A program made the translations under genes and the position numbers. Below the pieces are notes generated by a model. The model was not told where the DNA came from. It saw nothing but the letters and a program-made list of their open reading frames with translations, and did not search any database. From a virus, in IMG/VR virus record IMGVR_UViG_3300042894_002524, positions 1 to 64,000 of that record: a stretch of DNA of 64,000 bases. One strand, given 5' to 3'. Of this stretch, positions 1 through 64,000 are shown in pieces. Position 1 is the stretch's first letter. Each line of letters begins with the position of its first letter.

Positions 1-2
1 TG

Positions 3-48
3 ACGCCATCTTGTTTAGGTTTACTTTTCGGATAAATTGAGTATGCGC
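3..48 (-). repeat. 46-nt intergenic repeat, copy A
   Basis: First of three ungapped copies of a 46-nt element (others at 8579-8624 and 15450-15495). About 33 of 46 positions match each of the others. On the plus strand it runs from ACGCC to a small hairpin TTGAG-TATGCG-CTCAA. The hairpin stem differs from copy B but the pairing is kept. It lies downstream of the tRNA terminator; whatever it precedes is outside the window. Function unknown. Confidence 0.6.
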
Positions 49-91
49 TCAAATCTATGTGCCTTTCTTTATTTGTTTTTGGGTATAGAAA

Positions 92-144
92 AAGAGATTA
101 AGCATAGGAAGGAATATCCAGTAACGACCTATGCTTAATCTCTT
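92..144 (-). terminator. Rho-independent terminator after tRNA-Arg
   Basis: A perfect 17-bp inverted repeat (92-108 with 128-144) with a 19-nt loop. On the minus strand the second arm runs straight into a T-rich tract (CTCTTTTTCT). It starts 4 nt after the 3' end of the tRNA, so it probably ends the transcript carrying the Rpf-like gene and the tRNA, and may also define the tRNA 3' trailer for processing. Confidence 0.8.
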
Positions 145-147
145 AGT

Positions 148-218
148 GCTTCCATTAGGATTCGAACCTAAAATAACGGATTAGAAGTCCGTAGTTATAT
201 CCATTTAACTATAGAAGC
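148..218 (-). tRNA. tRNA-Arg (anticodon UCU)
   Basis: A 71-nt cloverleaf can be folded by hand. The acceptor stem is GCTTCTA with TGGAAGC and holds one G-U pair. The D stem is GTTA/TAAC, the anticodon stem ACGGA/TCCGT encloses the loop CTTCTAA (anticodon TCT), and the T arm is TTAGG-TTCGAAT-CCTAA. No CCA is encoded. It reads AGA, a codon common in AT-rich phage genes but rarer in GC-richer actinobacteria, so it could supplement host decoding. The only tRNA I see in the window. Confidence 0.9.
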
Positions 219-302
219 TGAATGACATATTGATTGATTTTATTCACACATATGTCAGGTATGAGGTTTTACGGTATCAATCAACCGTTACTTATCGCCT
301 AC

Positions 303-971
303 TTATGAGAGATGTTTATATTTCTCGTATTCAGCAATGAGATATTTCCTGTATTTGCTCATAAACTTATTGTAAACAGAATCTGTATATGGTCCAAAGT
401 AACCATCTACAAACTTAACGCCAATAAGTTTTTGTATACCAAATACATACTTACTTCTTTCGCCAAGATGATATTTGCGAAGAATTGTTTTTGCAGGGAA
501 TTTTTTAAACAACACAGGATTTCCAACATTCTTTTTACAACCCCAGCCTCCAAAGCCAACTGGTTGTCTAAAGAAAGGTCTATTCTTTTGTCTATCTTCA
601 AATGTTCTGAACTCATTTTTGGTTTGATATCCCTGAGTTGAGATTCTGTTTGCAACAATAATTTGTTCATCTATTGTTGCAAGTTCTGGTTTGGATGCGA
701 ATTCTTTTCCACCATATCCACTCCAAGTTTGTTTATAAATACCTAAACCACCTGACCATTGACCTTTATCTTTCCAATCGCCTCCGGTTTCACATTGAGC
801 CATTCTATGCCAATATATATCCAAAGCTCTTGGCTTTCCAAGTTCACTGAAAGTTAGTTGAGGTATTTCCGTAGGAACTGTATTAACTTTTGCCGAGGCA
901 TTAGTTGCAACAATTCCTGTAATTAATGTTGCACATAACAACATGTTTTTTATTTTATTTTTAGTTTTCAT
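303..971 (-). CDS. Secreted Rpf-like muralytic enzyme (probable lysin)
   Basis: 222 residues. Residues 1-27 form a signal peptide: a basic start, a hydrophobic core and ASA before the likely cleavage site. Residues 52-145 match the resuscitation-promoting-factor transglycosylase fold: YWHRMAQCETGGDW with the probable catalytic Glu61, then GGLGIYKQTW and a DEQIIVANRI helix. Cys60 and Cys145 could form the disulfide of the family. Residues about 175-205 resemble a peptidoglycan-binding repeat (GIQKL...DGYFGPYTDSVY). Rpf enzymes cut actinobacterial cell wall and promote exit from dormancy. In a phage it may be the endolysin or a secreted wall remodeller. Start chosen by an AAGGAG site 4 nt upstream. 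Preceded by its own promoter, leader and hairpin; followed by the tRNA. Confidence 0.85.
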   Translation of the reverse strand: MKTKNKIKNMLLCATLITGIVATNASAKVNTVPTEIPQLTFSELGKPRALDIYWHRMAQCETGGDWKDKGQWSGGLGIYKQTWSGYGGKEFASKPELATIDEQIIVANRISTQGYQTKNEFRTFEDRQKNRPFFRQPVGFGGWGCKKNVGNPVLFKKFPAKTILRKYHLGERSKYVFGIQKLIGVKFVDGYFGPYTDSVYNKFMSKYRKYLIAEYEKYKHLS

Positions 972-996
972 TTTCGCTCCTTAAAACTTTTGGTTT

Positions 997-1039
997 TACG
1001 GGAAATTGATTGTATCTACAAACACATCAATTACCCGTA
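997..1039 (-). promoter_or_regulatory. Hairpin in the 5' leader of the Rpf-like gene
   Basis: Inverted repeat pairing 997-1010 with 1026-1039: ACGGG and AATTGAT on one side with ATCAATT and CCCGT on the other. There is one A-A mismatch and a 15-nt loop. No T tract follows on the minus strand, so it is not an obvious terminator. It lies 26 nt upstream of the start codon of the Rpf-like gene and downstream of its promoter, so a role in mRNA stability or translation control is plausible. Confidence 0.5.
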
Positions 1040-1089
1040 TTAGCGTATTGCTAAGGTTGCGAAACAAGATTACTGCAAATTTTATAATG

Positions 1090-1132
1090 CTACTTGTTCC
1101 ACAAATTATATGTCAATCTACATCACCTCCTT
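1090..1132 (-). promoter_or_regulatory. Perfect Shine-Dalgarno with 8-codon TTG leader
   Basis: At 1122-1132 the minus strand reads AAGGAGGTGAT, an exact 11-nt complement of the usual 16S rRNA 3' end. Five bases later a TTG at 1116 opens an 8-codon frame (MTYNLWNK) ending in TAG at 1090. The next real gene starts 120 nt further down. This could be a leader peptide controlling the Rpf-like gene or a ribosome-standby site. No other gene can use this ribosome-binding site. Confidence 0.45.
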
Positions 1133-1147
1133 AAAAGTAATCTATCT

Positions 1148-1177
1148 ATTATACCTTATAGGTAATAACAGGCACAA
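1148..1177 (-). promoter_or_regulatory. Sigma70-type promoter for the Rpf-like gene
   Basis: Minus strand: TTGTGC, an 18-nt spacer, then a consensus TATAAT at 1153-1148. It sits just after the stop codon of the preceding gene (1183) and upstream of the leader, hairpin and Rpf-like gene, so it would give a dedicated transcript for the enzyme and the tRNA. Confidence 0.65.
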
Positions 1178-1182
1178 TCTTG

Positions 1183-1770
1183 TTAGTTATCTTCAGACGC
1201 AGCAAGGGCTTTAGCTTTTTCTGATTCTTCTTGTCTTTTTCTGGACCACTCTATCATTGCCACATCTGATGAGCATGGTTTACCAAATTCGTAAGTCTCA
1301 GAATTCTCATCTGAGTATTTAAGAATCATCTCTGCTCTTTGATAAATCATCTTACCATCCTTGAAAAGATATCTGTAATAATCTTCAGCCTCTTCACCTT
1401 TCCATTGGATATAGCTTCCGTCTTTAACATAACCGGCAAAGCAAGATAAGAAATAATCTTCTGATCCAGCTTTATCCCAATAACCAAGACCAACTAAGTT
1501 ACCATTTTCATCAAACTCTAATTCAAATCCCAATGCATCAAAAATTGATTTCATATCTGGACAGGTTTCAGGATAATCATAAGCCATCCATGAAAACCAT
1601 TTCTTGCTATTATATCTTTGACCTTCTACTTGCTTTTCATCTCCACCATAAGAACCTCCACGCTTTAGGTCATCATAGTCATTGATTTCGCACATTCTTT
1701 TATAAACATCATCAAAGTGTTCTTTGTCTAGGAAGATATTTACATCTTCTGTTCCGATATAGTATCCCAT
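1183..1770 (-). CDS. Hypothetical protein, 195 aa
   Basis: Not recognised. Acidic protein rich in Asp, Glu, Tyr and Trp with a Lys/Glu-rich C-terminus. No signal peptide or membrane segment. Last gene of the long small-gene operon: a fresh promoter for the Rpf-like gene begins right after its stop. The start at 1770 follows a modest AGAAAG site; the next gene upstream ends 17 nt before it. Confidence 0.75.
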   Translation of the reverse strand: MGYYIGTEDVNIFLDKEHFDDVYKRMCEINDYDDLKRGGSYGGDEKQVEGQRYNSKKWFSWMAYDYPETCPDMKSIFDALGFELEFDENGNLVGLGYWDKAGSEDYFLSCFAGYVKDGSYIQWKGEEAEDYYRYLFKDGKMIYQRAEMILKYSDENSETYEFGKPCSSDVAMIEWSRKRQEESEKAKALAASEDN

Positions 1771-1787
1771 TTTATTTTATCTTTCTA

Positions 1788-2147
1788 TTATTCTGGATCT
1801 TTAAACATTTCACGAATAAGTTTATTCGCATATTCTGGTCTATTACCTAACATCTTGGCTAACTTAACCCTGTTGATGTTGTAATAATCTACATATTCTT
1901 TAATCATCTCTTCTTTTTCAATACCTCTTTCTTCTGATAACAGAACTATCATCATAAACATATGAACCATTGAACCAAAGATAACTCCCGGCATAAATGC
2001 TGGATTATCCATTGCTTCTGATTGGTAAGAGTCCATCAATTGAGATAGATTATCTTGACTGTTATCTGATACATGTGCATTAAATATTTGTAAAGCAAAG
2101 TCTGTGAATAGGTTATCTTTGTGTTCTTTAAAAGGGTCAATTCTCAT
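1788..2147 (-). CDS. Hypothetical protein, 119 aa
   Basis: Not recognised. Mostly helical in appearance, with a Met-rich hydrophobic stretch in the middle (VHMFMMIVLL) too short and mixed to call a membrane helix confidently. The C-terminal half is charged. Weak AGGT site upstream. Sits between two other small unknown genes. Confidence 0.7.
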   Translation of the reverse strand: MRIDPFKEHKDNLFTDFALQIFNAHVSDNSQDNLSQLMDSYQSEAMDNPAFMPGVIFGSMVHMFMMIVLLSEERGIEKEEMIKEYVDYYNINRVKLAKMLGNRPEYANKLIREMFKDPE

Positions 2148-2185
2148 TTTTTGTACCTATTCAATTTTATCACCTATTCGTATGA

Positions 2186-2407
2186 TTATCTCATTTTACC
2201 TAAGAGGTAGAAAAATACATCTGATTTAGCGTCATTATCAAGTTTCAATAAGAAAATTTTATTAGCCTCATCAATAAGTGTAGCTTTGAATTCAAAATCT
2301 GTTGAGAAAATCTCTAATAGAAATACGATTGACTCGCACCACTTATAGAAATCATTATCATCAAGATATCTTTTCCAAGTTTCCAATATAGGTGTTAAAT
2401 TTGCCAT
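2186..2407 (-). CDS. Hypothetical protein, 73 aa
   Basis: Small acidic, helical protein of unknown function. Its first 47 nt overlap the 3' end of the HNH endonuclease gene in another frame. A GAAAGGA site lies about 13 nt upstream of the start inside that gene. A later start would remove the overlap, but no better ribosome-binding site is visible. Confidence 0.6.
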   Translation of the reverse strand: MANLTPILETWKRYLDDNDFYKWCESIVFLLEIFSTDFEFKATLIDEANKIFLLKLDNDAKSDVFFYLLGKMR

Positions 2408-2798
2408 AGTAATTGTTGTGTCCTTTCTTGTGAACTGTTGTGTGACAATTATTACATAATAAGATTAGGTTTTTCAAATCATCTGCACCATTTTCAGATA
2501 CAGGAATAATGTGATGAACCTCTCTTTCTTTTTCTTTAATAAGATTCAGGCATAACTTGCAGCTATTCCCATCTCTCTCATATACTTTTTGCTTTAATTC
2601 AATTGGAACCCCGTGTCGGAATTTACCATTCTTAATTTTCTTCTGTTGTCTTTTGTAATTTGCATTGGTTACTTTTTGATCAATTACTTGAATACATTTT
2701 TGATTTCCACAGCATCGCTTTCTACGATAAACCTCAGTTTTATTCGAGCCAAATCTTTCTGAACAACCAGCGCAAAGGACTATTCTATCCTTCACCAT
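2361..2798 (-). CDS. HNH endonuclease
   Basis: 145 residues from the ATG at 2798, chosen because AAGGAAG precedes it and the upstream gene ends at 2785. The N-terminus has Cys pairs (CAGC, CCGNQKC) that look like a zinc ribbon. The C-terminal half is a clear HNH nuclease: CKLC, then VHHIIPV, an Asn-containing loop (LKNLILLCNNCH) and TTVHKKGH. Such genes in phages are often homing endonucleases or packaging-related nickases. Here it is isolated from the terminase genes and embedded in small unknown genes, so homing is more likely. Confidence 0.85.
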   Translation of the reverse strand: MVKDRIVLCAGCSERFGSNKTEVYRRKRCCGNQKCIQVIDQKVTNANYKRQQKKIKNGKFRHGVPIELKQKVYERDGNSCKLCLNLIKEKEREVHHIIPVSENGADDLKNLILLCNNCHTTVHKKGHNNYYGKFNTYIGNLEKIS

Positions 2799-3165
2799 CT
2801 TTTTCTTCCTTATAAATAATTTTAACTTCACCATCAGATTCAAGACGACCAAATACTTCTTCATAATTCATAACATCATCTGGCGTTTTACCGTCAGCTA
2901 ATAGTTGTGAAAAGTATCCAAAATTCTTTGTAATCTCTCTATAAGTTAGTGAGTTTGGATTGTAAAAATATTCTTTCACTAGTCCGGGATCTTTTTGCCT
3001 TGTTGAATATTCAAAGATTCTTGCAAACCAGTTATCAGGTTTAAACCCGAATACTCTTTCACAAATCCTATTGGCTTTAGACATCGCTTCCTGAACAGTA
3101 GATACATCTTCTACTTTTACAGGATAACGATATTCAACAATAAAATAGTTTTCAAATTTAGGCAT
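2785..3165 (-). CDS. Hypothetical protein, 126 aa
   Basis: Unknown. Soluble, with many aromatic and charged residues. The start overlaps the stop of the tiny membrane protein upstream (TAATG), which indicates translational coupling. Its 3' end overlaps the HNH endonuclease start by 14 nt. Confidence 0.7.
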   Translation of the reverse strand: MPKFENYFIVEYRYPVKVEDVSTVQEAMSKANRICERVFGFKPDNWFARIFEYSTRQKDPGLVKEYFYNPNSLTYREITKNFGYFSQLLADGKTPDDVMNYEEVFGRLESDGEVKIIYKEEKDGEG

Positions 3166-3281
3166 TACTTAATACTTCCACCTAACATTAAAGCAAAGAC
3201 AAAGCCTAGCGTAATAACTGCTAATACTGGGAAAGCAACAAATACCAATATGATACAAATAGCCCAAGTTAATTTATCCAT
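3165..3281 (-). CDS. Tiny single-pass membrane protein, 38 aa
   Basis: MDKLTW start followed by one long hydrophobic segment (residues about 6-34) and a short SIK tail. Both ends use TAATG overlaps: the start overlaps the stop of the GHKL/metalloprotease gene and the stop overlaps the start of the next gene. This coupling is the main reason to accept so short a gene. No family recognised; similar 36- and 38-residue genes occur at 10602 and 25591. Confidence 0.7.
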   Translation of the reverse strand: MDKLTWAICIILVFVAFPVLAVITLGFVFALMLGGSIK

Positions 3282-4966
3282 TACAAAATCTCCTTTATGA
3301 TTTCGAATTCTCCGTTAATAGGAACATACAGGTATTGACCTGATTTATCAATGAAGCAAGTTCCTGATTTCTCAATCGCTGATTTGCTACATTCAATAAT
3401 GAAACTCAATCCTCCAATACCAAGGATTGTTTTGCCAAGAATTTCAGAATACTCTGAATTATAGTTAAGGTTGGATACTGAAGACATTTTACTGATGGCA
3501 ATATAGGCACCACCAAACTTCTTTTCAAGGATGTTTTGTTTGTAATGTTCAACCATCAATCCACCAATTCTTGTATCTGCAATATTCCTAAATTCTCTGC
3601 CAATCATATCGGCTGAATCACCAACATTAGTGCTGTAATGATCAAATTCATGAATCAGTGTGCCAACAAGTTCCTGAATTGTTCCATTCTTGGCGTGATA
3701 TTTCTCAATGACAATACGCTTTTTGTTATCACCAATACTCACACACATTCCCATTACACCTTCTTTTTTACTTTCAAACACGCCAATTTCATTCTGTAGG
3801 GGAATGATTCCGGTCTCAAAAGATGATGCAATTTCAATTGCTTCAAGCAAACGAGGATATCCACTAATATCGTCATCAATTTCATAATCAACTTGTTCAC
3901 CCAAGATGTCAAAAAGAGATTTGATTTCCATTGATGATAAAATATTGTAAGCTGTTTTATTAGCTACAACAATTGGTTGATATCCACGACTAATAACAGC
4001 CAAACGAAGAGAATCTGAATTTTGATCACCATTAAGCATCACAGCTTTTTCGGTATAAAGATTATTCCAAGTTTTCTGCCAAACTTCGTGAGAGACATCG
4101 CTTCCGTGATATTTGAAGTTTTGATTAGCCAAACGATTCAGTTCCCAAATACCACTATCTTCTGCTTTAGCTCCCACAAACTCAGAAATATATTCTTCAG
4201 CAATATCTGGATTAGTGACACTGCAAATCATTTTGGATACATTATAGTCAAGATCCCATAATGATTTAACACTTCGCTCTTCATTTAGTTCAAGACTATC
4301 AAACTGATAATCAAAAATGGAATTACTTGTTTCATCATGCTTTACAAGAACATTTAGTGTATAAAATCTAGATGTATTATCAAACTTATCGAGAAGCTTG
4401 CCAAAATAATTATCAAACAACACTTCACGCTTTACAGAAAAGTATGCATCATAATCATTAACAATCTTCATTAGACTAGGAGATGCTGTAATATAAACAG
4501 AGAATATACCTTCACGAGGCTCAAGTTTTTTCATTGATTCCGGATCATCTGTATCAACAGTAATAACAAAAATGTTATACCATCCATCCTCATTTACTGT
4601 TGCTCCATCCATTGCATTAGCAATGGGTTCGCGTAAAATTTGGAATGGGTCTTCCCAAGACATTACTCCTGCTTCAAGAGTAAAAGAAGATGATTTAATT
4701 TGATCTCCATACTTATAAGCAATACACTCAACCCCATCTTCTTCTTGAACAATGTATTCAAGAGTGAATGGACCATTATTATCATTTCCGGTAAAGAACC
4801 ATTCAAGTCCATTCCTTAGTGCAGCAATTGGTGCATATTTAATTCCAGAACCAAATTGACCAATAGTCTTAGCGTCATTCCTCTTAGTAGAAAAACCTAG
4901 CTTTTCTAAAGAGATACGACTTACGGTTTCAGCTTTATTTGAGATTACAATATAATCTTTTAACAT
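3281..4966 (-). CDS. GHKL-ATPase-like and HEXXH metalloprotease-like protein
   Basis: 561 residues. Seen directly: residues 35-45 read IGQFGSGIKYA, close to the glycine box of Hsp90/GHKL ATPases. Residues 111-122 read LREPIANAMDGA, close to the N-box of the same fold. Residues 439-443 read HEFDH inside LIHEFDHYS, a zinc-metalloprotease motif. The glycine box comes before the N-box, the reverse of Hsp90, so either the fold is circularly permuted or one match is fortuitous. Function is inferred: an ATP-dependent protein that also cleaves proteins, perhaps acting on a host factor. Start supported by AAAGGA upstream. A G/C hairpin at 4986-5011 separates it from the previous gene. Confidence 0.7.
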   Translation of the reverse strand: MLKDYIVISNKAETVSRISLEKLGFSTKRNDAKTIGQFGSGIKYAPIAALRNGLEWFFTGNDNNGPFTLEYIVQEEDGVECIAYKYGDQIKSSSFTLEAGVMSWEDPFQILREPIANAMDGATVNEDGWYNIFVITVDTDDPESMKKLEPREGIFSVYITASPSLMKIVNDYDAYFSVKREVLFDNYFGKLLDKFDNTSRFYTLNVLVKHDETSNSIFDYQFDSLELNEERSVKSLWDLDYNVSKMICSVTNPDIAEEYISEFVGAKAEDSGIWELNRLANQNFKYHGSDVSHEVWQKTWNNLYTEKAVMLNGDQNSDSLRLAVISRGYQPIVVANKTAYNILSSMEIKSLFDILGEQVDYEIDDDISGYPRLLEAIEIASSFETGIIPLQNEIGVFESKKEGVMGMCVSIGDNKKRIVIEKYHAKNGTIQELVGTLIHEFDHYSTNVGDSADMIGREFRNIADTRIGGLMVEHYKQNILEKKFGGAYIAISKMSSVSNLNYNSEYSEILGKTILGIGGLSFIIECSKSAIEKSGTCFIDKSGQYLYVPINGEFEIIKEIL

Positions 4967-4985
4967 TTTAATTTCCTTTGTAGAA

Positions 4986-5011
4986 AGAGGGGGGAATTGC
5001 TTCCCCCCTCT
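4986..5011 (-). terminator. G/C hairpin between genes
   Basis: Perfect 11-bp stem AGAGGGGGGAA with TTCCCCCCTCT around a 4-nt loop. On the minus strand only a short TTTCT follows, so it may be a weak terminator or an mRNA-stability hairpin between the gene ending at 5027 and the one starting at 4966. On the plus strand the following tract is GATTTGTCTTTTTG. Confidence 0.6.
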
Positions 5012-5026
5012 GATTTGTCTTTTTGT

Positions 5027-5659
5027 TTAGTAACCGATATCGTTTTCACGAGTCCACGGTGTAACTTCTGGGATAACAACAGCATTAGTCTGTGTAATAA
5101 TTTGTTGAGCTTTTTCATATTCAACATGGGCTGCATAACGCTCAAGATCAGCTTTGAATGTATCAAACATAAGGGGTTTGAGTTCTTCAATAACAGACTC
5201 TCTGATTTCTTCAGCCATTTTTTTCTTTTCAAGCCTTTCCAATGCTTTTGCAATATGTGCAACAAAATCATTATCTTTTAACAAAAGATAGCGAATAGCA
5301 TCTTCAATTGCGCCAGTAAAAGCTTGACCAGTGCTACAACTTGCTAATGGGCTATAGTTTTCAAGAAGGCTTCTGGCTTCACTTTCAGCATCAATTTCAA
5401 AATCGTCAGTATCGATGTAGTCTTTAAAATTAATATCTGAAAGAGCATCGGGTAATGCATTAGATACTTTACTATCAAAATCTAAGTTATAATCAATCCA
5501 TTGGTCAATGATTCCATCAAAATCATATGTTTCAATACGATTATCAATAATCTCAGACATATCAATATGATCTTGAATATCAATACTTCCAACTACTTTT
5601 TGAGCAAGCTTTTCGATAGCTTCATCATCTATTCCCATTGTTACATTTATATTTTCCAT
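5027..5659 (-). CDS. Hypothetical acidic protein, 210 aa
   Basis: Unknown. Very acidic N-terminal half with many Asp/Ile repeats and a helical, Lys/Glu-rich middle (ERLEKKKMAEEIRESVIEEL) that could form a coiled coil. No membrane segment. Start supported by AAGGAA upstream. Followed by a G/C hairpin, so it may be the last gene of one transcript segment. Confidence 0.75.
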   Translation of the reverse strand: MENINVTMGIDDEAIEKLAQKVVGSIDIQDHIDMSEIIDNRIETYDFDGIIDQWIDYNLDFDSKVSNALPDALSDINFKDYIDTDDFEIDAESEARSLLENYSPLASCSTGQAFTGAIEDAIRYLLLKDNDFVAHIAKALERLEKKKMAEEIRESVIEELKPLMFDTFKADLERYAAHVEYEKAQQIITQTNAVVIPEVTPWTRENDIGY

Positions 5660-5670
5660 TTTATTTTCCT

Positions 5671-6027
5671 TTAATTTCTTTCTAATTCTGCTCGTTCTTC
5701 AGCGTATTGCCAAAGATAACTATTTTTTTCTACTTTAACCTGTGCGTGGTCAAACCAATCTGAGAAATGATATTCAACATCAATAACTTCTCCATCATCT
5801 TCATCAACTTTAATTTCAATCCAATCTGCTGGACCTCCAGTTGAGAATAGGACTTTGATTATTTTGAATGTTTCAATTGATAAAGGAAGATTAATATATT
5901 CTTCCAACCCCTCTTCATTCAGTTCTGGGTCTTCAAATTGATTTATCTTATCATAAAGCTCCTCTAATGTTTCATTCATAGATTGCATTTGCTTTGCAAT
6001 CCTTTCTGAACAAGTTGGACTACTCAT
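5671..6027 (-). CDS. Hypothetical protein, 118 aa
   Basis: Unknown acidic protein. The N-terminus is helical (ERIAKQMQSMNETLEELYDKI) and the C-terminal part looks like alternating beta strands. The start overlaps the end of the 47-residue gene upstream by 8 nt, indicating coupling. Confidence 0.7.
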   Translation of the reverse strand: MSSPTCSERIAKQMQSMNETLEELYDKINQFEDPELNEEGLEEYINLPLSIETFKIIKVLFSTGGPADWIEIKVDEDDGEVIDVEYHFSDWFDHAQVKVEKNSYLWQYAEERAELERN

Positions 6028-6163
6028 TTCCTTCTTCTTTCTTTTGTTTATCTGTTTGTTTATTGTCTATTGATTTAGTTACGAATACCGGAACATGTAA
6101 TATATCCCGTACATCCTTGTTTGTTATTTTACCTTCAAAATTAAGATTCATATCATCAGGCAT
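6020..6163 (-). CDS. Small hypothetical protein, 47 aa
   Basis: Short polar protein starting MPDDMNLNFEG with a Lys/Gln/Glu-rich tail. Supported by a strong GGAGGG site 5 nt before the ATG and by overlaps with both neighbours: 8 nt with the WhiB-like gene and 8 nt with the next gene. No family recognised. Confidence 0.65.
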   Translation of the reverse strand: MPDDMNLNFEGKITNKDVRDILHVPVFVTKSIDNKQTDKQKKEEGNE

Positions 6164-6509
6164 TATTACCCTCCACGAATATTGTATTTTTGAATGCATC
6201 TTTTACTTGCAATACTGTTTTATTAACCATTGCTTCTGCTTGTGCTTTTGTTATTTCATTGGTTTTCAAATGATTTCGGATTGATGCTCTTTCTTTAGAA
6301 GAAAAAGAACCCCAAACCCCAAACCTTTCATCATTGTTAATCGAATACTGTAAGCAATCAGCAACAACAGGACAGCTTTTACAAAATGTTTTTGCTTTGG
6401 CTATGATCTTTTTTGTTTCTGCTGTATAAACAGTATCGGCATAGAATAAATGTGCTCCTTGTCCTAAACAAGCAGCTTCATCTAACCAATTAATTGTAAT
6501 TGTTGACAT
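6156..6509 (-). CDS. WhiB-like Fe-S transcriptional regulator
   Basis: 117 residues from the ATG at 6509, which follows the upstream stop by 1 nt; a start 36 nt earlier is also open. Four cysteines in Wbl spacing (Cys14, Cys43, Cys46, Cys52) would bind a 4Fe-4S cluster, followed by the turn GVWGS (residues 64-68) in place of the usual GVWGG. The C-terminal tail is moderately basic. Wbl proteins bind sigma-A and tune host promoters; mycobacteriophage TM4 carries one that blocks septation and causes superinfection exclusion. A similar job here is inference. The family is almost confined to Actinobacteria and their phages. Confidence 0.9.
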   Translation of the reverse strand: MSTITINWLDEAACLGQGAHLFYADTVYTAETKKIIAKAKTFCKSCPVVADCLQYSINNDERFGVWGSFSSKERASIRNHLKTNEITKAQAEAMVNKTVLQVKDAFKNTIFVEGNNA

Positions 6510-6510
6510 A

Positions 6511-6879
6511 TTAATTATCCCAGATTGGAATATTTGGACCATCATCTATCATTGGTTTAATAACTGAATTATCATAACCGGATAAATACATTTCTTTTTC
6601 ACCATTGATTGTCATCATCATCATACAAATATGAGAACATAATGCACTAACAACATCTAACGATTTCTCGTGGATTTCATTAGGGTTATCAATTGACATA
6701 TTGATCATATGCATAATAAAAGATGCACGACTTTCGTGATTATCAAAATCAGTTTCTTTGATGATTCTCGTAATCGTCATCATATGGTTTAGAAAATCTT
6801 GGTCTTCAATCATATAATCTGGAGCCTCCTTTCTTTCACTAGGTTTTTGTATATTATCAAAATCATCCATACTGAACAT
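6511..6879 (-). CDS. Hypothetical protein, 122 aa
   Basis: Unknown. Unusually rich in Met, with a cluster CMMMMTI and an Asp-rich C-terminus. Predicted helical and soluble. Ends 1 nt before the WhiB-like start, so the two are probably co-translated. Confidence 0.7.
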   Translation of the reverse strand: MFSMDDFDNIQKPSERKEAPDYMIEDQDFLNHMMTITRIIKETDFDNHESRASFIMHMINMSIDNPNEIHEKSLDVVSALCSHICMMMMTINGEKEMYLSGYDNSVIKPMIDDGPNIPIWDN

Positions 6880-6883
6880 TTAT

Positions 6884-7387
6884 TTAGTACCAAACTCCTG
6901 AGCCTTCGCCATAATTTCCTACAAACTTTAACCACCACGCTGCATAAAGCCAGTCGTTAATTAAGTTTTCTCTTTCTTCTACCATTTCAGTAGCACCTTT
7001 TGTATCTACATAGTGAATCCATGATTCAGTAAAATTAACCATAACTTCTGACATAGTTTGGCATTCATCTTCTGATATACCTCCCTGTTTTTCTTCATTA
7101 TAATCAATATCTCCATAAAATCCATCTTCATCGTATGGGAATTCCGGATTATGATTTCTCATTTTAGAAAGTAAGTTATTACCATACTTTCCTCTATACC
7201 AACAATCAGTTCCAAACATTCCATATATTGAACGCATGTCTTTAGTTAATGGATCACTTTCTTTTTCTCTTTTATATGGACATTGATTGGCTTTTTGAGT
7301 TGCTTCACAATCAATTCTTCCATCATCTAGAATGGCTGTTTTTTCCTTTACGCAAGGATAAACATTTGGCATATTATCTAGACCCAT
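6884..7387 (-). CDS. Conserved-looking phage protein, 167 aa
   Basis: Begins MGLDNMPNVYPC. Cysteines at 12, 25, 36 and in TDCWYRG could bind a metal. The N-terminal pattern resembles a group of small phage proteins of unknown function that I recall only loosely. Trp- and Tyr-rich C-terminus ending GSGVWY. The start overlaps the previous stop (TAATG). Confidence 0.7.
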   Translation of the reverse strand: MGLDNMPNVYPCVKEKTAILDDGRIDCEATQKANQCPYKREKESDPLTKDMRSIYGMFGTDCWYRGKYGNNLLSKMRNHNPEFPYDEDGFYGDIDYNEEKQGGISEDECQTMSEVMVNFTESWIHYVDTKGATEMVEERENLINDWLYAAWWLKFVGNYGEGSGVWY

Positions 7388-7818
7388 TATTCAACCAGAC
7401 TTTCCAATGCCAATGCCAATGAACCAGTTGCTTGATTGAAATCATAAATAACTTCTTCATCATCGTCAAATTTAAGACAGCTTCCGATTACTTCTTTGTT
7501 TAGAATATCTAAACTTACAAACAAACATACACGCCTACGATTTGGGTGTTGACTTGGCGCACCTTCAACTTCACCATTAGCACCTAATGGGGCTGCCCAA
7601 CCAGTTGTTCTAACGGATACAAAATCATTTACTAGATATGTTTTATCTTGGTGTAGAGTATCAATCATTTCGTAAATATCCTCTCCTTTGGTTATAATCT
7701 TGCTAATAAGATTGTTGTCCTTATCTTTTGTAATACCATAAGCAATTGCTTCTTTTGTATCATCTTTTCCATAAAGCAAATTAAAGATTGCTTCTAGTTT
7801 TTCTTGTGCTGTTTCCAT
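7387..7818 (-). CDS. Hypothetical protein, 143 aa
   Basis: Unknown. Mixed alpha/beta protein with a basic patch (HPNRRRVCLFVSLDI) in the middle and an acidic region DDDEEV near the C-terminus. Good AAAAGGA site upstream of the ATG. Coupled to the next gene by TAATG. Confidence 0.7.
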   Translation of the reverse strand: METAQEKLEAIFNLLYGKDDTKEAIAYGITKDKDNNLISKIITKGEDIYEMIDTLHQDKTYLVNDFVSVRTTGWAAPLGANGEVEGAPSQHPNRRRVCLFVSLDILNKEVIGSCLKFDDDEEVIYDFNQATGSLALALESLVE

Positions 7819-7849
7819 TATTGTTTTTCCTTTTATTGTTGTTTTGTTG

Positions 7850-8428
7850 TTAAATCCAGCCTAGAGAATCTTCTAGGCATTTTCTTATATTACTCATATC
7901 AGCAGATTCCTGATATATAATTTCACCATTATGTACTGTCAAAGCACCGTGAAATCCCATTCCACCTTCTTCATAATAAATATGAAAAGAAAGTGTTTTA
8001 TATTCATCTCGACAAAAAGCTTCAGCTAAACTTTCATCACCCGGACCCCAAGGAGTTGAGTATTCCATTACAACAAGTTTCTCGCCCGTTTCTTCAGCTA
8101 CTTTCTTATCGTAATTATATTTTGTAACAAGTTCATCACTAAGAATACAGCCATCGCTAATATCCCATTTAACTCCCCAATTAGCATTACACCAAGAATA
8201 CCAATCTTTATGACCATATTTTTCAAAGCAAAGCTTTTCATTATCTGACCAATCTTTTTCTTCTTTGGTCATACTTGCTGGTTCATCACTGTATTCAGTT
8301 GGCATTGGAATAAGTGCATTAAAAAGACTAAGTTCATCTTGTTTAACAGATTTAATCTTTTCCATGAATTTATCCACATCTTCAGGTGGACCTTGTATTT
8401 CTAATGTGTTCATACACCAGTTAGGCAT
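7850..8428 (-). CDS. Api92/YubB-like ferredoxin-fold protein
   Basis: 192 residues from the ATG at 8428. MPNWCMNTLEIQGP is the signature start of the Api92/YubB group (PF18406-type ferredoxin-like fold), found in phages and plasmids with unknown biochemical role. It is followed by the family-like ANWGVKWD and TPWGPGDE patterns. The longer in-frame start is rejected: its extra Lys/Arg-rich residues lie inside the 45-residue gene upstream, and AAGAAG sits before the internal ATG. Confidence 0.8.
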   Translation of the reverse strand: MPNWCMNTLEIQGPPEDVDKFMEKIKSVKQDELSLFNALIPMPTEYSDEPASMTKEEKDWSDNEKLCFEKYGHKDWYSWCNANWGVKWDISDGCILSDELVTKYNYDKKVAEETGEKLVVMEYSTPWGPGDESLAEAFCRDEYKTLSFHIYYEEGGMGFHGALTVHNGEIIYQESADMSNIRKCLEDSLGWI

Positions 8429-8558
8429 TTTCTTCTTCTTTCTCTTTCTCGAAAAGTTCATCCCAAGATGACTTTACATATTTAACATTTCCATTTTCAT
8501 CGACATATGCTGTCAATACCATTGATGCACTAAATAGTGCGCTATTTTGGTTTTCCAT
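8421..8558 (-). CDS. Small hypothetical protein, 45 aa
   Basis: Short protein with a Glu/Lys-rich tail (DELFEKEKEEENA). Supported by AAAGGAAAG about 5 nt before the ATG and by an 8-nt overlap with the next start. It is the first gene after repeat copy B, so the repeat lies in its leader. No family recognised. Confidence 0.65.
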   Translation of the reverse strand: MENQNSALFSASMVLTAYVDENGNVKYVKSSWDELFEKEKEEENA

Positions 8559-8578
8559 TTATCTTTCCTTTTAGACTT

Positions 8579-8624
8579 ACGCCCGTTGATTTATCTTTAT
8601 TTTTTGGTGAATTTTAGTATGCGC
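8579..8624 (-). repeat. 46-nt intergenic repeat, copy B
   Basis: Ungapped copy of the element at 3-48 and 15450-15495. It carries an 8-bp hairpin, AATTTTAG-TATGCG-CTAAAATT on the plus strand. The inner loop matches copy A while the stem has compensating changes. It ends about 20 nt before the start of the 45-residue gene, so it occupies an intergenic leader. No convincing -35 box accompanies the ATACT in it. Confidence 0.6.
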
Positions 8625-8637
8625 TAAAATTGAATGT

Positions 8638-8940
8638 TTACTCTCCGGCTTCACAATAACCACAAAGAATGTCTGGTCCCCACCAAGAACCAATGAATTT
8701 ACCATGCTTACAATATTGGCTTCTATCTGATCTATCCCAATCATATTCATCACCAATTTCATAATCATCATCAATTGCCTGATGGACTTGATTAAGTCTT
8801 AATGTCATTAAATCCATGTAGTCTTGAACCGAAATACCTTTAAGATGAGCTTGGTATTCAATATCCAATGCTGCATCGGCTTCCATTTCCAATTCTTCAT
8901 GTGTTAGCTCACGCTCTTTGTTTTCATATTCCAAGTTCAT
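8638..8940 (-). CDS. Acidic protein with C-terminal Cys motif, 100 aa
   Basis: Unknown. Acidic helical N-terminus, then CKHGKFIG...CGYCEAG (Cys77, His79 and the last Cys pair), which looks like a small zinc site of a type common in actinophage small proteins. Overlaps the gene upstream by 17 nt. Confidence 0.7.
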   Translation of the reverse strand: MNLEYENKERELTHEELEMEADAALDIEYQAHLKGISVQDYMDLMTLRLNQVHQAIDDDYEIGDEYDWDRSDRSQYCKHGKFIGSWWGPDILCGYCEAGE

Positions 8941-9178
8941 TATAAACCTTCTCCCAATTTGTTGTTAATTTATATCTAAATGCATAATGATTTATACCAA
9001 TGATTTCTTTTACTTCAATAATTCCATCTTGAACATCAAAAATGAGATTACAATTTTGACATTCATACTGTTCCCAATCAGAAAGAAATGCTTTATCTTC
9101 TGGATTTTCACATATTACATTTTCATGACTGTCAATAAATGTTAGATTTTCTAATCTACATTGAGGACACTTGTTCAT
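8924..9178 (-). CDS. Zinc-ribbon-like protein, 84 aa
   Basis: Two Cys pairs, CPQC near the N-terminus and CQNC about 35 residues later, give a typical zinc-ribbon pattern. The rest is acidic and unassigned. The start overlaps the stop of the upstream gene by 4 nt (ATGA). Confidence 0.7.
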   Translation of the reverse strand: MNKCPQCRLENLTFIDSHENVICENPEDKAFLSDWEQYECQNCNLIFDVQDGIIEVKEIIGINHYAFRYKLTTNWEKVYNELGI

Positions 9179-9363
9179 TTTCTGCTCTCCTTAAGCTTTT
9201 CTATTAACCAAGTTGCTAGGATAAAGTTCGGATGATTTGAATTATTAATTCCAATGTTCCGGGTTAGCCAACCCAAATCATCAAACCTCATCTTTGGTAT
9301 ATCCATATTTTCTAAGACACGGTGTAATTCCGTTCTTACTTCTTTTATTTGTATTTCGTTCAT
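9175..9363 (-). CDS. Small hypothetical protein, 62 aa
   Basis: Helical, mildly basic protein without recognised motifs. TAATG overlap with the upstream gene and ATGA overlap with the downstream one indicate tight coupling. Confidence 0.65.
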   Translation of the reverse strand: MNEIQIKEVRTELHRVLENMDIPKMRFDDLGWLTRNIGINNSNHPNFILATWLIEKLKESRK

Positions 9364-10067
9364 TAATCCTCAAATAGTTTTAATTGATTAGGGTTTTCTT
9401 TTCTTGTAGAAATTCTTTCCATACCGTTTTGGTCTGTCCATTCATTCCATTCTTCAGTTGCTTCATCGTTCCAATATTGCAAACTATAAACGGCATACTT
9501 AATATCATCATCCTTTGGATATTGTTCACCATCTACATCGAATTCAATGTTCATATTTGCTGTCAATTCATAGTAGATATCTTCACCATAATTTGGAACA
9601 TTAGTGTCGATCATGTTTTCTAGATAATCTGGCAAATCATAAAGGCAACCAATTGCTTCCTTATATAATCTATTGTGATAATCCTCTTCATCATAAACAG
9701 GGTAATCGCTTAGTTTATCTTTACAAGACATAGCTTTTTTAAAAGCATCTGTAATATTGTCTAACTCAACATTGGCTTCTTGCTTTAGAATACGACAAAT
9801 CAAACGGTCAATTGAACCACAAGCCCAATGGCTATAGTTTTCAATTCTAAAATCATCCGGATAATCATCTATTAGTTCTTGAGAAATTGTTTCAAAGTTT
9901 GAGATATCCATAATACTAGAATCTCTTGTTTTATCAATTCCACAAAAACCCCAAGTTACAAAAGTATCTTCTGGACCCCAATAACCAAAATCTTCTGGTT
10001 TGGTTAAGGCATCAGTTGCACAACGAACAAGGTTTTCCGAATATACAAAAGTATCATTCATATTCAT
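9363..10067 (-). CDS. Hypothetical protein with C-terminal clamp-binding-like motif
   Basis: 234 residues, acidic, rich in Tyr, Asp and Trp, with no recognised domain. Residues 228-232 read QLKLF, very close to the QL(S/D)LF pentapeptide by which bacterial proteins bind the DNA sliding clamp, and it sits at the extreme C-terminus where such motifs often occur. A link to host DnaN is inference. Overlaps the upstream gene by 14 nt. Confidence 0.7.
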   Translation of the reverse strand: MNMNDTFVYSENLVRCATDALTKPEDFGYWGPEDTFVTWGFCGIDKTRDSSIMDISNFETISQELIDDYPDDFRIENYSHWACGSIDRLICRILKQEANVELDNITDAFKKAMSCKDKLSDYPVYDEEDYHNRLYKEAIGCLYDLPDYLENMIDTNVPNYGEDIYYELTANMNIEFDVDGEQYPKDDDIKYAVYSLQYWNDEATEEWNEWTDQNGMERISTRKENPNQLKLFED

Positions 10068-10605
10068 AGTGTCCTAATTCTTGAAGGAGGTATTTTGCTT
10101 CTTCAAAATCAAATTCTCTATCAATATCAATAACTCCATTAGCAACATCTCTAATAACATACGCTGCAGCTATATTTGTTATATTCTTATAGCAATCTTC
10201 ATATTCATCAAGTTCAAAACCAAATTTATCAAAATAATCTGTCCACACAGTATCGATACTTGTTAAGAAAAGATTTCGCCCTTCCATTCCGGTTAGATCT
10301 AACCACTCTAATGCTCTATCTTCAATTGACTTTCCACCTTGAAGAAGAGCAATGGGTTTAAAATTATCTTTCATTGCAGTTGCCCATCCAGCAATACAAC
10401 AAGCAGTTCCACAATCTAAAGGTTCTAGTGTTTTAGTATTCTGTTCACTATTATGAATAATAGGATAAGAATCAGTTGACCAATAAGGTTTACCATTCCA
10501 CATGCCTTGTTCTATTTTTGTAGAAAGCCAATATTGCATTTCAAATTTGTGTTCTGGAAGACTTTCAATGTAGTCTGCCAGTTTTAACATTCTTTCCTTA
10601 TTCAT
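10054..10605 (-). CDS. Hypothetical protein, 183 aa
   Basis: Contains a Cys-rich segment DCGTACCIAGWA (about residues 65-76) within a helical protein starting MNKERMLKLADYIESLP. I have the impression of a group of phage proteins of unknown function with this CGTxxCIAGWA pattern. No catalytic role can be assigned. Start overlaps the upstream stop by 4 nt (ATGA). Confidence 0.7.
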   Translation of the reverse strand: MNKERMLKLADYIESLPEHKFEMQYWLSTKIEQGMWNGKPYWSTDSYPIIHNSEQNTKTLEPLDCGTACCIAGWATAMKDNFKPIALLQGGKSIEDRALEWLDLTGMEGRNLFLTSIDTVWTDYFDKFGFELDEYEDCYKNITNIAAAYVIRDVANGVIDIDREFDFEEAKYLLQELGHYEYE

Positions 10606-10712
10606 TTAGATGTCCTTTCATCTGTTGCTTCATTAATCATCATTGCTAATCCAATGAATACTATTGGTACTACAATCAAAAATATAATTGCAATACTAAA
10701 TACCTTAATCAT
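10602..10712 (-). CDS. Tiny single-pass membrane protein, 36 aa
   Basis: MIKVFS followed by one hydrophobic helix (residues about 5-25) and a polar tail NEATDERTSK. AAGGAC lies 8 nt before the next start inside its end. It overlaps the upstream gene by 8 nt and the downstream one by 4 nt (ATGA). Second of three such genes in the window. Confidence 0.65.
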   Translation of the reverse strand: MIKVFSIAIIFLIVVPIVFIGLAMMINEATDERTSK

Positions 10713-11028
10713 TTAGTACTCCTAATTCTTCCATTGCTACTTTGTCCCATCTTTCGGGTAATCTTTTTTCAATATCATAAACACAGATATTAGCTTCTTC
10801 ATTCTCTGTATTCCAATACATACAAACTTCACCATATGTTCCAAAATCATGTTGAAACCATTTTTTCTTGAAGTTGATATTATTACTTAAAGCTTCTGGA
10901 AATAACCTTTCCAATAGACTGATATAAGTATCCATTTCTTTTTCAGCACGATTTTTGTAATCATCTGAACCAACTTGAGCACAAGGCTCATCATATGGCG
11001 TTGAGCCAATTTCCATATATTCTCTCAT
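10705..11028 (-). CDS. Hypothetical protein, 107 aa
   Basis: Start at 11028 (MREYMEIG) chosen because it forms a TAATG overlap with the upstream stop and GGAAGG lies about 7 nt before it. A start 21 nt earlier has no ribosome-binding site. Acidic protein with a Trp/Phe-rich middle; no family recognised. Confidence 0.65.
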   Translation of the reverse strand: MREYMEIGSTPYDEPCAQVGSDDYKNRAEKEMDTYISLLERLFPEALSNNINFKKKWFQHDFGTYGEVCMYWNTENEEANICVYDIEKRLPERWDKVAMEELGVLND

Positions 11029-11192
11029 TAGATATACCTTCCATTCCAATCTTTATCATTATCATATTCTTCGTCATAATCAAGTGAATTGACTTCAACT
11101 AAACTTCCTTCGCAAATTATGCAATATCCAGTCTCTGTCTTTTCGTGATATAACTCACCACAAGATTTACATTCATAATTAAATGTCTTCAT
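11028..11192 (-). CDS. Small zinc-ribbon-like protein, 54 aa
   Basis: Begins MKTFNYECKSCG and has a second pair CIIC about 20 residues later, a compact zinc ribbon. Acidic C-terminus. The start at 11192 overlaps the upstream stop by 4 nt (ATGA), and AAAGGAAA lies upstream. Confidence 0.65.
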   Translation of the reverse strand: MKTFNYECKSCGELYHEKTETGYCIICEGSLVEVNSLDYDEEYDNDKDWNGRYI

Positions 11193-11350
11193 GAGTGCAT
11201 TTCCTTTTCCCATAAGAACCAATCAATATTAATTGATAAGTCAAGGCTTTCATCATATTCTTCAATTTCTTCTCTTTTGGGGAATTTAATCAAACCATCT
11301 TTTAACCAAAGATTCTCGATGTACTCTTCTAATTTGTTTTCTGGGGTCAT
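11189..11350 (-). CDS. Small hypothetical protein, 53 aa
   Basis: MTPENKLEEYIENLW start, acidic and helical, ending EKEMHS. Clear AAAGGA site 5 nt before the ATG. Coupled to the next gene by ATGA. No family recognised. Confidence 0.65.
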   Translation of the reverse strand: MTPENKLEEYIENLWLKDGLIKFPKREEIEEYDESLDLSINIDWFLWEKEMHS

Positions 11351-11359
11351 AATTTTCCT

Positions 11360-11587
11360 TTATATTTCGTGTGTTACTTTAACAATGTTTTTATCTTTTA
11401 ACCAATGCAATCTTAAAACCATACAATTATATTTGGCTGACTTTTCAATTACTTTTCTAAGAGCTTTTCTTTCTGCTTCTGTTTTAGCAACAGTTTCAAT
11501 TGATAAGCATCCTCCGGATTTCATATTAGATATTTTTTTATGAATATCTATTTCAAACTCATTTGTGAACCTAAGATTTTCATTCAT
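11360..11587 (-). CDS. Small basic hypothetical protein, 75 aa
   Basis: Start at 11587 (MNENLRFTNEF) chosen because it overlaps the upstream stop by 8 nt; the longer frame only adds residues encoded inside the upstream gene. Contains a Lys/Arg-rich helix in the middle (AERKALRKVIEKSAKY). Not recognised. Confidence 0.65.
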   Translation of the reverse strand: MNENLRFTNEFEIDIHKKISNMKSGGCLSIETVAKTEAERKALRKVIEKSAKYNCMVLRLHWLKDKNIVKVTHEI

Positions 11588-11867
11588 TTCCAACATAAGA
11601 ATCAATTTCCTCTTCTTCATCTTCATCAATTTCTACGAACATTTCATTCCAACATTTAGGATGCGTTCCACTAATCAACATTTCACGCTCTTCTTTTGGA
11701 ATATGCGGAAAAATATCTTGGACATATGCTGTTTTTTCAACATAAGCTTCATGTTGGCGATATGTCATATTAATAACAATCCAATTGTTACACCAAGAAC
11801 AATGTTTTGTAATTGAAAATAGTGCTTTTTCGTGTTCAGTTGTAAAATCATAAATATCAGTTGACAT
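11580..11867 (-). CDS. Small actinophage-type zinc-binding protein, 95 aa
   Basis: CSWCNNW in the N-terminal half and HPKCW near residue 71, separated by YVQDIFPHIPKEEREMLISGT, make a pattern I associate with small conserved actinophage proteins of unknown function. Acidic tail. Start at 11867 overlaps the upstream stop by 11 nt. Confidence 0.7.
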   Translation of the reverse strand: MSTDIYDFTTEHEKALFSITKHCSWCNNWIVINMTYRQHEAYVEKTAYVQDIFPHIPKEEREMLISGTHPKCWNEMFVEIDEDEEEEIDSYVGNE

Positions 11868-12123
11868 TTGCTTCTTCTTTCTTTCTATTAAATAATTCGG
11901 GGTTTTTCTTTTGGAGTTCATCATATGGGTTATACCACCATTCATCATATGACGCTACAAATGGATTAATTAACAATTCTACAAAACAGTGAATTCGTTC
12001 TGCATTTGCAATAGTTCCATAAAATAGATCTAGTTCTTCATAACTATCAAATGGACCAAAAAATACTCTATCAGTTGATCTAGTATGATGTAATATCCAT
12101 TGATACTTGGGTTTGTCTTTCAT
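11857..12123 (-). CDS. Hypothetical protein, 88 aa
   Basis: Unknown, aromatic-rich (WILHH, DEWWYNPYDEL), with a polar C-terminus. TAATG overlap with the gene upstream. No motif recognised. Confidence 0.65.
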   Translation of the reverse strand: MKDKPKYQWILHHTRSTDRVFFGPFDSYEELDLFYGTIANAERIHCFVELLINPFVASYDEWWYNPYDELQKKNPELFNRKKEEANVN

Positions 12124-12428
12124 TATTGTTTTCTCATTTCTTCAATAGCATTTTGCAATACTTCAACACATTCAGTTTCAGTTCCACCAATGTGCCATTC
12201 ATATTTGAAAAATGGAGTTTCTCCTAATTTCCAATCATAAATGGTGCAGTATTTGCTTTCGTTATATTCCAACACCCATTCACAAGTTGTTTTATCTCCA
12301 TCAACAGAATTAGGTCCATAATCAGGTTCACCAAATGTTTTCACTAATTCTTCATATGTGGCTATTACATAGCCTTGTAAACAAGTACCACTTGCGTTTG
12401 CTTCATCTGTTCTTTTAATATTGTTCAT
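12123..12428 (-). CDS. Conserved-looking phage protein, 101 aa
   Basis: The pattern FGEP...DKTTCEWVLEY...TIYDWK...YEWHIGG looks like a small phage family of unknown function, probably a compact beta-rich fold. Coupled to the next gene by TAATG. No catalytic residues evident. Confidence 0.7.
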   Translation of the reverse strand: MNNIKRTDEANASGTCLQGYVIATYEELVKTFGEPDYGPNSVDGDKTTCEWVLEYNESKYCTIYDWKLGETPFFKYEWHIGGTETECVEVLQNAIEEMRKQ

Positions 12429-12429
12429 A

Positions 12430-12711
12430 TTACTTTCTTTCTACTACTACTTTAGCTTCATATGAAACCCTCTTTGAGGGATTATCATATGCTAAAGATC
12501 CGGGTTGAGCTTTTGACATAAGTGGTAATTCATCTCTGTAGATAAAAACAACTATACCATTAACTTCAATGTCTAATCGATATCCTTCATATCCAATAAA
12601 ATCAGCAATTGCTTCTTCTACCGTATCAAAAAAGGTAACGACACCATTTTGATTTCTTGTTGCGTATGGAGTATCTTTCATAAGATATTCCTCTGGGATT
12701 TCATCAATCAT
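12430..12711 (-). CDS. Hypothetical protein, 93 aa
   Basis: Unknown small acidic protein with alternating hydrophobic residues suggesting beta strands (IEVNGIVVFIYRDEL). Overlaps the end of the upstream gene by 8 nt. Confidence 0.65.
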   Translation of the reverse strand: MIDEIPEEYLMKDTPYATRNQNGVVTFFDTVEEAIADFIGYEGYRLDIEVNGIVVFIYRDELPLMSKAQPGSLAYDNPSKRVSYEAKVVVERK

Positions 12712-12913
12712 TGTTTTCTTCTTTCATTTCGTATTGCTCTGTTTCCATTGTTTCATAATCTGTAATTGAAATAAACTCTACAATTTCAGAATCGTTTGTT
12801 TTTTTGCCAATATTTTCAATTGACCAAGCTTTTGCACTTTCCATACTTGAAAAATGTAAATTTTTCATATATTTTCCAGTATCACTAGATACTCTTGTTT
12901 TTGCTATTATCAT
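12704..12913 (-). CDS. Hypothetical protein, 69 aa
   Basis: Unknown. Basic N-terminal half and acidic tail ending KEENND. Starts 1 nt after the upstream stop; no motif recognised. Confidence 0.65.
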   Translation of the reverse strand: MIIAKTRVSSDTGKYMKNLHFSSMESAKAWSIENIGKKTNDSEIVEFISITDYETMETEQYEMKEENND

Positions 12914-12914
12914 T

Positions 12915-13163
12915 TTAATCCTCCATTGTGTAGTCGTTTGTTACATCTTCATTAATCATAAAGACTCTTTCTTTCATTTTTTGTTCAATGCATTCATCAC
13001 AAATCCAAATAAGCATTTGAGAAAGATCAAATTTGGAACCATAACCACCTTCAATCAAGACTTCAATTGCATCTTCTGGACTCATTAAGGAACTTTTTCC
13101 AAATGTTAAATAAGTAATTTGTTTTCCACAAGAAAAACAAGGACATACTGTAACCATTTCCAT
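12915..13163 (-). CDS. Zinc-ribbon-like protein, 82 aa
   Basis: N-terminal CPCFSCG and a later CDEC pair form a zinc-ribbon pattern around a helical middle. Acidic tail. TAATG overlap with the upstream gene. Confidence 0.65.
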   Translation of the reverse strand: MEMVTVCPCFSCGKQITYLTFGKSSLMSPEDAIEVLIEGGYGSKFDLSQMLIWICDECIEQKMKERVFMINEDVTNDYTMED

Positions 13164-13531
13164 TATTTGACCTCCAAATACTCAGGGAATTTTTTATAAA
13201 ACAAAAATGTTCTAATCTGATACAACATCATTTGATGTACATAGTTAGAAGCAATGCCCATTTTTATTGCACTGCCTACTCTTTTGTTTTGACTAAGGTT
13301 TTTAATTGCAGAGTCTTTAACTCTTTGTGCATAAAAACATTCTCTATCTTTTTTGATATGAAAAGAATTAATTGTTTTAACAATTTCTTTTCCAATTGTT
13401 TTATTTCCAGATTTTGAATTAACTCCATAATCAGCAGAAAGGAAAACTTTAATTTCGTCTTCCTTCAATTGATATGAAACAAAATCGGGGTGTATTGACA
13501 ATTGATAATTTGTAAATTCTTCATAATCCAT
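13163..13531 (-). CDS. Hypothetical protein, 122 aa
   Basis: Unknown basic, helical protein, rich in Lys, Ser and Tyr. Good GGAGA site about 8 nt before the ATG. Coupled downstream by TAATG. Confidence 0.65.
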   Translation of the reverse strand: MDYEEFTNYQLSIHPDFVSYQLKEDEIKVFLSADYGVNSKSGNKTIGKEIVKTINSFHIKKDRECFYAQRVKDSAIKNLSQNKRVGSAIKMGIASNYVHQMMLYQIRTFLFYKKFPEYLEVK

Positions 13532-13534
13532 TGT

Positions 13535-13765
13535 TTAATCTCCTGTTTGTAACATGTCTGCTCTAACATTTAAGTCTCGCAGTTCGCTTTTCTTTATCCA
13601 AAAGTAATTGCATTTATGCAATAATGCCGGAGTATAAACTTTCCGGAATTCTCTTTCTCTTTCATCAAGACCAATTCGATTACATACTTCATCTAAGCAA
13701 TAATCATAACCAGCTTCATATCTTTCTTCAATAAATTCATTATTGCAGATTTTACAAGTTGCCAT
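13535..13765 (-). CDS. Small Cys-rich protein, 76 aa
   Basis: Starts MATCKICNNEF and continues with YCLDEVC, giving four Cys in zinc-finger spacing, then an Arg/Glu-rich helix. Strong AGGAGA site before the ATG. Probably a nucleic-acid- or protein-binding accessory protein; function unknown. Confidence 0.65.
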   Translation of the reverse strand: MATCKICNNEFIEERYEAGYDYCLDEVCNRIGLDEREREFRKVYTPALLHKCNYFWIKKSELRDLNVRADMLQTGD

Positions 13766-13774
13766 TATTTTCTC

Positions 13775-14176
13775 CTATTCCGTTTCGTACAATTTACTAA
13801 ACTTATCCAAAAAAGATTTGTTTATATCTGAGTAATCAAATTCACTTAGATACTCACCAACTTCATTGTATGTTTGTATTCCATCTAATATTTCAATTGC
13901 ATATTTATCTAACAGATGATCAAATGATTCATTTGACATTCCCATACAAAAAGCAAGATTTTCTATCTTTTCGCCTAATGAATCGAGTTCTGTTATAACT
14001 AAGTCTCTGACCCAGCACACTTCATCTAAACCATCACCATAATGTTTACCTTCATCATCACAGTATCTTTCGATTTCTTTTTCTATCCGGCTTAGTTGTT
14101 TACTAAGAATATAATTTAAATCATGATAAGTTTTCATAATAATGTGTGTTTTTAAGTTTGTATTTTGTTGGGACAT
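13775..14176 (-). CDS. Hypothetical protein, 133 aa
   Basis: Helical acidic protein, not recognised. The start at 14176 has a GGTGAT site about 5 nt upstream; an internal Met (MKTYHDLN) is possible. It is the first gene after the terminator at 14217-14242, but no clear promoter is visible in the 40 nt between, so it may depend on readthrough. Confidence 0.65.
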   Translation of the reverse strand: MSQQNTNLKTHIIMKTYHDLNYILSKQLSRIEKEIERYCDDEGKHYGDGLDEVCWVRDLVITELDSLGEKIENLAFCMGMSNESFDHLLDKYAIEILDGIQTYNEVGEYLSEFDYSDINKSFLDKFSKLYETE

Positions 14177-14216
14177 TGGTTATCACCATTCTTTCTATTT
14201 GTTTTTAAACACAAAA

Positions 14217-14242
14217 AAGGCAATAGGAATACCTATTGCCTT
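14217..14242 (-). terminator. Rho-independent terminator
   Basis: Perfect 11-bp stem AAGGCAATAGG with CCTATTGCCTT, 4-nt loop. On the minus strand it ends in a run of six T (down to 14213). Lies 31 nt after the stop of the gene at 14274. Confidence 0.85.
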
Positions 14243-14273
14243 GCTAATGTTTAGTTTTTGTTTATTGATTAAT

Positions 14274-14636
14274 TTAGATTAACCATTGTATTTGCCATTT
14301 ATGATTGTCCATCTCTACAATCATAATTTCACGATCCATTACTAATTCTTTCATCAATTCAAGTTGAAATTTGATTAGTTCTTGTTTATACTCTTTATTT
14401 AGAACACGAGTAAGGTCATCATAATCTACATCAAAAAGAATTCCTAATTTCATATCTTTACGAATAGCATTACGAGCAAGTGAAACTTTGAGTTTACTAC
14501 CGTCATCATTTCCCCAATAAGTTCTGTTTTCTAATGGAGTATCAAAAAGAGATTTGGTTTTCTTTTTTCCTCCATTTCGACCACGAGATACAATTTTGTT
14601 TTGAATTGAGTTGAGGTTTACTTTTTCGTTAGACAT
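14274..14636 (-). CDS. Hypothetical protein, 120 aa
   Basis: Start at 14636 (MSNEKVNLNS) follows AAGGAG in the end of the upstream gene. The N-terminal third is basic (VSRGRNGGKKKTKS), so nucleic-acid binding is possible. The C-terminal two thirds are helical. Followed by a strong terminator. Function unknown. Confidence 0.7.
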   Translation of the reverse strand: MSNEKVNLNSIQNKIVSRGRNGGKKKTKSLFDTPLENRTYWGNDDGSKLKVSLARNAIRKDMKLGILFDVDYDDLTRVLNKEYKQELIKFQLELMKELVMDREIMIVEMDNHKWQIQWLI

Positions 14637-15171
14637 TTGAATTCTCCTTGTTTTCAGCAATCTTATTTTCTAGGGATACGATTTGTTCTGGGGTAAGAAT
14701 TTGATCAATATTACGGTATTCTTCAGGAAATCTATCACCTGTTGATGTATGTGAAGTAATACTAATAACTTCACCATTGTCAAACTTAGCATTATTGTTG
14801 ATAGCTTGGCTCATAATTGGAGTAGGATTACGCTTACGCTTTGGACCAAATACAGCATTAGAATATGCTGTACCATCAGGATAACCGACAGGAAGAACTT
14901 CAACATTATCGTCACGGTTCTCATTATCAATTACATTCTGATTCATTCTAACTTGACGCAAAGCGTGAAGAATAACATTAGCATTGAATTCTTTACCAAG
15001 ATTAGTAATGCATTTGTAATAAATTTCGGAATTTGTAACAACAGCAACTATTTCACAAATGTAACCATAATCATTATCATTATCTGATATTTCTATGCCC
15101 ATCAATTGGTCAACAATAAGGTCATACTTTGACTTTACATTTTGCTCTGGTTTTGTATTTAGATTAGACAT
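14629..15171 (-). CDS. Hypothetical protein, 180 aa
   Basis: Start at 15171 (MSNLNTKPEQ) is preceded by GGAGGA at 6-nt spacing, better than the ATG 12 nt upstream. Acidic, with a possible small beta domain in the first 70 residues and a basic FGPKRKRNP patch. Followed closely by the 120-residue gene and a terminator. It is preceded by about 350 nt without a convincing gene. Confidence 0.7.
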   Translation of the reverse strand: MSNLNTKPEQNVKSKYDLIVDQLMGIEISDNDNDYGYICEIVAVVTNSEIYYKCITNLGKEFNANVILHALRQVRMNQNVIDNENRDDNVEVLPVGYPDGTAYSNAVFGPKRKRNPTPIMSQAINNNAKFDNGEVISITSHTSTGDRFPEEYRNIDQILTPEQIVSLENKIAENKENSNV

Positions 15172-15183
15172 AAAGTCCTCCAA

Positions 15184-15449
15184 TAATAAATTATTTATAT
15201 TTACTTATAGTTACGAATAAACATAAGAATAAAATTTCATATTCAAACTATTCGGAAACTATGAACAAAGTGTATCGCCAAAAATAATGAAATCAAACAT
15301 GGGCCAAGAAAATGTTAGAAAAAACTTTTATTGTGCGCCAGAAAGTAAATCGAGAAGATCGTGATAGTTAAGCTCTTTGTAAATAGTTTATTAAAGCCGG
15401 CGATCAAGGATCGGGAATGCTTGATATTAAATCATTTAATAAAGTTTGA
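15184..15449. other. Non-coding stretch before the small-gene block
   Basis: With the repeat at 15450-15495 this makes about 340 nt without a supported gene. I see a short inverted repeat ATCAAG/CTTGAT near 15400, but no T-tract terminator and no good promoter. Tiny open frames here lack ribosome-binding sites. It may hold a long leader or a small RNA; nothing more can be said. Confidence 0.5.
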
Positions 15450-15495
15450 ACGCCCCACTGTTTAGATTTACTTTTCAGCGAATTTTAGTATACAT
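15450..15495 (-). repeat. 46-nt intergenic repeat, copy C
   Basis: Third ungapped copy of the element at 3-48 and 8579-8624, 32-33 of 46 positions matching each. It shares GTTTA and TTTACTTTTC with copy A and GAATTTTAGTAT with copy B, but the hairpin is broken on one side. On the minus strand it contains TATACT (15492-15487) without a matching -35. Confidence 0.6.
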
Positions 15496-15525
15496 TTTTT
15501 GGCAGCTCAAGCCTTTTGTAATAAA

Positions 15526-16365
15526 TCAGGTTTTCGGATTAGATTCCGATGGAGGGTCAACCATATTATCCTGTAGGAATGTAATCATTGTTCCCTCATA
15601 CTTTAAGCGACCTAAGTGCGTTAACTTAAAGGAAGGATCAGCCCAAACTTTACCACCGATTTCTTGCCAGTATCTACAGAATCCATAGTCTTCAGATAAG
15701 AATCGTTGTTTCTCTGAGTCTACATATGAATTAAAGAAAGCATAAGTCCACTTCTTTTCTTCATCATCTAATGAACCTGTATCATCGTGATATCTTAGCT
15801 CGGGGTATGAATCAATCATCTTCTCAAACACTGACCTTTTAATTAACATAAAGCCTGTCCCGGCATCATAGATTTCAATTGCACCATTCTCAACAGCAAC
15901 ATTTGTATTATCCTTGTCTTTTACTGCATTAACAACGAATCTTAAACTTCTTTCAAGGAGTTGTTCTGATGGCACTCCCTTGTTTACATTCTCAACTACC
16001 CTATCCCATAGGATATCTTTAATGGGGTAAGAACCAGTAACTATTTCCTTATCATGCCACAAAAGCTTTAGGATATCCTCTGGTTGAAACCCAAGATCAA
16101 CATCAATAAACATAAGATGAGTAAACTCCGGATGAGCTAAAAATTTAGCTACCATATTGTTTCTTGCCCTATTAATAAGAGAGTCTGAGATTGTTGCAAT
16201 TGAGAATTTCAAACCAATATCTTTAAACATCATAGCTGTTCTCATCATTGACATAAATGTTGGTTCAGTAATCATTTGATCATAACAAGGCATAGCAATT
16301 AGCGGGTGCCAAGATTCAATCATTTCATGGGTAATTTCAATTTCTTGTTCTTCAAAAGTAGTCAT
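15526..16365 (-). CDS. GT-A type glycosyltransferase
   Basis: 279 residues from the ATG at 16365. The segment ARNNMVAKFLAH, then THLMFIDVDLGFQPEDI, carries the DxD-type (DVD) metal- and sugar-nucleotide-binding motif of GT-A glycosyltransferases. LITGSY-like and GTGFMLIKRSVFEKM segments follow, as in family-2-like phage enzymes. Probably transfers a sugar to a virion, DNA or host target; the acceptor cannot be read. A TATAAT lies only 7 nt before the ATG, suggesting leaderless transcription right after the terminator at 16389. Confidence 0.8.
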   Translation of the reverse strand: MTTFEEQEIEITHEMIESWHPLIAMPCYDQMITEPTFMSMMRTAMMFKDIGLKFSIATISDSLINRARNNMVAKFLAHPEFTHLMFIDVDLGFQPEDILKLLWHDKEIVTGSYPIKDILWDRVVENVNKGVPSEQLLERSLRFVVNAVKDKDNTNVAVENGAIEIYDAGTGFMLIKRSVFEKMIDSYPELRYHDDTGSLDDEEKKWTYAFFNSYVDSEKQRFLSEDYGFCRYWQEIGGKVWADPSFKLTHLGRLKYEGTMITFLQDNMVDPPSESNPKT

Positions 16366-16372
16366 AGATGTA

Positions 16373-16378
16373 ATTATA
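16373..16378 (-). promoter_or_regulatory. -10 box for leaderless glycosyltransferase transcript
   Basis: Minus strand GTG-TATAAT-TACATCT-ATG: a consensus -10 with 7 nt to the start codon, so transcription would begin at or next to the ATG. No ribosome-binding site exists here. It sits immediately after a terminator, where a new promoter is needed. Actinobacteria translate leaderless mRNAs well. The -35 region is not recognisable. Confidence 0.65.
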
Positions 16379-16381
16379 CAC

Positions 16382-16404
16382 AAAAAAACCGCCCCGAAGG
16401 GCGG
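16382..16404 (-). terminator. Rho-independent terminator
   Basis: Stem CCGCCC/GGGCGG closed by a TTCG tetraloop on the minus strand (16404-16389), followed by seven T (16388-16382). A textbook intrinsic terminator for the 118-residue gene upstream. Confidence 0.92.
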
Positions 16405-16435
16405 AAAAACAATTTGTTTTATTATTAGTTTTGTA

Positions 16436-16792
16436 TTAAGCTTTTGACTTTACAGTGGTCTTTGCATTGGTCTTAACAGACTTCACTTCTTTAGTAGCAA
16501 CAGAAGTTTCTGACTTCTTTGTACCGGCAGGAATAACTTTAAAGTAAAGAGCAGACTCTGTACGGCTAAAGTGAATCATTACCTTGTAATCAAGCTTTTT
16601 TGCTTGAGCACGAATACGCTGTTGCATTGTGTTAAACTTCTTGCCTTCTTCAATGTTAAGAATAGAGAAGTTTTCACCGTTCTTATTTGAAGAATGAAGA
16701 GCTTCAATAATCATTTGAAGTTCAGCAGATGTTCTTCCTGTACGAGTAATTTCTGGAAAGGTATCTACTTTTGTGATGTTGAATGTTGACAT
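16436..16792 (-). CDS. Small basic protein, 118 aa
   Basis: Residues about 15-90 look like a compact folded domain (RTSAELQMIIEAL and YKVMIHFSRTESALYFKVI). The last 30 residues form a Lys/Thr/Ser/Val-rich tail (KKSETSVATKEVKSVKTNAK) like that of nucleoid-associated proteins. DNA binding is inferred from composition only. Strong AGGAG site before the ATG and its own terminator downstream suggest it is well expressed. Confidence 0.75.
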   Translation of the reverse strand: MSTFNITKVDTFPEITRTGRTSAELQMIIEALHSSNKNGENFSILNIEEGKKFNTMQQRIRAQAKKLDYKVMIHFSRTESALYFKVIPAGTKKSETSVATKEVKSVKTNAKTTVKSKA

Positions 16793-16962
16793 TTTGATCT
16801 CCTATTAGGTTGATTTGATTTGTTCTGATTGAATGGCTTACGCCCTTGGAATAGAAATAGTATCTGCCCCAACCCCGGCTTGCAACTCGGAATCGTCTTT
16901 TTTTCAAATTTATTTATTAGATGATTTATTGTCTAAAAACATGGGTAACAGACTCATTTCCT
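16793..16962. other. Intergenic leader without a gene
   Basis: 170 nt between the 54-residue gene and the small basic protein. It contains a G-rich run (GCCGGGGTTGGGGC on the minus strand) and GGGCGTAAG near 16836, also found beside repeat copy B. No clear promoter hexamers or gene. It may be a leader of the small basic protein. Confidence 0.4.
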
Positions 16963-17127
16963 TTACTTGCTATGAGCAGTTTTGGGTTCTTCAGAATGAG
17001 ACTGCATCTTTGAAATTGTAATCTTGAGAGCAATATTCTCAAGAGTTAACCTTGAATTAATAATGCTCAATTCATTTAACAACTCTTCATAACTTGGAGA
17101 GAAGTCGTGTGTGTGTTCATTTGTCAT
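16963..17127 (-). CDS. Small hypothetical protein, 54 aa
   Basis: MTNEHTHDFSPSYEELLNEL start followed by a helix of heptad-like pattern (LSIINSRLTLENIALKI) that may form a short coiled coil. The start overlaps the terminase stop by 4 nt (ATGA), which supports real translation. No family recognised. Confidence 0.6.
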   Translation of the reverse strand: MTNEHTHDFSPSYEELLNELSIINSRLTLENIALKITISKMQSHSEEPKTAHSK

Positions 17128-18863
17128 AGGGTTTCTAACCATCCTTCTATATCGTCTGCACTAATGGAACTTTTTTGATCCATCAATGACAGTTCTTTTG
17201 TAGAACCATTATACAGATGAGTTGAGCCAAATTCAGGCATATCTTCATCATATTCATATTCTCGATCTGTGCCGATAATTTCAATATCAACTTCTGTGTC
17301 CATAACCATGTTCTGAATACAGTTAAAAACAGAACCGGCAAGAGCATCGGCTAAATCTTTAGACCCGGAGTTCGGGTGGTCAATCTTATTGTTATTGAAT
17401 AGTCTTAACTTAAGAAGTTCTTCTTCAACAAGTAATTCAATCCAATAACCCCTTAGTCTGGTATCGTAAATAGTTGTCATTAAGGTATCATAATCGGTTT
17501 TCTTAACGCTGTGGAAGTTTGCATTAATACCTTGAGCTTTTAAGCTTTGAATCATCTCAACAGATTGCCAACGGTCAAATGTAACTAATCCAACATCATA
17601 TTTTCTACATAGATCAACAATCATTTGCCTTACTGACGAAAAGTTAATTTCCTCTCCGGGTTTAGCTTGCCATGAATGTATTAAGTCAACATTCACAACA
17701 GGAAGTGTCTCAACACCCATTGATGTTTTAACTTCTTTAAACCCGGCACAATGAACCATAGATAAAGCTGATCTATCTCGTTTGAGTCCAAGGTCAATAT
17801 GAATAAACCTTACATGACCATCTTTATTATTAAACCAATCTTTAAATTCACCATCTTCGTTTATGGGATTTTCACTATACATAAAAGCTTTTCTAACCAA
17901 ATCTGCATCTCTAAAATATGCATCTTCCATTGTTGGTGGTTCACATTCAAATCTAGCTCTGGCTTCAATTGGGTTCCTAATATATTCAGACTCTAATTGT
18001 TCTCTAAAGATAGTTGGGTTTACTTCCCAAGTTGCAGCTTTGATTGACCAAGTTTTAGGTTCATTCTTTTCTCTAGAGTTAAAGAATCGCTGCTGAATAA
18101 AGTCTCCTTTATACCGGGGGAAAGATAGAAGAATAACTTTACCAACTTCAGGGAAACGAGACATAACAGATAATTTACTCATGTTATAAATAGCAGAAGC
18201 TGAACCTTTTGATCTATGATCACCTTTAGTTTCAGCATCAGTTTTGAAAGCTGAGATTTCATCCAAAATAATTGACATTACTTCATAGCCTTCCCATCCT
18301 TCACTTTCTGAGTGACCAGAGAAACATCTTACTGGTCTACTAAAGAAAAAGATTTCAGATACTCTTGGCTCAAAGCCTACAGAGTTAAAATAAGGTGAAC
18401 CTAGTAATAAGTTCTTTAATGGTTCAAAGAACACTCTCTGAGCTTGCTGAGCGTTTACAGCAAGGTTTAACAAGTCAATATAGACACCTCTAGCTTTACC
18501 ATAATAGTTCAGAGGGTCTCTAAGACAATGTAAGAGATAAACAGTGTAAGCCATTGATATTCTGGCACAGTGATCTTTTCCAGATCCTTTACCTAACATG
18601 CAAATGACTTCATTATCTGTATAATCGGCATACCATTTCGTACCGGCTTCTTCACCATACATTTTTATCAGTGTTGGAAGTTTTAAAATTTGTGTGGAAT
18701 GGCGCACGATTTCTAGTTGAATAGGTGATAGGCTAGGTAGTCCAAGATATTTTTTATCTGTTACAAAAGTTTCTATAGAAACAGGAACTTCAACAAGTTC
18801 ATCTTGTTTAAGTAACTTATCAAAATCATCATAGTTTAAGTTGATGCCGAGATAATCAGACAT
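17124..18863 (-). CDS. terL: Terminase large subunit
   Basis: 579 residues, the DNA-packaging motor. The N-terminal ATPase has Walker A GKGSGKD at 91-97 and Walker B SIILDE with Asp201 and Glu202. The C-terminal RNase H-like nuclease has HIDLGLKRDRS with Asp357, VTFDRWQS with Asp430 and a final DLADALAGS. Length fits phage large terminases. The small-subunit candidate precedes it across a 125-nt T-tract repeat region. The head genes are not nearby: at least 45 kb separates it from the head-tail connector genes, an unusual arrangement. Confidence 0.93.
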   Translation of the reverse strand: MSDYLGINLNYDDFDKLLKQDELVEVPVSIETFVTDKKYLGLPSLSPIQLEIVRHSTQILKLPTLIKMYGEEAGTKWYADYTDNEVICMLGKGSGKDHCARISMAYTVYLLHCLRDPLNYYGKARGVYIDLLNLAVNAQQAQRVFFEPLKNLLLGSPYFNSVGFEPRVSEIFFFSRPVRCFSGHSESEGWEGYEVMSIILDEISAFKTDAETKGDHRSKGSASAIYNMSKLSVMSRFPEVGKVILLSFPRYKGDFIQQRFFNSREKNEPKTWSIKAATWEVNPTIFREQLESEYIRNPIEARARFECEPPTMEDAYFRDADLVRKAFMYSENPINEDGEFKDWFNNKDGHVRFIHIDLGLKRDRSALSMVHCAGFKEVKTSMGVETLPVVNVDLIHSWQAKPGEEINFSSVRQMIVDLCRKYDVGLVTFDRWQSVEMIQSLKAQGINANFHSVKKTDYDTLMTTIYDTRLRGYWIELLVEEELLKLRLFNNNKIDHPNSGSKDLADALAGSVFNCIQNMVMDTEVDIEIIGTDREYEYDEDMPEFGSTHLYNGSTKELSLMDQKSSISADDIEGWLETL

Positions 18864-18867
18864 AAAA

Positions 18868-18984
18868 AACCCCCCGTAAGGGCAAAAAAGCCATTCTCAA
18901 ATTATGACGATATTGGTAAAGCCCAAAAAAAAGGTCTCTAATTATGAGCCGTAATGGGTCAAAAAAAGGTCTCTTGATATGAGC
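18868..18984 (-). repeat. Three T-tract repeats between terminase genes
   Basis: Reading the minus strand, three imperfect units of about 34-40 nt each begin G(C)TCATAAT or GCTCATATC, continue to GAG, and end in a run of 6-8 T. The first two share AGAGACC before the T run. The block fills the space between the small and large terminase genes. Candidate packaging (pac/cos) or terminase-binding site, or a set of weak attenuators; which of these cannot be told from sequence. Confidence 0.6.
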
Positions 18985-18988
18985 TTTT

Positions 18989-19573
18989 TTATTGCTCGTG
19001 AGATTCAACATCAATGACTTCCTCTTCCTTTGGCTCATCCATTATTTCAAATGCGATAGCAAGTTCTTTACGAACCTCTTCCGCAACTTCGGGAAACTTT
19101 GCAATAACATCTCGGAGGACTCTGGACAGAATCTGGTTAACATTCTCAGCCTTCTGCATTCTACCGATATACTCGGCATCGGAGTTGTTACCACCCATGA
19201 GTTTATGAAGCTGAGCTTTCTTTGTAGCAAGCTCTCCGGCAAGCTTAATGGCTTGAATCCTTGCTGCGACCATCCCATGATCTGTCGCAATGTTGATTGT
19301 CTCCCAAGCTTCTTTGCTTAGTTCATCAAACTCTTTAAGAGCTTTGATTGTATTGAACTGAACACGCTCTAGGAAGTAGGGGTCATCGTCAGCTTTCCTA
19401 TTGAGAATCTTCTTGTATTCTTCAATATAACCCTTGACTTCGGCTGGTTTGATTGACATCAGAGAGGCTATCTCGTGGTTAGAGTAACCTTTGACATGCA
19501 TTAGCCCCGCATCTTCAACATCCTTAATCTTATCGAATAAAGTCTTCTCTTTTACTGGTTCAATATCTGACAT
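18989..19573 (-). CDS. terS: Probable terminase small subunit
   Basis: 194 residues from the ATG at 19573. An N-terminal helix-turn-helix (about residues 22-50, GYSNHEIASLMSIKPAEVKGYI) would bind DNA. It is followed by a long helical region and an acidic tail ending ESHEQ. The arrangement (HTH, oligomerisation helices, acidic tail) and the position just before the large terminase support the call, which is by context and layout, not by a family signature. Overlaps the upstream glycosyltransferase by 22 nt. Confidence 0.75.
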   Translation of the reverse strand: MSDIEPVKEKTLFDKIKDVEDAGLMHVKGYSNHEIASLMSIKPAEVKGYIEEYKKILNRKADDDPYFLERVQFNTIKALKEFDELSKEAWETINIATDHGMVAARIQAIKLAGELATKKAQLHKLMGGNNSDAEYIGRMQKAENVNQILSRVLRDVIAKFPEVAEEVRKELAIAFEIMDEPKEEEVIDVESHEQ

Positions 19574-20619
19574 AATCTGTCGTAATAGCCTTTCGCAACA
19601 GTATCCCAAGACCATTTATCTTGATTGGTAACTGCATTGTTATATGTGAAGTTAGAAACATCATCATAATTATAAATTACATATAACATTTTATCACATA
19701 AATCATCGAAATTTGGCTCTGCCCATTCACCACACTCACCGTAGATACCGGACATCTTACTTTTTCCCCATTTGAAATCAAGAGGAACTGACATACTGGC
19801 ATATTCTGTACAAGCTGTAGCATCGGTGCAGATAGTCGGAATACCTTTCGCTATAGCTTGGAGAGGCAGCATGCCCCAACCTTCACCACTTGTAGGGTAA
19901 ATGAGGCAATCTGCACGATCATAAATTAAAGCCAGTTCTTCAATGGGAACATCATTCTCAATGACTTCAATATTTGGATGATTTTTGATAGCAGAAGGCT
20001 CACCCCTATCATTCCACAGTCGGGCATCAGGAGAGTCCACGCTCTTGTAAAGAAGCTTGAACCTATCATCTTTGCCAAAGAGCTTTACAAACGCATCAAC
20101 AGCGAGCTGACTGTTCTTTCTGGTAGAAGGAGAGCCGATGCTAAGGAAGGTAAACGGTTGAGATTTAAGAGTCCTCTTCACAGGAAAGAAGTATCTTGAA
20201 TCTACTCCGAGATCAAAATTATAAGTGGGGACTTTGACTCCGGAACTTGTAAATACATCTTTAGCCCATGATGATGTTGTCCAGATTTCATCCATCATGT
20301 TCATACGCCTTACCCAGTCTTCAGGCAAGCGTGTTGTTTCCCAGTATGAAAAGCCAACATTGTATCCGCTACACATTGCGTAATCAAGAGGGAGTCGATT
20401 ATTAATTAAAACATCGTAACCTACATGGTCATAACATTCTGATTGATATTGAATACCAATACCAACCTCTGCCATAGGCTTGAGATCTGATGGCATGATG
20501 CAATCACGATCTATCTCAACACCCATTAGGATTAGACGATTGTAGATTTCATCCTCGGCTACCTTGTAACCTTCATTACGGACTTGGGCAACACTTGTGC
20601 CATTCCATACAATCTCCAT
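19552..20619 (-). CDS. GT-B type glycosyltransferase (family 4-like)
   Basis: 355 residues. The C-terminal half carries the GT4 nucleotide-sugar site: LIYPTSGEGWGMLPLQAIAKGIPTI with the conserved E-x7-E-like glutamate region. The N-terminal half has YDVLINNRLPL and a WTTSSWAKDVF segment typical of phage-borne GT4 enzymes. Acceptor unknown. A second enzyme of the same architecture is at 26668; the two share the SxGEGxGxxPLQAxAxGxP pattern. Lies directly before the terminase genes. Confidence 0.88.
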   Translation of the reverse strand: MEIVWNGTSVAQVRNEGYKVAEDEIYNRLILMGVEIDRDCIMPSDLKPMAEVGIGIQYQSECYDHVGYDVLINNRLPLDYAMCSGYNVGFSYWETTRLPEDWVRRMNMMDEIWTTSSWAKDVFTSSGVKVPTYNFDLGVDSRYFFPVKRTLKSQPFTFLSIGSPSTRKNSQLAVDAFVKLFGKDDRFKLLYKSVDSPDARLWNDRGEPSAIKNHPNIEVIENDVPIEELALIYDRADCLIYPTSGEGWGMLPLQAIAKGIPTICTDATACTEYASMSVPLDFKWGKSKMSGIYGECGEWAEPNFDDLCDKMLYVIYNYDDVSNFTYNNAVTNQDKWSWDTVAKGYYDRLCQILNQ

Positions 20620-20625
20620 TTTTAT

Positions 20626-21381
20626 TTAAGCCTCTGGGTCAAATGCAAGTTGCTTACCGCCCTCACCAGCAGCAGCTTCTAATTCTTCAATAGAATATCC
20701 ATGTTGTTTTGTAAACTCAACACGATAGTTGTACCAACCAGATGTACCAATCCAGAATCTTGGGTCGGTGTCTTTGGCTAGTTCGGTAAGTTCTTCTGGT
20801 TGGAGCAAGAAGCTAAGGACTCCCAGAGGCATGTACAAGGTCATATCGTAGTTTTCATGCTTGTCTGATGCATACTCTCTGATAATGTCTTGAAATTCCT
20901 TAACAATTTTCTGCACAGGCTTCCCTGCATAGAAATCAATATTTCCATAAGCATTTCTTTCTCGTGGACAGAAATCATCAACAGGTGTTATTGTCCCGAA
21001 AGAACGACACACGAACGGTCTAAACCCATAGACTGTGCAGCCCCCTTTGTAGAAAGCACAATGCTTTTCAGATTCTCCACCGGACTTCCATGTTTCGTCA
21101 TACATCGCTTGTTTAAGAGAGTTGACAACATCAGCCATCCATTCTTTAGCAGCGTCTTCACCTTTATCCTCAAGAGTCAAATAGTATTGCTGAGTAAGAT
21201 TGTAGGCAATGTTGGCACATTCAAACATTGGAATAACAAGACCAATCTTGCAACACTTACCTGAACCAAGACACTTTGATGGTGATTGATTTTGCTTTGC
21301 TTCAATAATACGGATCTGGTTATAAATCATATCCAATCTTGCAAAATTGACAATATCTTTAATAGTGACGCTTCTTTTCAT
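20626..21381 (-). CDS. YkgJ-like Cys-cluster protein
   Basis: 251 residues. C-x5-CC near residue 37 (CLGSGKCCKIG), then CAFYKGGCTVYGFRPFVCRSFG, matches the CxxxCC...C...CRxFG pattern of the zinc/iron-chelating YkgJ group (PF03692-type). The biochemical role of that group is unknown; Fe-S or zinc binding is likely. The C-terminal half is unassigned. Coupled to the HTH gene upstream by ATGA. Confidence 0.8.
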   Translation of the reverse strand: MKRSVTIKDIVNFARLDMIYNQIRIIEAKQNQSPSKCLGSGKCCKIGLVIPMFECANIAYNLTQQYYLTLEDKGEDAAKEWMADVVNSLKQAMYDETWKSGGESEKHCAFYKGGCTVYGFRPFVCRSFGTITPVDDFCPRERNAYGNIDFYAGKPVQKIVKEFQDIIREYASDKHENYDMTLYMPLGVLSFLLQPEELTELAKDTDPRFWIGTSGWYNYRVEFTKQHGYSIEELEAAAGEGGKQLAFDPEA

Positions 21382-21671
21382 CGCCCCATACCTTTCTTTC
21401 TAAGCTTATTAGCTTTTTGTTGTTCTCTTCTTCTTTTCTCAACTTGCTCTTGCAAAGGAGATTTTGGTCTCCGCAATGTTGTTGAAGAAAGATTGCGACC
21501 TTTGCCTCGAAATCTGAGGAGGTCATATTTTTTGCACCAGTTATAAACTGCTTGCGGTGTTACTTCGATATTATAAGATTGTTTTAAAACCTTGCAAATA
21601 TCTGTTAAGTTCATTCGTTTTTGAACATAGTGTTCGTACAACCAAGCTTTGTCTTTATAAACATCAGTCAT
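21378..21671 (-). CDS. Helix-turn-helix protein, 97 aa
   Basis: Residues about 10-50 form a helix-turn-helix (HYVQKRMNLTDICKVL and TPQAVYNWCKKYDLL), like the DNA-binding region of small phage regulators and of some homing-type nucleases. The C-terminal third is strongly basic (KRRREQQKANKLRKKG). Overlaps the resolvase stop by 8 nt. Confidence 0.75.
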   Translation of the reverse strand: MTDVYKDKAWLYEHYVQKRMNLTDICKVLKQSYNIEVTPQAVYNWCKKYDLLRFRGKGRNLSSTTLRRPKSPLQEQVEKRRREQQKANKLRKKGMGR

Positions 21672-22248
21672 CCGGGTTAACCACTTTCCAATACCAAATA
21701 GCTATTCCAACAGCGTCAACAATGTCATCGTCACCGAGGTCAAGGTCATCATCGTTGAAATATTCTTCAATTATAACACGGACTCTGCGTTTTCTTTCTT
21801 CTTTCTTTTTAAGTTCAATATTCTTTTTTTGCCCGTTTTCTTTTAAGGCATCTTTATCTTTACCTGTTAGATTTTTATATCCAACACCACTTCTCCATAC
21901 GAGAGGACTGACATCCATCACTCTTTTACAGGTGAAGGATGCCATTCCCCAAGTGAAGCCAATGATGTAAGAAAGTAAACGGCTTGTCTGAAAGTTCTGA
22001 ATATAAACAGACTGCTCAATGACGCAAACATCGGGCTTGTATAAATTACAGATACTTGTGATCCCAAACTTAATTTGACTGAACTTGTCTTCAATCGTAG
22101 AATTCTTCATGAAAGAAAGCTTGTCTGACTTAACAAGAACTAACTCACCGTCAATTCTTTGCATGATGCACCAAGCTAGTGAGTGAGAAGCCGGGTCAAT
22201 AGCCAGTACGGTATTGACCTTCTCTTTCTTTAAATAATTGAGACTCAT
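21664..22248 (-). CDS. RuvC-like Holliday junction resolvase
   Basis: 194 residues with an RNase H-like fold: first acidic residue in VLAIDPASHSLAW (Asp18), second in VCVIEQSVYIQN (Glu78) and the last acidic pair in DDDIVDAVGIAIW near 173-179. The insertion of Lys/Glu-rich residues before the last motif is not unusual. It would cut branched DNA made during recombination or before packaging. Grouped with the Cas4-like nuclease and RecA-like gene. Confidence 0.85.
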   Translation of the reverse strand: MSLNYLKKEKVNTVLAIDPASHSLAWCIMQRIDGELVLVKSDKLSFMKNSTIEDKFSQIKFGITSICNLYKPDVCVIEQSVYIQNFQTSRLLSYIIGFTWGMASFTCKRVMDVSPLVWRSGVGYKNLTGKDKDALKENGQKKNIELKKKEERKRRVRVIIEEYFNDDDLDLGDDDIVDAVGIAIWYWKVVNPDD

Positions 22249-22559
22249 TGCTTCTGATCCTTGCGAATCTTTTCTTCATCCCAACCCCACGACACTAACC
22301 TTTGAACATACCTTTCTTCCTTACAGGCTTCACAGATATCTTCTTTATTATAAGTAGAAAGTATTGTTGTACAGTCTTTTGTTTTACAGATTCTTTTCTT
22401 ATGTTTATTAGCTTTTTTTGTGTGATAAGATTCCAATAGCTTCTTATTGGTTATAATCTTTCTACACTCCGGACTGCAATAGGTAGCATTATAAACTTTA
22501 GCTACGAATTGTTTTTTGCAATCACCGTTTGAGCAAACTCTTTTCTCTTCGTTGAACAT
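22245..22559 (-). CDS. Zinc-finger protein, 104 aa
   Basis: CSNGDCKKQFVAK then YCSPECRK form one zinc-ribbon, and CKTKDC...ICEACKEE a second. Basic in between. Similar to Cys-rich heads of HNH proteins but no HNH core is present. Overlaps the resolvase start by 4 nt (ATGA). Ribosome-binding site weak. Confidence 0.65.
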   Translation of the reverse strand: MFNEEKRVCSNGDCKKQFVAKVYNATYCSPECRKIITNKKLLESYHTKKANKHKKRICKTKDCTTILSTYNKEDICEACKEERYVQRLVSWGWDEEKIRKDQKQ

Positions 22560-22577
22560 CTTTTTTCATAGCAATAC

Positions 22578-23327
22578 CTAGAAAGGTTCTTCAACCTCGG
22601 TAGTTTTGCTAAATTCTCCTTCACCCCAACACATGGCAGCAAGGTCACACTGAGCGCATTTCGCCGATGACCTCTTATACGGTTGTTTAGGTAGCTCCCC
22701 CTCAAGGAAGTTAGTATAAATTTTATTATACTTAGTAAACAGTTTATCAATAAAAACATCGTCACGCTCTATAAAGATAGGTAATATCTCCTGATTGTTC
22801 TTATTTTCATAGATAACATAACCACTTGGTAAGTCCAAACACCTCATATAAATCTGAGCCTGACGATAATGATCATCTTTTGGCTTGTTATGGAACTGGC
22901 GATACTGGAAACCTTCTGCGCTAATTGACTTCAATTCAATCAGTTTGTGACCATACCAGTCAATGATTCCGTCAGCTGTACCCTCAATAGGAGGGTCTGT
23001 ATGAGTTACTGGGATTTCCTCGGCAACAAGTATACCCATCTCACGGAGATAGCTATACAGACGCTCATGGACAGCGTGACCATTATCAAAGATACGATAA
23101 GTCTGTGATCTAAAGGAAGGTGTGACCTCTTGACCCTCAAATAGGTAATGCCAATATCTAGCACATTGGTTTGTGTAACTTGGGTGAAAACCACCGACCT
23201 TCTTAAATTCTGGCTTGTTCCTTAGAGCAAGATGGTCATCAATAGCGTCATTAAGAAGCTTCTCAACCAAGTCCTCCTTATTAATCGGTTCCTTTGGTGT
23301 CTTCAGTTGTTGTAATGCTTTTAACAT
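22578..23327 (-). CDS. Cas4-like PD-(D/E)XK exonuclease
   Basis: 249 residues. Nuclease motifs: His84 in NGHAVHERL, Asp119 in EGTADGIIDW, Glu131 and Lys133 in LIELKSIS, and the QAQIYMRCL helix. Four cysteines, Cys55 (TNQCARY) and Cys224, Cys227, Cys233 (CAQCDLAAMC), are placed as in Fe-S exonucleases of the Cas4/RecB group. Phage Cas4-like proteins usually serve recombination or end resection. No CRISPR array or other cas gene is nearby. AAAGGAG site before the ATG. Confidence 0.88.
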   Translation of the reverse strand: MLKALQQLKTPKEPINKEDLVEKLLNDAIDDHLALRNKPEFKKVGGFHPSYTNQCARYWHYLFEGQEVTPSFRSQTYRIFDNGHAVHERLYSYLREMGILVAEEIPVTHTDPPIEGTADGIIDWYGHKLIELKSISAEGFQYRQFHNKPKDDHYRQAQIYMRCLDLPSGYVIYENKNNQEILPIFIERDDVFIDKLFTKYNKIYTNFLEGELPKQPYKRSSAKCAQCDLAAMCWGEGEFSKTTEVEEPF

Positions 23328-23642
23328 TTATGCTCCTTTTGCAGCAATCTTTAACGCATTGATATTTTCCAATAACGCTTCGTACATTGTTTTCCAGATA
23401 TCATTAACGAACTTATCTTGTTCGGACATAATACTTGATCTTCTTTTGAATGCTTGTGATTTTACAATCATCATTGTTCTATAACCAGAAAGTACATTTA
23501 AATACTTAATAGCTTGCATTCCTACATAGTTCTGAGGATTATCAATAATGTCTTGAACAATCCTCATACACTCAATAAATTCTTGTGCTTTATCACCCAT
23601 CTGCTCAGCGAGCCAATCCGGGTCTACCACGATGTCAGCCAT
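23328..23642 (-). CDS. Hypothetical protein, 104 aa
   Basis: Helical protein of unknown function (PDWLAEQMGDKAQEFIECM start). TAGGAGA site before the ATG. It directly precedes the Cas4-like gene, with no gap, so it may be a partner; nothing else suggests a role. Confidence 0.7.
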   Translation of the reverse strand: MADIVVDPDWLAEQMGDKAQEFIECMRIVQDIIDNPQNYVGMQAIKYLNVLSGYRTMMIVKSQAFKRRSSIMSEQDKFVNDIWKTMYEALLENINALKIAAKGA

Positions 23643-23653
23643 TTTCCATTCTC

Positions 23654-23821
23654 CTATTCATCCCATTTTTTTCCTAAAATTAACTTTGGTTGTTTATGAC
23701 AGATTCCACATCTACCAAACTTCCCATCTCCGTAGTGCGTCTTCCACTCACGACAGCATAGCACCACTATTTCCATCCCATATCTTTGTTCAAGACTTTT
23801 TCTTCCGCTATTCGATGTCAT
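23654..23821 (-). CDS. Small Cys-rich protein, 55 aa
   Basis: Start at 23821 overlaps the upstream gene by 14 nt. CCREWKTHYG then CGICHKQPKLILGKKWDE gives a Cys4-type zinc site like part of an HNH or recombination-nuclease zinc finger. No catalytic motif. Ribosome-binding site weak. Confidence 0.55.
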   Translation of the reverse strand: MTSNSGRKSLEQRYGMEIVVLCCREWKTHYGDGKFGRCGICHKQPKLILGKKWDE

Positions 23822-24434
23822 AGTGATATCTATTATCATCAGATGTTTTCCACTTGTTTGCATCCTCAACATCCCATTTTCTAGTGTTGACAAATCTCTC
23901 AATCAAAGTTCCCGTCTTGGTCGTAAACGAAGGGTCGAACAGTCTAACTCTATTGTTTGGCTGAATAGCATAGTTCCCATCATCTCTAAGCATGACATGA
24001 CCACATTTGTGTTGACCCGGATTTGTGCTGAAACCAAGGTTTATAGTGTTGTCATCTGGTGCATGCCAATCAAGTGTAAATAGGTATTTTGCGTTTACGA
24101 ACTCTCCAGAACGAGCAACATAAGCCATTCTCATATTTCTCATTGCTTGAAACTCAGTAACAGCTACATGAGGACTAAAAGAGTTCCACAGAACAAGTTC
24201 GTGAATATCAACTTCAGGTACACCCGGTCTTTCACAGAAAGCGTTTATAGGCATTCTCCACCAAACACCCCCATCTTCCATTAAGAAATGGAACAGAGGA
24301 CTTCTCCCCTGAATGCTAGTTACTCCAAAAATCATGCAGGGAAAGTATTTATCATGAGAGTCCAACTGGTCTCTTAGGAAGTTACCTCTAACATAACATT
24401 CAATCATTGGTATATTAGCATTAAGCTCCGGCAT
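23808..24434 (-). CDS. Hypothetical protein, 208 aa
   Basis: Unknown. Beta-rich, with many aromatic residues (GGVWWRMPINAFCERPG). The look is that of a globular metabolic or virion-associated protein, but no family can be named. Lies between the 2OG-Fe(II) oxygenase and recombination genes. Confidence 0.7.
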   Translation of the reverse strand: MPELNANIPMIECYVRGNFLRDQLDSHDKYFPCMIFGVTSIQGRSPLFHFLMEDGGVWWRMPINAFCERPGVPEVDIHELVLWNSFSPHVAVTEFQAMRNMRMAYVARSGEFVNAKYLFTLDWHAPDDNTINLGFSTNPGQHKCGHVMLRDDGNYAIQPNNRVRLFDPSFTTKTGTLIERFVNTRKWDVEDANKWKTSDDNRYHYDIE

Positions 24435-24461
24435 TTTATTTATTTATCTTTCTTTTATAAC

Positions 24462-25151
24462 TCAATGGAACTTTCTCCAATGAGTAACTGGCTGGATTCC
24501 GAGATGCTTGCTTGAGACATCGGAGTATGTAAGTAGGATATCACAAGCTACGCATATTCTTTTTGTCTTGATATCATCCAGACTCCCAACAAGTGGTTCT
24601 TCAGCGTTTGTCTCATCTTTCCTCGTATTGTAGTGCAAAGTGTTTGATGGGAAGACAAAAACTTGCCCTTTGCGTGTTTCAAAGTCCCAAGCTTTTGCAC
24701 CATACGGATTCCATTCTTTTGCGTTATATCCAGATATCCCCACATAAGGATCTCTATCATGGCTAGAGTCTACAAAAGTCAAAGTTTGCTCGCCATCCTC
24801 GGGAGTTGCTGCGTAGTAAACAACAGATAGATGAGAATCTCCATGAGTGTGCATTCTTAGAGGAGCCTTAGTGGAGGAGTTCAACCAAGACTTTACAATA
24901 TTTATATCAAAATTTCTGTGCTCAATCCCAATTGTTTCCAAATATTGCTGAACACACTCAGTAATGAAAGTGAAAAGTCCAGCAAATTCTTTTTGATGAT
25001 GAACAGCATTTCTACCAGACGATTCTCCAGATAAACCACCAGAGAAATGCCCTTCCCAATGCTGATAAAATAATTCAAGAAAACTATCACTATCCGGGTA
25101 CACCGATTGCGTTACAGTGGTTGGGAATAAAGCATAAACAATGCTATTCAT
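24462..25151 (-). CDS. 2OG-Fe(II) oxygenase (phage type)
   Basis: 229 residues from the ATG at 25151, which overlaps the upstream stop; a GTG 6 nt earlier is less likely. The core PLRMHTHGDSHLSVVYYAA gives the HxH/HxD iron ligands, and VFVFPSNTLHYNTR gives the second His. This is the PF13759-like oxygenase pattern frequent in cyanophages and other aquatic phages. It would hydroxylate a protein or small substrate using 2-oxoglutarate and oxygen. The substrate is unknown; neighbours point to a modification pathway with glycosyl- and methyltransferases. Confidence 0.8.
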   Translation of the reverse strand: MNSIVYALFPTTVTQSVYPDSDSFLELFYQHWEGHFSGGLSGESSGRNAVHHQKEFAGLFTFITECVQQYLETIGIEHRNFDINIVKSWLNSSTKAPLRMHTHGDSHLSVVYYAATPEDGEQTLTFVDSSHDRDPYVGISGYNAKEWNPYGAKAWDFETRKGQVFVFPSNTLHYNTRKDETNAEEPLVGSLDDIKTKRICVACDILLTYSDVSSKHLGIQPVTHWRKFH

Positions 25152-25443
25152 AATCACTATCCCGAATCAGTTCTTTAAATACATGCCATTCAATGATGGC
25201 AACCTTGACATCGGAATCTTCTCCTAGGACAACAGACAGACACGGATGTTTATATGTTGATCTCCAAGCATCTTTTCTCAGCTTGATCCATCCATCTCTT
25301 GTGAGAGTAAATGTCTTGCCGTTGTGTTTATAGTCCACAACAAATTCATTCATCGTTGCATCACCCTTCCGGAATCCCCGACCAGAGTTTTTAACTGGTC
25401 TAGCCCCGTCACGCTTGGTTTCTTCTTTTTCATTTCTTTTCAT
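25144..25443 (-). CDS. Possible PD-(D/E)XK nuclease, 99 aa
   Basis: Short protein with GRGFRKGDATMNEFVVDYK: Asp28 and Asp37-x-Lys39 fit the spaced acidic and D-x-K residues of a minimal PD-(D/E)XK nuclease, as in small phage Holliday-junction resolvases. N-terminus basic. It could be a nuclease in the recombination group, but the match is to a short motif only. AAGGAA site before the ATG. Confidence 0.5.
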   Translation of the reverse strand: MKRNEKEETKRDGARPVKNSGRGFRKGDATMNEFVVDYKHNGKTFTLTRDGWIKLRKDAWRSTYKHPCLSVVLGEDSDVKVAIIEWHVFKELIRDSDYE

Positions 25444-25591
25444 TGTATTCCTTACAAGATTTACAGGTTACTTCTTTTTTATTTTGAGTGACATAGTAAT
25501 CACCACCAGTTTTGCCACAAGGTGTCTCATAGTTTGATAAACCACGAGTAATCATGTGGAAGTGGATAAGAGTGCTTTGCTCTTTTCTCAT
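25430..25591 (-). CDS. Small Cys-motif protein, 53 aa
   Basis: HFHMITRGLSNYETPCGK near the N-terminus and VTCKSCKEY near the end give a three- to four-ligand zinc site in the style TxCG...VTCxxC seen in many small actinophage proteins. Start forms TAATG with the upstream tiny membrane gene. Overlaps the next gene by 14 nt. Confidence 0.65.
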   Translation of the reverse strand: MRKEQSTLIHFHMITRGLSNYETPCGKTGGDYYVTQNKKEVTCKSCKEYNEKK

Positions 25592-25707
25592 TAATCAATC
25601 TCCATATCCGTATTATCCATTGTCTCCTTAAACTCTTGGTAAAACTTAATTAGATTGTAAACAATTCCAACACAAATGCCGGCGATGACTAGAAGATAGA
25701 TAACCAT
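25591..25707 (-). CDS. Tiny single-pass membrane protein, 38 aa
   Basis: MVIYLLVIAGICVGIVYNLI is a clear membrane segment, followed by an acidic tail TMDNTDMEID. Begins 1 nt after the RecA-like stop and overlaps the next start by TAATG. Third small membrane gene of this kind. Confidence 0.65.
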   Translation of the reverse strand: MVIYLLVIAGICVGIVYNLIKFYQEFKETMDNTDMEID

Positions 25708-25708
25708 G

Positions 25709-26641
25709 TCACACCTCTTCAAACTCACGACCCAAGATTAGAGTTGCAATTTCACTTCTAACCTTTTCAGACAAATCAATAGCTGTCATCCCATTCCACT
25801 TCTCAGTTCCATAAGAGTACCACGCACCTCTGCGCTGAATGATATCCATCTCAACCGCAATATCAACAAGCTCCCGGTCAGTATCAATCTTGCCCTCTTG
25901 AGGGAGAACATAGTAATAACCTTGAGCGCCGATAGTAGGAATCTGCTTTGTCTTTTCAATTGTCCAGACAGCCCTTTGTGAAGTGATGGTGTGAGTATTA
26001 TCACGCTCCATCTCCTTCTGTGACATTGAAAGGAACAGTTTTACAACATTGTGCATGTTGTGGTGGACAGTATTGCCCATCTTTGCTTTTGTTACAGCAA
26101 ACATTCCGCTAAGGTCAACGGTCTGGTGAGCTACGAATAGCATAATGTTCCGTTCTTTGTGGAGGTAATTAACAAGCTTCTGGAGAAGGTAGCCCTGCGA
26201 ACGGGATTGAAGCCCCATTGCTTTACCACCTTCTGGCTTGTCATAAAACTCTTCTTTGATGATGTTTGATAGAGAGTCAAACAGGAAGATGTGTTTCTCA
26301 ACATCGTTATTCAAATAGCCGATGAGAGCCTTCATAATCTCTTCTACAATTGTTGATTGAATTACAACAACATCATCAATATTGATACCGCACTTGGCAG
26401 CATATTGATCATTGTAAGAATACTCCGAGTCAATAATGACTGGTCGGTATCCTCGTCTTTGAGCTTCCGCAAGAATCCGGAAACACATTGTTGTTTTACC
26501 AACTGATGGTGTTCCCCAGAACAAATGGGTTGCCCCTGAGTTAAGCCCTCCCCCAAGCGCACGATTCAAACCGATACTTGGTGTTGGAATAACCTCATGA
26601 ATAGGCATATGGTCGCCTTTTCTTTTATCTACTACTAGCAT
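25709..26641 (-). CDS. RecA-like recombinase
   Basis: 310 residues. Walker A GTPSVGKT at 43-50, Walker B HIFLFDSLS near 117-125 and LFVAHQTVD as the third motif make it a RecA/UvsX-type ATPase. It lacks the long C-terminal region of bacterial RecA (about 350 residues). It would form filaments on single-stranded DNA to drive recombination-dependent replication and repair. AAGGAG site before the ATG; neighbours include nuclease and resolvase genes. Confidence 0.85.
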   Translation of the reverse strand: MLVVDKRKGDHMPIHEVIPTPSIGLNRALGGGLNSGATHLFWGTPSVGKTTMCFRILAEAQRRGYRPVIIDSEYSYNDQYAAKCGINIDDVVVIQSTIVEEIMKALIGYLNNDVEKHIFLFDSLSNIIKEEFYDKPEGGKAMGLQSRSQGYLLQKLVNYLHKERNIMLFVAHQTVDLSGMFAVTKAKMGNTVHHNMHNVVKLFLSMSQKEMERDNTHTITSQRAVWTIEKTKQIPTIGAQGYYYVLPQEGKIDTDRELVDIAVEMDIIQRRGAWYSYGTEKWNGMTAIDLSEKVRSEIATLILGREFEEV

Positions 26642-26667
26642 TTTTCTCCTTATTTAATTAAAAGTTT

Positions 26668-27717
26668 TTAGTTGAAAGTTTTTGTGCCAAGTCTTTTAAC
26701 CACAGACTTAAGAAATGCATCGCATCTCGTTTGCCAATTATACCTGTCATAAACAGATGGCGCTTGATTGAAATAATAATTTACTTCATCATCAAAATTA
26801 TCCACCACTCTTCTCATCAAATAAATTAAAGAATCAATTTCAGGAAGGACAACATCTCCACAGGTGTACCCAGTATTCTGAGTCTTGCCTAATTTAGCAT
26901 CTATAATATTTCTACCCAAGAGATCTTTATACGAGCACCATAAGCCTGTTGAAATAACTGGCATTCCGGTAGCAAGGGCTTGTAGGGGGATGAACCCAAA
27001 GCCTTCACCCTCGCTAGGGTAAATCAAAACATCATGATCATGGTAAAGCTTAATTAAATCTTCTTGAGATAGAGTTTCGTGAATATAAGTAATATTGTCA
27101 TGGCGAGGTACCAACATTGACGATATGCCAAACCCTTCTGTATTCTCATTACCGTGATACTTCAAGGTTAAAGAAACATCATGCCTGCCCTGAAACGCTT
27201 TAGAGAAGGCAGCCTGTGCCATATCAGCCCTCTTCCGAGGACTTGCTGAGTCAATGTGCAGGAACTTTATCTTTCTGTTTCCACCTCTTCTATGAGGCTT
27301 CCACATTTCATCAATTCCCATTTCAAAAACATATGTTGGAGTTGTAATTCCGGAATTAATAACAGCATCTTGTGCAAAATAATTGCCAACCCATATCTCA
27401 TCCACACAATTCATTGCATCAATCCAATGGTCCCATACTTTTGTAGCCTCCAAATGCGTTCCTTGTATCTTGTATTGATTGTCATGAAATTTTATAAAAT
27501 CAGGGCTACGCAAGTTCTGCATATTGTGATGGTTGTACCGTTCAGGCTCCATATAAAACAACTGAGCATTTGCTTCACTTGAATTATCAAGGATTGTCAT
27601 CTTTTCATTCCTATAAGTAAACTTAGAGAAATGTTCAATCATTTTGTAATAGCTATACGAATAACCGGACTTGCCGTTCGCATCCTTAACAAACTGGTCT
27701 GTGTGCAATGACAGCTT
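26668..27717 (-). CDS. GT-B type glycosyltransferase (family 4-like)
   Basis: 349 residues from a TTG at 27717. The TTG has AAAGGA 8 nt upstream and follows the upstream stop (27722) by 4 nt; ATGs further upstream would overlap that gene heavily. C-terminal sugar-nucleotide site VLIYPSEGEGFGFIPLQALATGMPVIS. Middle segment VDEIWVGNYFAQDAVINSGI is shared in style with the glycosyltransferase at 19552. Acceptor unknown. Sits between RecA-like and methyltransferase-like genes. Confidence 0.85.
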   Translation of the reverse strand, partial: KLSLHTDQFVKDANGKSGYSYSYYKMIEHFSKFTYRNEKMTILDNSSEANAQLFYMEPERYNHHNMQNLRSPDFIKFHDNQYKIQGTHLEATKVWDHWIDAMNCVDEIWVGNYFAQDAVINSGITTPTYVFEMGIDEMWKPHRRGGNRKIKFLHIDSASPRKRADMAQAAFSKAFQGRHDVSLTLKYHGNENTEGFGISSMLVPRHDNITYIHETLSQEDLIKLYHDHDVLIYPSEGEGFGFIPLQALATGMPVISTGLWCSYKDLLGRNIIDAKLGKTQNTGYTCGDVVLPEIDSLIYLMRRVVDNFDDEVNYYFNQAPSVYDRYNWQTRCDAFLKSVVKRLGTKTFN

Positions 27718-27721
27718 CAAA

Positions 27722-28213
27722 TTATTTCCTTTCCAGAATAGCCAGTTTCCTTTTACCATGAGGAATGAAACCTTCTGTTTGCATATCACAAAATTCAAAA
27801 TTAATCATCGTTGTAACCCTCTTCTCTGTGGTATCCAGTATTTTATTGAATTGCAAAACGCTAGGCTCATGAGTAACTGAATGCTCAATAATTGCGACTT
27901 TTGATTGCTCAACAAGTGAAGAGAAACAATTCCACTCACCGTCATCTCCTTCGATTTCAAGACCTAGAGCCATCACTCCACACTCTGAGATATCAAAGAA
28001 TTCACCTTGCTTGTTACACCACTCTTTGACTGTGCCATGAAAAGATTCTGGCATTGAACCGAGAGGATCAATTTGTACAACTCTTTTTACATTAATCAAG
28101 CTTTGCTTGTACGCCCCTACATCGATAACAGTATCAACATCACCAAAATAGTATTCGCAAATATGATGACGAATCATGTACTCCTTGGAGATGAGGTATT
28201 CCCATCTATCCAT
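27722..28213 (-). CDS. Methyltransferase-like protein, 163 aa
   Basis: Start at 28213 forms TAATG with the preceding gene. TVIDVGAYKQSL near residue 28 resembles motif I of a SAM-dependent methyltransferase and IDPLGSMP could be motif II. Other motifs are unclear and the protein is short, so it may be a partial or diverged methyltransferase. It is coupled to a clearer methyltransferase upstream. Confidence 0.5.
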   Translation of the reverse strand: MDRWEYLISKEYMIRHHICEYYFGDVDTVIDVGAYKQSLINVKRVVQIDPLGSMPESFHGTVKEWCNKQGEFFDISECGVMALGLEIEGDDGEWNCFSSLVEQSKVAIIEHSVTHEPSVLQFNKILDTTEKRVTTMINFEFCDMQTEGFIPHGKRKLAILERK

Positions 28214-28812
28214 TAGCGACCAACCTTTGGCATAATGACAGCAGTTCCGCAACCGACAGGGAAGTTGAGCATGTCATGTCCATACTTCGTTGACCAATCC
28301 ACAGCAGCACGATAAGATCCGATGTCTGGATGATCATCATCAGAAGAATTCTTTGTGTCATGAACAGTAATAGCCCATACCTCATGTTTGTTCATCTTTG
28401 AACCATAATTCTCTAGGTCTTTATAAACCTGCTCATATGTGTGGTCTGCATCAACATGCAGGTAGTCAATTGAATCAAACAATTGATGGCAGTTATCTGT
28501 CTTATCAACAATAAGATTAATTTCTGGGTAACCAATAATCCCTTCAGCGGTGTATATTGGTAAACCCCAAGGTCCAATGTTTGCATCAATCAAGTTGACA
28601 TTATATTGACCAAGTAGACCTTCTTTAATTAAAGACTTTTGTGATTCAACAGCCAACTTTGGTACAAAACCAGCACCGGAACCCAAGCAAACAATGCTAC
28701 TCGCCCTCAAAGAATAAGGAAGTGCATAGTAAAAAATCCCCATTCCAGCATGATTCCCCACTGTGCCATGAGATTCAGACCACTTGGAATTCTTAATAAT
28801 ATCATCAAACAT
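28213..28812 (-). CDS. Class I methyltransferase (Methyltransf_24-like)
   Basis: 199 residues. IVCLGSGAGFVPKLAVES is motif I, LIDANIG a probable motif II and IDYLHVDADHTYEQVYKDLENY the signature of the Methyltransf_24 group, often found with glycosyltransferases in surface-glycan clusters. Probably methylates a sugar or small molecule. Overlaps the polymerase stop by 8 nt. Confidence 0.75.
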   Translation of the reverse strand: MFDDIIKNSKWSESHGTVGNHAGMGIFYYALPYSLRASSIVCLGSGAGFVPKLAVESQKSLIKEGLLGQYNVNLIDANIGPWGLPIYTAEGIIGYPEINLIVDKTDNCHQLFDSIDYLHVDADHTYEQVYKDLENYGSKMNKHEVWAITVHDTKNSSDDDHPDIGSYRAAVDWSTKYGHDMLNFPVGCGTAVIMPKVGR

Positions 28813-31800
28813 AGCTTTCCCTCTTTATTCCTTTTCTTTCGATATAATTCTCAATAGAGATAATACCACTGTCACTCTCAACCTTGTAAGAGTCAAGTCG
28901 TGTCAGTGTCTTTTGGTCTTCAATCTTTTCCAACCTCGCTGCAAACCATGTCTTGGTCTGAAGAATACCTTTAATCTTCTTTAGCGTGTTCGGGAACACC
29001 ACGACCTTGAAAATCTTCTCCCCATCCCAGCAGTAGAGGTTCGCCATTTCCTTCTCGGTGGATGTAATGAATTTGCGCATATGGAAGATATACATCAGCG
29101 TCTTTTCCTGCTCAGCAGTTCCAAGACCCGTCTTATGCAACCAGCCGTAATCGTGGTCATGTCCCTTTGCCCGTAGCATCATGAAGTTATACAAGCTTGA
29201 ATCGTAATACTCATATGCATCACAGAAGTCGTGCAATGTTCTATCCCCGATAAGAGCATAAATATAGTCCCGTGTGGCAAGTTCGGTATTACGCTCAGCA
29301 AACACCGTAGACGAGCCAGAATGGTCTTCAAACTCAATACGGAGGTACTGAGGCGTTTTCTTTGTAGAACGCACCACAGCCTTCACCAGCGTCAATGGAG
29401 AGGTGATTTCGTGGAAGTCTGCAAGCTTCCCGACAAACTCATCCATTTCATTCTGTTCACCATTAGTGTTAAGTGAGAAACCCAATACAGGAAGATAATA
29501 CTTCTCGTGATCGTAAGCCGAGACATGACCCAAAGATTTAAATGCCCCTACCTTCTCTAGATTTTCTCTTACAGTTACCTTCACCGCAGACTTTCTGCAT
29601 TTGTTAGTAAACTCCTCATACGAATCAAATGGTCGCTTTTCAAAAATCTCCTTGATAGCTGAGTTACCACATCCGGCAACATTAGACAATCCGAACTGAA
29701 TTGACTCCTCCTCGCCCTTGATGCTTACCGAAAAATATTCATCCGAGTGATTCACATCAGGTGCTAGTATCTTTACGCCCACCCTTTGCGCTTCCATCAA
29801 ATAAGCCGTAATCTTGTCACCTGCTGATTCATTAAATAGAAGTGACCAAATGAATTCAATTGGGTAATGAATCTTCAACCACATGGTCTGATAAGAAAGC
29901 ATGGAGTAAGCAACAGCGTGAGACTTGTTAAACATATACAAGGCTGCTAGTTCAAATTCCGCCCAGATTTTCTCAGCTGCTGCTTTCTTAATATATTTAT
30001 TGTTAACAAACTTTTCTTTGTACTCATCAAATCCAGCAGCATCTCTCTTCTTACCAATGATCTTACGAAGCTTGTCAGCCTCTGACCATGTGAAGTCAGC
30101 AAGGAGTACAGCCATTTGCATTAACTGTTCCTGAAAGATAACCGTTCCGTATGTTTCCTCAAGGATATCTTTAACAATAGGGTGTGGATACTTTGGAGCA
30201 TTTATCCCCTTCTTACAGTCAATATAAACCTGACCCTGCGATAACAAGGCTCCCGGTCTTACAAGTGCGTTAGATACAACAAGGTCATTGAAGTTATCAA
30301 TACCCATTCTTTCAATCAAGTTACGATAAGCAGCAGCATCTGTTTGGAAGATACCTACTGTATTTCCATCATTGAAGTTCTTAAATACTTCTGGGTCATC
30401 TAATTCTAATGAAAGCTGACTAACATCAATGCCCCGATTTTCTTTAATCTTTGCGATGCAATCTTTAATAACAGAAACGGTCTTTAGACCGAGAACATCG
30501 ATTTTAATCAGACCAACTGCCTCTGCATCTTCCATGTCAAAAGCAGTAACAATAGAACGACCTTCTCCACTTGTATCTTTCTTTGTCTCAACAGGGCAAA
30601 CATCGCTTAGAGGGATTGATGAAACAACCATGCCAGCAGCATGGATTCCTGAGTTACGAATACGACCCTCAAGTTTCTTTGCAAGCTTAATGATATCTGG
30701 GTACTTACTACAGAAGATCTTGCCTTTAGGTGATGTTTCAAGTTCCTGCAATGTTTCAAAGTATGGAGTGATGTTGTTAATCTCAGCAAATGGAACTTGA
30801 TAGACACGAGAGATATCTTTAATTACAGACTTAGGTTTGAATCCACCATATGTTGAAATAGCAGCAACATTGTCATGACCCCATCTATCACGGAGGTAGT
30901 TTCGTACTTCCCCTCTGCGCTTGTCCTCAAAGTCCAAGTCAATGTCCGGATAGTCATTTCGTTCTGGATTAATGAATCGTGAGAAGAGGAGTCCATATTT
31001 CAATGGGTCAACCTTTGAGATATCAAGAAGATAAGCAAGCACAGAACCACCAACAGAACCTCGCCCTGTACCACGACCAATATCGTTCTCATCAGCCCAC
31101 TTAACCAAATCCCATACAATCAAGAAATAATCAGAGAAGCCAAGTTGTTCAATGATTCCAAGTTCTTCATTAAGTCTTTCCTGATACTCAGCACCAAGCT
31201 TGTTTGTCTGAATTGCAAACTCAGCAATCTCTCTCAGATAGAAGTTTGAATCAAGAACCTTGGAATACTTTGGGAGAAGGTTTCTCTTAGTCGCAATTGT
31301 CGCTGTGCATTTATCAGCGACTTCCATTGTGTTCTCAAGGTATTCAATATTATCGTAACCAGCATCCTTGAACCATGACTGAACAACATCAGCTTTAGCA
31401 ATGTATGGATTGATGTGGTCAAACCGCAAGAAGCGTTCTGGGTACATAGCGTTCATCTTGTCAATGACACTTGCGTTCTCATCATGGATGACATGAAGAT
31501 TCTGCTGAGCAACACGAATATCACCCGCATTTAAACTTGGGTATTGAGAAACCATTAGGAGAACTTCTTCTGGTCCACGGTCATCGTGTGTAGGGAAGTG
31601 GCAATCAGCAGTTGCTACAACTTTTTTACCATAGGTACTAGCAAGATTGATAAGTGAGTCGTTTAGGTTCTTTGGATTCCAAGCCTGTACTTCGTAATAG
31701 AAGTCATCCTTGAAGATCTTGATAAACCGTTCAGATAATTCTTCTGCTCGTGAATAGTTGCCAGCCTCAATAGCTTTTGAAATTGGACCGCCCATGCAAC

Positions 31801-32206
31801 CGGACAATGCAATGATGTCATCATCAACCATGTCTTCAAGAAGATTGAAATCAATACGAGGCTTGTAGTAGAAGTTATCTGTCCAACCAGTTTGTGAGAT
31901 TCTAAAAAGCTTTTGAAGACCAGTGTTGTTCTTCGCAAGAAGAATCAAATGAAATCTCTCATACTTTGTCTGAGCATCTGTGTTGATAGACGGAACAAAA
32001 TAAGCTTCAACACCAAAGATTGGTTTTACGCTCTGCTTATTGCAAGCATCTTGAAACTTCAAGACACCGCCCATCGTGCCGTGGTCAGTAATTGCAGCAG
32101 CATATTGACCATTCGTGCTAGAGATTTTTGCAATCTCTGTGGGGGTTGACATTCCATCAAGGAGTGAGTACTCGGAATGACAGTGTAAGTGTACGAAATC
32201 AGTCAC
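28805..32206 (-). CDS. dnaE: DNA polymerase III alpha subunit (DnaE-type)
   Basis: 1133 residues, close to bacterial DnaE length. The N-terminal PHP domain starts VHLHCHSEYSLLDG. The palm has GRGTGRGSVGGS, then YPDIDLDFEDKRR near residues 417-428 with two catalytic aspartates, and NALVRPGAL further on. The C-terminal part has OB-fold-like and tau-interacting-region character. A cellular-type C-family polymerase in a phage suggests it replaces the host enzyme. No clamp, clamp loader or proofreading exonuclease gene was recognised in the window, so these may come from the host. Confidence 0.95.
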   Translation of the reverse strand: MTDFVHLHCHSEYSLLDGMSTPTEIAKISSTNGQYAAAITDHGTMGGVLKFQDACNKQSVKPIFGVEAYFVPSINTDAQTKYERFHLILLAKNNTGLQKLFRISQTGWTDNFYYKPRIDFNLLEDMVDDDIIALSGCMGGPISKAIEAGNYSRAEELSERFIKIFKDDFYYEVQAWNPKNLNDSLINLASTYGKKVVATADCHFPTHDDRGPEEVLLMVSQYPSLNAGDIRVAQQNLHVIHDENASVIDKMNAMYPERFLRFDHINPYIAKADVVQSWFKDAGYDNIEYLENTMEVADKCTATIATKRNLLPKYSKVLDSNFYLREIAEFAIQTNKLGAEYQERLNEELGIIEQLGFSDYFLIVWDLVKWADENDIGRGTGRGSVGGSVLAYLLDISKVDPLKYGLLFSRFINPERNDYPDIDLDFEDKRRGEVRNYLRDRWGHDNVAAISTYGGFKPKSVIKDISRVYQVPFAEINNITPYFETLQELETSPKGKIFCSKYPDIIKLAKKLEGRIRNSGIHAAGMVVSSIPLSDVCPVETKKDTSGEGRSIVTAFDMEDAEAVGLIKIDVLGLKTVSVIKDCIAKIKENRGIDVSQLSLELDDPEVFKNFNDGNTVGIFQTDAAAYRNLIERMGIDNFNDLVVSNALVRPGALLSQGQVYIDCKKGINAPKYPHPIVKDILEETYGTVIFQEQLMQMAVLLADFTWSEADKLRKIIGKKRDAAGFDEYKEKFVNNKYIKKAAAEKIWAEFELAALYMFNKSHAVAYSMLSYQTMWLKIHYPIEFIWSLLFNESAGDKITAYLMEAQRVGVKILAPDVNHSDEYFSVSIKGEEESIQFGLSNVAGCGNSAIKEIFEKRPFDSYEEFTNKCRKSAVKVTVRENLEKVGAFKSLGHVSAYDHEKYYLPVLGFSLNTNGEQNEMDEFVGKLADFHEITSPLTLVKAVVRSTKKTPQYLRIEFEDHSGSSTVFAERNTELATRDYIYALIGDRTLHDFCDAYEYYDSSLYNFMMLRAKGHDHDYGWLHKTGLGTAEQEKTLMYIFHMRKFITSTEKEMANLYCWDGEKIFKVVVFPNTLKKIKGILQTKTWFAARLEKIEDQKTLTRLDSYKVESDSGIISIENYIERKGIKRESYV

Positions 32207-32737
32207 TTAGTTCCAATCTATATCGTATAAGGTTTCTATGGTCGGTAAGGTTTCCCAGTATGGCTCATTGTACCACTGCTTTCTGAGAAAAGCGTTCACT
32301 CCGTTATCAATTAAAATTTGAACTTCGTTGGGATTATCCTCAACAACAAATTGTGGATTGATATCTTTGATTACTTTGTATTTTTCATGGATTCCTGTGA
32401 ACACAGGTTCAAGCGTTGCAATCCTCCATCCATCAAGCCAAGGAGATGTGTTCTTGATTGCAGCATCACATCTTCTTGCAGTAACAATATGGACATCGAT
32501 TCCATCACTAAACCACTTATTAACTTGATGCCAAGCATCTTCATACGGCTTTAAGTTCTTCCAGAACATAGGATCATTAAATAGCTTCATTGCTTCTTCA
32601 TCATCATGATCAGATGTTAACCAATGTGTATAGTCGTAACGCTCTTTTACACCAGTAAATGTAATATACTCATCAATTGACGAAGCAATATCAGCAATAA
32701 CACCATCAAGGTCAAGAACAATATTTTTGTTTTTCAT
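32207..32737 (-). CDS. HAD-type 5'-nucleotidase
   Basis: 176 residues. HAD motifs: NIVLDLDGVIAD with Asp9 and Asp11, IVTARR as motif II and VVEDNPNEV as the final acidic motif. Size and the D-x-D-G-V start fit 5'(3')-deoxyribonucleotidases, which dephosphorylate nucleoside monophosphates. In phages they may adjust nucleotide pools during replication. Its stop directly abuts the polymerase start. Confidence 0.8.
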   Translation of the reverse strand: MKNKNIVLDLDGVIADIASSIDEYITFTGVKERYDYTHWLTSDHDDEEAMKLFNDPMFWKNLKPYEDAWHQVNKWFSDGIDVHIVTARRCDAAIKNTSPWLDGWRIATLEPVFTGIHEKYKVIKDINPQFVVEDNPNEVQILIDNGVNAFLRKQWYNEPYWETLPTIETLYDIDWN

Positions 32738-32755
32738 TTATGCCTTCATACGAAT

Positions 32756-32782
32756 AAAGCCCCGCTTTGTAGGCGGGGCTTT
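32756..32782. terminator. Bidirectional G/C hairpin
   Basis: Perfect 10-bp stem AAAGCCCCGC/GCGGGGCTTT around a 7-nt loop. Each side ends in TTTA. It stands between the gene at 32801 and the nucleotidase, so it may partly terminate the transcript on the minus strand. Confidence 0.75.
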
Positions 32783-32800
32783 ACCGTAGCAGTTAATTAA

Positions 32801-33451
32801 TCACCAAGAATCTTTGGCAATTTCTCCAGTAGTAAAGAACTTCTCTTGCTTATCATAAGAGAGAGTGAGGTACATGCTATCAAGCTGATGCATCGGCAAT
32901 TCAGTAATTTCAGATGGCATCTCTCCTTGCGAAAGAGGAATCAAACTGTAGTTTGTATCTGATGCAGATGATCCTGTGCGTGAATACTTGTAGTAACGGT
33001 CAGTAATCGTTCCGAATTCCTTTGCATATTCAATAAGAATCATACCGATATGGCGCTGGTTGAATGTCGTATCTAGGACACGAGGCTCCCAAACTCCGGG
33101 TTCAATCTCAACAGCGATGTTGATAAGCAAATGGGGCTTTGGCTTCCAAGCCTTGTCATGGACAGCCTGTTCGGTTGCCCAACAACGATAGTTAAACTTC
33201 TCTAGTGAGGAAGTAGAAGCTGCTCGCCATTTCCAGTTAATAGGTGATGTTACAACAGGAACAGTGATTCCTGTACCAACCTCTTCATCAAAGAATGATG
33301 CATCTTCAGTAAGTTCCTGACGGAAACGAATCTTAAATGAATCTCCTGATGAAAGGCTGAAATACTTCTTGATTCCAGTTCCTTGTTTGTTTTGTGTAGG
33401 TGTGACGCTCTTTTCGAGGTCTTGAAGTGATTTAATACTTGCAAATGTCAT
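32801..33451 (-). CDS. Possible single-stranded DNA-binding protein
   Basis: 216 residues, beta-rich. The start (KKYFSLSSGDSFKIRFRQEL) and aromatic residues along strands suggest an OB-fold. It lies immediately after the primase and before polymerase-related genes, where phages often encode their SSB, and is followed by a terminator. The acidic C-terminal tip typical of SSBs is not obvious (ends EIAKDSW). Call rests mainly on context. AAAGGA site before the ATG. Confidence 0.45.
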   Translation of the reverse strand: MTFASIKSLQDLEKSVTPTQNKQGTGIKKYFSLSSGDSFKIRFRQELTEDASFFDEEVGTGITVPVVTSPINWKWRAASTSSLEKFNYRCWATEQAVHDKAWKPKPHLLINIAVEIEPGVWEPRVLDTTFNQRHIGMILIEYAKEFGTITDRYYKYSRTGSSASDTNYSLIPLSQGEMPSEITELPMHQLDSMYLTLSYDKQEKFFTTGEIAKDSW

Positions 33452-33466
33452 GTTGTTTTCCTTTTG

Positions 33467-34360
33467 TTATATGATTGAAATTTTGTTTTCAATACTGTGT
33501 GTGATTTGTTCTTTTTTCATTTCGCCGGGGTCTTTACAACCATCAGCTATCTTTGCCTCGGAAAGAACTTTGCCTCGGCAGAGGTTTATTATATCATTCT
33601 TCATGGCGATTCCTGCGTCATCGTTGTCGGAAAATATAATTAATTCGTCAAAATACCTTTTGAGCATTTTTATTTGATTTTTGCTAACTTGAGCACCGAG
33701 TGTTGACACAACATTAGGGTAGCCAGCTTGGTGAACCATCATTGCGTCAACACTGCCTTCTGTAATTATACAACTAGGGTGTTTCTTTGCATTCTGAATA
33801 TTGAATAACACATCAGCTCGCTTGAATCCTTTATTGTATAAGTATCTAGGCTCTTGTTCATCAGTCGTTGCTCTCCCAATAAAACCAACCAGCTTGTAGT
33901 TGGGGTCTCTTACTGGAATAACAATTCTCTCCTTAACTCTGGAGAAGCCAATCTCAAAATGGTCCATCGTGTCAAGGGATAAACCTCTATCAAGGAACTT
34001 AGACAGTAACATTGTTTCATCGTTGTTGTCATAATCAACAGCGACAGAATCAATATCAATCTCATTTGAGATAACCTTGCCCCGGAATCCTCTTTCAATT
34101 TCATTAGTCAGAGCAGCCGAGTCAAGAGTTATGCTCTTGCCGTATGGCTTGCCTGTTATCTGACGATAAAGCTGTCTAAAGTTTCCTCGCTTAGCGCAAG
34201 AGGGGTTGAAACACTGCCACAGCCCAGTTTTCCTGTTGATAAAGAAAGCTGGACTATGGAGGTTCTTGTGAAATGGACAGTAGATATTAAATTCATTACC
34301 ACTATCTGAGGCTACATCAATGTTGTAACTATCAAATAGCTTACGAATTTCATCTTCCAT
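33467..34360 (-). CDS. DnaG-type primase
   Basis: 297 residues from the ATG at 34360. A CHC2-type zinc finger has Cys27, His30, Cys49 and Cys54 (IYCPFHKN...LWQCFNPSC). The TOPRIM core shows SCIITEGSVDAMMV and IFSDNDDAG, the acidic metal-binding residues. It would make primers for the phage helicase-polymerase. Shorter than bacterial DnaG (about 600), with no C-terminal helicase-binding domain evident. Follows a 64-residue gene, 1 nt apart. Confidence 0.9.
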   Translation of the reverse strand: MEDEIRKLFDSYNIDVASDSGNEFNIYCPFHKNLHSPAFFINRKTGLWQCFNPSCAKRGNFRQLYRQITGKPYGKSITLDSAALTNEIERGFRGKVISNEIDIDSVAVDYDNNDETMLLSKFLDRGLSLDTMDHFEIGFSRVKERIVIPVRDPNYKLVGFIGRATTDEQEPRYLYNKGFKRADVLFNIQNAKKHPSCIITEGSVDAMMVHQAGYPNVVSTLGAQVSKNQIKMLKRYFDELIIFSDNDDAGIAMKNDIINLCRGKVLSEAKIADGCKDPGEMKKEQITHSIENKISII

Positions 34361-34361
34361 C

Positions 34362-34556
34362 TTACTTGTGAAAGAAGAGCTTGAACTTGAAAATGTCTGT
34401 CTTTGCATCATAATCTGTTACAAGATCACTCTTTCTAAAGTCTCCGTATTTCTTACGACATTCATCCTCAATCCAAGGTCTTAGCCTAATGATTGTCTCA
34501 ATGTCTTGAGCTTCCCCGTAGAGAACATTCTTTTTCTTATTCTTTACAGATCCCAT
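34362..34556 (-). CDS. Small basic protein, 64 aa
   Basis: Start at 34556 (MGSVKNKKKNVLYG) overlaps the helicase stop by 13 nt. Basic N-terminus and a mixed C-terminus. Lies between helicase and primase, so a role as a replication accessory is possible. Not recognised. Confidence 0.6.
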   Translation of the reverse strand: MGSVKNKKKNVLYGEAQDIETIIRLRPWIEDECRKKYGDFRKSDLVTDYDAKTDIFKFKLFFHK

Positions 34557-35761
34557 TCTTCTGCCCACTTTCCTGTGTCTAAATTCCAACGAAGGAGAAA
34601 ACCAAAATGAGTTGACCGCCTTACCTTCCTTGATACCACTTGGAATAAGTCAGAGTTGTAATCACGATGGATTGCCAACACTAAGTCAGCATCATATGCC
34701 AACTGCTTACTCCAAGCGACTTCTTCTAATTCTGGTGGTCGCTCTGAGTGACCATCATTCATAGTTACTGCTGCCACATCAATGATTGGCACCCCGTTCT
34801 TAACAGCCATGCGTTTGAATGCCTTAGAAAGGTTCTTAGCCTTCTCTGTTTCATTCTTCGCACCGCTTGAGTCGTCAAATAGACCGTGATAGTCAAGGAT
34901 TACAATGTCCGGTTGATACTGGTCAATCTTTGCTTGCACCATGTTCTGGTCAGCTGTCTCCAGCCCCTCTGATGTAACAAGATGGATAGCATGCTTACCC
35001 GCAAAGGTTTCCTCTGCCCACTTCTCATAACCATCAACAACATTAGGGTTAGCACGAACCAAGTCTGTGTTAGTAAAGTGACCTTCACCATTGTTCAATA
35101 GTGTGTCAAGACGCTGACCCTCTTGTTGTTTATTCATTTCAAGAGAGATGATCAGTGGTCTGTAGCCAGCTTTCCAAGCGTTAACCGCAAACAATCTAGC
35201 GATGAATGACTTACCAACACCTGTCCAACCGAGAAGAACAATAAAGTCTCCGGGTTGCCAACCACCAAACGATTTATCAATTACACCAATACCACTAGGA
35301 ATACCTTGTAGTTCTCCAGCACCCTTGATTGACCGCTCCTTCAAGTCTTCGTATCTATCACGCCACTCGCCAGCAAGGTCTGTGTCTTTAAGATTACTTG
35401 CGTACTTGTAAAGCTTAGATGTGCTTTCCATTAAATACGAAAGTGATTCTTTCGGTCCAGAGTCATTAAGGATTGAATTAGCTTTGGAAACAATCACTCT
35501 TGTCTGATAAGACAGTGATTCCTTTTTAGCTTCCTCAAGATAATAGGATAATGGCTCTGGAGTAGCAAAGAATTCAAATTCTGGATGGTGCTGCTTTACA
35601 GTTTCTTTGGATGGTACTTTCTTGTGTTGGTCATAATGCGAAACAACAAAGTTCCATACATCACGATATTCAATAAACATATTCTCAACACCACCATTAA
35701 CCGCAGATGCGAAATCTTTTGTGTCAATAATGGAATTAAGAAGTCGAACTTCATAGTTCAT
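34544..35761 (-). CDS. DnaB-like replicative helicase
   Basis: 405 residues. A helical N-terminal domain, then a RecA-like C-terminal domain with Walker A GWTGVGKS at 178-185, PLIISLEMNKQQ, and Walker B IVILDYHGLFDD. The late DVAAVTMNDG and KVRRSTHF region supplies the arginine finger and sensor area of DnaB-type helicases. It would unwind DNA ahead of the DnaE-type polymerase. Gene order (loader candidate, helicase, primase) supports a replisome operon. Confidence 0.9.
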   Translation of the reverse strand: MNYEVRLLNSIIDTKDFASAVNGGVENMFIEYRDVWNFVVSHYDQHKKVPSKETVKQHHPEFEFFATPEPLSYYLEEAKKESLSYQTRVIVSKANSILNDSGPKESLSYLMESTSKLYKYASNLKDTDLAGEWRDRYEDLKERSIKGAGELQGIPSGIGVIDKSFGGWQPGDFIVLLGWTGVGKSFIARLFAVNAWKAGYRPLIISLEMNKQQEGQRLDTLLNNGEGHFTNTDLVRANPNVVDGYEKWAEETFAGKHAIHLVTSEGLETADQNMVQAKIDQYQPDIVILDYHGLFDDSSGAKNETEKAKNLSKAFKRMAVKNGVPIIDVAAVTMNDGHSERPPELEEVAWSKQLAYDADLVLAIHRDYNSDLFQVVSRKVRRSTHFGFLLRWNLDTGKWAEEWDL

Positions 35762-36059
35762 CAGATGCCAATCTGTCGTGGGTTTCTTTTACTAAGTTGC
35801 GGAAACGGTTTTTTGCTTCCTCTTCAAACTTTACCTTATCAAACACTGTGCGTGATTCAATGGCAAAGTCAAAGATTAAAAATGGACCGTGATTTTTTTT
35901 AATATAATAGTTAACGGCTTTTTCAAGTATTTCACTATCATAATGTTTTGCCAAGGCATCCGCAACGGATTCTTGCCTTGGAGAGTCTGGTATAAAAAGC
36001 TTATGCGATTTCTCGCATGATTCTTTGAAGATCTCTATCAGTTCTTTTCCAGTTAACAT
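35751..36059 (-). CDS. Possible helicase loader, 102 aa
   Basis: Small helical, charged protein directly before the helicase gene (overlap 11 nt). That position and its small helical character fit helicase loaders or replisome organisers in many phages. No ATPase motif, so not a DnaC/DnaI type. Strong AAAAAGGA site before the ATG. The first 59 nt overlap the WhiB-like gene in another frame. Confidence 0.45.
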   Translation of the reverse strand: MLTGKELIEIFKESCEKSHKLFIPDSPRQESVADALAKHYDSEILEKAVNYYIKKNHGPFLIFDFAIESRTVFDKVKFEEEAKNRFRNLVKETHDRLASDEL

Positions 36060-36300
36060 TGGATTCCTTTTTGGACTTCTTCCATGTCTTTAACAGAAAC
36101 TCAAACTCTGAGATTCCACCATTGATACCATAGAATTCATCCGATTCCCAAGCTGAAAGAAAGCACTCTCTACGAACCGAGCAACGAGAACAACCTTGTT
36201 TTGCATAAGCAATGTCGTCTTTATCATAAGACCACCAAGTGTACTGTTTAGGATCGCTCGCACAGAGTGCATTTCTCTTCCAGTTACTTGCTAGTGCCAT
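36001..36300 (-). CDS. WhiB-like protein (second, diverged)
   Basis: 99 residues from the ATG at 36300. Cysteines 13, 37, 40 and 46 keep the C...CxxCx5C Wbl cluster, spaced more tightly than in the copy at 6156. The turn reads GINGG (58-62), so its usual Trp is missing; this may alter sigma-factor contact. The C-terminus is basic (WKKSKKESNVNWKRTDRDLQRI), suitable for DNA binding. Embedded in the replication operon, so it may switch transcription early. Overlaps both neighbours (17 and 59 nt). Confidence 0.85.
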   Translation of the reverse strand: MALASNWKRNALCASDPKQYTWWSYDKDDIAYAKQGCSRCSVRRECFLSAWESDEFYGINGGISEFEFLLKTWKKSKKESNVNWKRTDRDLQRIMREIA

Positions 36301-36490
36301 TATCCAGTTCTTGGAGTTTCGCTTCAATCTGAGCATCAATGGATGCCCATAGTTTCTCCCAAGCCTTCTCATCCTCTGTGGATGAAGCTTTGGTTCTTGC
36401 ACCGGCATCTAGCCTAAGTGATTCGTAGTTGCCAAGATTTTTGGTAACACCGATAGATGCCCAAATTTCAATTTCATTTTCCTGAGACAT
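36284..36490 (-). CDS. Small actinophage-type protein, 68 aa
   Basis: Contains VTKNLGNYESLRLDAG, a pattern I associate with small conserved actinophage proteins of unknown function found near replication genes. Acidic, helical C-terminus. Strong AAAGGAG site before the ATG. Overlaps the next gene by 17 nt. Confidence 0.7.
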   Translation of the reverse strand: MSQENEIEIWASIGVTKNLGNYESLRLDAGARTKASSTEDEKAWEKLWASIDAQIEAKLQELDNGTSK

Positions 36491-36932
36491 AACGCTCCTT
36501 TGTTGTTAACTTAACTTTATTGTTTAGTGTTTTTATTTTATTATCAATGCTGATACCAGCATCGTTCGTTGGTCTACCCGGATTTCTGGAGCTAAAAAAC
36601 TCCACCATCTGATAAACATCGTCTTCATTATAGTACCGCCAAGAGGAATACGCACCGTATTCAGAACCAAATTTTTCTGCACTTGGTATCAACCCTCTCT
36701 TTTCGTACTTCCGTATTGTATCGGGTCTTCTTTCAACAATCTTAGCAACTTCACCAACAGTATAAATACGCTTTAAAAGAAGCTCATTTTGTTGGAATGG
36801 AATAACAACCCTAGAATCATCAATAAGCTTTTCAACATAAATCTTATTTACAGATTTATTTATTTTCTTGATTTTAACGATAGTCCCGGAATACAAATAG
36901 AATTTATTTTGAATCAGTTTTGCTGTTAGCAT
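36474..36932 (-). CDS. MerR-family-like regulator
   Basis: 152 residues. After about 55 residues without recognised motifs, RIYTVGEVAKIVERRPDTIRKYEKRGLIPSAE is a clear MerR-type winged helix-turn-helix, followed by YYNEDDVYQMVEFF. No ligand-binding C-terminal helix of classic MerR length. Probably a transcription regulator of the replication region. Ribosome-binding site weak (AGAGAGTAAGAG). Confidence 0.75.
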   Translation of the reverse strand: MLTAKLIQNKFYLYSGTIVKIKKINKSVNKIYVEKLIDDSRVVIPFQQNELLLKRIYTVGEVAKIVERRPDTIRKYEKRGLIPSAEKFGSEYGAYSSWRYYNEDDVYQMVEFFSSRNPGRPTNDAGISIDNKIKTLNNKVKLTTKERYVSGK

Positions 36933-36969
36933 CTCTTACTCTCTATATTCATTTCTATAAACTTAATTA

Positions 36970-38163
36970 TCAATCCAACCAGCAAGTGTACTCTGCTGTG
37001 ACAATACCCTTCTCGGGGTGAACAAACATCAAAGGCTGTGAAGCTTGACCAACAGCTCCTAGAACCTCAATAGCATAAGTGTTAGTTGATTCTGGACTAC
37101 CAGAAATACGACACTGCACTGTATTAAATGTCATCTTTGTTGGAGTATGGAAGTGTCCAAAGTAAACATCATTGAACTCATCAATAAGATTCCCATCATT
37201 ATCTTTGCGTTCAATTCCTCCAATCTTCCATCCATAAACTTTCTTCTGAAAAGAATAGAATGACGAAAGACTACCGAACTGATCTCCATGTATAAGCAAT
37301 GACTTATACTTGCCAATTGAATCAATCGCATACCAATGGCGTTCACCACGACCATCCGGAATATTAAAAGAGATACGCTTTTCTCCGTCAAACATCAGTT
37401 CAACAATACGATAAAGCATTCTGTCAGCATTGGTTTCTGGGTCATGATCACGCCTTGCACGACCACCAATGGAACCATGATTACCAATGACCCCGACAAA
37501 TGTAACCTTCTCAAAGTTGGCAAGCATCTTCGTAATAAAGTTCTTCATGATTCTTGGACCATCAACAGTAATTTGACGATACAAACCACCATCTACAAGG
37601 AAGCTTTGTCCGGGAAAGATTAGCTCACCCTCAACAATGTCTCCCAGTGCCCAAATGCGAATTTCACGCACAGGATGGTCTTGTCTTTGAATCTCAGTGA
37701 GGTGAATAATCTTGTCTGCGTACTGGTCAATTCTGCGTTCACAGACTTCAGTGTTATAGTCAGGAGTAACCTTAGCCAATTGCCAGTCTGCGATGACAGC
37801 GACTGCAACCTCCTCAGTGCCCTTCCTACGGTCAGCAGGGGGTTTTGGAATAGGGACATACTTGTAGTCAGACAATCCTTCTTTAACCGCTCTGAACACG
37901 GCATTGGCAAGATGATCTTCCTTTGTCTTAATCTTCTCATATTCCTGAAGAAGCTTCGTATAGCTAATCTTCAATTCTGTTTCTGTTTGGGGTTCCCCCC
38001 CTGTTAATGCATCTTTAGGCATTGGAACTAATCCATTCTCTTTTCTATATTTACAAAGACCCATTGTGTCGATTGATTTTCTACACGATGCGTCTGCATA
38101 CTTTTGATTTGCCGTATTGGGTTCAAACTCCAATGGGCATCCTTCGGTTTCACAAATTTTCAT
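36970..38163 (-). CDS. Metallophosphoesterase with N-terminal Cys cluster
   Basis: 397 residues from the ATG at 38163. Cysteines 4, 9, 27 and 37 suggest a zinc finger, followed by a coiled stretch. The calcineurin-like core has AVIADWQ (Asp126; Gln128 replaces the usual His), GDIVEGE (Asp175), GNHGS (Asn228-His229), IHGDQ and FGHFHTP. Related enzymes are nucleases (SbcD/Mre11-like) or phosphatases; a nuclease acting with the replication genes is inferred. A TACAAT lies 7 nt before the ATG, suggesting a leaderless mRNA. Confidence 0.8.
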   Translation of the reverse strand: MKICETEGCPLEFEPNTANQKYADASCRKSIDTMGLCKYRKENGLVPMPKDALTGGEPQTETELKISYTKLLQEYEKIKTKEDHLANAVFRAVKEGLSDYKYVPIPKPPADRRKGTEEVAVAVIADWQLAKVTPDYNTEVCERRIDQYADKIIHLTEIQRQDHPVREIRIWALGDIVEGELIFPGQSFLVDGGLYRQITVDGPRIMKNFITKMLANFEKVTFVGVIGNHGSIGGRARRDHDPETNADRMLYRIVELMFDGEKRISFNIPDGRGERHWYAIDSIGKYKSLLIHGDQFGSLSSFYSFQKKVYGWKIGGIERKDNDGNLIDEFNDVYFGHFHTPTKMTFNTVQCRISGSPESTNTYAIEVLGAVGQASQPLMFVHPEKGIVTAEYTCWLD

Positions 38164-38170
38164 AAGGATA

Positions 38171-38176
38171 ATTGTA
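38171..38176 (-). promoter_or_regulatory. -10 box for leaderless metallophosphoesterase transcript
   Basis: Minus strand GTG-TACAAT-TATCCTT-ATG: -10-like hexamer with 7 nt to the ATG, the same geometry and flanking GTG as at 16373. No ribosome-binding site is visible. It would separate replication-module transcription from the tail genes upstream. Confidence 0.6.
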
Positions 38177-38195
38177 CACGCAAAGAATGCGTTTT

Positions 38196-38636
38196 TCACT
38201 CAAAATTGTTTTTTTTTGGTCGGGCATCAAAACGAGGTTTCAAGCTCTTCTTTACAACCTTTTTTCTTTGTTTCATATTGGCTCGTAGCTTATCACGATG
38301 ATCCTGAGTTGGGCGCTTTCCTTCTCTATGAATTGCACTATGTTCAGGGTGTGTACAAAGAAACAAATTCTCTACACGATTATCACTTTTAATTTCATTA
38401 ATGTGATGAACTGTTTCCCACGGATTAAGGAATCTACGGAGGTAGTGTTCAATGACTGCACGATGCTCATAGATATAGCCTTTAATATTGGAAGGATGTT
38501 CCGGCATTAAAACTCGGACATAACCTTTATCGTCTATGTATTTTCCACCTGCATAGTTAGGGTTTAAATCACCGACAGATGATCTATCTGTCCAAGGAAT
38601 GTCTTTCCGCTGAGAGGCAAGCGGGCTTGAAGACAT
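38196..38636 (-). CDS. HNH endonuclease
   Basis: 146 residues. YIYEHRAVIEHYLRRFLNPWETVHHINEIKSDNRVENLFLCTHPEHS... is the HNH_3/AP2-type layout with HH, N and H residues in order. Basic C-terminus (KQRKKVVKKSLK). Typical of free-standing homing endonucleases inserted between phage genes; here between fibre genes and replication genes. Starts 4 nt after the fibre gene stops. Confidence 0.87.
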   Translation of the reverse strand: MSSSPLASQRKDIPWTDRSSVGDLNPNYAGGKYIDDKGYVRVLMPEHPSNIKGYIYEHRAVIEHYLRRFLNPWETVHHINEIKSDNRVENLFLCTHPEHSAIHREGKRPTQDHRDKLRANMKQRKKVVKKSLKPRFDARPKKNNFE

Positions 38637-38639
38637 TTG

Positions 38640-39302
38640 TTATACAGACCCTCCGATGTCTTCTGCATAAAACTGCATTCTGGCATCGCTAGTGAGAATC
38701 TGAAAGGTTGGGTTATTGTTCTGAGTGGAACCATCATCTCTTGTGATTCCAATATAGTATCTTTTATTTGTAATACCAGAACTTGTACTGTCAAAAATTG
38801 TTGAGTAAGTTCCTGCACCAATTCTTGTTGCAAACGAAGAGGATTTAAGTTTATGATTTGCAATATTTGCATTAGCAGTATTTGTATCAACAAAAGTAAA
38901 TGGACCAGCTGTTGCTTTCCAAGTTGAAAGAACCACTGGAGCAGCTGTTGTGCCCTCGTTTAGTGTGATTAAGTAAGTTGAATCCTCTGCACCTGCATTC
39001 AGGATACTGATTCCGGGGAATGAAAGAGTAAGTCTATAATAACGGTTAACGCCAACATTAACAAGGTTATTAACACCAGCACCACCCTCATTCTCCAAGG
39101 AAATAATCTCATGCTCCGTATTGAAGGATGAGTAAGGACCGAATGTTGTACCAGAAATAGTCTTGATCTTGATAATACCCTTGGGGTTGTCATCGGTAGC
39201 GTCTTTAACCTGACCAATATTGGTAGACATCTGACCCAGACGGTCACTTGAGATAGGTGTCCCCGGTGTCCAAGATACAAAGGAATAGTTTTCGTAAGCC
39301 AT
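38640..39302 (-). CDS. Tail fibre or baseplate-associated protein
   Basis: 220 residues. Opening MAYENYSFVSWTPGTPISSDRLGQMSTNIGQVKD matches phage fibre proteins that start with a W-x-G-x-P-I-s-x-x-L motif and have beta-rich C-terminal parts. Rich in Thr, Ser and Asn. Probably part of the tail tip or receptor-binding complex. A TATAAT 8 nt upstream overlaps the preceding stop, so leaderless initiation is possible. Confidence 0.65.
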   Translation of the reverse strand: MAYENYSFVSWTPGTPISSDRLGQMSTNIGQVKDATDDNPKGIIKIKTISGTTFGPYSSFNTEHEIISLENEGGAGVNNLVNVGVNRYYRLTLSFPGISILNAGAEDSTYLITLNEGTTAAPVVLSTWKATAGPFTFVDTNTANANIANHKLKSSSFATRIGAGTYSTIFDSTSSGITNKRYYIGITRDDGSTQNNNPTFQILTSDARMQFYAEDIGGSV

Positions 39303-39310
39303 GTCTACCT

Positions 39311-39316
39311 ATTATA
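39311..39316 (-). promoter_or_regulatory. Possible -10 box before fibre gene 38640
   Basis: TATAAT on the minus strand ends 8 nt before the ATG at 39302 but includes the stop codon of the preceding gene (GTATAAT), and a weak AGGTAG could serve as ribosome-binding site. It could be fortuitous. Confidence 0.3.
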
Positions 39317-41144
39317 CACCTTCTAAGGCTTGTATTCTAGCCTTTAAATCGTCTATTTGGACTTGTTGAATTTTACATGTTTGCAATAGATAAAAAGGAA
39401 TTAATTCACTATTTAGCCCATTAGGAACCCCATCGGAGTAATCAATAAGATCTGTAAGACCAAGGCTGTCAAGTTGTTCAACAATAACACCTAATTGCTT
39501 TTCTTTCTCTGGAGCACCTTCAAAATTCCAATATTCATCTTTATAGTAAAAATTTACAACATCAACATTAAGAAAATTATTTACATCAATATTTGCGTCA
39601 ATAACGCCCTCTTTATATTTCAAAGATGAATGGTTTGGACCAGTAAATAAAGTTCCAGCAGCATTTATATAGATTGGTCTATCAGTAGAAACTCTAGTAA
39701 CTTGTTTATTATAAAGGGTTTCATCTTGATTAATTCTAAAAACATAAGCACCAACACTCCCCGGTGCGCCAACGGCTCCGAATTCGGCATAACCATTTGC
39801 AGCATCAGAATAAACCTGCCCCCCATAACGAAGGTTGTTAGACATATCAATACTAGTTCCAAATAGAGTACCTGTCATTGTGTCTCCAGCTGTAGCAACA
39901 TAGTTGCTATGATTATGAGGATCCGAAGCATAGGGGTGTGAATGAGTATTGGCTTTACCAGCCAATCTAGTTATAAGGGATGTTCCATTAAGAATCACAT
40001 CCTTGGTTGAAACAAAACTTGATACTATTCGTGTTTCATTATAAGATCCATCTGCAGTCCCCAGAACTTTAATTCCCGGTTCCGAACCCATTATGTCAAC
40101 TCTTACATAGTATTCACCAATACCGTAATTAAAATCTTTTCTATAAACCTGTATTTCACCAACAGAATCTAACTTTACATACTGACCATACGAATTATCC
40201 CCAACATAATCTCCAGCGAATAAGTCAGAACCGCTCAACTCTAGACCACCAATTCTTCCGAAATCAGCGTTAATTGTTCCAGTAACATTTGCACCAGTTG
40301 CTGTTAATGCTCCAGCTGCTGAAAGTGTGTAACCACCATTGGTTATTTGACCATTGGAAGCAATGGTTGTAGCTCCAATTGCCATACTGCCATTGGAATA
40401 AAGATATGTTGAACCGCCATATATTCTTGCTGTATCAATTGTCCAACCACCAATTGCTCCTGATCCCGATGTAATTGTTCCAGTAATGTTTGCGTTAGTT
40501 GCTGTGACATTTCCACCAGCAGTTACATTAAAACTGGTGCTACTTATTGCACCAGTATTTGAGATTGTAAGGTTCGGAGTCAATAGAGAGTTTGCAGCAA
40601 CCGAACCACGAATCTTTGATGAATCAAAAACAGCCTCTCCTGCGCTTGTTATAGCCCAACCAACTGTTCCTATGTTTGAAATTGATCCATTAGACTCAAT
40701 AATGCCATTCCAGTTTTGACTTGTGATTCTATTGTTGATCAGAACAATGTTTGATGAAAGCTCATTAGCAGTAATTGTTCCTGCAGAAATCTCAGCTGCA
40801 GTAATTGTGTTAGCAGCAAGCTGATTTGCTGTAATTGTATTAGCAATGATTAATGAGCCATTCAATGACCCCGGCTCTAGGCGGATACCGGCAGGTGCAA
40901 GAACGGAGTTATTAACAACCCTCTTAATTAAATCTTCAAATGCGATTCGGTTATTCTCTTGACGAACAGATCTATCTGGATTTACCTCTGTTCCAACAAA
41001 GGTCGGAGAGAAATCATAAATTGAGTAAGCAGTTGAATCAATTAATGACGAGTTTCTACCGTTATGAGAGTGACCACCAGCAGGGGAGAATACAATTGTG
41101 TTTTCAGAAGCACCAGATGTTGAAGCAATTCTAATTCTTGCCAT
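39312..41144 (-). CDS. Tail fibre with C-terminal chaperone domain
   Basis: 610 residues. The middle is a long run of short repeats (TANELSS, TITANQLAANTITAAEISAG, NGSISNIGTVG), as in beta-helical fibres. The last 100 residues (SSLKYKEGVIDANI, VDVVNFYYKDEYW, QLGVIVEQLDSL, QIDDLKARIQALEG) match the peptidase-S74 intramolecular chaperone, which folds trimeric fibres and cuts itself off. Its catalytic Ser could be in the SSLK segment. Likely a host-receptor fibre. Coupled to the tail gene upstream by TAATG. Confidence 0.85.
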   Translation of the reverse strand: MARIRIASTSGASENTIVFSPAGGHSHNGRNSSLIDSTAYSIYDFSPTFVGTEVNPDRSVRQENNRIAFEDLIKRVVNNSVLAPAGIRLEPGSLNGSLIIANTITANQLAANTITAAEISAGTITANELSSNIVLINNRITSQNWNGIIESNGSISNIGTVGWAITSAGEAVFDSSKIRGSVAANSLLTPNLTISNTGAISSTSFNVTAGGNVTATNANITGTITSGSGAIGGWTIDTARIYGGSTYLYSNGSMAIGATTIASNGQITNGGYTLSAAGALTATGANVTGTINADFGRIGGLELSGSDLFAGDYVGDNSYGQYVKLDSVGEIQVYRKDFNYGIGEYYVRVDIMGSEPGIKVLGTADGSYNETRIVSSFVSTKDVILNGTSLITRLAGKANTHSHPYASDPHNHSNYVATAGDTMTGTLFGTSIDMSNNLRYGGQVYSDAANGYAEFGAVGAPGSVGAYVFRINQDETLYNKQVTRVSTDRPIYINAAGTLFTGPNHSSLKYKEGVIDANIDVNNFLNVDVVNFYYKDEYWNFEGAPEKEKQLGVIVEQLDSLGLTDLIDYSDGVPNGLNSELIPFYLLQTCKIQQVQIDDLKARIQALEGV

Positions 41145-44100
41145 TAGACAACCTTCCTTAATGTAATTGAATGATCTAAGGAATCTCCAACACTCATGCT
41201 GTGGGAGACAACCCAGTAATCACTATTAATTATATCAAGTGAATTCATAGAGGTAATGCGAATCTTATCACCCAATTGTAGTTTAGGCATAGCCATTGCG
41301 TTGATATTGATAATAGGGACAGGTTCCGCCAATTTGGAAATCATGAAATTAGCTATTTTTGTAGCGTGTTCTGCATCTGTAATATAAGGATTATCAATTA
41401 CAATTTCCTTTAGACCGTATTTTCTAATGTCTGAAGCAAGTGTTCCGCTCTGCGTCTTAACCTGACTTGCCTGTTCTGTGGTAAGAATCGGTGTACCAGC
41501 AATTGATGTCAATTGGACTTCCCCTGTAAGGGGGTTTGTTCCCTGAAGGTAAGCAAAACTATTTGCCTCAACGGAGTTTGAAGCGACCATAATTAACTCA
41601 GCACCATAAGCCGTTGGCAAGAACCTGTGAATTTCCACAAGGTCTGGGTCTTCATAGCGAATAGCACTGATGAAGGGGCTTTGGATGTCGAAGGCAGGAG
41701 CTTTGTCATATTTGATGTCGTAATATTTAACTTCCCGCACTTTTGCTGCTGTGGTATGTGCAGCAGCAACTGTGTCAAACTGCGCTCTCTCAAGACCATT
41801 GAAAGAATTTGATGTAATCGATGTGTATTTTACAATCTCACTATCAATCTTTAAATAACCGTTCTTCGGGAATGGGGGATTGTCGGTTGTATCAACGATA
41901 ATACTTGTTGAAGATGATGTTGCGTTTGCAGCCAGTGTGACAACACCGAGAGTTGTTGGGTCTTCTGCGTTCCAAAGACCTTGACGACCCTGAAGGATTG
42001 ATGTCAGTCCGGCAATATTCACCGTTACCTTGTTAACTTGAAGCTGAACACTGAAGTCAGCGGATGTGATGTGTGTATCGCCAGAAATTGACGCTTGGAC
42101 ATTTGCGTGTTGATCAATTGAAGACTCAAAGAATCTATTGAAGTGGTCATACCTTGAGTTATCTGTTTCTTCAATATACATACGACCAAAATCAGCCAAA
42201 GAGATAGTGTCAATAATTTCTCTAATACTATTATCATTACCGTACAAGAAAGGGAACACAGTTAATGGTTGAATCTTAGTGGCAATGTATCTATTAGTTA
42301 TTTGCTCTTGACTTAAAAATGTATTGTAAATTGCAAACTCATCAATTACAAAGTTTGCGTATGAAGATGGAGCAGTCTCTCCATAAGGCGTTACATTATC
42401 AACATACTCCGTATAAGAAGAACCTCTACCACCAATTGTAATATCATCTGAAGCCCAAGTAATTGGTGCAGATGCTAGTGCAGTAGAATTTTTAAGAACA
42501 CCATCTACATAGTAATAAACACGAGAACCATCACATGTAACTAAAAGGTGAGAGAAATTTGCGGTTGAGAGAGCTGTTGATGAAGACACCGTGACTAACC
42601 CCGTTGCTGTATATATCTTAAACCCATGAGATGATGATGTATTGAAGAAAGCAAAACCATTGGAGACAGCTCCCGTATTCCAGTTTGACAAGTATTCTCC
42701 GCCACTAGCAAATACGCTAGGAAACTTTGCAAAAATCTCTATTGACCAACGACCAGTATAATTCACACTAGCACTATTTACGATGTCAAGTGATGAGTGG
42801 TAGGGGATTCTTATATAGCTCGTTCCGGTCAAGGATACAGATTTATTGTCCGGTTCAGAGACCAACCCTGTTGGTTGAGCGAGAAGGGGAAGGTTGTTAT
42901 AAATTGCATCATTCTTGTGGTGGTTGGCATTCTTGTTAGAAATCACAGGAGAAGCATCCCTAGAGCCTATTGCGTCAAAGGCTACGATGGTTGCGCAGTC
43001 TGTAGCTGGAACTATTTCGTCAGTACCGCCAATTGATCTCCAGAATTCCAAATCAAACTTTGAGGGTTGAACCAAATCAATCCAAGCTTCTTGGATTGTA
43101 TGAAGGGCTGCAGCATAAATTGAAGCTGCTGTTGTTGCACCTGTTGCAAACTTTCCAAGATGAAAACCGGTTGCAATGTAGTGATTAATTGCAGTTGTGT
43201 TATCAACAATAATTCCATTAACAACTGTTGGTATAACAACTTCATTGGCTCCATCATTAAAACTTATTGAGCGAAGAGTGCTTACTGTTCCATCATCATT
43301 TTCAACAATAGGTCTATTAGTTAAAGTTATGTTACCAGCTGTCTGTAACGAAGCAGATGTTGCGTAAAGTGTTGAGGGAAGACCTGCTGCAACAATCTCA
43401 CCGGATGTCGGATATACCGATGTGTTGAATGTGTGAAAGAATTCGATTCTAATCTTGTAAGGAATACCAGCATCTAAATCAAGATTTTGGGATATAGTGC
43501 TTGATACATCAGTTAATACTCCAACATGATTAAACCATTCATTAATAATTAAATTTTCATCAAAGAATACGCGAACACCGCCATTCTTGACTTTCATAAA
43601 TAACTCTTGAACACCAGATTCGCTTGGAATATAGTATCCATCAATAACACCGTTGTAATAAATATCATTGACCTCACCCCCAAAAGATGTGAACTCGTAA
43701 TCTTCAAGAGATACGGCTGCACCCGCATTTGAATCAACCAGATCCTTTGATAGCGCAACATAGCTGGGGGAGATGAATGCCTTGAGACCAAGAGCTTTGT
43801 CCATATCTGATAATTGTTTATCCATTGCATCAGCAACAATATCTGTTACAAGATATTCTTTACCGCTTGGAATACCCCAGAACCTTGCTCTCAAACCTGT
43901 TGATGGAACAACGACATTGGCTGATCTATCAATTGTTGGTTCATTAAAAGAATACTGAGCAATTGCCCCAATCCTCTTTGGCTCATCAATGTAACGGACA
44001 AGTTGTTTGTAGTCAGCTTGTGGGAAATTACCCATCATCAATAGATTCCCAATAGCATCGCCAGCAGTTGTGGTCTGCAAGAAGAAACCTTTTGTAATTT

Positions 44101-45379
44101 GCTTTTCTGTCAAGAACTTTGATGCGTCATTAGCTTTAATGGAGACCTGCATTGATGAAGAACCTGACCATTCATCAACATAAAATGTCCCGGCATGGAC
44201 ATACTCATATGGGTCAAATGTGACAGTAGCGTTTGCTGAATGGGCTTTTGCAACAGTATTTCCATAACCACGAGATTCAACTGTCAATTGTCTTGTTCCA
44301 GACTTACTGGAGACAAGAACATATTCTTCATCCTGAGTATTAGGGGAAAGAATGATTACAAAAGAATTACCTGCACCACCATCAGGAAAGATATCCCCAT
44401 CTTTAACCATGATTGTTGAAGAGGAATTTGATATTGAACTCAAAAGCTGTGTCGTTGAAATGACATCATCTGTTTTCTTAATCCTCCAACCATTAGCAAT
44501 AGTTATCTTTAAATCTTTTTTCATATAAGGTCCAAATATTGATCCAGAGCTGAACATATTAAATTCTTTATTTGTGTTATCTAGCGTAATGGATGCAGAA
44601 GAAGAACCTGTGCCAGCAATTGGCAAGCTTGTATCATGCAAGTCCCTTGTTCTATCAACTGAATGAGAGATGACATAATCTGTCAAATCAGTTTCATAAA
44701 TAGGAGACACCTCTTGAATCCTTGCATTATCAACAGGGTTCTTTGTTGAGTGAACAAGGACTTTGATTCTATAAACATCTTGTGAAGCAAGGGCTGCTGA
44801 GACCCAATGATCAACAAAATAAGCATCATCAGGCATTGTTCCATCTTCTTGCAGAATCAATGTTAATGTTGAGTTATAAACATATAAAGTATAATCTTTA
44901 ATTCGACCATTGAATTCAGATGTTGCAACCCTAATTCTGTTTACTTTTCTCTGTGTAAAAGTATATTCAACATATGGCTCAGTAACGAAACCATAACCAT
45001 TGTATGTTCCCGATGCGGATGACTGACTTTTATTTGTTGACCACCATCCGTACTTGTAATGATCGTCAAGATTTGTTGGCATTGTGTACCATGTGCCATC
45101 AGCGGTGATTACTTGACCATTAACATCCTTGGAATCACATACACCCCAAGTGAAGCCTTGTCTGTCATTTCCACTCATAGAATTTTGTGGACTGAAGTAG
45201 TAGCTAGAGCTTCTCTCTCCGGCAACATTCGCTGAGTTAGTGGTTGTTGTTAAGTTATCAATATGACGGCTATCCAGCCATTGAATTTTAACTCTAGGTT
45301 TTACTTTTTGAGCGTATGCGCTAATAGCTGTATTGAAAGAATCAGACAGTGTTTTCCCATAAATGTCTTTAGTTAGCAT
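41144..45379 (-). CDS. Large tail protein with PA14- and LamG-like domains
   Basis: 1411 residues. A PA14-like segment near residues 560-640 (YYNGVIDGYYIPSESGVQEL, GVRVFFDENLI, YKIRIEFFHTF) and a LamG/concanavalin-like sandwich near 860-1000 (WSIEIFAKF, HLLVTCDGSRVYYYVDGVLK) suggest glycan binding. The last part (LKEIVIDNPYITDAEHATKIANF) resembles minor tail or hub proteins of long-tailed phages. Probably the central tail-tip protein recognising cell-surface sugars. Coupled to its neighbours by TAATG. Confidence 0.8.
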   Translation of the reverse strand: MLTKDIYGKTLSDSFNTAISAYAQKVKPRVKIQWLDSRHIDNLTTTTNSANVAGERSSSYYFSPQNSMSGNDRQGFTWGVCDSKDVNGQVITADGTWYTMPTNLDDHYKYGWWSTNKSQSSASGTYNGYGFVTEPYVEYTFTQRKVNRIRVATSEFNGRIKDYTLYVYNSTLTLILQEDGTMPDDAYFVDHWVSAALASQDVYRIKVLVHSTKNPVDNARIQEVSPIYETDLTDYVISHSVDRTRDLHDTSLPIAGTGSSSASITLDNTNKEFNMFSSGSIFGPYMKKDLKITIANGWRIKKTDDVISTTQLLSSISNSSSTIMVKDGDIFPDGGAGNSFVIILSPNTQDEEYVLVSSKSGTRQLTVESRGYGNTVAKAHSANATVTFDPYEYVHAGTFYVDEWSGSSSMQVSIKANDASKFLTEKQITKGFFLQTTTAGDAIGNLLMMGNFPQADYKQLVRYIDEPKRIGAIAQYSFNEPTIDRSANVVVPSTGLRARFWGIPSGKEYLVTDIVADAMDKQLSDMDKALGLKAFISPSYVALSKDLVDSNAGAAVSLEDYEFTSFGGEVNDIYYNGVIDGYYIPSESGVQELFMKVKNGGVRVFFDENLIINEWFNHVGVLTDVSSTISQNLDLDAGIPYKIRIEFFHTFNTSVYPTSGEIVAAGLPSTLYATSASLQTAGNITLTNRPIVENDDGTVSTLRSISFNDGANEVVIPTVVNGIIVDNTTAINHYIATGFHLGKFATGATTAASIYAAALHTIQEAWIDLVQPSKFDLEFWRSIGGTDEIVPATDCATIVAFDAIGSRDASPVISNKNANHHKNDAIYNNLPLLAQPTGLVSEPDNKSVSLTGTSYIRIPYHSSLDIVNSASVNYTGRWSIEIFAKFPSVFASGGEYLSNWNTGAVSNGFAFFNTSSSHGFKIYTATGLVTVSSSTALSTANFSHLLVTCDGSRVYYYVDGVLKNSTALASAPITWASDDITIGGRGSSYTEYVDNVTPYGETAPSSYANFVIDEFAIYNTFLSQEQITNRYIATKIQPLTVFPFLYGNDNSIREIIDTISLADFGRMYIEETDNSRYDHFNRFFESSIDQHANVQASISGDTHITSADFSVQLQVNKVTVNIAGLTSILQGRQGLWNAEDPTTLGVVTLAANATSSSTSIIVDTTDNPPFPKNGYLKIDSEIVKYTSITSNSFNGLERAQFDTVAAAHTTAAKVREVKYYDIKYDKAPAFDIQSPFISAIRYEDPDLVEIHRFLPTAYGAELIMVASNSVEANSFAYLQGTNPLTGEVQLTSIAGTPILTTEQASQVKTQSGTLASDIRKYGLKEIVIDNPYITDAEHATKIANFMISKLAEPVPIININAMAMPKLQLGDKIRITSMNSLDIINSDYWVVSHSMSVGDSLDHSITLRKVV

Positions 45380-46437
45380 TACACTTCTTCCAATGTCATA
45401 TTACAGTCCCAATAGTATACACCATTAATCAAATCTCTCCTTAACAGGGTTTCTGAATAGTCTTTTATAAAGACCTGATATTGAGTTTCAGTGTATGGAG
45501 TTGTGTTGTTTGAATCATCGTTAATCATCTTGAGAGTGTGAACATCAGGGTCATTAGCAATACCTTTCAGGAAGTCTCTAGCATGTCTTCTGTCAATCGT
45601 GTCCTGTCTGGAGTTAGGAAGGTATGTCCAAGCCAAGGTGAATGTTTTTCTGCCCGCTGAACCCGACCTCTTGTAATACCTTGACTTCTCGTTATTCCAA
45701 TTCTTGTTTTCAATAATAACCTGAGATAAATCACTACTAAATGTACGACCTTGGTTTGTTAATGGACTGCCATCAATTACGAATAATGTTTGATAGTTGG
45801 ATGTATCTATAGCCCCATTTGCTTTAAACCTTATCATGTTAACAAATAGGCTTGGTGTTAAAGTACTGATGCTTGCCGTTGCAAAGTTAATTTTCTTACC
45901 GACTAATACCGTTGTAAGCATGGCGTTAATGGAAACACTTGCTTTTACAATCTCATGGGAATCAGCCAAAACTTCCAATGAGGCATTAATTGATGCAGCA
46001 GCTTTTTTGATTGCCAAACTAGAGACAGCTGTTGATAATTCACCAGATGTAGCGGATAATGCCTTCTGTATCTCAATAGCAGATGCTGATACAGATGAGG
46101 TTGCACTGATGGATATCTCTGCTTTTGCAATCTTCATGGATGAGGGGCTTGCGGAAAGATCAAATGAAGGAGAAGACGATGTAAACGCTATTTTTGTGCC
46201 AGAAGTATTAACATTTGAGTAGACATGAATATCAACTCTTTCGTACTGGAACTCTGTGCCCGAAATTAACAAGTCAGAAGTTATATCAATACTTACCGCA
46301 ATGGTCCGAATTCTTGTTCCAGAAGCTGAGGCTGATAAATCTCCAGATAAAGTAATACCAGTTTGTGAAACAGCAATACCAAAGAAGTCAATACCGAGTT
46401 TTAAGTTCTCGGTAATATGAGTTATATAACCGGGCAT
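45379..46437 (-). CDS. Tail protein with repeat N-terminus and distal-tail-like C-terminus
   Basis: 352 residues. Residues about 90-200 form degenerate repeats of roughly 22 residues (IKKAAASINASL, IVKASVSINAML, IQKALSATSGEL). Residues about 250-352 resemble the neighbouring 131-residue protein (YLPNSRQDTIDRRHARDFL; DYSETLLRRD...MTLEEV compared with SYSETLIKRD...IALEEA). That ancestral unit is therefore duplicated, with an extra repeat domain here. Probably a distal-tail or minor tail protein. Confidence 0.7.
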   Translation of the reverse strand: MPGYITHITENLKLGIDFFGIAVSQTGITLSGDLSASASGTRIRTIAVSIDITSDLLISGTEFQYERVDIHVYSNVNTSGTKIAFTSSSPSFDLSASPSSMKIAKAEISISATSSVSASAIEIQKALSATSGELSTAVSSLAIKKAAASINASLEVLADSHEIVKASVSINAMLTTVLVGKKINFATASISTLTPSLFVNMIRFKANGAIDTSNYQTLFVIDGSPLTNQGRTFSSDLSQVIIENKNWNNEKSRYYKRSGSAGRKTFTLAWTYLPNSRQDTIDRRHARDFLKGIANDPDVHTLKMINDDSNNTTPYTETQYQVFIKDYSETLLRRDLINGVYYWDCNMTLEEV

Positions 46438-46832
46438 TACGCTTCCTCTAACGCTATTGAGACATCATAATAAGCACACTGACTTGCAACATCTCTTTTA
46501 ATCAATGTCTCTGAGTAACTTGTAACATAAGCGTCATATTGCTGTGGTGCTTCTTCTGGACCAAGCTGAATATAAACAGCAACCTTGCCCCGCTTATTTG
46601 CAAGCGTCTGAAGATAGTTGCGACCAACACGAGCATCTACTGTATGGATAGAAAGACTCGGGAGGTAAGAGAAAGAGAGGGACATTGTTTTCTTGTTCTT
46701 CTTGATATATCTTTTATTGATACCAGAATCAAGCTCAACATCGGATGCAGCAATAGATTCACTGCCTGAATACTTACGACTATGCTCTGTGATCTCAACC
46801 CCGTCTAGGGACAATAGTTTTACAATACTCAT
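46437..46832 (-). CDS. Distal-tail-like protein, 131 aa
   Basis: Beta-rich protein after the tape measure, positioned where distal tail proteins normally lie. Shares its layout and C-terminal YSETLIKRD...VSIALEEA with the next gene. GGGGAA before its ATG. Likely part of the tail-tip ring. Confidence 0.65.
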   Translation of the reverse strand: MSIVKLLSLDGVEITEHSRKYSGSESIAASDVELDSGINKRYIKKNKKTMSLSFSYLPSLSIHTVDARVGRNYLQTLANKRGKVAVYIQLGPEEAPQQYDAYVTSYSETLIKRDVASQCAYYDVSIALEEA

Positions 46833-49800
46833 TTACATTCCCCTGTTTATACCATTATAAGTTCTAACGACTCTTGATTCAAGACCGGCAGCTTTTTGGT
46901 TATTTGGGACAACCTTAATGTTGTAGTCTTTCATCATTGATTCAAACCACTGGTCTTCACCGATAAAGTTGTCAACATAGAAGTTGTAGTTCTGAGTAGT
47001 TTCACTCTGGCTATGACTGGTTACGCTCATGTTGAGACCAGAAGCGCTTGGCATTTGTGGCTTAGGAACATTGAATGATGGGACACCATGCTTGAGACCA
47101 TTCAATTGAGTAAGAAGACCAAGACCAAGATTCTGGACAGCCTTTGAGCTAATTACATATTCTCCACCGTGAAGGATTGCAGGAACACCCTCTGTTGAAT
47201 ATCCGGGAACAACTCCGCCAACAGCTCTCTTAATCATTCCGCCCATAAACTTCTTCTGGACACCAACACCACTGAATAGACCGAGAGCTTTTGCTGTGGA
47301 TGGTCCAAGGTTTCCATCGTTATTCCCGCCAACAGGATATTTCTTTTGGAAGCTCTTCAGAGCAGCAACTGTTCCTGTACCCATTTTCGTTGAATTAACA
47401 TCAAATCCTGTATAGCCATAGAAAGCGAGAGCCGCTTTTGCGGATTTAATATAATCATTAGAGTCATTAAGCTTAAATAATCTATCTTTGCCAGCTAATG
47501 CTTCAAATGCAGTTTGAGTGAGACCGAGCGGACCGAATCCTGTTGGTGCTGTCGGACCAGTTACCCCTGTTGCAGGTGATGTAGCCGAACCACCTGATGG
47601 AGCAGTTCCTCCACCTGTATTCTTAAGCTCTTCCGCTGCGTCAGCAATTGCCTTAGTAATTGCCAAACCTTTAAGTTCATCATTAATTGCAGCCACAACT
47701 TCAGCAAATGCAGAGCTTGCATCAGTCTTCATCTTCATGAATTCAGCACGAACGGCTGCTGTTGCGTTAGCAATTGCTGATGCATAGATTCCCGCAGCGC
47801 TCTTTGGATTTGATGCACTTGGGTCGGCAAACTCTCTTGCAATACCCGCAAGCAATTCTTGACCATCATTGTATGCAGGAGCCACAACGGTCGTGAAACC
47901 TGTTGTGTAAACGGTTCCAAGATTGCTCATCATTCCATTGGTGATACCAAGCATCGTTGCCGGGTCGGTTGTTCCAGTGTCGAGACCATATTTAGCAGCA
48001 GCACCTGCAATAAGAGCATCCATGCTTGATGTAAAGAACCCAACAGTTGGAGCAGTGTTGTTTGCGATTAATGTTGGGAGGGCATTGTAATACCCTTGGA
48101 AAGCAGCTTGCATTCCAGATGATGTGAGGTCAGCTCTAGCCTTCAGCTCATTAAATTGAGTTGTAAGTTCAGCTGCTGTGAGTGTTCCATTCTTGCCAAT
48201 GTTTTCAATAAATGTTTGGAAATCTTCAAGGTCTTTATCAAACTGATCAGAAGCAACTTGCTTTTGGTTTTCAATAACCTTCTTGGCTGCTTCAACATTC
48301 TTAGCCTTCGCTGCAGCCTGTGCATCTTTTGCATTCTTTTCTGTTTCCTTATTGAACTCTTGTTGATTCTTTGCTTCTTCAAGCCCCAATGTACGAGCGT
48401 CATCAATGCGACCCTCATAGATTGCCAAAGCACGATTCTTAAGATAGGAGTCACGCTGAAGCGCTCTTTCGGCAATACGAAGTCTTTCATCCTCTTGCTT
48501 TTGCTTCTCGGCGGTGAGTTCAGCATCTGCTGCAGCAAGTGCATCAATGGCTGCAATTTGGTCATCAAAGAATTTGAGGGATTGGTCTTTCTGCTTTTCA
48601 AGAGCTTTTGTAATTTGATCTTTGAGTTTTCCAAGCGAATCAGAAAGGTTTGAAATAACTTTGTCGTAGAAGTTGTCTTTAAGAGACTTAATTCCTTCAC
48701 CAATAGCGTCAGCAATTGCCCTTCCAGCTTCATTGGCTGCAGATGGATCTTTAGCGACATTTTTAACAGCATCCTTGAGTGAGTCACCAATCTTCTCCTT
48801 GATGTCATTGCCATCAACAAGACCTGCAAGCCAATCTACAATGCCGTTACCAGCACCTGCAATTGCATCACTAAACCCGCCAATGAAAGCATTTGCAGTA
48901 TCTGCAGCTATATCAACAGAACCAAGGAGTTTATTTTGAATCCCCTGAACAACATTCATGACAGCATCGCCAACACCATTCAGGCTGCTTACGCCCTTAA
49001 TAAGTGCCCCACTAATACCCCTTACTAAGCCAACAGCTTTGTTTTGAAGACCACTAATTCCGTTTTCAAGCGGGGTAAAGATGGCATCAATTCCACTTTC
49101 AAGTTTTGCTGTTGCTGCTCCGCCAACACCTTCTACAGCATTGCTCGCTTTTTCAAACCCATCAGCAACGCTATAAAGAGCATCTTTGAGTTTTCCACCA
49201 ATACCCCATAGACCAGCAAGTTTGTCGCCAATTCCACGCATTAGACCAGCAATTAATGAGCCAATCATTCCAATTCCCTTGCCAACACCTGCTGGAAGTT
49301 TTGCCCAAATACTGATGATTCCCTTCACAACAGCAACGGTACCTTTGACAATTCCAAAGAATATTTTAATAACAGCAATAACCATTTCTGTAGCAATCTT
49401 TATTGCTGTTGTTTCAAGAAGAACAAAAAGTTCAATGATTTTATCAATAATGAATACATAAGCTTTTACAATTGTGAAAACAAGATTGATGACACCTTTT
49501 ACCATGTAACGAATAAGATTGATGACACCAATTACTAGCCATTCAAAGAGTTGAACGATTAATTCAACCACCTTGGTTACAGCCTTAATTAATAAACTAA
49601 GCATAGGGAGGACCATCTTGAGAAGACCCTTTAGCGCATTGACTATAGCTTTGAGCATCCCCTTCATAGCACTGACCATTGCCTCTTTAGCTTTGTCTCC
49701 ACCGCCACGGAAGAAACTGACAATAGCCATGACAAATTTAACCAAGTTTGAAACAAAACTAAAGATAGCTCTGATGATCATTGAAAAACCAGAAAGCATT

Positions 49801-52800
49801 GTATAAATAGCTGGAAGAATATATTTCGTAAAGAAAGCTTGGAAAGCCACTGCGAACTTACGAGTAGCCTCGGCGACCTTTGTTACAACAGTTGCAATAT
49901 TGCCTGTTGCTTCTCCGCTACTTTCTGCTCCACCAAATAATGATGCAAAGAAGTCAAAGAATGCTGTCTTGAGCATATTGACAACAACCATAACTGCAGC
50001 AAAAGCTTTCTTAAAGTTTTCTGCAACACCAGTCGTCTTATCACCGTATGCACTGAATGTCTTCTTCAAAAGGAAGATTGCTCCGACAACGAGTAGAATT
50101 GGGATAGTTACTCCGAAGAATGCACCCTTTGTCTTAGTCAAGAGTCCAATCACTTTATTCAACGGTCCCTGCAGAGCCATACCAGCAGGACCAAGTTGAT
50201 AGAGCATCATTGAAGACATTGACCCGGCAGCGGTTCCAAGACCACGAATTCCGCCCATTACGCCTTTTCCGAGTCCGCCCTTCATTCTACCGAACATTCC
50301 CTTGCCTCTTTGCTCAGTCATCATTCCGGTTGTCGCATCAGTTGTTTGAGTAACGCTTCTTCTAAAGAGACCGCCCTTCTTTGTAGCAATAGCATTTCCA
50401 GCAGCATCTGTTCCTTGAGGAACAAAAGTACTTCCTCCGACAAACATTGTTTTTACTCCACGAACAGGAGCCATTGCTGCTTTTCCAATTGCTCCGCCAG
50501 CCATTTTCGCTCCAGCTACTGCAGCTGAGCCTGCAGACTGTGCAAGCTTGATTGCGCCTACTTTGATACTAGAGGCTGCTGCAACAAGACCAGCACCTGC
50601 CTTGAACAACAGATCCTTAGAGTTGGTAAGACCAGTTGAAGCCATCGCAAGAGCTTGTTTTGGATTAGTAAATGCAGTTTGAACAAACTTTGCAGCAATC
50701 TGACCAGAGGTTAATAGGGCTTGACCTCCCATTGTCATAGCACTTCCCAGTTTCGTTAAACCCTTCTCAAGGGTTATAGCAAGCGTGATAATTGCAGCAC
50801 CTGTGTATGTTGTATTAAAGAAGGCAATGCTATCAAGTTTTGCAATTCCAGCACGAACACCCTTCATTGCAAACTTGTGAGCTTCAATCAGACCAGTTGT
50901 AAATACAATTGGTACTCTAACAGGGAGGAGGGTAAGCTCTCTAGTTACCTGACCAGCAATCTTCAATCCTTCAATTGATTTTTTCTTTGCAAAATTCATT
51001 GCAGATTTAATCGGTGGACCGTATGTTTTAGCAATTGCCTTTAGAGTATCAATACTTGGATTAATGGCTTGTCTAAATTGCGATGGCAATTGACTTTGAG
51101 TCAGTCTTGCAATATTGCGATTTGGTCTGTCTGTAGCTCTTGTCTCTTTAGCGATGACTCTTGCATCTTTTTCCGCAATCCGAGACTGACGACTTGTTAC
51201 TTGAAGATTTCTATCAGCGATACGACCAAAAGTTGTACGGCGAGCTTCGCCCATGTAATCTCTTGCCTTATAGACATTTTGATCACCAAACCTCTTTGGC
51301 GACACTCTCTTGGCAACAGACTCTAATGCACCACCAATTGAACCTAATGCACTACCAATCACCTTCACTTGCTTAATTGGGTTAAACATAACATTCGCTG
51401 TCTTTGCAATAGTTTGACCAGTAAACTCTTCTCTCGTTAGAGGGATTCTATTACGACCAGCGCTTGGTCTTGGAGGAATAGGTGTTGCATCAATCAGTTT
51501 CTGAACTCTGTCTGACCTATTTGCTACATCCATCGCTCTACTACGCTCACGAATTGCTTGACTTAATGCAACATTGCTTCTAATTCTTTCCGCCATAGCT
51601 GCTGTCTCAGCTTCCATTGTTGCTTTTATTGCAAGTCTTTCTGCAATCATTTCACGGAGATTAACTCTGGCTCTTGGCATTTCAATTGGTGTTGTACCAA
51701 CTGTTCCAACCGCAGCAGCAGCAGCTTTTGCCTGCGCAGCTGCCCTTCTTGGGCTTTCTTTAGCAGCATTGAGCATAAGCATTGGTTTAGAAGGAGGTGC
51801 AGGGTACACAGGGGCAGTTGCGACAGGTGGTTTTGGAGCAACTGGTGGAGCAGGGGCAACCGGGGCTACCTTGACTGTATCTGCAACAGCCTTTACTTTT
51901 TCTGCTTCTTTTACTAATTTTTCTTGGATGATACGATCAAGATACTTCAGAGCATCTGTAATATTTCCACCGGTTATGAAAGCAAAATCTTTTGCAATCT
52001 GGGCACCATGAACGGATCTTACCAATTCCTGAATACCAGAAAGCATGGATTGGACTTTCTTAGCAGTTCCTGATGACGCTAATCTAATATTTTCAGCAAT
52101 AGAATCTGCCACTGCTTTAGTGTTAATAGCTTGAGAGTTAATTTCATTAATATATGGCATTGAGTAAGGAGTGCGGACAGCAACAGCTGGAGTTGCGTCT
52201 GTTGCTTTTGGACCAGCAACTCCAGTTGTAGGTGATGCAAGAGGTGAAAGTTTTACTCCAGAAGCAATAGCTGCAAGACGAGGGTTCGCAGCAGCATTTG
52301 CTGAAATTGTTACCGCCTTAGCTGCATCTGCGATTGTTTTTTCAACAGCAACAGTCAGATTCTTTTCTGCTTCTACAACTTTTGCAGTTTCGTCAGCAGT
52401 TGCACCGACAGCTTTCCCACGGAGACCGCTTGCTTTTGGCTCTTCTTTTGAACCCCTTGCTGATTCGTAAACTTTACTTGCTGCAACAGAAAAAGGTCTT
52501 GCTGTCCCTGTTGCAATTTCTCTCAGTAAAGCATCAGCCTGTCTTAATTGAGCTTCTGTGAGTCCATTATTCTTTAAATAAACTTCAAATGCGCTAAGTA
52601 TTTTTTGAATAATAACAGATGTCTCTTGACCCTCAAGACCAGCCTTTTGAGCCAATCTGTTAACTTGTGTAGCAAAGGTTGCTGAATCTTCCGATACGGA
52701 ATTTGCAATAGACATGAAATTTTGAATCTGTGTTGCTCCAAGATTACCGATGACATTACCGGGTTGTGCCGTTACTGGTGCTTTAGGTTTACCAACACTT

Positions 52801-55800
52801 GCACCGGCAGCGGTTGCTGCTGTTGTTGTAACAGCATCTTTTGCAGCATTGATTGGAGCAATGGCTTCGGTTACAATTGCTTTTTCAACAGCAATGCCCA
52901 TTTCTTTAAGTTTCTTTATTAGATTAGCAACGACAACTTCTTTCTTGCCCTTACCTCTTCCTTCAATCGCAAAGGCTCTACCAATATACTCAAGAGTCTT
53001 GGTTTCAAATTTCATAAAGTCTATTGCAGCTTTATTTTGAGCAATAATTTGAGACTTAATTTGTTCAGCAAGAATTTTTTGGTCAGCTGATTCAAGACCA
53101 AAACCATACGCTGCTTTATTTGCTGGTGCAGATGCTGGTTTTGCAGATGCTGGCTTTACAGCAGCTCCGGGCTTAAGGTTCTGGAATCTTGCAATAGTAT
53201 CTTGGAAGGCTTTTTCAACACCTTTATTTGCAACATCTCTGGCAAACATAACAAGTCTCTGGAATAGAGCTTGTACCTCTCCGCTATCTTGAAACTTAAC
53301 AGCCTGAAGTTGCTTCAGCGTTTCTGCTGGTTTAGCAAGTGCTTGTTCAATAGTAAGACCAATCTTGAGAAGCTCCTGTTTAAGAAGAGCCAAGTCGTCA
53401 GTTGCTTGAAGACCAGCATTGGATGCAACTTCAGCAAGACCCTTACCTTGAATCTTGAGTGTCTGGTAGAACTGATCAAGAACAGCAGTCGGAATTTGCA
53501 ATGTTGCTGAGAGTTGACTGTTAATATTTCCAAGAGTTGTTGCTCCAGTTGGTACACCAGCACTCAATGATTTAGGTCTTACTGCAGCAGAGATATCTGG
53601 AGCGACTGGCTTAGGAGGAAGCCCGCCCTTTGCTGGGTCATAAGCATTGATGCGAGCTATATCATCTTTTGCTGCTTTTGCTGCAGCCTTGGCTTGTTCC
53701 GCTTTCTTCTTGGCATCTTCTAGTCTTGTAGTGAGTTCATCAATTGCATTTTTCTTACCGCCCGGAATGCGTTTCTTTGACTCAGTAACTTCTTGAATCT
53801 GAGTTTCTAAATTTTTGACAGCTCTTTTTGCACTTCTTGCACTATCATTTGCTGCTTTAATCTGTTCGTTAAGAGATTGAAGATTCTCAGCTTGCCCCGC
53901 AAGGAACTGCTCTTTAGACATGAATCCCCTCTTTATAGGAGAGGATTGTACTGGTTCGACTTTTTCGGGCTTTACGCCTAGTTTCTTAAGAGCAGCTTCT
54001 TGTTGTTTCGCAAGACGATCTGCCTCTTGTTTTGCTGCAAATTCAGCATCCCTTGCTGCTTGCGCAACTCTTCTTTTTTCTCTTTCAATATAGTCCGGTT
54101 GTTGAGTGACTGCTTGTCTTAGAAGTTCAATTCCAGCTTTTCTCTTTGGTCTAAGAGCAACCCTTCTTGCTTGACGATCCTTTTCTTCTGGATCGTTTCT
54201 GCTATAACTGGGTCTTGTAACCTCTCTTCTCTCCCTGAGTTCCTCAGTCGGATCACCTTTAGAATCTCTTCCTCCATAAACAAGACCCGTGTATCTTTCG
54301 CCTGTGCGCTTAGCTCTCGCTCTAGCAGTAGTACTGCCGAACGGCATCCCCTTACCTTTCGCACCGGCAAAAGGTACACCACCGCTGGAGGCGATTTGTT
54401 GTTGTGCATTATTAAATGCTAAATTTGCAGACTGCCTGACGCTCTGAAGCTCAGTGTTTATCAAATCAGTTGTTCTTTTTAGCTCCGAAATAGCCCTCTG
54501 AACATCAGACATCTTTCTTTTTTCAGAAAGAATTTTAATCTGAAGAACACGAGCCAATGATAGGTTTCCAACCTTTGCTGCCCGAGATTCTTGAGCAACA
54601 AGATCATCAATCTTTCCTTTAATAACTCTTGCTTGATCGGCAAGAATCTTTATTTTATCTTTAAGGATTTGTCTTTCTTTTTCAAATTCTGTCACTTGAG
54701 CAACAGATTCTTTTGCAACTGCAATATCTTCAGGTTTAATTGCGGTAACAGGTTTGTACTTTATATTTCCTACTGATGAACTAACAGCCTCATTGAAATT
54801 TTTAGCATAAAATGGACTTGTTTTAGCTGATGTTCCAGTAAATGCAGCCCCAACTTTTGCATCAGGAGCAAGAGCTTTCCCAGCAACACCAGTTTTAATA
54901 GCACCAGCAATTTTGCCCAAGGTGCTGAGATTCACCTTGATAGCTTCTCCTTCTTTGTTAACAAGAGAATCAAGTTGACGCAACTTCACTGGAACATCTT
55001 GTCCGAGAATTGTAAATAATTTAATTAGTGAATCTTTTGTTAGAATAGCACTCTTTGCTGTTCCCTCAAGATTGAGGAGTTTTTTAATTGACGCACCAGC
55101 AGCCTCAAGATCAACAGTTGCTTTATTTGGACCAGAAACTGCTCTGCCAAATCCGTCAACCGCTGCGTAATCTCGTTGCGCCGTACTCACTGCTGGAGTG
55201 ACTGCTGGCTTCTTGGTAGTACCCTTTGGTCTTCCACGAGTCTTCTTTGTGTCAGCAACAATCGCTTCTGCAACGGTTTTTTCGCCTTCTGCAACGGCAA
55301 TATCAATAGCAGCAGGGATTGGTCCAGCAGCTTTTGGTCTTCCACGACCTCTCTTTGCTTTCTGCTTGACATCTGTTGCAACCGTTTCTTCCGCAGTGGC
55401 TGTTGCTGCTTCAATTGCAGCAGGAATTGGGCTTGCTGCTGGGGCAACTGGCTTCTTACCGATAGACACCATGACTGCTTCCGCAACAGCATGCATTCCC
55501 TTATCAATTGCTGGTTTGAGAATATCTCCACCTGCAGGTATCTCAGGCATCGTGGGCTTCATGGCATTCATCATTGCCATTGGGTTCATGAAGTTTGCAG
55601 GAAGTCCAGATCTTACATTAAGTTGTGGCTTAAGAGCGCCAACAACGCTTTCCGTAGAAAATAGTTTTTTCTTTAAGGCATTTTTATATTGCTTTTCTGC
55701 AAGCTTTCTTTTTTCTTTTTCAGCTTTAGCAAGAATTTTAGCTGTTTCTTTTGCCTCAGCCTCAAGTTGTTTTGCTTCTTTTTCAAGTCTAGCTTTTGAA

Positions 55801-58736
55801 GCAGCAAGCTCTTCGTCTGATAGATTTGACAAGTCCACAGCTGTAGCAGCAGCACCTGTTGGAGAAGGTGTTCCTGTTGCAGTTGTAGGCTTTTGTCCAA
55901 GTGTTACCGGAGTTACGACAGCGCCTGACAATCCTGCGGGCGGTGCATTGGTTGGAGCACCGCTTGCAGCAGGAGATGGTCTTCCGGTTGCTGCTGCTTT
56001 TGCATTACAAACACAAGCTTGAATTGCTTGAAGAGTGGAAAGAATTTGGCTAAGGATATCTCTAAGTGTTGTAATACCCCCAATTGCTGATGTGATAGGG
56101 GCTGGAGTCGGAACTGCTGGTCCGTATGGTGCAGCATCACGGACACCACCAGTCGCAGGATCAATACCCGCTCCTGTCGCATTATTTGATGCTCCTCTGA
56201 TTCTAAGAAACTTTTGGGCTGCTTTTCTGAAAATGCTGGCTGTCTTTTTAGATTGCTCTTGAAGAAGTTCATTCACCATCTTGTTTGTTTGATAAATAGG
56301 ATCTAATGACCTTACATAATCTTTTGTTGCTTGATCAAGACCGTAGAAATTCTTTTGCGATTGCAAAGCCGTACCATCTAGAACGGCTTTACGACCAGCC
56401 AGTTGCTTGATATACTTACCACCCTTTGATTTCTCCTTAGCAGTAAGCTCTTCTCCCCGATCTTGCTTTGCAATAATTGGAGCAAGTTTTTCAAGTCTCT
56501 TTGCATCTTTTCTAGAGGTAAAGATTTTTCCATCTTGTCCAAATTTCCTAAAGTTACCGCCAATTCTTAATGCAATGTCGCTTGTCTTCATGAGAGACTG
56601 ATTTAGTTCAACAACATTTCCTTTAAACCGTTTGATACCGCCAGCACGAACATTGTTGAATATCGCACCAAGCTGTCCTACTGCACCAATAGTTCTCATT
56701 AGTGGTCCAATAAGAGCCAATAGAATTAGCATTACTCCCAGTATTTTCTTAATTGGGTCCGAAAGTTCTCTAAAGAATTTAGCTATTCTTTCAATGATCG
56801 GGTTAATCTGTTCAAGAATTCCTCCAAACACAGAGGTTAATTCACGAGCAATCGACTTAGCAGCCTCTCTTGCTTTACCATATTGAACTTCGACAGAGTT
56901 CCGTACACGCTCTAATTCGTCATTCTTATTTTCTTCGGTTAAAGACTTACCATACAACTGAGCGGTAAGAAGTTTTCCTGATTCTGTTTGAATATTATTA
57001 AACTCTTTACCGAGTTTATTCTGTCTTTCTTGCTTCTTTGTATTATCAAGCATAACTTTTCCACTGTATTCATATTGAGTTATTCCATTTTTTTGGAGAG
57101 CTTGATTTGCATTTCTAAGGTTAAAAAGAGCTACCTCTTGTCCAGCCTGAATTGCTAAAGCTTTGGCTTTGTAATTTCCATCTTCATCCATCTCTTGAGC
57201 TGCAGATGTAAGATTGGCTATTTCTTGAAGATTCCCAATTTTTATTTCATCTTCTTTTTTGGTAAATCCACGAATTTTTAATTGAGTATTTATAGCATCC
57301 TCAGCCTGTTTTGCCATCTTTTGCTCTTGAGTTCCAACTGCTTTTAATCTCTTATCATATTTATTCATTTGAGCAATGGCAACTTCCATTCTTGGACCCT
57401 GACGAACACCAAACAATTTAGAGAAGAATACTAATTGATCAGCTTTGCTAAGTTTTGCCTTAAGCAAATCATAGTTAGTAATAAGATCCATAAGTCCACC
57501 TGCACCCAAACCAAGAGATGGAGCAAATTCCTTGCCAATAGTATCGCTTAAATCTTTAAGCATGTCTTTGTTCTGTTTGGTTGTTGCAACCATTCTCTGC
57601 AAAGAAACTTTAATGGAGTTCGCTGAGGCTCCAACCTGAAATGATGCACCAATCATTGGTACAAGCAATGCAGCTGTTGTTTGCATATTTAAACCAAAAG
57701 AGGTTGCAGCAGCGGTTACTTCAGGAAAGGCTTCTGCAATGTTATTAAGAGATAGCGTTGTTTTGTTTTCAGCAAAGTTGAAGAAAGCAATTGCTCCATT
57801 AATCTCTTCTGTCATCTGCTTAAGCGACTTTTCACTCGTTACATCCAACCCCTTGTCTGTTCTAATTCTAGAAATAGTTTGGAACATAGCCTGAATTGTT
57901 GATTGAGCTTGTGTAATGTCAATATTACCCAATTTTTCAAATTCAACAGTTAATTCAGTCAATCTCGCCAATGACTCTGGTGCAGAAATACCAAGCTCAG
58001 CAAAATCTCCAGCAAGACCCTGCACAAGTTCTCTTGATACACCCCATTTACTTGTGATTTTGTCAAGACCATCTCCAAGGGTTTTTACTGCATACTGAAG
58101 GTCGGTATATCCTTTTGCAGCCCCAGCTGTGTTCTTGACAGAATCATCGAAAGAGTCAGCCATTAGTTTGGTTGAACGAATGACTTGTTTATCTAACGCT
58201 CTGAATGATGAAAACCCCATCCGGAAGAAAGCAACAAGTGGCAGGGTGAGACCCATAGACATGCGTGTTCCAGCGTTGGTCATTCTTTGCGAGAATGCAT
58301 TGAGTTGAGAACCCATTTGCTGGAAGTTCATTGCTCGCATTGAGTTTCCAATTTGTTTTTGCATGGAGTCCATAACTCTCAATTGAGTTATGTATGCACG
58401 GATAGGAACAGTATTTAACCCGGCGGATTGCAGACGACCAAGTTGTGAGTTAAGAGCATCAGCCTGTATACGGCTATTTCGAAAAGAAGCTGACAATGCG
58501 TGTTGACTTAACGCATTACCTTTTAGAGATGTATTCAGCGAACTAGAGTTTCTTGAAAGTCTAGATATCGCTGCACCAACAGCATTGGTTGCACCAACAG
58601 CACTTTGACTTGTTGCTTTTAAACCATTAAGAGAACGAACAGTGTTGCTTAATTGACCGTTTATGCGTTGAAGAGCAGCCGAAAGCCGGTCATTCATTTC
58701 GGCTCTAACTAGGATTTCGGCTTGTGCGTCACTCAT
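46833..58736 (-). CDS. Tape measure protein, 3967 aa
   Basis: Determines tail length and helps inject DNA. Residues about 170-350 match the phage tail tape-measure core (GFSSFRALDKQVIRST... QGLAGDFAELGIS). A hydrophobic helix at about 659-682 and a cluster near 2870-3150 could cross the host membrane. Two AT-hook-like motifs (GRGRPK near 1130, RGRPK near 1168) lie in a Pro/Ala-rich linker. Residues about 3740-3825 resemble a peptidoglycan-binding domain (LKSFQKKYPVGGNNDGNLGPST). The end has GGVVPGYSTEGVPAILHGGEYVIS, typical of tape measures. At about 0.15 nm per residue this predicts a tail near 600 nm. Confidence 0.93.
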   Translation of the reverse strand: MSDAQAEILVRAEMNDRLSAALQRINGQLSNTVRSLNGLKATSQSAVGATNAVGAAISRLSRNSSSLNTSLKGNALSQHALSASFRNSRIQADALNSQLGRLQSAGLNTVPIRAYITQLRVMDSMQKQIGNSMRAMNFQQMGSQLNAFSQRMTNAGTRMSMGLTLPLVAFFRMGFSSFRALDKQVIRSTKLMADSFDDSVKNTAGAAKGYTDLQYAVKTLGDGLDKITSKWGVSRELVQGLAGDFAELGISAPESLARLTELTVEFEKLGNIDITQAQSTIQAMFQTISRIRTDKGLDVTSEKSLKQMTEEINGAIAFFNFAENKTTLSLNNIAEAFPEVTAAATSFGLNMQTTAALLVPMIGASFQVGASANSIKVSLQRMVATTKQNKDMLKDLSDTIGKEFAPSLGLGAGGLMDLITNYDLLKAKLSKADQLVFFSKLFGVRQGPRMEVAIAQMNKYDKRLKAVGTQEQKMAKQAEDAINTQLKIRGFTKKEDEIKIGNLQEIANLTSAAQEMDEDGNYKAKALAIQAGQEVALFNLRNANQALQKNGITQYEYSGKVMLDNTKKQERQNKLGKEFNNIQTESGKLLTAQLYGKSLTEENKNDELERVRNSVEVQYGKAREAAKSIARELTSVFGGILEQINPIIERIAKFFRELSDPIKKILGVMLILLALIGPLMRTIGAVGQLGAIFNNVRAGGIKRFKGNVVELNQSLMKTSDIALRIGGNFRKFGQDGKIFTSRKDAKRLEKLAPIIAKQDRGEELTAKEKSKGGKYIKQLAGRKAVLDGTALQSQKNFYGLDQATKDYVRSLDPIYQTNKMVNELLQEQSKKTASIFRKAAQKFLRIRGASNNATGAGIDPATGGVRDAAPYGPAVPTPAPITSAIGGITTLRDILSQILSTLQAIQACVCNAKAAATGRPSPAASGAPTNAPPAGLSGAVVTPVTLGQKPTTATGTPSPTGAAATAVDLSNLSDEELAASKARLEKEAKQLEAEAKETAKILAKAEKEKRKLAEKQYKNALKKKLFSTESVVGALKPQLNVRSGLPANFMNPMAMMNAMKPTMPEIPAGGDILKPAIDKGMHAVAEAVMVSIGKKPVAPAASPIPAAIEAATATAEETVATDVKQKAKRGRGRPKAAGPIPAAIDIAVAEGEKTVAEAIVADTKKTRGRPKGTTKKPAVTPAVSTAQRDYAAVDGFGRAVSGPNKATVDLEAAGASIKKLLNLEGTAKSAILTKDSLIKLFTILGQDVPVKLRQLDSLVNKEGEAIKVNLSTLGKIAGAIKTGVAGKALAPDAKVGAAFTGTSAKTSPFYAKNFNEAVSSSVGNIKYKPVTAIKPEDIAVAKESVAQVTEFEKERQILKDKIKILADQARVIKGKIDDLVAQESRAAKVGNLSLARVLQIKILSEKRKMSDVQRAISELKRTTDLINTELQSVRQSANLAFNNAQQQIASSGGVPFAGAKGKGMPFGSTTARARAKRTGERYTGLVYGGRDSKGDPTEELRERREVTRPSYSRNDPEEKDRQARRVALRPKRKAGIELLRQAVTQQPDYIEREKRRVAQAARDAEFAAKQEADRLAKQQEAALKKLGVKPEKVEPVQSSPIKRGFMSKEQFLAGQAENLQSLNEQIKAANDSARSAKRAVKNLETQIQEVTESKKRIPGGKKNAIDELTTRLEDAKKKAEQAKAAAKAAKDDIARINAYDPAKGGLPPKPVAPDISAAVRPKSLSAGVPTGATTLGNINSQLSATLQIPTAVLDQFYQTLKIQGKGLAEVASNAGLQATDDLALLKQELLKIGLTIEQALAKPAETLKQLQAVKFQDSGEVQALFQRLVMFARDVANKGVEKAFQDTIARFQNLKPGAAVKPASAKPASAPANKAAYGFGLESADQKILAEQIKSQIIAQNKAAIDFMKFETKTLEYIGRAFAIEGRGKGKKEVVVANLIKKLKEMGIAVEKAIVTEAIAPINAAKDAVTTTAATAAGASVGKPKAPVTAQPGNVIGNLGATQIQNFMSIANSVSEDSATFATQVNRLAQKAGLEGQETSVIIQKILSAFEVYLKNNGLTEAQLRQADALLREIATGTARPFSVAASKVYESARGSKEEPKASGLRGKAVGATADETAKVVEAEKNLTVAVEKTIADAAKAVTISANAAANPRLAAIASGVKLSPLASPTTGVAGPKATDATPAVAVRTPYSMPYINEINSQAINTKAVADSIAENIRLASSGTAKKVQSMLSGIQELVRSVHGAQIAKDFAFITGGNITDALKYLDRIIQEKLVKEAEKVKAVADTVKVAPVAPAPPVAPKPPVATAPVYPAPPSKPMLMLNAAKESPRRAAAQAKAAAAAVGTVGTTPIEMPRARVNLREMIAERLAIKATMEAETAAMAERIRSNVALSQAIRERSRAMDVANRSDRVQKLIDATPIPPRPSAGRNRIPLTREEFTGQTIAKTANVMFNPIKQVKVIGSALGSIGGALESVAKRVSPKRFGDQNVYKARDYMGEARRTTFGRIADRNLQVTSRQSRIAEKDARVIAKETRATDRPNRNIARLTQSQLPSQFRQAINPSIDTLKAIAKTYGPPIKSAMNFAKKKSIEGLKIAGQVTRELTLLPVRVPIVFTTGLIEAHKFAMKGVRAGIAKLDSIAFFNTTYTGAAIITLAITLEKGLTKLGSAMTMGGQALLTSGQIAAKFVQTAFTNPKQALAMASTGLTNSKDLLFKAGAGLVAAASSIKVGAIKLAQSAGSAAVAGAKMAGGAIGKAAMAPVRGVKTMFVGGSTFVPQGTDAAGNAIATKKGGLFRRSVTQTTDATTGMMTEQRGKGMFGRMKGGLGKGVMGGIRGLGTAAGSMSSMMLYQLGPAGMALQGPLNKVIGLLTKTKGAFFGVTIPILLVVGAIFLLKKTFSAYGDKTTGVAENFKKAFAAVMVVVNMLKTAFFDFFASLFGGAESSGEATGNIATVVTKVAEATRKFAVAFQAFFTKYILPAIYTMLSGFSMIIRAIFSFVSNLVKFVMAIVSFFRGGGDKAKEAMVSAMKGMLKAIVNALKGLLKMVLPMLSLLIKAVTKVVELIVQLFEWLVIGVINLIRYMVKGVINLVFTIVKAYVFIIDKIIELFVLLETTAIKIATEMVIAVIKIFFGIVKGTVAVVKGIISIWAKLPAGVGKGIGMIGSLIAGLMRGIGDKLAGLWGIGGKLKDALYSVADGFEKASNAVEGVGGAATAKLESGIDAIFTPLENGISGLQNKAVGLVRGISGALIKGVSSLNGVGDAVMNVVQGIQNKLLGSVDIAADTANAFIGGFSDAIAGAGNGIVDWLAGLVDGNDIKEKIGDSLKDAVKNVAKDPSAANEAGRAIADAIGEGIKSLKDNFYDKVISNLSDSLGKLKDQITKALEKQKDQSLKFFDDQIAAIDALAAADAELTAEKQKQEDERLRIAERALQRDSYLKNRALAIYEGRIDDARTLGLEEAKNQQEFNKETEKNAKDAQAAAKAKNVEAAKKVIENQKQVASDQFDKDLEDFQTFIENIGKNGTLTAAELTTQFNELKARADLTSSGMQAAFQGYYNALPTLIANNTAPTVGFFTSSMDALIAGAAAKYGLDTGTTDPATMLGITNGMMSNLGTVYTTGFTTVVAPAYNDGQELLAGIAREFADPSASNPKSAAGIYASAIANATAAVRAEFMKMKTDASSAFAEVVAAINDELKGLAITKAIADAAEELKNTGGGTAPSGGSATSPATGVTGPTAPTGFGPLGLTQTAFEALAGKDRLFKLNDSNDYIKSAKAALAFYGYTGFDVNSTKMGTGTVAALKSFQKKYPVGGNNDGNLGPSTAKALGLFSGVGVQKKFMGGMIKRAVGGVVPGYSTEGVPAILHGGEYVISSKAVQNLGLGLLTQLNGLKHGVPSFNVPKPQMPSASGLNMSVTSHSQSETTQNYNFYVDNFIGEDQWFESMMKDYNIKVVPNNQKAAGLESRVVRTYNGINRGM

Positions 58737-58783
58737 GATTGTCTTAGTTAATAATAAGGCATTGAGCCAATAAAAGCAATTTA

Positions 58784-59400
58784 TTATTGTTGTTCATAAC
58801 CCAATCCAAATGGTATTGAACCAATATTTGAAGAGCCAATTACTTCTGGTGGTTCTGGATCGAACCAATCTTCATTCATATCAACATCTGCTCCTTGTGA
58901 AGCAGCCAGCATCTTCATTTGATTTGAATTTTCATTCATACATGCACGATAAAGAAGAAACATCTCATCAAGCGTGAGACTCTCTTCTAGCTCTACAATG
59001 TTCTTCCAAGCACCGCTTCGTATAAAAATTTCTGATTCATATTTGAGGAGAGGGATGTCTTCCCAACTTGTGGGATCACCTGTTCCACTCTCCCCTGTTA
59101 GGAAGGGTCTGAACCCATTGCTGCGCCCATCAGTTCGCCAAAGCAGCGAAGGTCAAGCGCATCTTCAAGTGCTTCTTGATTAGCAGCAAGTGCAGGATCC
59201 ACAGCGATAAGCGCAATCCCAGCAGCTTCCACCATGATATCAATATCAGCGTCTTCAAGTGTGTCATCAGTCTTGAGGTCTTTAATTACCTTCATGAACT
59301 TACGAAGGTTTCTGATTGTGAGTGGCTTAATTGTTCTTGTCTTACCATCAGCAAAAAGGATATCCGTTCCTCCGATAATGTCAGCATTCTTTTCAGTCAT
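58784..59400 (-). CDS. Tail assembly chaperone, frameshifted long form
   Basis: Reading the gene at 59098 in its -1 frame, beginning at the end of the short form, gives FLTGESGTGDPTSWEDIPLL... and continues about 105 codons to a stop at 58784. It contains GAWKNIVELEESLTLDEMF, a helical domain as expected for the downstream half of a gpG-gpGT pair. No usable start codon exists near its beginning, so -1 frameshifting is the natural explanation. Slip site uncertain: CCT followed by TCC just before TAA is the most likely, but it is not a canonical slippery heptamer. Confidence 0.7.
59098..59400 (-). CDS. Tail assembly chaperone, short form
   Basis: 100 residues, between the major tail protein and the tape measure where gpG-type chaperones always lie. 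FADGKTRTIKPLTIRNLRKFMKVIKDL is typical of the family, which binds tape measure protein during tail assembly. AAGGAG site before the ATG. The final residues are GSDPS before TAA, where the -1 shift is proposed. Confidence 0.85.
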   Translation of the reverse strand: MTEKNADIIGGTDILFADGKTRTIKPLTIRNLRKFMKVIKDLKTDDTLEDADIDIMVEAAGIALIAVDPALAANQEALEDALDLRCFGELMGAAMGSDPS

Positions 59401-59433
59401 ATTATATTTTCTCCTTGAGTTTTGGGATTCGAA

Positions 59434-59475
59434 AATCCCTCAAGTTCCAAGTATAGCACAAGGGCTTGAGGGATT
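59434..59475 (-). terminator. Hairpin between major tail protein and chaperone genes
   Basis: Perfect 11-bp inverted repeat AATCCCTCAAG/CTTGAGGGATT with a 20-nt loop, overlapped by a second small hairpin GGGATTC-GAAA-ATCCC. On the minus strand it ends GGGATTTTCG. It would lower transcription of the chaperone relative to the abundant major tail protein. The loop contains TATACT, perhaps by chance. Confidence 0.6.
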
Positions 59476-59521
59476 CTCAGACAATCATTTAGATTTTAAT
59501 TAGTTTTTAATTGTTACTTAT

Positions 59522-60097
59522 TCAGCTTTGATCGATGATCTTTCCGTACTCGTAACCAGTGTCTTCAACTTTTGGTAGAATTCTGAAGCCGACTGCAAAG
59601 ACGGATGCCTCTGCACGCTTCATCGTCAATGTGGTTGATTCCATTGAAATTGCACGCTTCGTATAGAACTTGCGAGTCTTGGTTGCGCCAGCGGTTGTGC
59701 CGGGAGCATAGCCTTGGATAACAAGTGCCTTTTCGTATGGGAACACGGTTTGCGCTCCGAACAAGAAAGTCTTGGTATTTGCACCATCGTTGTTAGCCAC
59801 AACATCGGTTGTTCCAACCGAGTCGTAGTTCCAAGCGAGAGCGAGGTTGTTTAAGGTTGCCTCTGCCATAGTCGTCTTGACCATAACTTTTACCTTTGAT
59901 TGTACGATTCTTGCTGCGTCACCGAACTGATCAATTTCAATGTCGACCATATCTGGTTCCCATGAGATTTCTACACCGTTCTGAGTCGCACCGAGGTCAT
60001 CGAAACCATCCATTGCGTTGATGGTTGTTGCGTTAGCCGAGTCGCCAACTTTAATAGTTGCCTCTCCGACTACAATGTTTGAAACATTAACTGCCAT
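59522..60097 (-). CDS. Major tail protein
   Basis: 191 residues, beta-rich. MAVNVSNIVVGEATIKVGD, then GVEISWEPDMVDIEIDQFGDAARIVQSKVKVMVKTTMAEATLNNLALAWNY-type segments, is the pattern of siphovirus major tail tube proteins. It precedes the tail assembly chaperone and tape measure, in the expected order. Strong AGGAG site before its ATG; followed by a hairpin that fits high expression. Confidence 0.87.
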   Translation of the reverse strand: MAVNVSNIVVGEATIKVGDSANATTINAMDGFDDLGATQNGVEISWEPDMVDIEIDQFGDAARIVQSKVKVMVKTTMAEATLNNLALAWNYDSVGTTDVVANNDGANTKTFLFGAQTVFPYEKALVIQGYAPGTTAGATKTRKFYTKRAISMESTTLTMKRAEASVFAVGFRILPKVEDTGYEYGKIIDQS

Positions 60098-60114
60098 TTT
60101 AATTTTCTCCTAAA

Positions 60115-60309
60115 TTATTCAAGGACAAATATTCTTTTGCCCTTTTTATCACGCCACTTAGCGATCTTCTTGACATGATCAGGGCGGATTTCTCCACCTC
60201 TTGTGCCGATTCCGAGTCCTTTATTCCACTCAAAATCGTAGGTATTTCGACCTACCCTGACTATGTAGCCGGGAGTCTTCCCGACATATGTAATAGTAGT
60301 ATACTGCAT
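60115..60309 (-). CDS. Small basic protein, 64 aa
   Basis: Basic protein (VGRNTYDFEWNKGLGIGTRGGEIRPDHVKKIAKWRDKKGKRIF) of unknown function, between the tail terminator candidate and the major tail protein. Similar small proteins sit here in other long-tailed phages but I cannot name one. TACACT lies 8 nt upstream of the ATG, again hinting at leaderless initiation. Confidence 0.65.
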   Translation of the reverse strand: MQYTTITYVGKTPGYIVRVGRNTYDFEWNKGLGIGTRGGEIRPDHVKKIAKWRDKKGKRIFVLE

Positions 60310-60317
60310 ATATTATT

Positions 60318-60323
60318 AGTGTA
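60318..60323 (-). promoter_or_regulatory. Possible -10 box before gene 60115
   Basis: Minus strand GTGG-TACACT then 8 nt then ATG. Weaker than the sites at 16373 and 38171 but of the same geometry, and no ribosome-binding site is present before this ATG. Confidence 0.4.
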
Positions 60324-60347
60324 CCACTTTATCTAGACTGACATTGT

Positions 60348-60773
60348 TTATTCTGATACATAACACAATTTAAAATCTAAATTCATTCTATACCAACCAT
60401 TAATTTCTAATGGAGCTATTAAATTAGACCCTGTTTGGTAGCAGGAAAAGATGCGAGTATCTGTGCCGTTGACTCCACCCGATGTCTGTATTTGGTCGCC
60501 ATGACCCAGAATTTCAACAAACCTTTCCGATAGGCGGAATAGGCGATCTGCATTTGTATCAAAAATAGAATATTTGACTGCATCGTATCTCATCCAATAA
60601 GCCTCAACATCCGGAATCATTGGGTTGTAGAAATACACCACGAATGGGGCTGGCTCAGAATCCGTTGCCACGACTGGGAAGAAGTTGAGAGTCTTTCCTG
60701 CAATTGATGTTATTGTAGCGTCAGCCTTTAGAAAAGCATTAAGGTCGTAAACGGCAATGGTTGATATCGTCAT
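60348..60773 (-). CDS. Probable tail terminator protein
   Basis: 141 residues from the ATG at 60773, with GGAGGA upstream. Alpha/beta protein of the size of tail terminators (gpU-like): VYDLNAFLKADATITSIAGKT opening, APFVVYFYNPM strand and C-terminal strands WYRMNLDFKLCYV. Position just before the major tail protein fits. Identified mainly by size and position. Confidence 0.6.
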   Translation of the reverse strand: MTISTIAVYDLNAFLKADATITSIAGKTLNFFPVVATDSEPAPFVVYFYNPMIPDVEAYWMRYDAVKYSIFDTNADRLFRLSERFVEILGHGDQIQTSGGVNGTDTRIFSCYQTGSNLIAPLEINGWYRMNLDFKLCYVSE

Positions 60774-60775
60774 TA

Positions 60776-61108
60776 TCAAATTCCTCCCATCATATCTTGC
60801 CTAAGACAATCAACTAATTTTTGATGAATATACGATTCCGCAAATGATGCGATATCCGAAGCGCTGGCACCAGTCTGCGCTTGAGTTACAAATTCATTCA
60901 AATTGGTTATATTGATTGAAAAAGTTTCCCCAGAAAAGGAAATATTGAAATCTGCATATCTTATGGCATCACCAAATCTAGACTCAAGTTCTGACTTTAA
61001 AGGTTCATATGATTCTGTAAATGTTCTTGAAACAGCTTCTTTTATATTATTAGGGATATTGCCAATCACATCCAATATTTGACCCAAGTTATGCGTTGCG
61101 GTCATCAT
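60776..61108 (-). CDS. Minor head-tail connector protein, 110 aa
   Basis: Helical N-terminus (LGQILDVIGNIPNNIKEAVSRTF) and a beta segment, of the HK97 gp10-like size, between the stopper and the tail terminator. The start overlaps the preceding stop by 4 nt (ATGA). Role in joining head and tail is by position. Confidence 0.6.
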   Translation of the reverse strand: MMTATHNLGQILDVIGNIPNNIKEAVSRTFTESYEPLKSELESRFGDAIRYADFNISFSGETFSINITNLNEFVTQAQTGASASDIASFAESYIHQKLVDCLRQDMMGGI

Positions 61109-61494
61109 GATGGTTCAACCACATTTCTGATAACGGCTAGAATATGAGACTTACGACCATTGAACCCAAATTTTGGCTGGATTGATATAATCTCAAAAGG
61201 ACCAGCCTCTAGAACATCACCATATTTGTCTTTTATGTTTTGGACTCTGTTTGTATAATCAATATAGTCAGAATACTCACCCGGAATAAAGAGCTGATGA
61301 ATAGAAATATAATCTTGGTAGGGGGCGATTCTTTTACCACCATTACTGGTGTCCGAACTGCTGGATTGAATATAGATCGGTGCCGTTTTAATCAGGTTAT
61401 ATTGGAATGTCTTCTGTCCAGCAGGACTGACAGTTGTTACCTTCTGATAAATGTCAGCGGTTTGGTTAAACCGTAAATAAGTTCCGAATGCCAT
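61105..61494 (-). CDS. Head-tail stopper (head closure) protein
   Basis: 129 residues. Beta-rich, FGTYLRFNQTADIYQKVTT start and EAGPFEIISIQPKFGFNGRKSHILAVIRN end, as in SPP1 gp16-type closure proteins that seal the portal after packaging. Lies between the adaptor and minor connector in the standard order. Confidence 0.7.
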   Translation of the reverse strand: MAFGTYLRFNQTADIYQKVTTVSPAGQKTFQYNLIKTAPIYIQSSSSDTSNGGKRIAPYQDYISIHQLFIPGEYSDYIDYTNRVQNIKDKYGDVLEAGPFEIISIQPKFGFNGRKSHILAVIRNVVEPS

Positions 61495-62420
61495 TAGACC
61501 ACATAATCCATCACAAACAGTGTGTAATCCATCAAGTAGACATCAGCTTCAATATTCCCGGTTGATTCATAGAACGACTGTTTCATCTGCATCTTAACAA
61601 CATCCATATCAACGCTATGAATTCCATGCCTTCTGTATTCAGAATCGTCATTCATCAAGTCAGCAATCAGGAGATCAGCTGCAAACTTCACATTGTTAGG
61701 TACATAGCCCCAACCGAAGTCTCCTTCAATCTTGTACTCTCTTTTTGCTTTCCATGAGTTGGGAACAATCAGGGTATCGTTCTTATCAATCGTATCTGAT
61801 TTGAAACGAATGTAATAAGAAGCTTCAAAGTTTAAAGGCTGCTTAACTCTCTCAACATTATTAACTGTTGGCAAGGTTGCATCAAACAGAACCTCTTCGT
61901 ATGTACGACCCGGATCTTGGGTAACTTTGGTTAAATTATAAACAGGGTATGGGAGATGAAGGTTTGCGTGATTGTTTCCATCAATTGTAATGGACTTGTC
62001 TGGGTAGTAATCAAATGACTGACCGCAGTAGGTGTCAATGATTGCCCTGACCCGCTTTTCGTATCGGTCAAAGAGTGACCCTTTAGACTCTTGCAATTCC
62101 GGATAGGAAATGAAGAAATCAGCAGCAGTAGTGTAGGGGGTATAGACATTAATGTACTGAGCCTGTGTATATGAAACCCCAGAAACCGTATAGGTGAATT
62201 CTGTACGGTGCCTGCCTGCTGCATTTAAAATATAGATACCAGACGCTTGCTGTCCCAATGTTATTGTATAAACGCCTGCAGAGGCTCTAGAGGCACTCAC
62301 AGGACCGTGTACAAGGTCTCCCAGCTCATGATAAACAGAGACACTGACCAGATTTGAAGTGGGGTCAGCGGGGAGAGTGAGGGTTAGGGTCTTGGATGTG
62401 TTTACTTTTACATCTTCCAT
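61494..62420 (-). CDS. Head-tail adaptor with N-terminal Ig-like domain
   Basis: 308 residues. The first 95 residues (VKVNTSKTLTLTLPADP...) resemble an immunoglobulin-like beta domain seen on some virion proteins. The rest (AADFFISYPELQES, RVRAIIDTYCGQSFDYYPDKS, VKFAADLLIADLMND) is the helical core of gp6/gp15-type adaptors. This larger-than-usual adaptor may decorate the neck. TATACT lies 9 nt before the ATG. Confidence 0.75.
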   Translation of the reverse strand: MEDVKVNTSKTLTLTLPADPTSNLVSVSVYHELGDLVHGPVSASRASAGVYTITLGQQASGIYILNAAGRHRTEFTYTVSGVSYTQAQYINVYTPYTTAADFFISYPELQESKGSLFDRYEKRVRAIIDTYCGQSFDYYPDKSITIDGNNHANLHLPYPVYNLTKVTQDPGRTYEEVLFDATLPTVNNVERVKQPLNFEASYYIRFKSDTIDKNDTLIVPNSWKAKREYKIEGDFGWGYVPNNVKFAADLLIADLMNDDSEYRRHGIHSVDMDVVKMQMKQSFYESTGNIEADVYLMDYTLFVMDYVV

Positions 62421-62429
62421 TATGCTTTA

Positions 62430-62435
62430 AGTATA
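62430..62435 (-). promoter_or_regulatory. Possible -10 box before adaptor gene
   Basis: Minus strand TATACT, 9 nt before the ATG at 62420, with TTACTG 17 nt further upstream as a weak -35. A short 36-nt gap separates it from the membrane-protein gene. Might start the neck and tail transcript. Confidence 0.45.
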
Positions 62436-62461
62436 CAGCATATGGTTTTAATCAGTAAATC

Positions 62462-62752
62462 CTAAAACCACCAAAAATGCTTTAGAATAGACAAGCTGGC
62501 TAGGATTACCCATAGCACATTGAAAAGGATAATTGTTGGCAAGGTCTTGCGGGTTGATGTCCAGATAAGACTTATGCTTGAGATGATGGCAAAGATATAT
62601 AACCACCACCATTGTTTATCAAGAAGAAGACCCGGAAAGATGATTGCAATCTTTGTTGCAAAACCCCAAGCTTCCACTGAGTTAACCCTTGTCCAATAAG
62701 AACGACTACTCATCGTCTTGATTGCGTCAATTATCTTCTTAAAGAATACCAT
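62462..62752 (-). CDS. Small membrane protein with three helices, 96 aa
   Basis: Hydrophobic segments at about 30-45, 48-66 and 72-90, with a basic, Ser-rich N-terminus (KKIIDAIKTMSSRSYWTR). Could be a holin by size and topology, but the wall hydrolase is 61 kb away on this map, so this is only a possibility. Overlaps the gene upstream by 22 nt. Confidence 0.6.
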   Translation of the reverse strand: MVFFKKIIDAIKTMSSRSYWTRVNSVEAWGFATKIAIIFPGLLLDKQWWWLYIFAIISSISLIWTSTRKTLPTIILFNVLWVILASLSILKHFWWF

Positions 62753-63540
62753 TTTTTTCTTTCAATATCTTGATCATACTTCATTCTAATTCTTCTATAG
62801 AGCTGGCTATTATCCTGTTGCGAAAGACTACCCTTACCAATCTCTTTCCCCATTCCATTTCCAATGTGAAATCTAGACATGCTTTCATTCCCAAAAACAA
62901 GTTTTTTAATATTCTCATTTCTTTTGATGGGAACCATATGCTGCATGGGTGTACCGGCAGGAATTGTGAACTCTTTGTCAGTTAGAACGGATATTACAAT
63001 ATGTAATTGATTGTAATAATCTGTATGAACAATACCGGGCATAACCGTGTAATTCGGGTTTGGCTCATGGAGAATAGGCAAAGCCATCAAGGAAATACCT
63101 TTTGGTGTAAAATACCTCCAAGGAGTCACGAGTTTTGGATAATTAAAATTTTTTAATTTTCGATTTTCGCCAAAAGGACAACCTTTTGCCATTTCAGTGC
63201 TAAAGCCATCTACATGAAAAGCGTAGTCATCACCATAGTTTCCTAGTTTATATTCAAATCTTACACCAGAAGCGTCTGGTCTAACCGTTACATCTGTCCA
63301 CATAGGTATAATAAAACCATACTGGAGATAGTCATAAGTTCCGTTGCACCTTCTTAGAGACATATCTTTAACAGGGAGATCCTTCCACCAAGATGGCAGA
63401 TTCCCTTGAGCAGCATAGGGGGCGATATCCAGCAAGCGATTGTCATTGGGGACAATTACAACCTCATTCTTTTTTGGTCTGGGGGTATCCCCCCTGAACA
63501 TTGCAATTTTATAATTGTATTTCTTTGAGCGATTGCGCAT
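62731..63540 (-). CDS. DUF6065-like phage protein, 269 aa
   Basis: Start at 63540 is preceded by AAAGGTGG. LPSWWKDLPVK, CNGTYDYLQYGFIIPMWTDVTVR and FTIPAGTPMQHMVPIKR resemble a group of proteins in cyanophages and other aquatic phages often found next to halogenase-like genes (DUF6065-like as I recall). Function unknown; a substrate or enzyme partner of the halogenase is inferred from the neighbourhood. Confidence 0.6.
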   Translation of the reverse strand: MRNRSKKYNYKIAMFRGDTPRPKKNEVVIVPNDNRLLDIAPYAAQGNLPSWWKDLPVKDMSLRRCNGTYDYLQYGFIIPMWTDVTVRPDASGVRFEYKLGNYGDDYAFHVDGFSTEMAKGCPFGENRKLKNFNYPKLVTPWRYFTPKGISLMALPILHEPNPNYTVMPGIVHTDYYNQLHIVISVLTDKEFTIPAGTPMQHMVPIKRNENIKKLVFGNESMSRFHIGNGMGKEIGKGSLSQQDNSQLYRRIRMKYDQDIERKKWYSLRR

Positions 63541-64000
63541 GGTCCACCTTTGCATGGTCTGATTGTTTCATTTTAGCAGAATACATTGCTGTCTTTACAG
63601 AATCTCGAATATTAAAACGATAAATAGACAATGAAGAAGCTTCTTGCGAAAGAACCTTTTGCCCTTGAGCTACATGATAAAAATGAGGGACATGGAACAT
63701 CTCATAATTACTTGTTGGTATGTCATTATAGAATGGAGGTCTTTCACTCCATAAATCTAATAAGTTCTGTAAATACTCCGGCACTGGGGTGTTCGCTTGG
63801 TTTACCCACATTTCACTATCTCTTCTATCAGATATGTAATGAAGATAGATCATTGATAAAATATTCTGCATCATGATGTTCATCTTCTTGTTGTATTCAT
63901 TCTGAACAGCTGTATGACCAATCTTGTATGAAGACAGATTCTCCACCAAACACCTCATTTGCTGAATTGTCCCGCCAATAGAAGACGCTTCGATTGGTTC
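63509..64000 (-). CDS. Flavin-dependent tryptophan-halogenase-like protein, C-terminal part
   Basis: Open to the window edge, so the N-terminus with the FAD-binding motif is not visible; 163 residues seen. EPIEASSIGGTIQQ is the conserved EPLEATSI-like segment. AEYN-like QNEYNKKM, ILSMIYLHYISDRRDSEMWV and VPEYLQNLLDLWSERPPFYND match the C-terminal half of the PF04820 family. Such enzymes attach halogen to tryptophan or other aromatics. A viral member (VirX1, from a cyanophage) is known. Overlaps the next gene start by 32 nt. Confidence 0.8.
   Translation of the reverse strand, partial: EPIEASSIGGTIQQMRCLVENLSSYKIGHTAVQNEYNKKMNIMMQNILSMIYLHYISDRRDSEMWVNQANTPVPEYLQNLLDLWSERPPFYNDIPTSNYEMFHVPHFYHVAQGQKVLSQEASSLSIYRFNIRDSVKTAMYSAKMKQSDHAKVDHAQSLKEIQL

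Follow-up and report, generated by a model that had tools for sequence, protein, structure and literature searches.

An exported Rpf-like protein behind a conserved structured leader in a phage genome: a candidate auxiliary wall hydrolase

Introduction

What use would a phage make of an exported enzyme of the resuscitation-promoting factor (Rpf) type that is encoded apart from its lysis genes? The question is raised by a gene in a WhiB-encoding virus record of 89,827 bases (89.8 kb). The window, which is the whole stretch of DNA analysed here, comprises bases 1-64000 of that record, and nearly all of its genes are carried on the minus strand. An initial annotation had seen in this gene a phage-encoded Rpf enzyme with its own promoter that could lyse cells without a holin or stimulate resting hosts.

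Besides the WhiB regulator, the record encodes a terminase, a portal, a capsid protein, a DnaE-type polymerase and a 3967-aa tape measure protein. An actinobacterial host is usually marked by WhiB (PMC10202952, PMC6802176), and the major capsid protein and terminase of the record are about 50% and about 42% identical, respectively, to those of 130-kb Streptomyces phages; an actinobacterial host is well supported because of these two features. The surroundings of the rpf-like gene are small genes and tRNAs.

146-218, minus strand: tRNA-Arg(TCT), just downstream of the rpf-like gene
6156-6545: WhiB regulator

Three further elements of the window are recorded as separate observations. A possible second WhiB-like protein, judged by eye from its cysteine pattern, is encoded at 36001-36408 (minus strand); a PG_binding_1 domain (E 2.9e-8) lies at 47283-47456 (minus strand) within the tape measure gene (46833-58736); and the longest minus-strand stretch that lacks an ORF of at least 40 aa (15184-15525, 342 nt) is a possible non-coding element.

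A protein of the Rpf catalytic family

The reading frame and its parts are as follows.

306-971, minus strand: coding sequence of the Rpf-like secreted enzyme (222 aa), with an ATG start and the stop codon at 303-305
891-971, minus strand: predicted Sec-type signal peptide, residues 1-27, with predicted cleavage at ASA/K (sequence and heuristic)
789-791, minus strand: codon of the catalytic Glu61, aligned with the catalytic-motif Glu of RpfB and RpfC
537-821, minus strand: Rpf/transglycosylase domain, residues 51-145 (PF06737, AlphaFold2 core, Foldseek matches to RpfB/C/E)
561-629, minus strand: insertion within the Rpf domain, about 20-25 aa long, around QTKNEFRTFEDRQKNRPFFRQPV, missing in the bacterial Rpfs compared
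537-539, minus strand: Cys145 of GWGC, candidate disulphide partner of Cys60
306-494, minus strand: C-terminal tail with an unconfirmed PG_binding_1-like pattern, seen by eye only

That the open reading frame is real and that its product belongs to the PF06737/Rpf catalytic family, as first proposed, is confirmed by profile search and by structural modelling. Residues 51-114 match PF06737 with an E-value of 8.9e-14 and 52.4 bits against a curated cut-off of 27, and the cut-off of the NCBIfam RpfC equivalog is not reached (36.5 bits vs 200). In the PDB, sequence matches are limited to RpfB, RpfC and RpfE, apart from two chance-level matches to cytochrome P450 (E 0.06-0.4). An AlphaFold2 model built from an alignment of 38 sequences (an earlier one of 6 sequences gave a pLDDT of 35) has a pLDDT of 72-90 over residues 51-110 and 63 for the whole chain. 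In a Foldseek comparison, the 14 top fold matches of the model were all RpfB/C/E (rmsd 0.9-3.1 A, probability 1.0), the best-fitting chains superposing at 0.9-1.4 A across 57-59 residues.

The C-E-[STA]-G motif with the catalytic Glu is present, and Glu61, which had been singled out from the outset, lines up with the Glu of 'CEAGGNW' in RpfB and is invariant in 38/38 aligned phage proteins. Other invariant residues include Trp54, Cys60, Trp66, Trp143 and Cys145, and a disulphide would be formed between Cys60 and Cys145. Most pairwise comparisons give a dN/dS of about 0.1-0.25, and the values are mostly lowest in the core, a pattern which indicates that the gene is under purifying selection.

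The N-terminus, MKTKNKIKN-MLLCATLITGIVA-TNASA/K, has the appearance of a Sec/SPase-I substrate in a heuristic reading based on sequence and hydropathy, which agrees with the signal peptide proposed initially; of the 73 minus-strand ORFs in the window that are 60 aa or longer, only the rpf-like one has such an N-terminus by a stricter heuristic. The wall-binding-like repeat that had been placed at the C-terminus fared less well. A pattern resembling PG_binding_1 (QKLIGVxxDGYFGPxT) can be picked out by eye, and a Pfam search of the tail gave no match, to PG_binding_1 (PF01471) or any other family, even at E 10.

A structured leader RNA upstream of the gene

The 211-nt stretch ahead of the rpf-like gene, which is the third longest in the window without a minus-strand ORF, contains the following elements.

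977-982, minus strand: Shine-Dalgarno sequence AAGGAG, conserved in six phages
972-1130, minus strand: structured 5' leader RNA of 159 nt, conserved and covarying
1057-1104, minus strand: leader stem P1 with its loop, 12 bp (1093-1104 with 1057-1068), 95.8% of cells paired
1040-1054, minus strand: leader hairpin P2 (TTAGC/GCTAA), its stem invariant in eight sequences
997-1039, minus strand: leader stem P3, with five pairs changed on both sides (helices 4 and 5)
1148-1153, minus strand: -10 box TATAAT, a consensus match only

The promoter that had been assigned to the gene stands in part: a TATAAT or TACAAT box occupies the matching position in six phages, and a generic promoter scan gave no excess over shuffled sequences. 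Conservation of the leader is clearer. Between the window and its relative L007, the 159 nt of the leader are 78% identical, whereas identity at the four-fold degenerate sites of the gene is only 40%. With a five-helix structure, pairing reaches 92.8% on eight sequences as against 31-41% in slid controls, a comparison which is flattering because the structure was guided by the same eight sequences. Better evidence comes from compensatory counts: seven pairs are changed on both sides, which was reached by none of 500 shuffles (mean 2.8), and two of the pairs with compensatory change lie in P1. The leader is a candidate regulatory RNA. A conserved mini-ORF in the leader (AGGAGGTGATG...) was also considered and rejected, because reading frames and stops vary across the phages.

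A covariance model of the leader (R1) recovers all of its training members and detects no second copy in this record. The Rfam search gave no family match, and at E-values up to 10 it returned three unrelated matches of chance level. The model does not reach the leaders of a second group (L221, L223, L224 and L235), in which the proteins are 34-39% identical to the window protein and the longer leader, which has conserved stems too, shares the block GTTTCGCAACCT..GC..GCTAAT. As judged by eye, the first long stem, P1, can form in either group, and two compensatory changes distinguish the groups there. The case for kinship of the two leader types is weaker, because it is drawn from the shared block and the pairing of P1.

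The same type of leader and promoter also precedes a different gene. In L297, it stands ahead of an exported enzyme of the SLT type that has no Rpf domain. A scan of viral DNA for the shared block was loose, and matches were kept if an rpf-like gene lay downstream or if TTT preceded the block; among the matches listed, 13 were kept, comprising 10 with an rpf-like gene, the SLT case of L297, one (L345) that ran to the locus end and is the same phage as the rpf-bearing L009, and one (L353) that looked like chance.

Other upstream elements were seen in other relatives. In a different rpf group (L242, L251, L261, L270, L275, L284 and L288), a long GACCCATACCAAG...CTTGGTATGGGTC hairpin lies directly before the rpf-like gene, about 30-100 nt upstream of the start, and is followed in L270 by a U-run; it is a possible attenuator. 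Upstream of the gene in L227, L229, L234, L244, L247 and L271, UCCUU/UAUCC...GAAGGA could sequester the Shine-Dalgarno sequence, as read by eye.

Separate lysis genes in the same record

Two candidate lysis genes lie about 240 bp apart, amid structural genes.

record 71963-72499 (L011:7963-8499), minus strand: M15-type endolysin candidate, 178 aa, with SxHxxGxAxD and WxHxE motifs
record 72735-72983 (L011:8735-8983), minus strand: holin-like membrane protein, 82 aa, with a weak PHROG 443 match

The zinc motifs of the M15 candidate are conserved in its homologues (SxHxxGxAxD in 80/80 and WxHxE in 78/80), and 248 relatives occur in environmental viral contigs. It has no match in the PDB or INPHARED, and because its profile matches are weak (PF13539 at E 0.088 in 1/22; a PHROG 'endolysin' family at E 0.023), it is called only a probable M15-type endolysin. 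The 82-aa protein matches the holin family PHROG 443 at E 0.024 and matches a family annotated 'nuclease' better. Adjoining these genes, L011:9150-10823 (minus strand) encodes a 557-aa protein that has a signal peptide and includes a long stretch rich in Thr.

The rpf-like gene lies about 71 kb from the M15 gene, and in seven other linear records a standalone rpf gene is likewise about 45 kb or more from it; the initial view that the gene stands outside a lysis cassette therefore agrees with the position of the pair. A canonical endolysin is found in a lysis cassette with a holin and has no export signal, and the Rpf-like protein differs in both respects. The possibility that it is the endolysin of the phage was rejected after the M15/holin-like pair had been found. 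On present sequence evidence the gene is predicted to encode an extra exported wall hydrolase, and holin-free lysis, as initially suggested, is disfavored because a probable M15 endolysin is encoded beside a holin-like protein elsewhere in the genome.

Distribution and descent of the phage Rpf-like proteins

Close homologues (64-100% identical) occur in nine viral contigs, and a broader profile search matched 97 viral stretches, 80 of which were fetched; 38 proteins were aligned. In all, about 90 environmental viral contigs, presumably from fresh water to judge by their metagenome numbers, carry Rpf-like relatives, mostly with leader peptides and often with a second, SLT-type domain. PF06737 is matched by all 38 aligned proteins and SLT (PF01464) as well by 12 of them. 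An export-type N-terminus is found in 35/38 by a hydropathy rule, and the remaining three may have misplaced starts. Most phage relatives have the insertion of 20-25 aa (FRTLDDRLNNRPFF-like) ahead of the GWGC end, which the bacterial Rpfs compared do not have. Exported phage proteins with Rpf-type and SLT-type lysozyme-like catalytic domains in one chain were noted in L178/L224 and L179, the second domain of L179 being read by eye.

The best bacterial matches come from Acidimicrobiia and other Actinomycetota and show about 42% identity across the domain. In a tree, a long supported branch (100/99) parts the environmental phage Rpfs from the sampled bacterial Rpfs, among which the isolate phages Trina and BRock nest; no single phage clade is seen among the sampled Rpfs. 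The tree was built on 121 columns, and many of its forks are unresolved, so that branching within the phage set is unreliable.

Among 29 large records that share the M15 or the capsid gene, 12 contain PF06737 at E 0.001. In seven of these the gene is clearly standalone, in one the match is a weak 196-aa frame, and in four the domain falls within frames of 3000-5400 aa, the size expected of tape measure proteins. Because the other 17 have no match at this threshold, the rpf-like gene is dispensable or the records are incomplete.

A model for the role of the exported enzyme

The reading that we favor, which we regard as having about an even chance of being correct, is that the Rpf-like protein is an auxiliary exported muralytic enzyme acting with the endolysin. 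It is drawn from sequence features and from analogy with the Tgl protein of Kayvirus, the closest tested case. Transcription would start at the gene's own promoter, and the leader RNA would meter expression. The protein would be exported by the host Sec system, with cleavage after ASA and oxidation at Cys60-Cys145, and would then cut the glycan strands (MurNAc-GlcNAc) of the wall. Because the probable M15-type endolysin would cut peptides, the two activities would be complementary. Full damage would follow when a holin collapses the membrane potential, comparable with Kayvirus Tgl plus nisin, and earlier, a limited degree of cutting may help the wall to expand or the phage to be released or to spread.

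Domain swapping behind related leaders, with Rpf only (window), Rpf plus SLT (L221-type) or SLT only (L297), suggests that an exported, glycan-cleaving activity rather than Rpf identity is what has been kept, because the same leader can precede an SLT-type enzyme. A position close to the endolysin gene, such as that of tgl, would be easier to reconcile with a lysis role, but the rpf-like gene is placed among small genes and tRNAs.

A second possibility, which we consider rather unlikely, is that the exported enzyme acts on infected cells or their resting neighbors, remodelling the wall and thereby promoting growth, so that infection is completed or new hosts become available. The family of the catalytic domain is in line with it, as are the 5' RNA switches of bacterial rpf genes (PMC6009663), which the conserved structured leader of the phage gene parallels, and the increased expression of four host rpf genes on infection by phage WC1 (PMC10986025). 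The replacement of Rpf by SLT behind the same leader, however, implies that no signal specific to Rpf is required. Resuscitation by Rpf is itself thought to depend on muralytic activity (PMC1796659), and sequence therefore cannot separate it from wall cutting. A more elaborate form of this idea appears improbable: a phage-borne resuscitation factor would be under a new ligand-sensing leader RNA, which would respond to a state of the host (its growth, a second messenger or stress on the wall) by releasing an exported Rpf-like enzyme, and this would keep host cells, possibly neighbors, in growth or bring them into it. A ligand for the leader is speculation.

It is doubtful that the enzyme resides on virions or aids DNA injection through the wall of stationary-phase cells. 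Rpf-type domains do occur in tape measure proteins of mycobacterial and Gordonia phages, and a different motif, motif 3 of the TM4 Tmp, aids infection of stationary cells (PMC1796659); the weak Rpf-type domains in tape-measure-sized frames of sister phages point in the same direction. The present gene, however, is standalone, has an export leader and lies far from the tail genes, its product has no detectable tail or virion domain, and two sister records hold a copy of each kind, tape-measure-type and standalone. Least probable of all is that other phages are kept from injecting by changes that the enzyme makes to the infected cell's wall, since wall cutting would sooner aid than block injection, although the protein is exported, is encoded outside the lysis module and is present in some but not all relatives.

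What is new is the size and distinctness of the environmental family, the swapping of Rpf and SLT domains, and the leader RNA. A large environmental rpf family with a conserved RNA control region is not described in the literature searched, and no paper on standalone actinophage rpf genes was found in the open-access literature, outside which most subscription papers lie. In fresh waters, actinophages that encode WhiB are abundant (PMC6802176, PMC10914622), and the terms Rpf, resuscitation and transglycosylase are absent from the freshwater-actinophage papers searched. An exported Rpf-like family in about 90 viral contigs makes it possible to test whether hosts that grow slowly have their wall or their dormancy manipulated by phages, and the leader is a candidate new regulatory RNA over a potentially self-lethal wall enzyme, comparable with the leaders of bacterial rpf genes.

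Comparison with known systems

Actinobacterial RpfB, RpfC and RpfE have the catalytic domain, the C-E catalytic motif, the W-x-C end and export in common with the phage protein. The latter differs in being phage-encoded, in its insertion, in having CETGGDW..GGLGIY instead of CESGGNW..GGLQFS, and in that no LysM or other known accessory domain was found in it. In bacteria, rpfA is controlled by ydaO and rpfB by an RNA switch (PMC6009663), so that a structured 5' leader precedes an rpf-type gene there as it does here; having no Rfam family match, the window leader differs from ydaO and other known riboswitches.

Among phages, the initial statement that actinophage lysins are usually different was too strong. 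PF06737 domains have been published in mycobacteriophage tape measure proteins and in eight cluster A LysA proteins (PMC1796659, PMC3314691), which are of the same family but are virion proteins or cassette endolysins rather than standalone exported proteins. Standalone versions with a leader peptide also occur in phages of Rhodococcus (Trina gp44, Weasels2, Peregrin, Grayson and NiceHouse) and Streptomyces (BRock gp43, LuckySocke and Alone3), where they are annotated 'transglycosylase'; in public records generally, standalone phage rpf genes are labelled either so or 'hypothetical'. The proteins of Trina and BRock resemble the window protein in length (about 190 aa), signal peptide and PF06737 domain, and BRock has a separate annotated endolysin (gp40), as the window phage has a separate endolysin candidate. 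Unlike the window protein, their Rpf domains are canonical, fall among bacterial Rpfs and have no insertion, and BRock has a LysM domain. Genes of the Trina/BRock type and the present family are probably separate captures from hosts.

The closest tested parallel is Tgl of the Kayvirus phages of Staphylococcus. According to the part of its description consulted here (PMC7150955), Tgl has a signal peptide and a host-type early promoter and digests murein, lyses S. aureus only with nisin, which mimics a holin, and is regarded by its authors as a second endolysin, LysK being the separate late endolysin. It differs from the present protein in sequence family, in host phylum and in the position of tgl near lysK, and that part of the paper does not mention a leader RNA, which the window gene has. 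As far as the same source describes it, Tgl is a secreted Rpf/SceD-type transglycosylase that is made from its own promoter in addition to the main endolysin, an arrangement that appears to be the same here.
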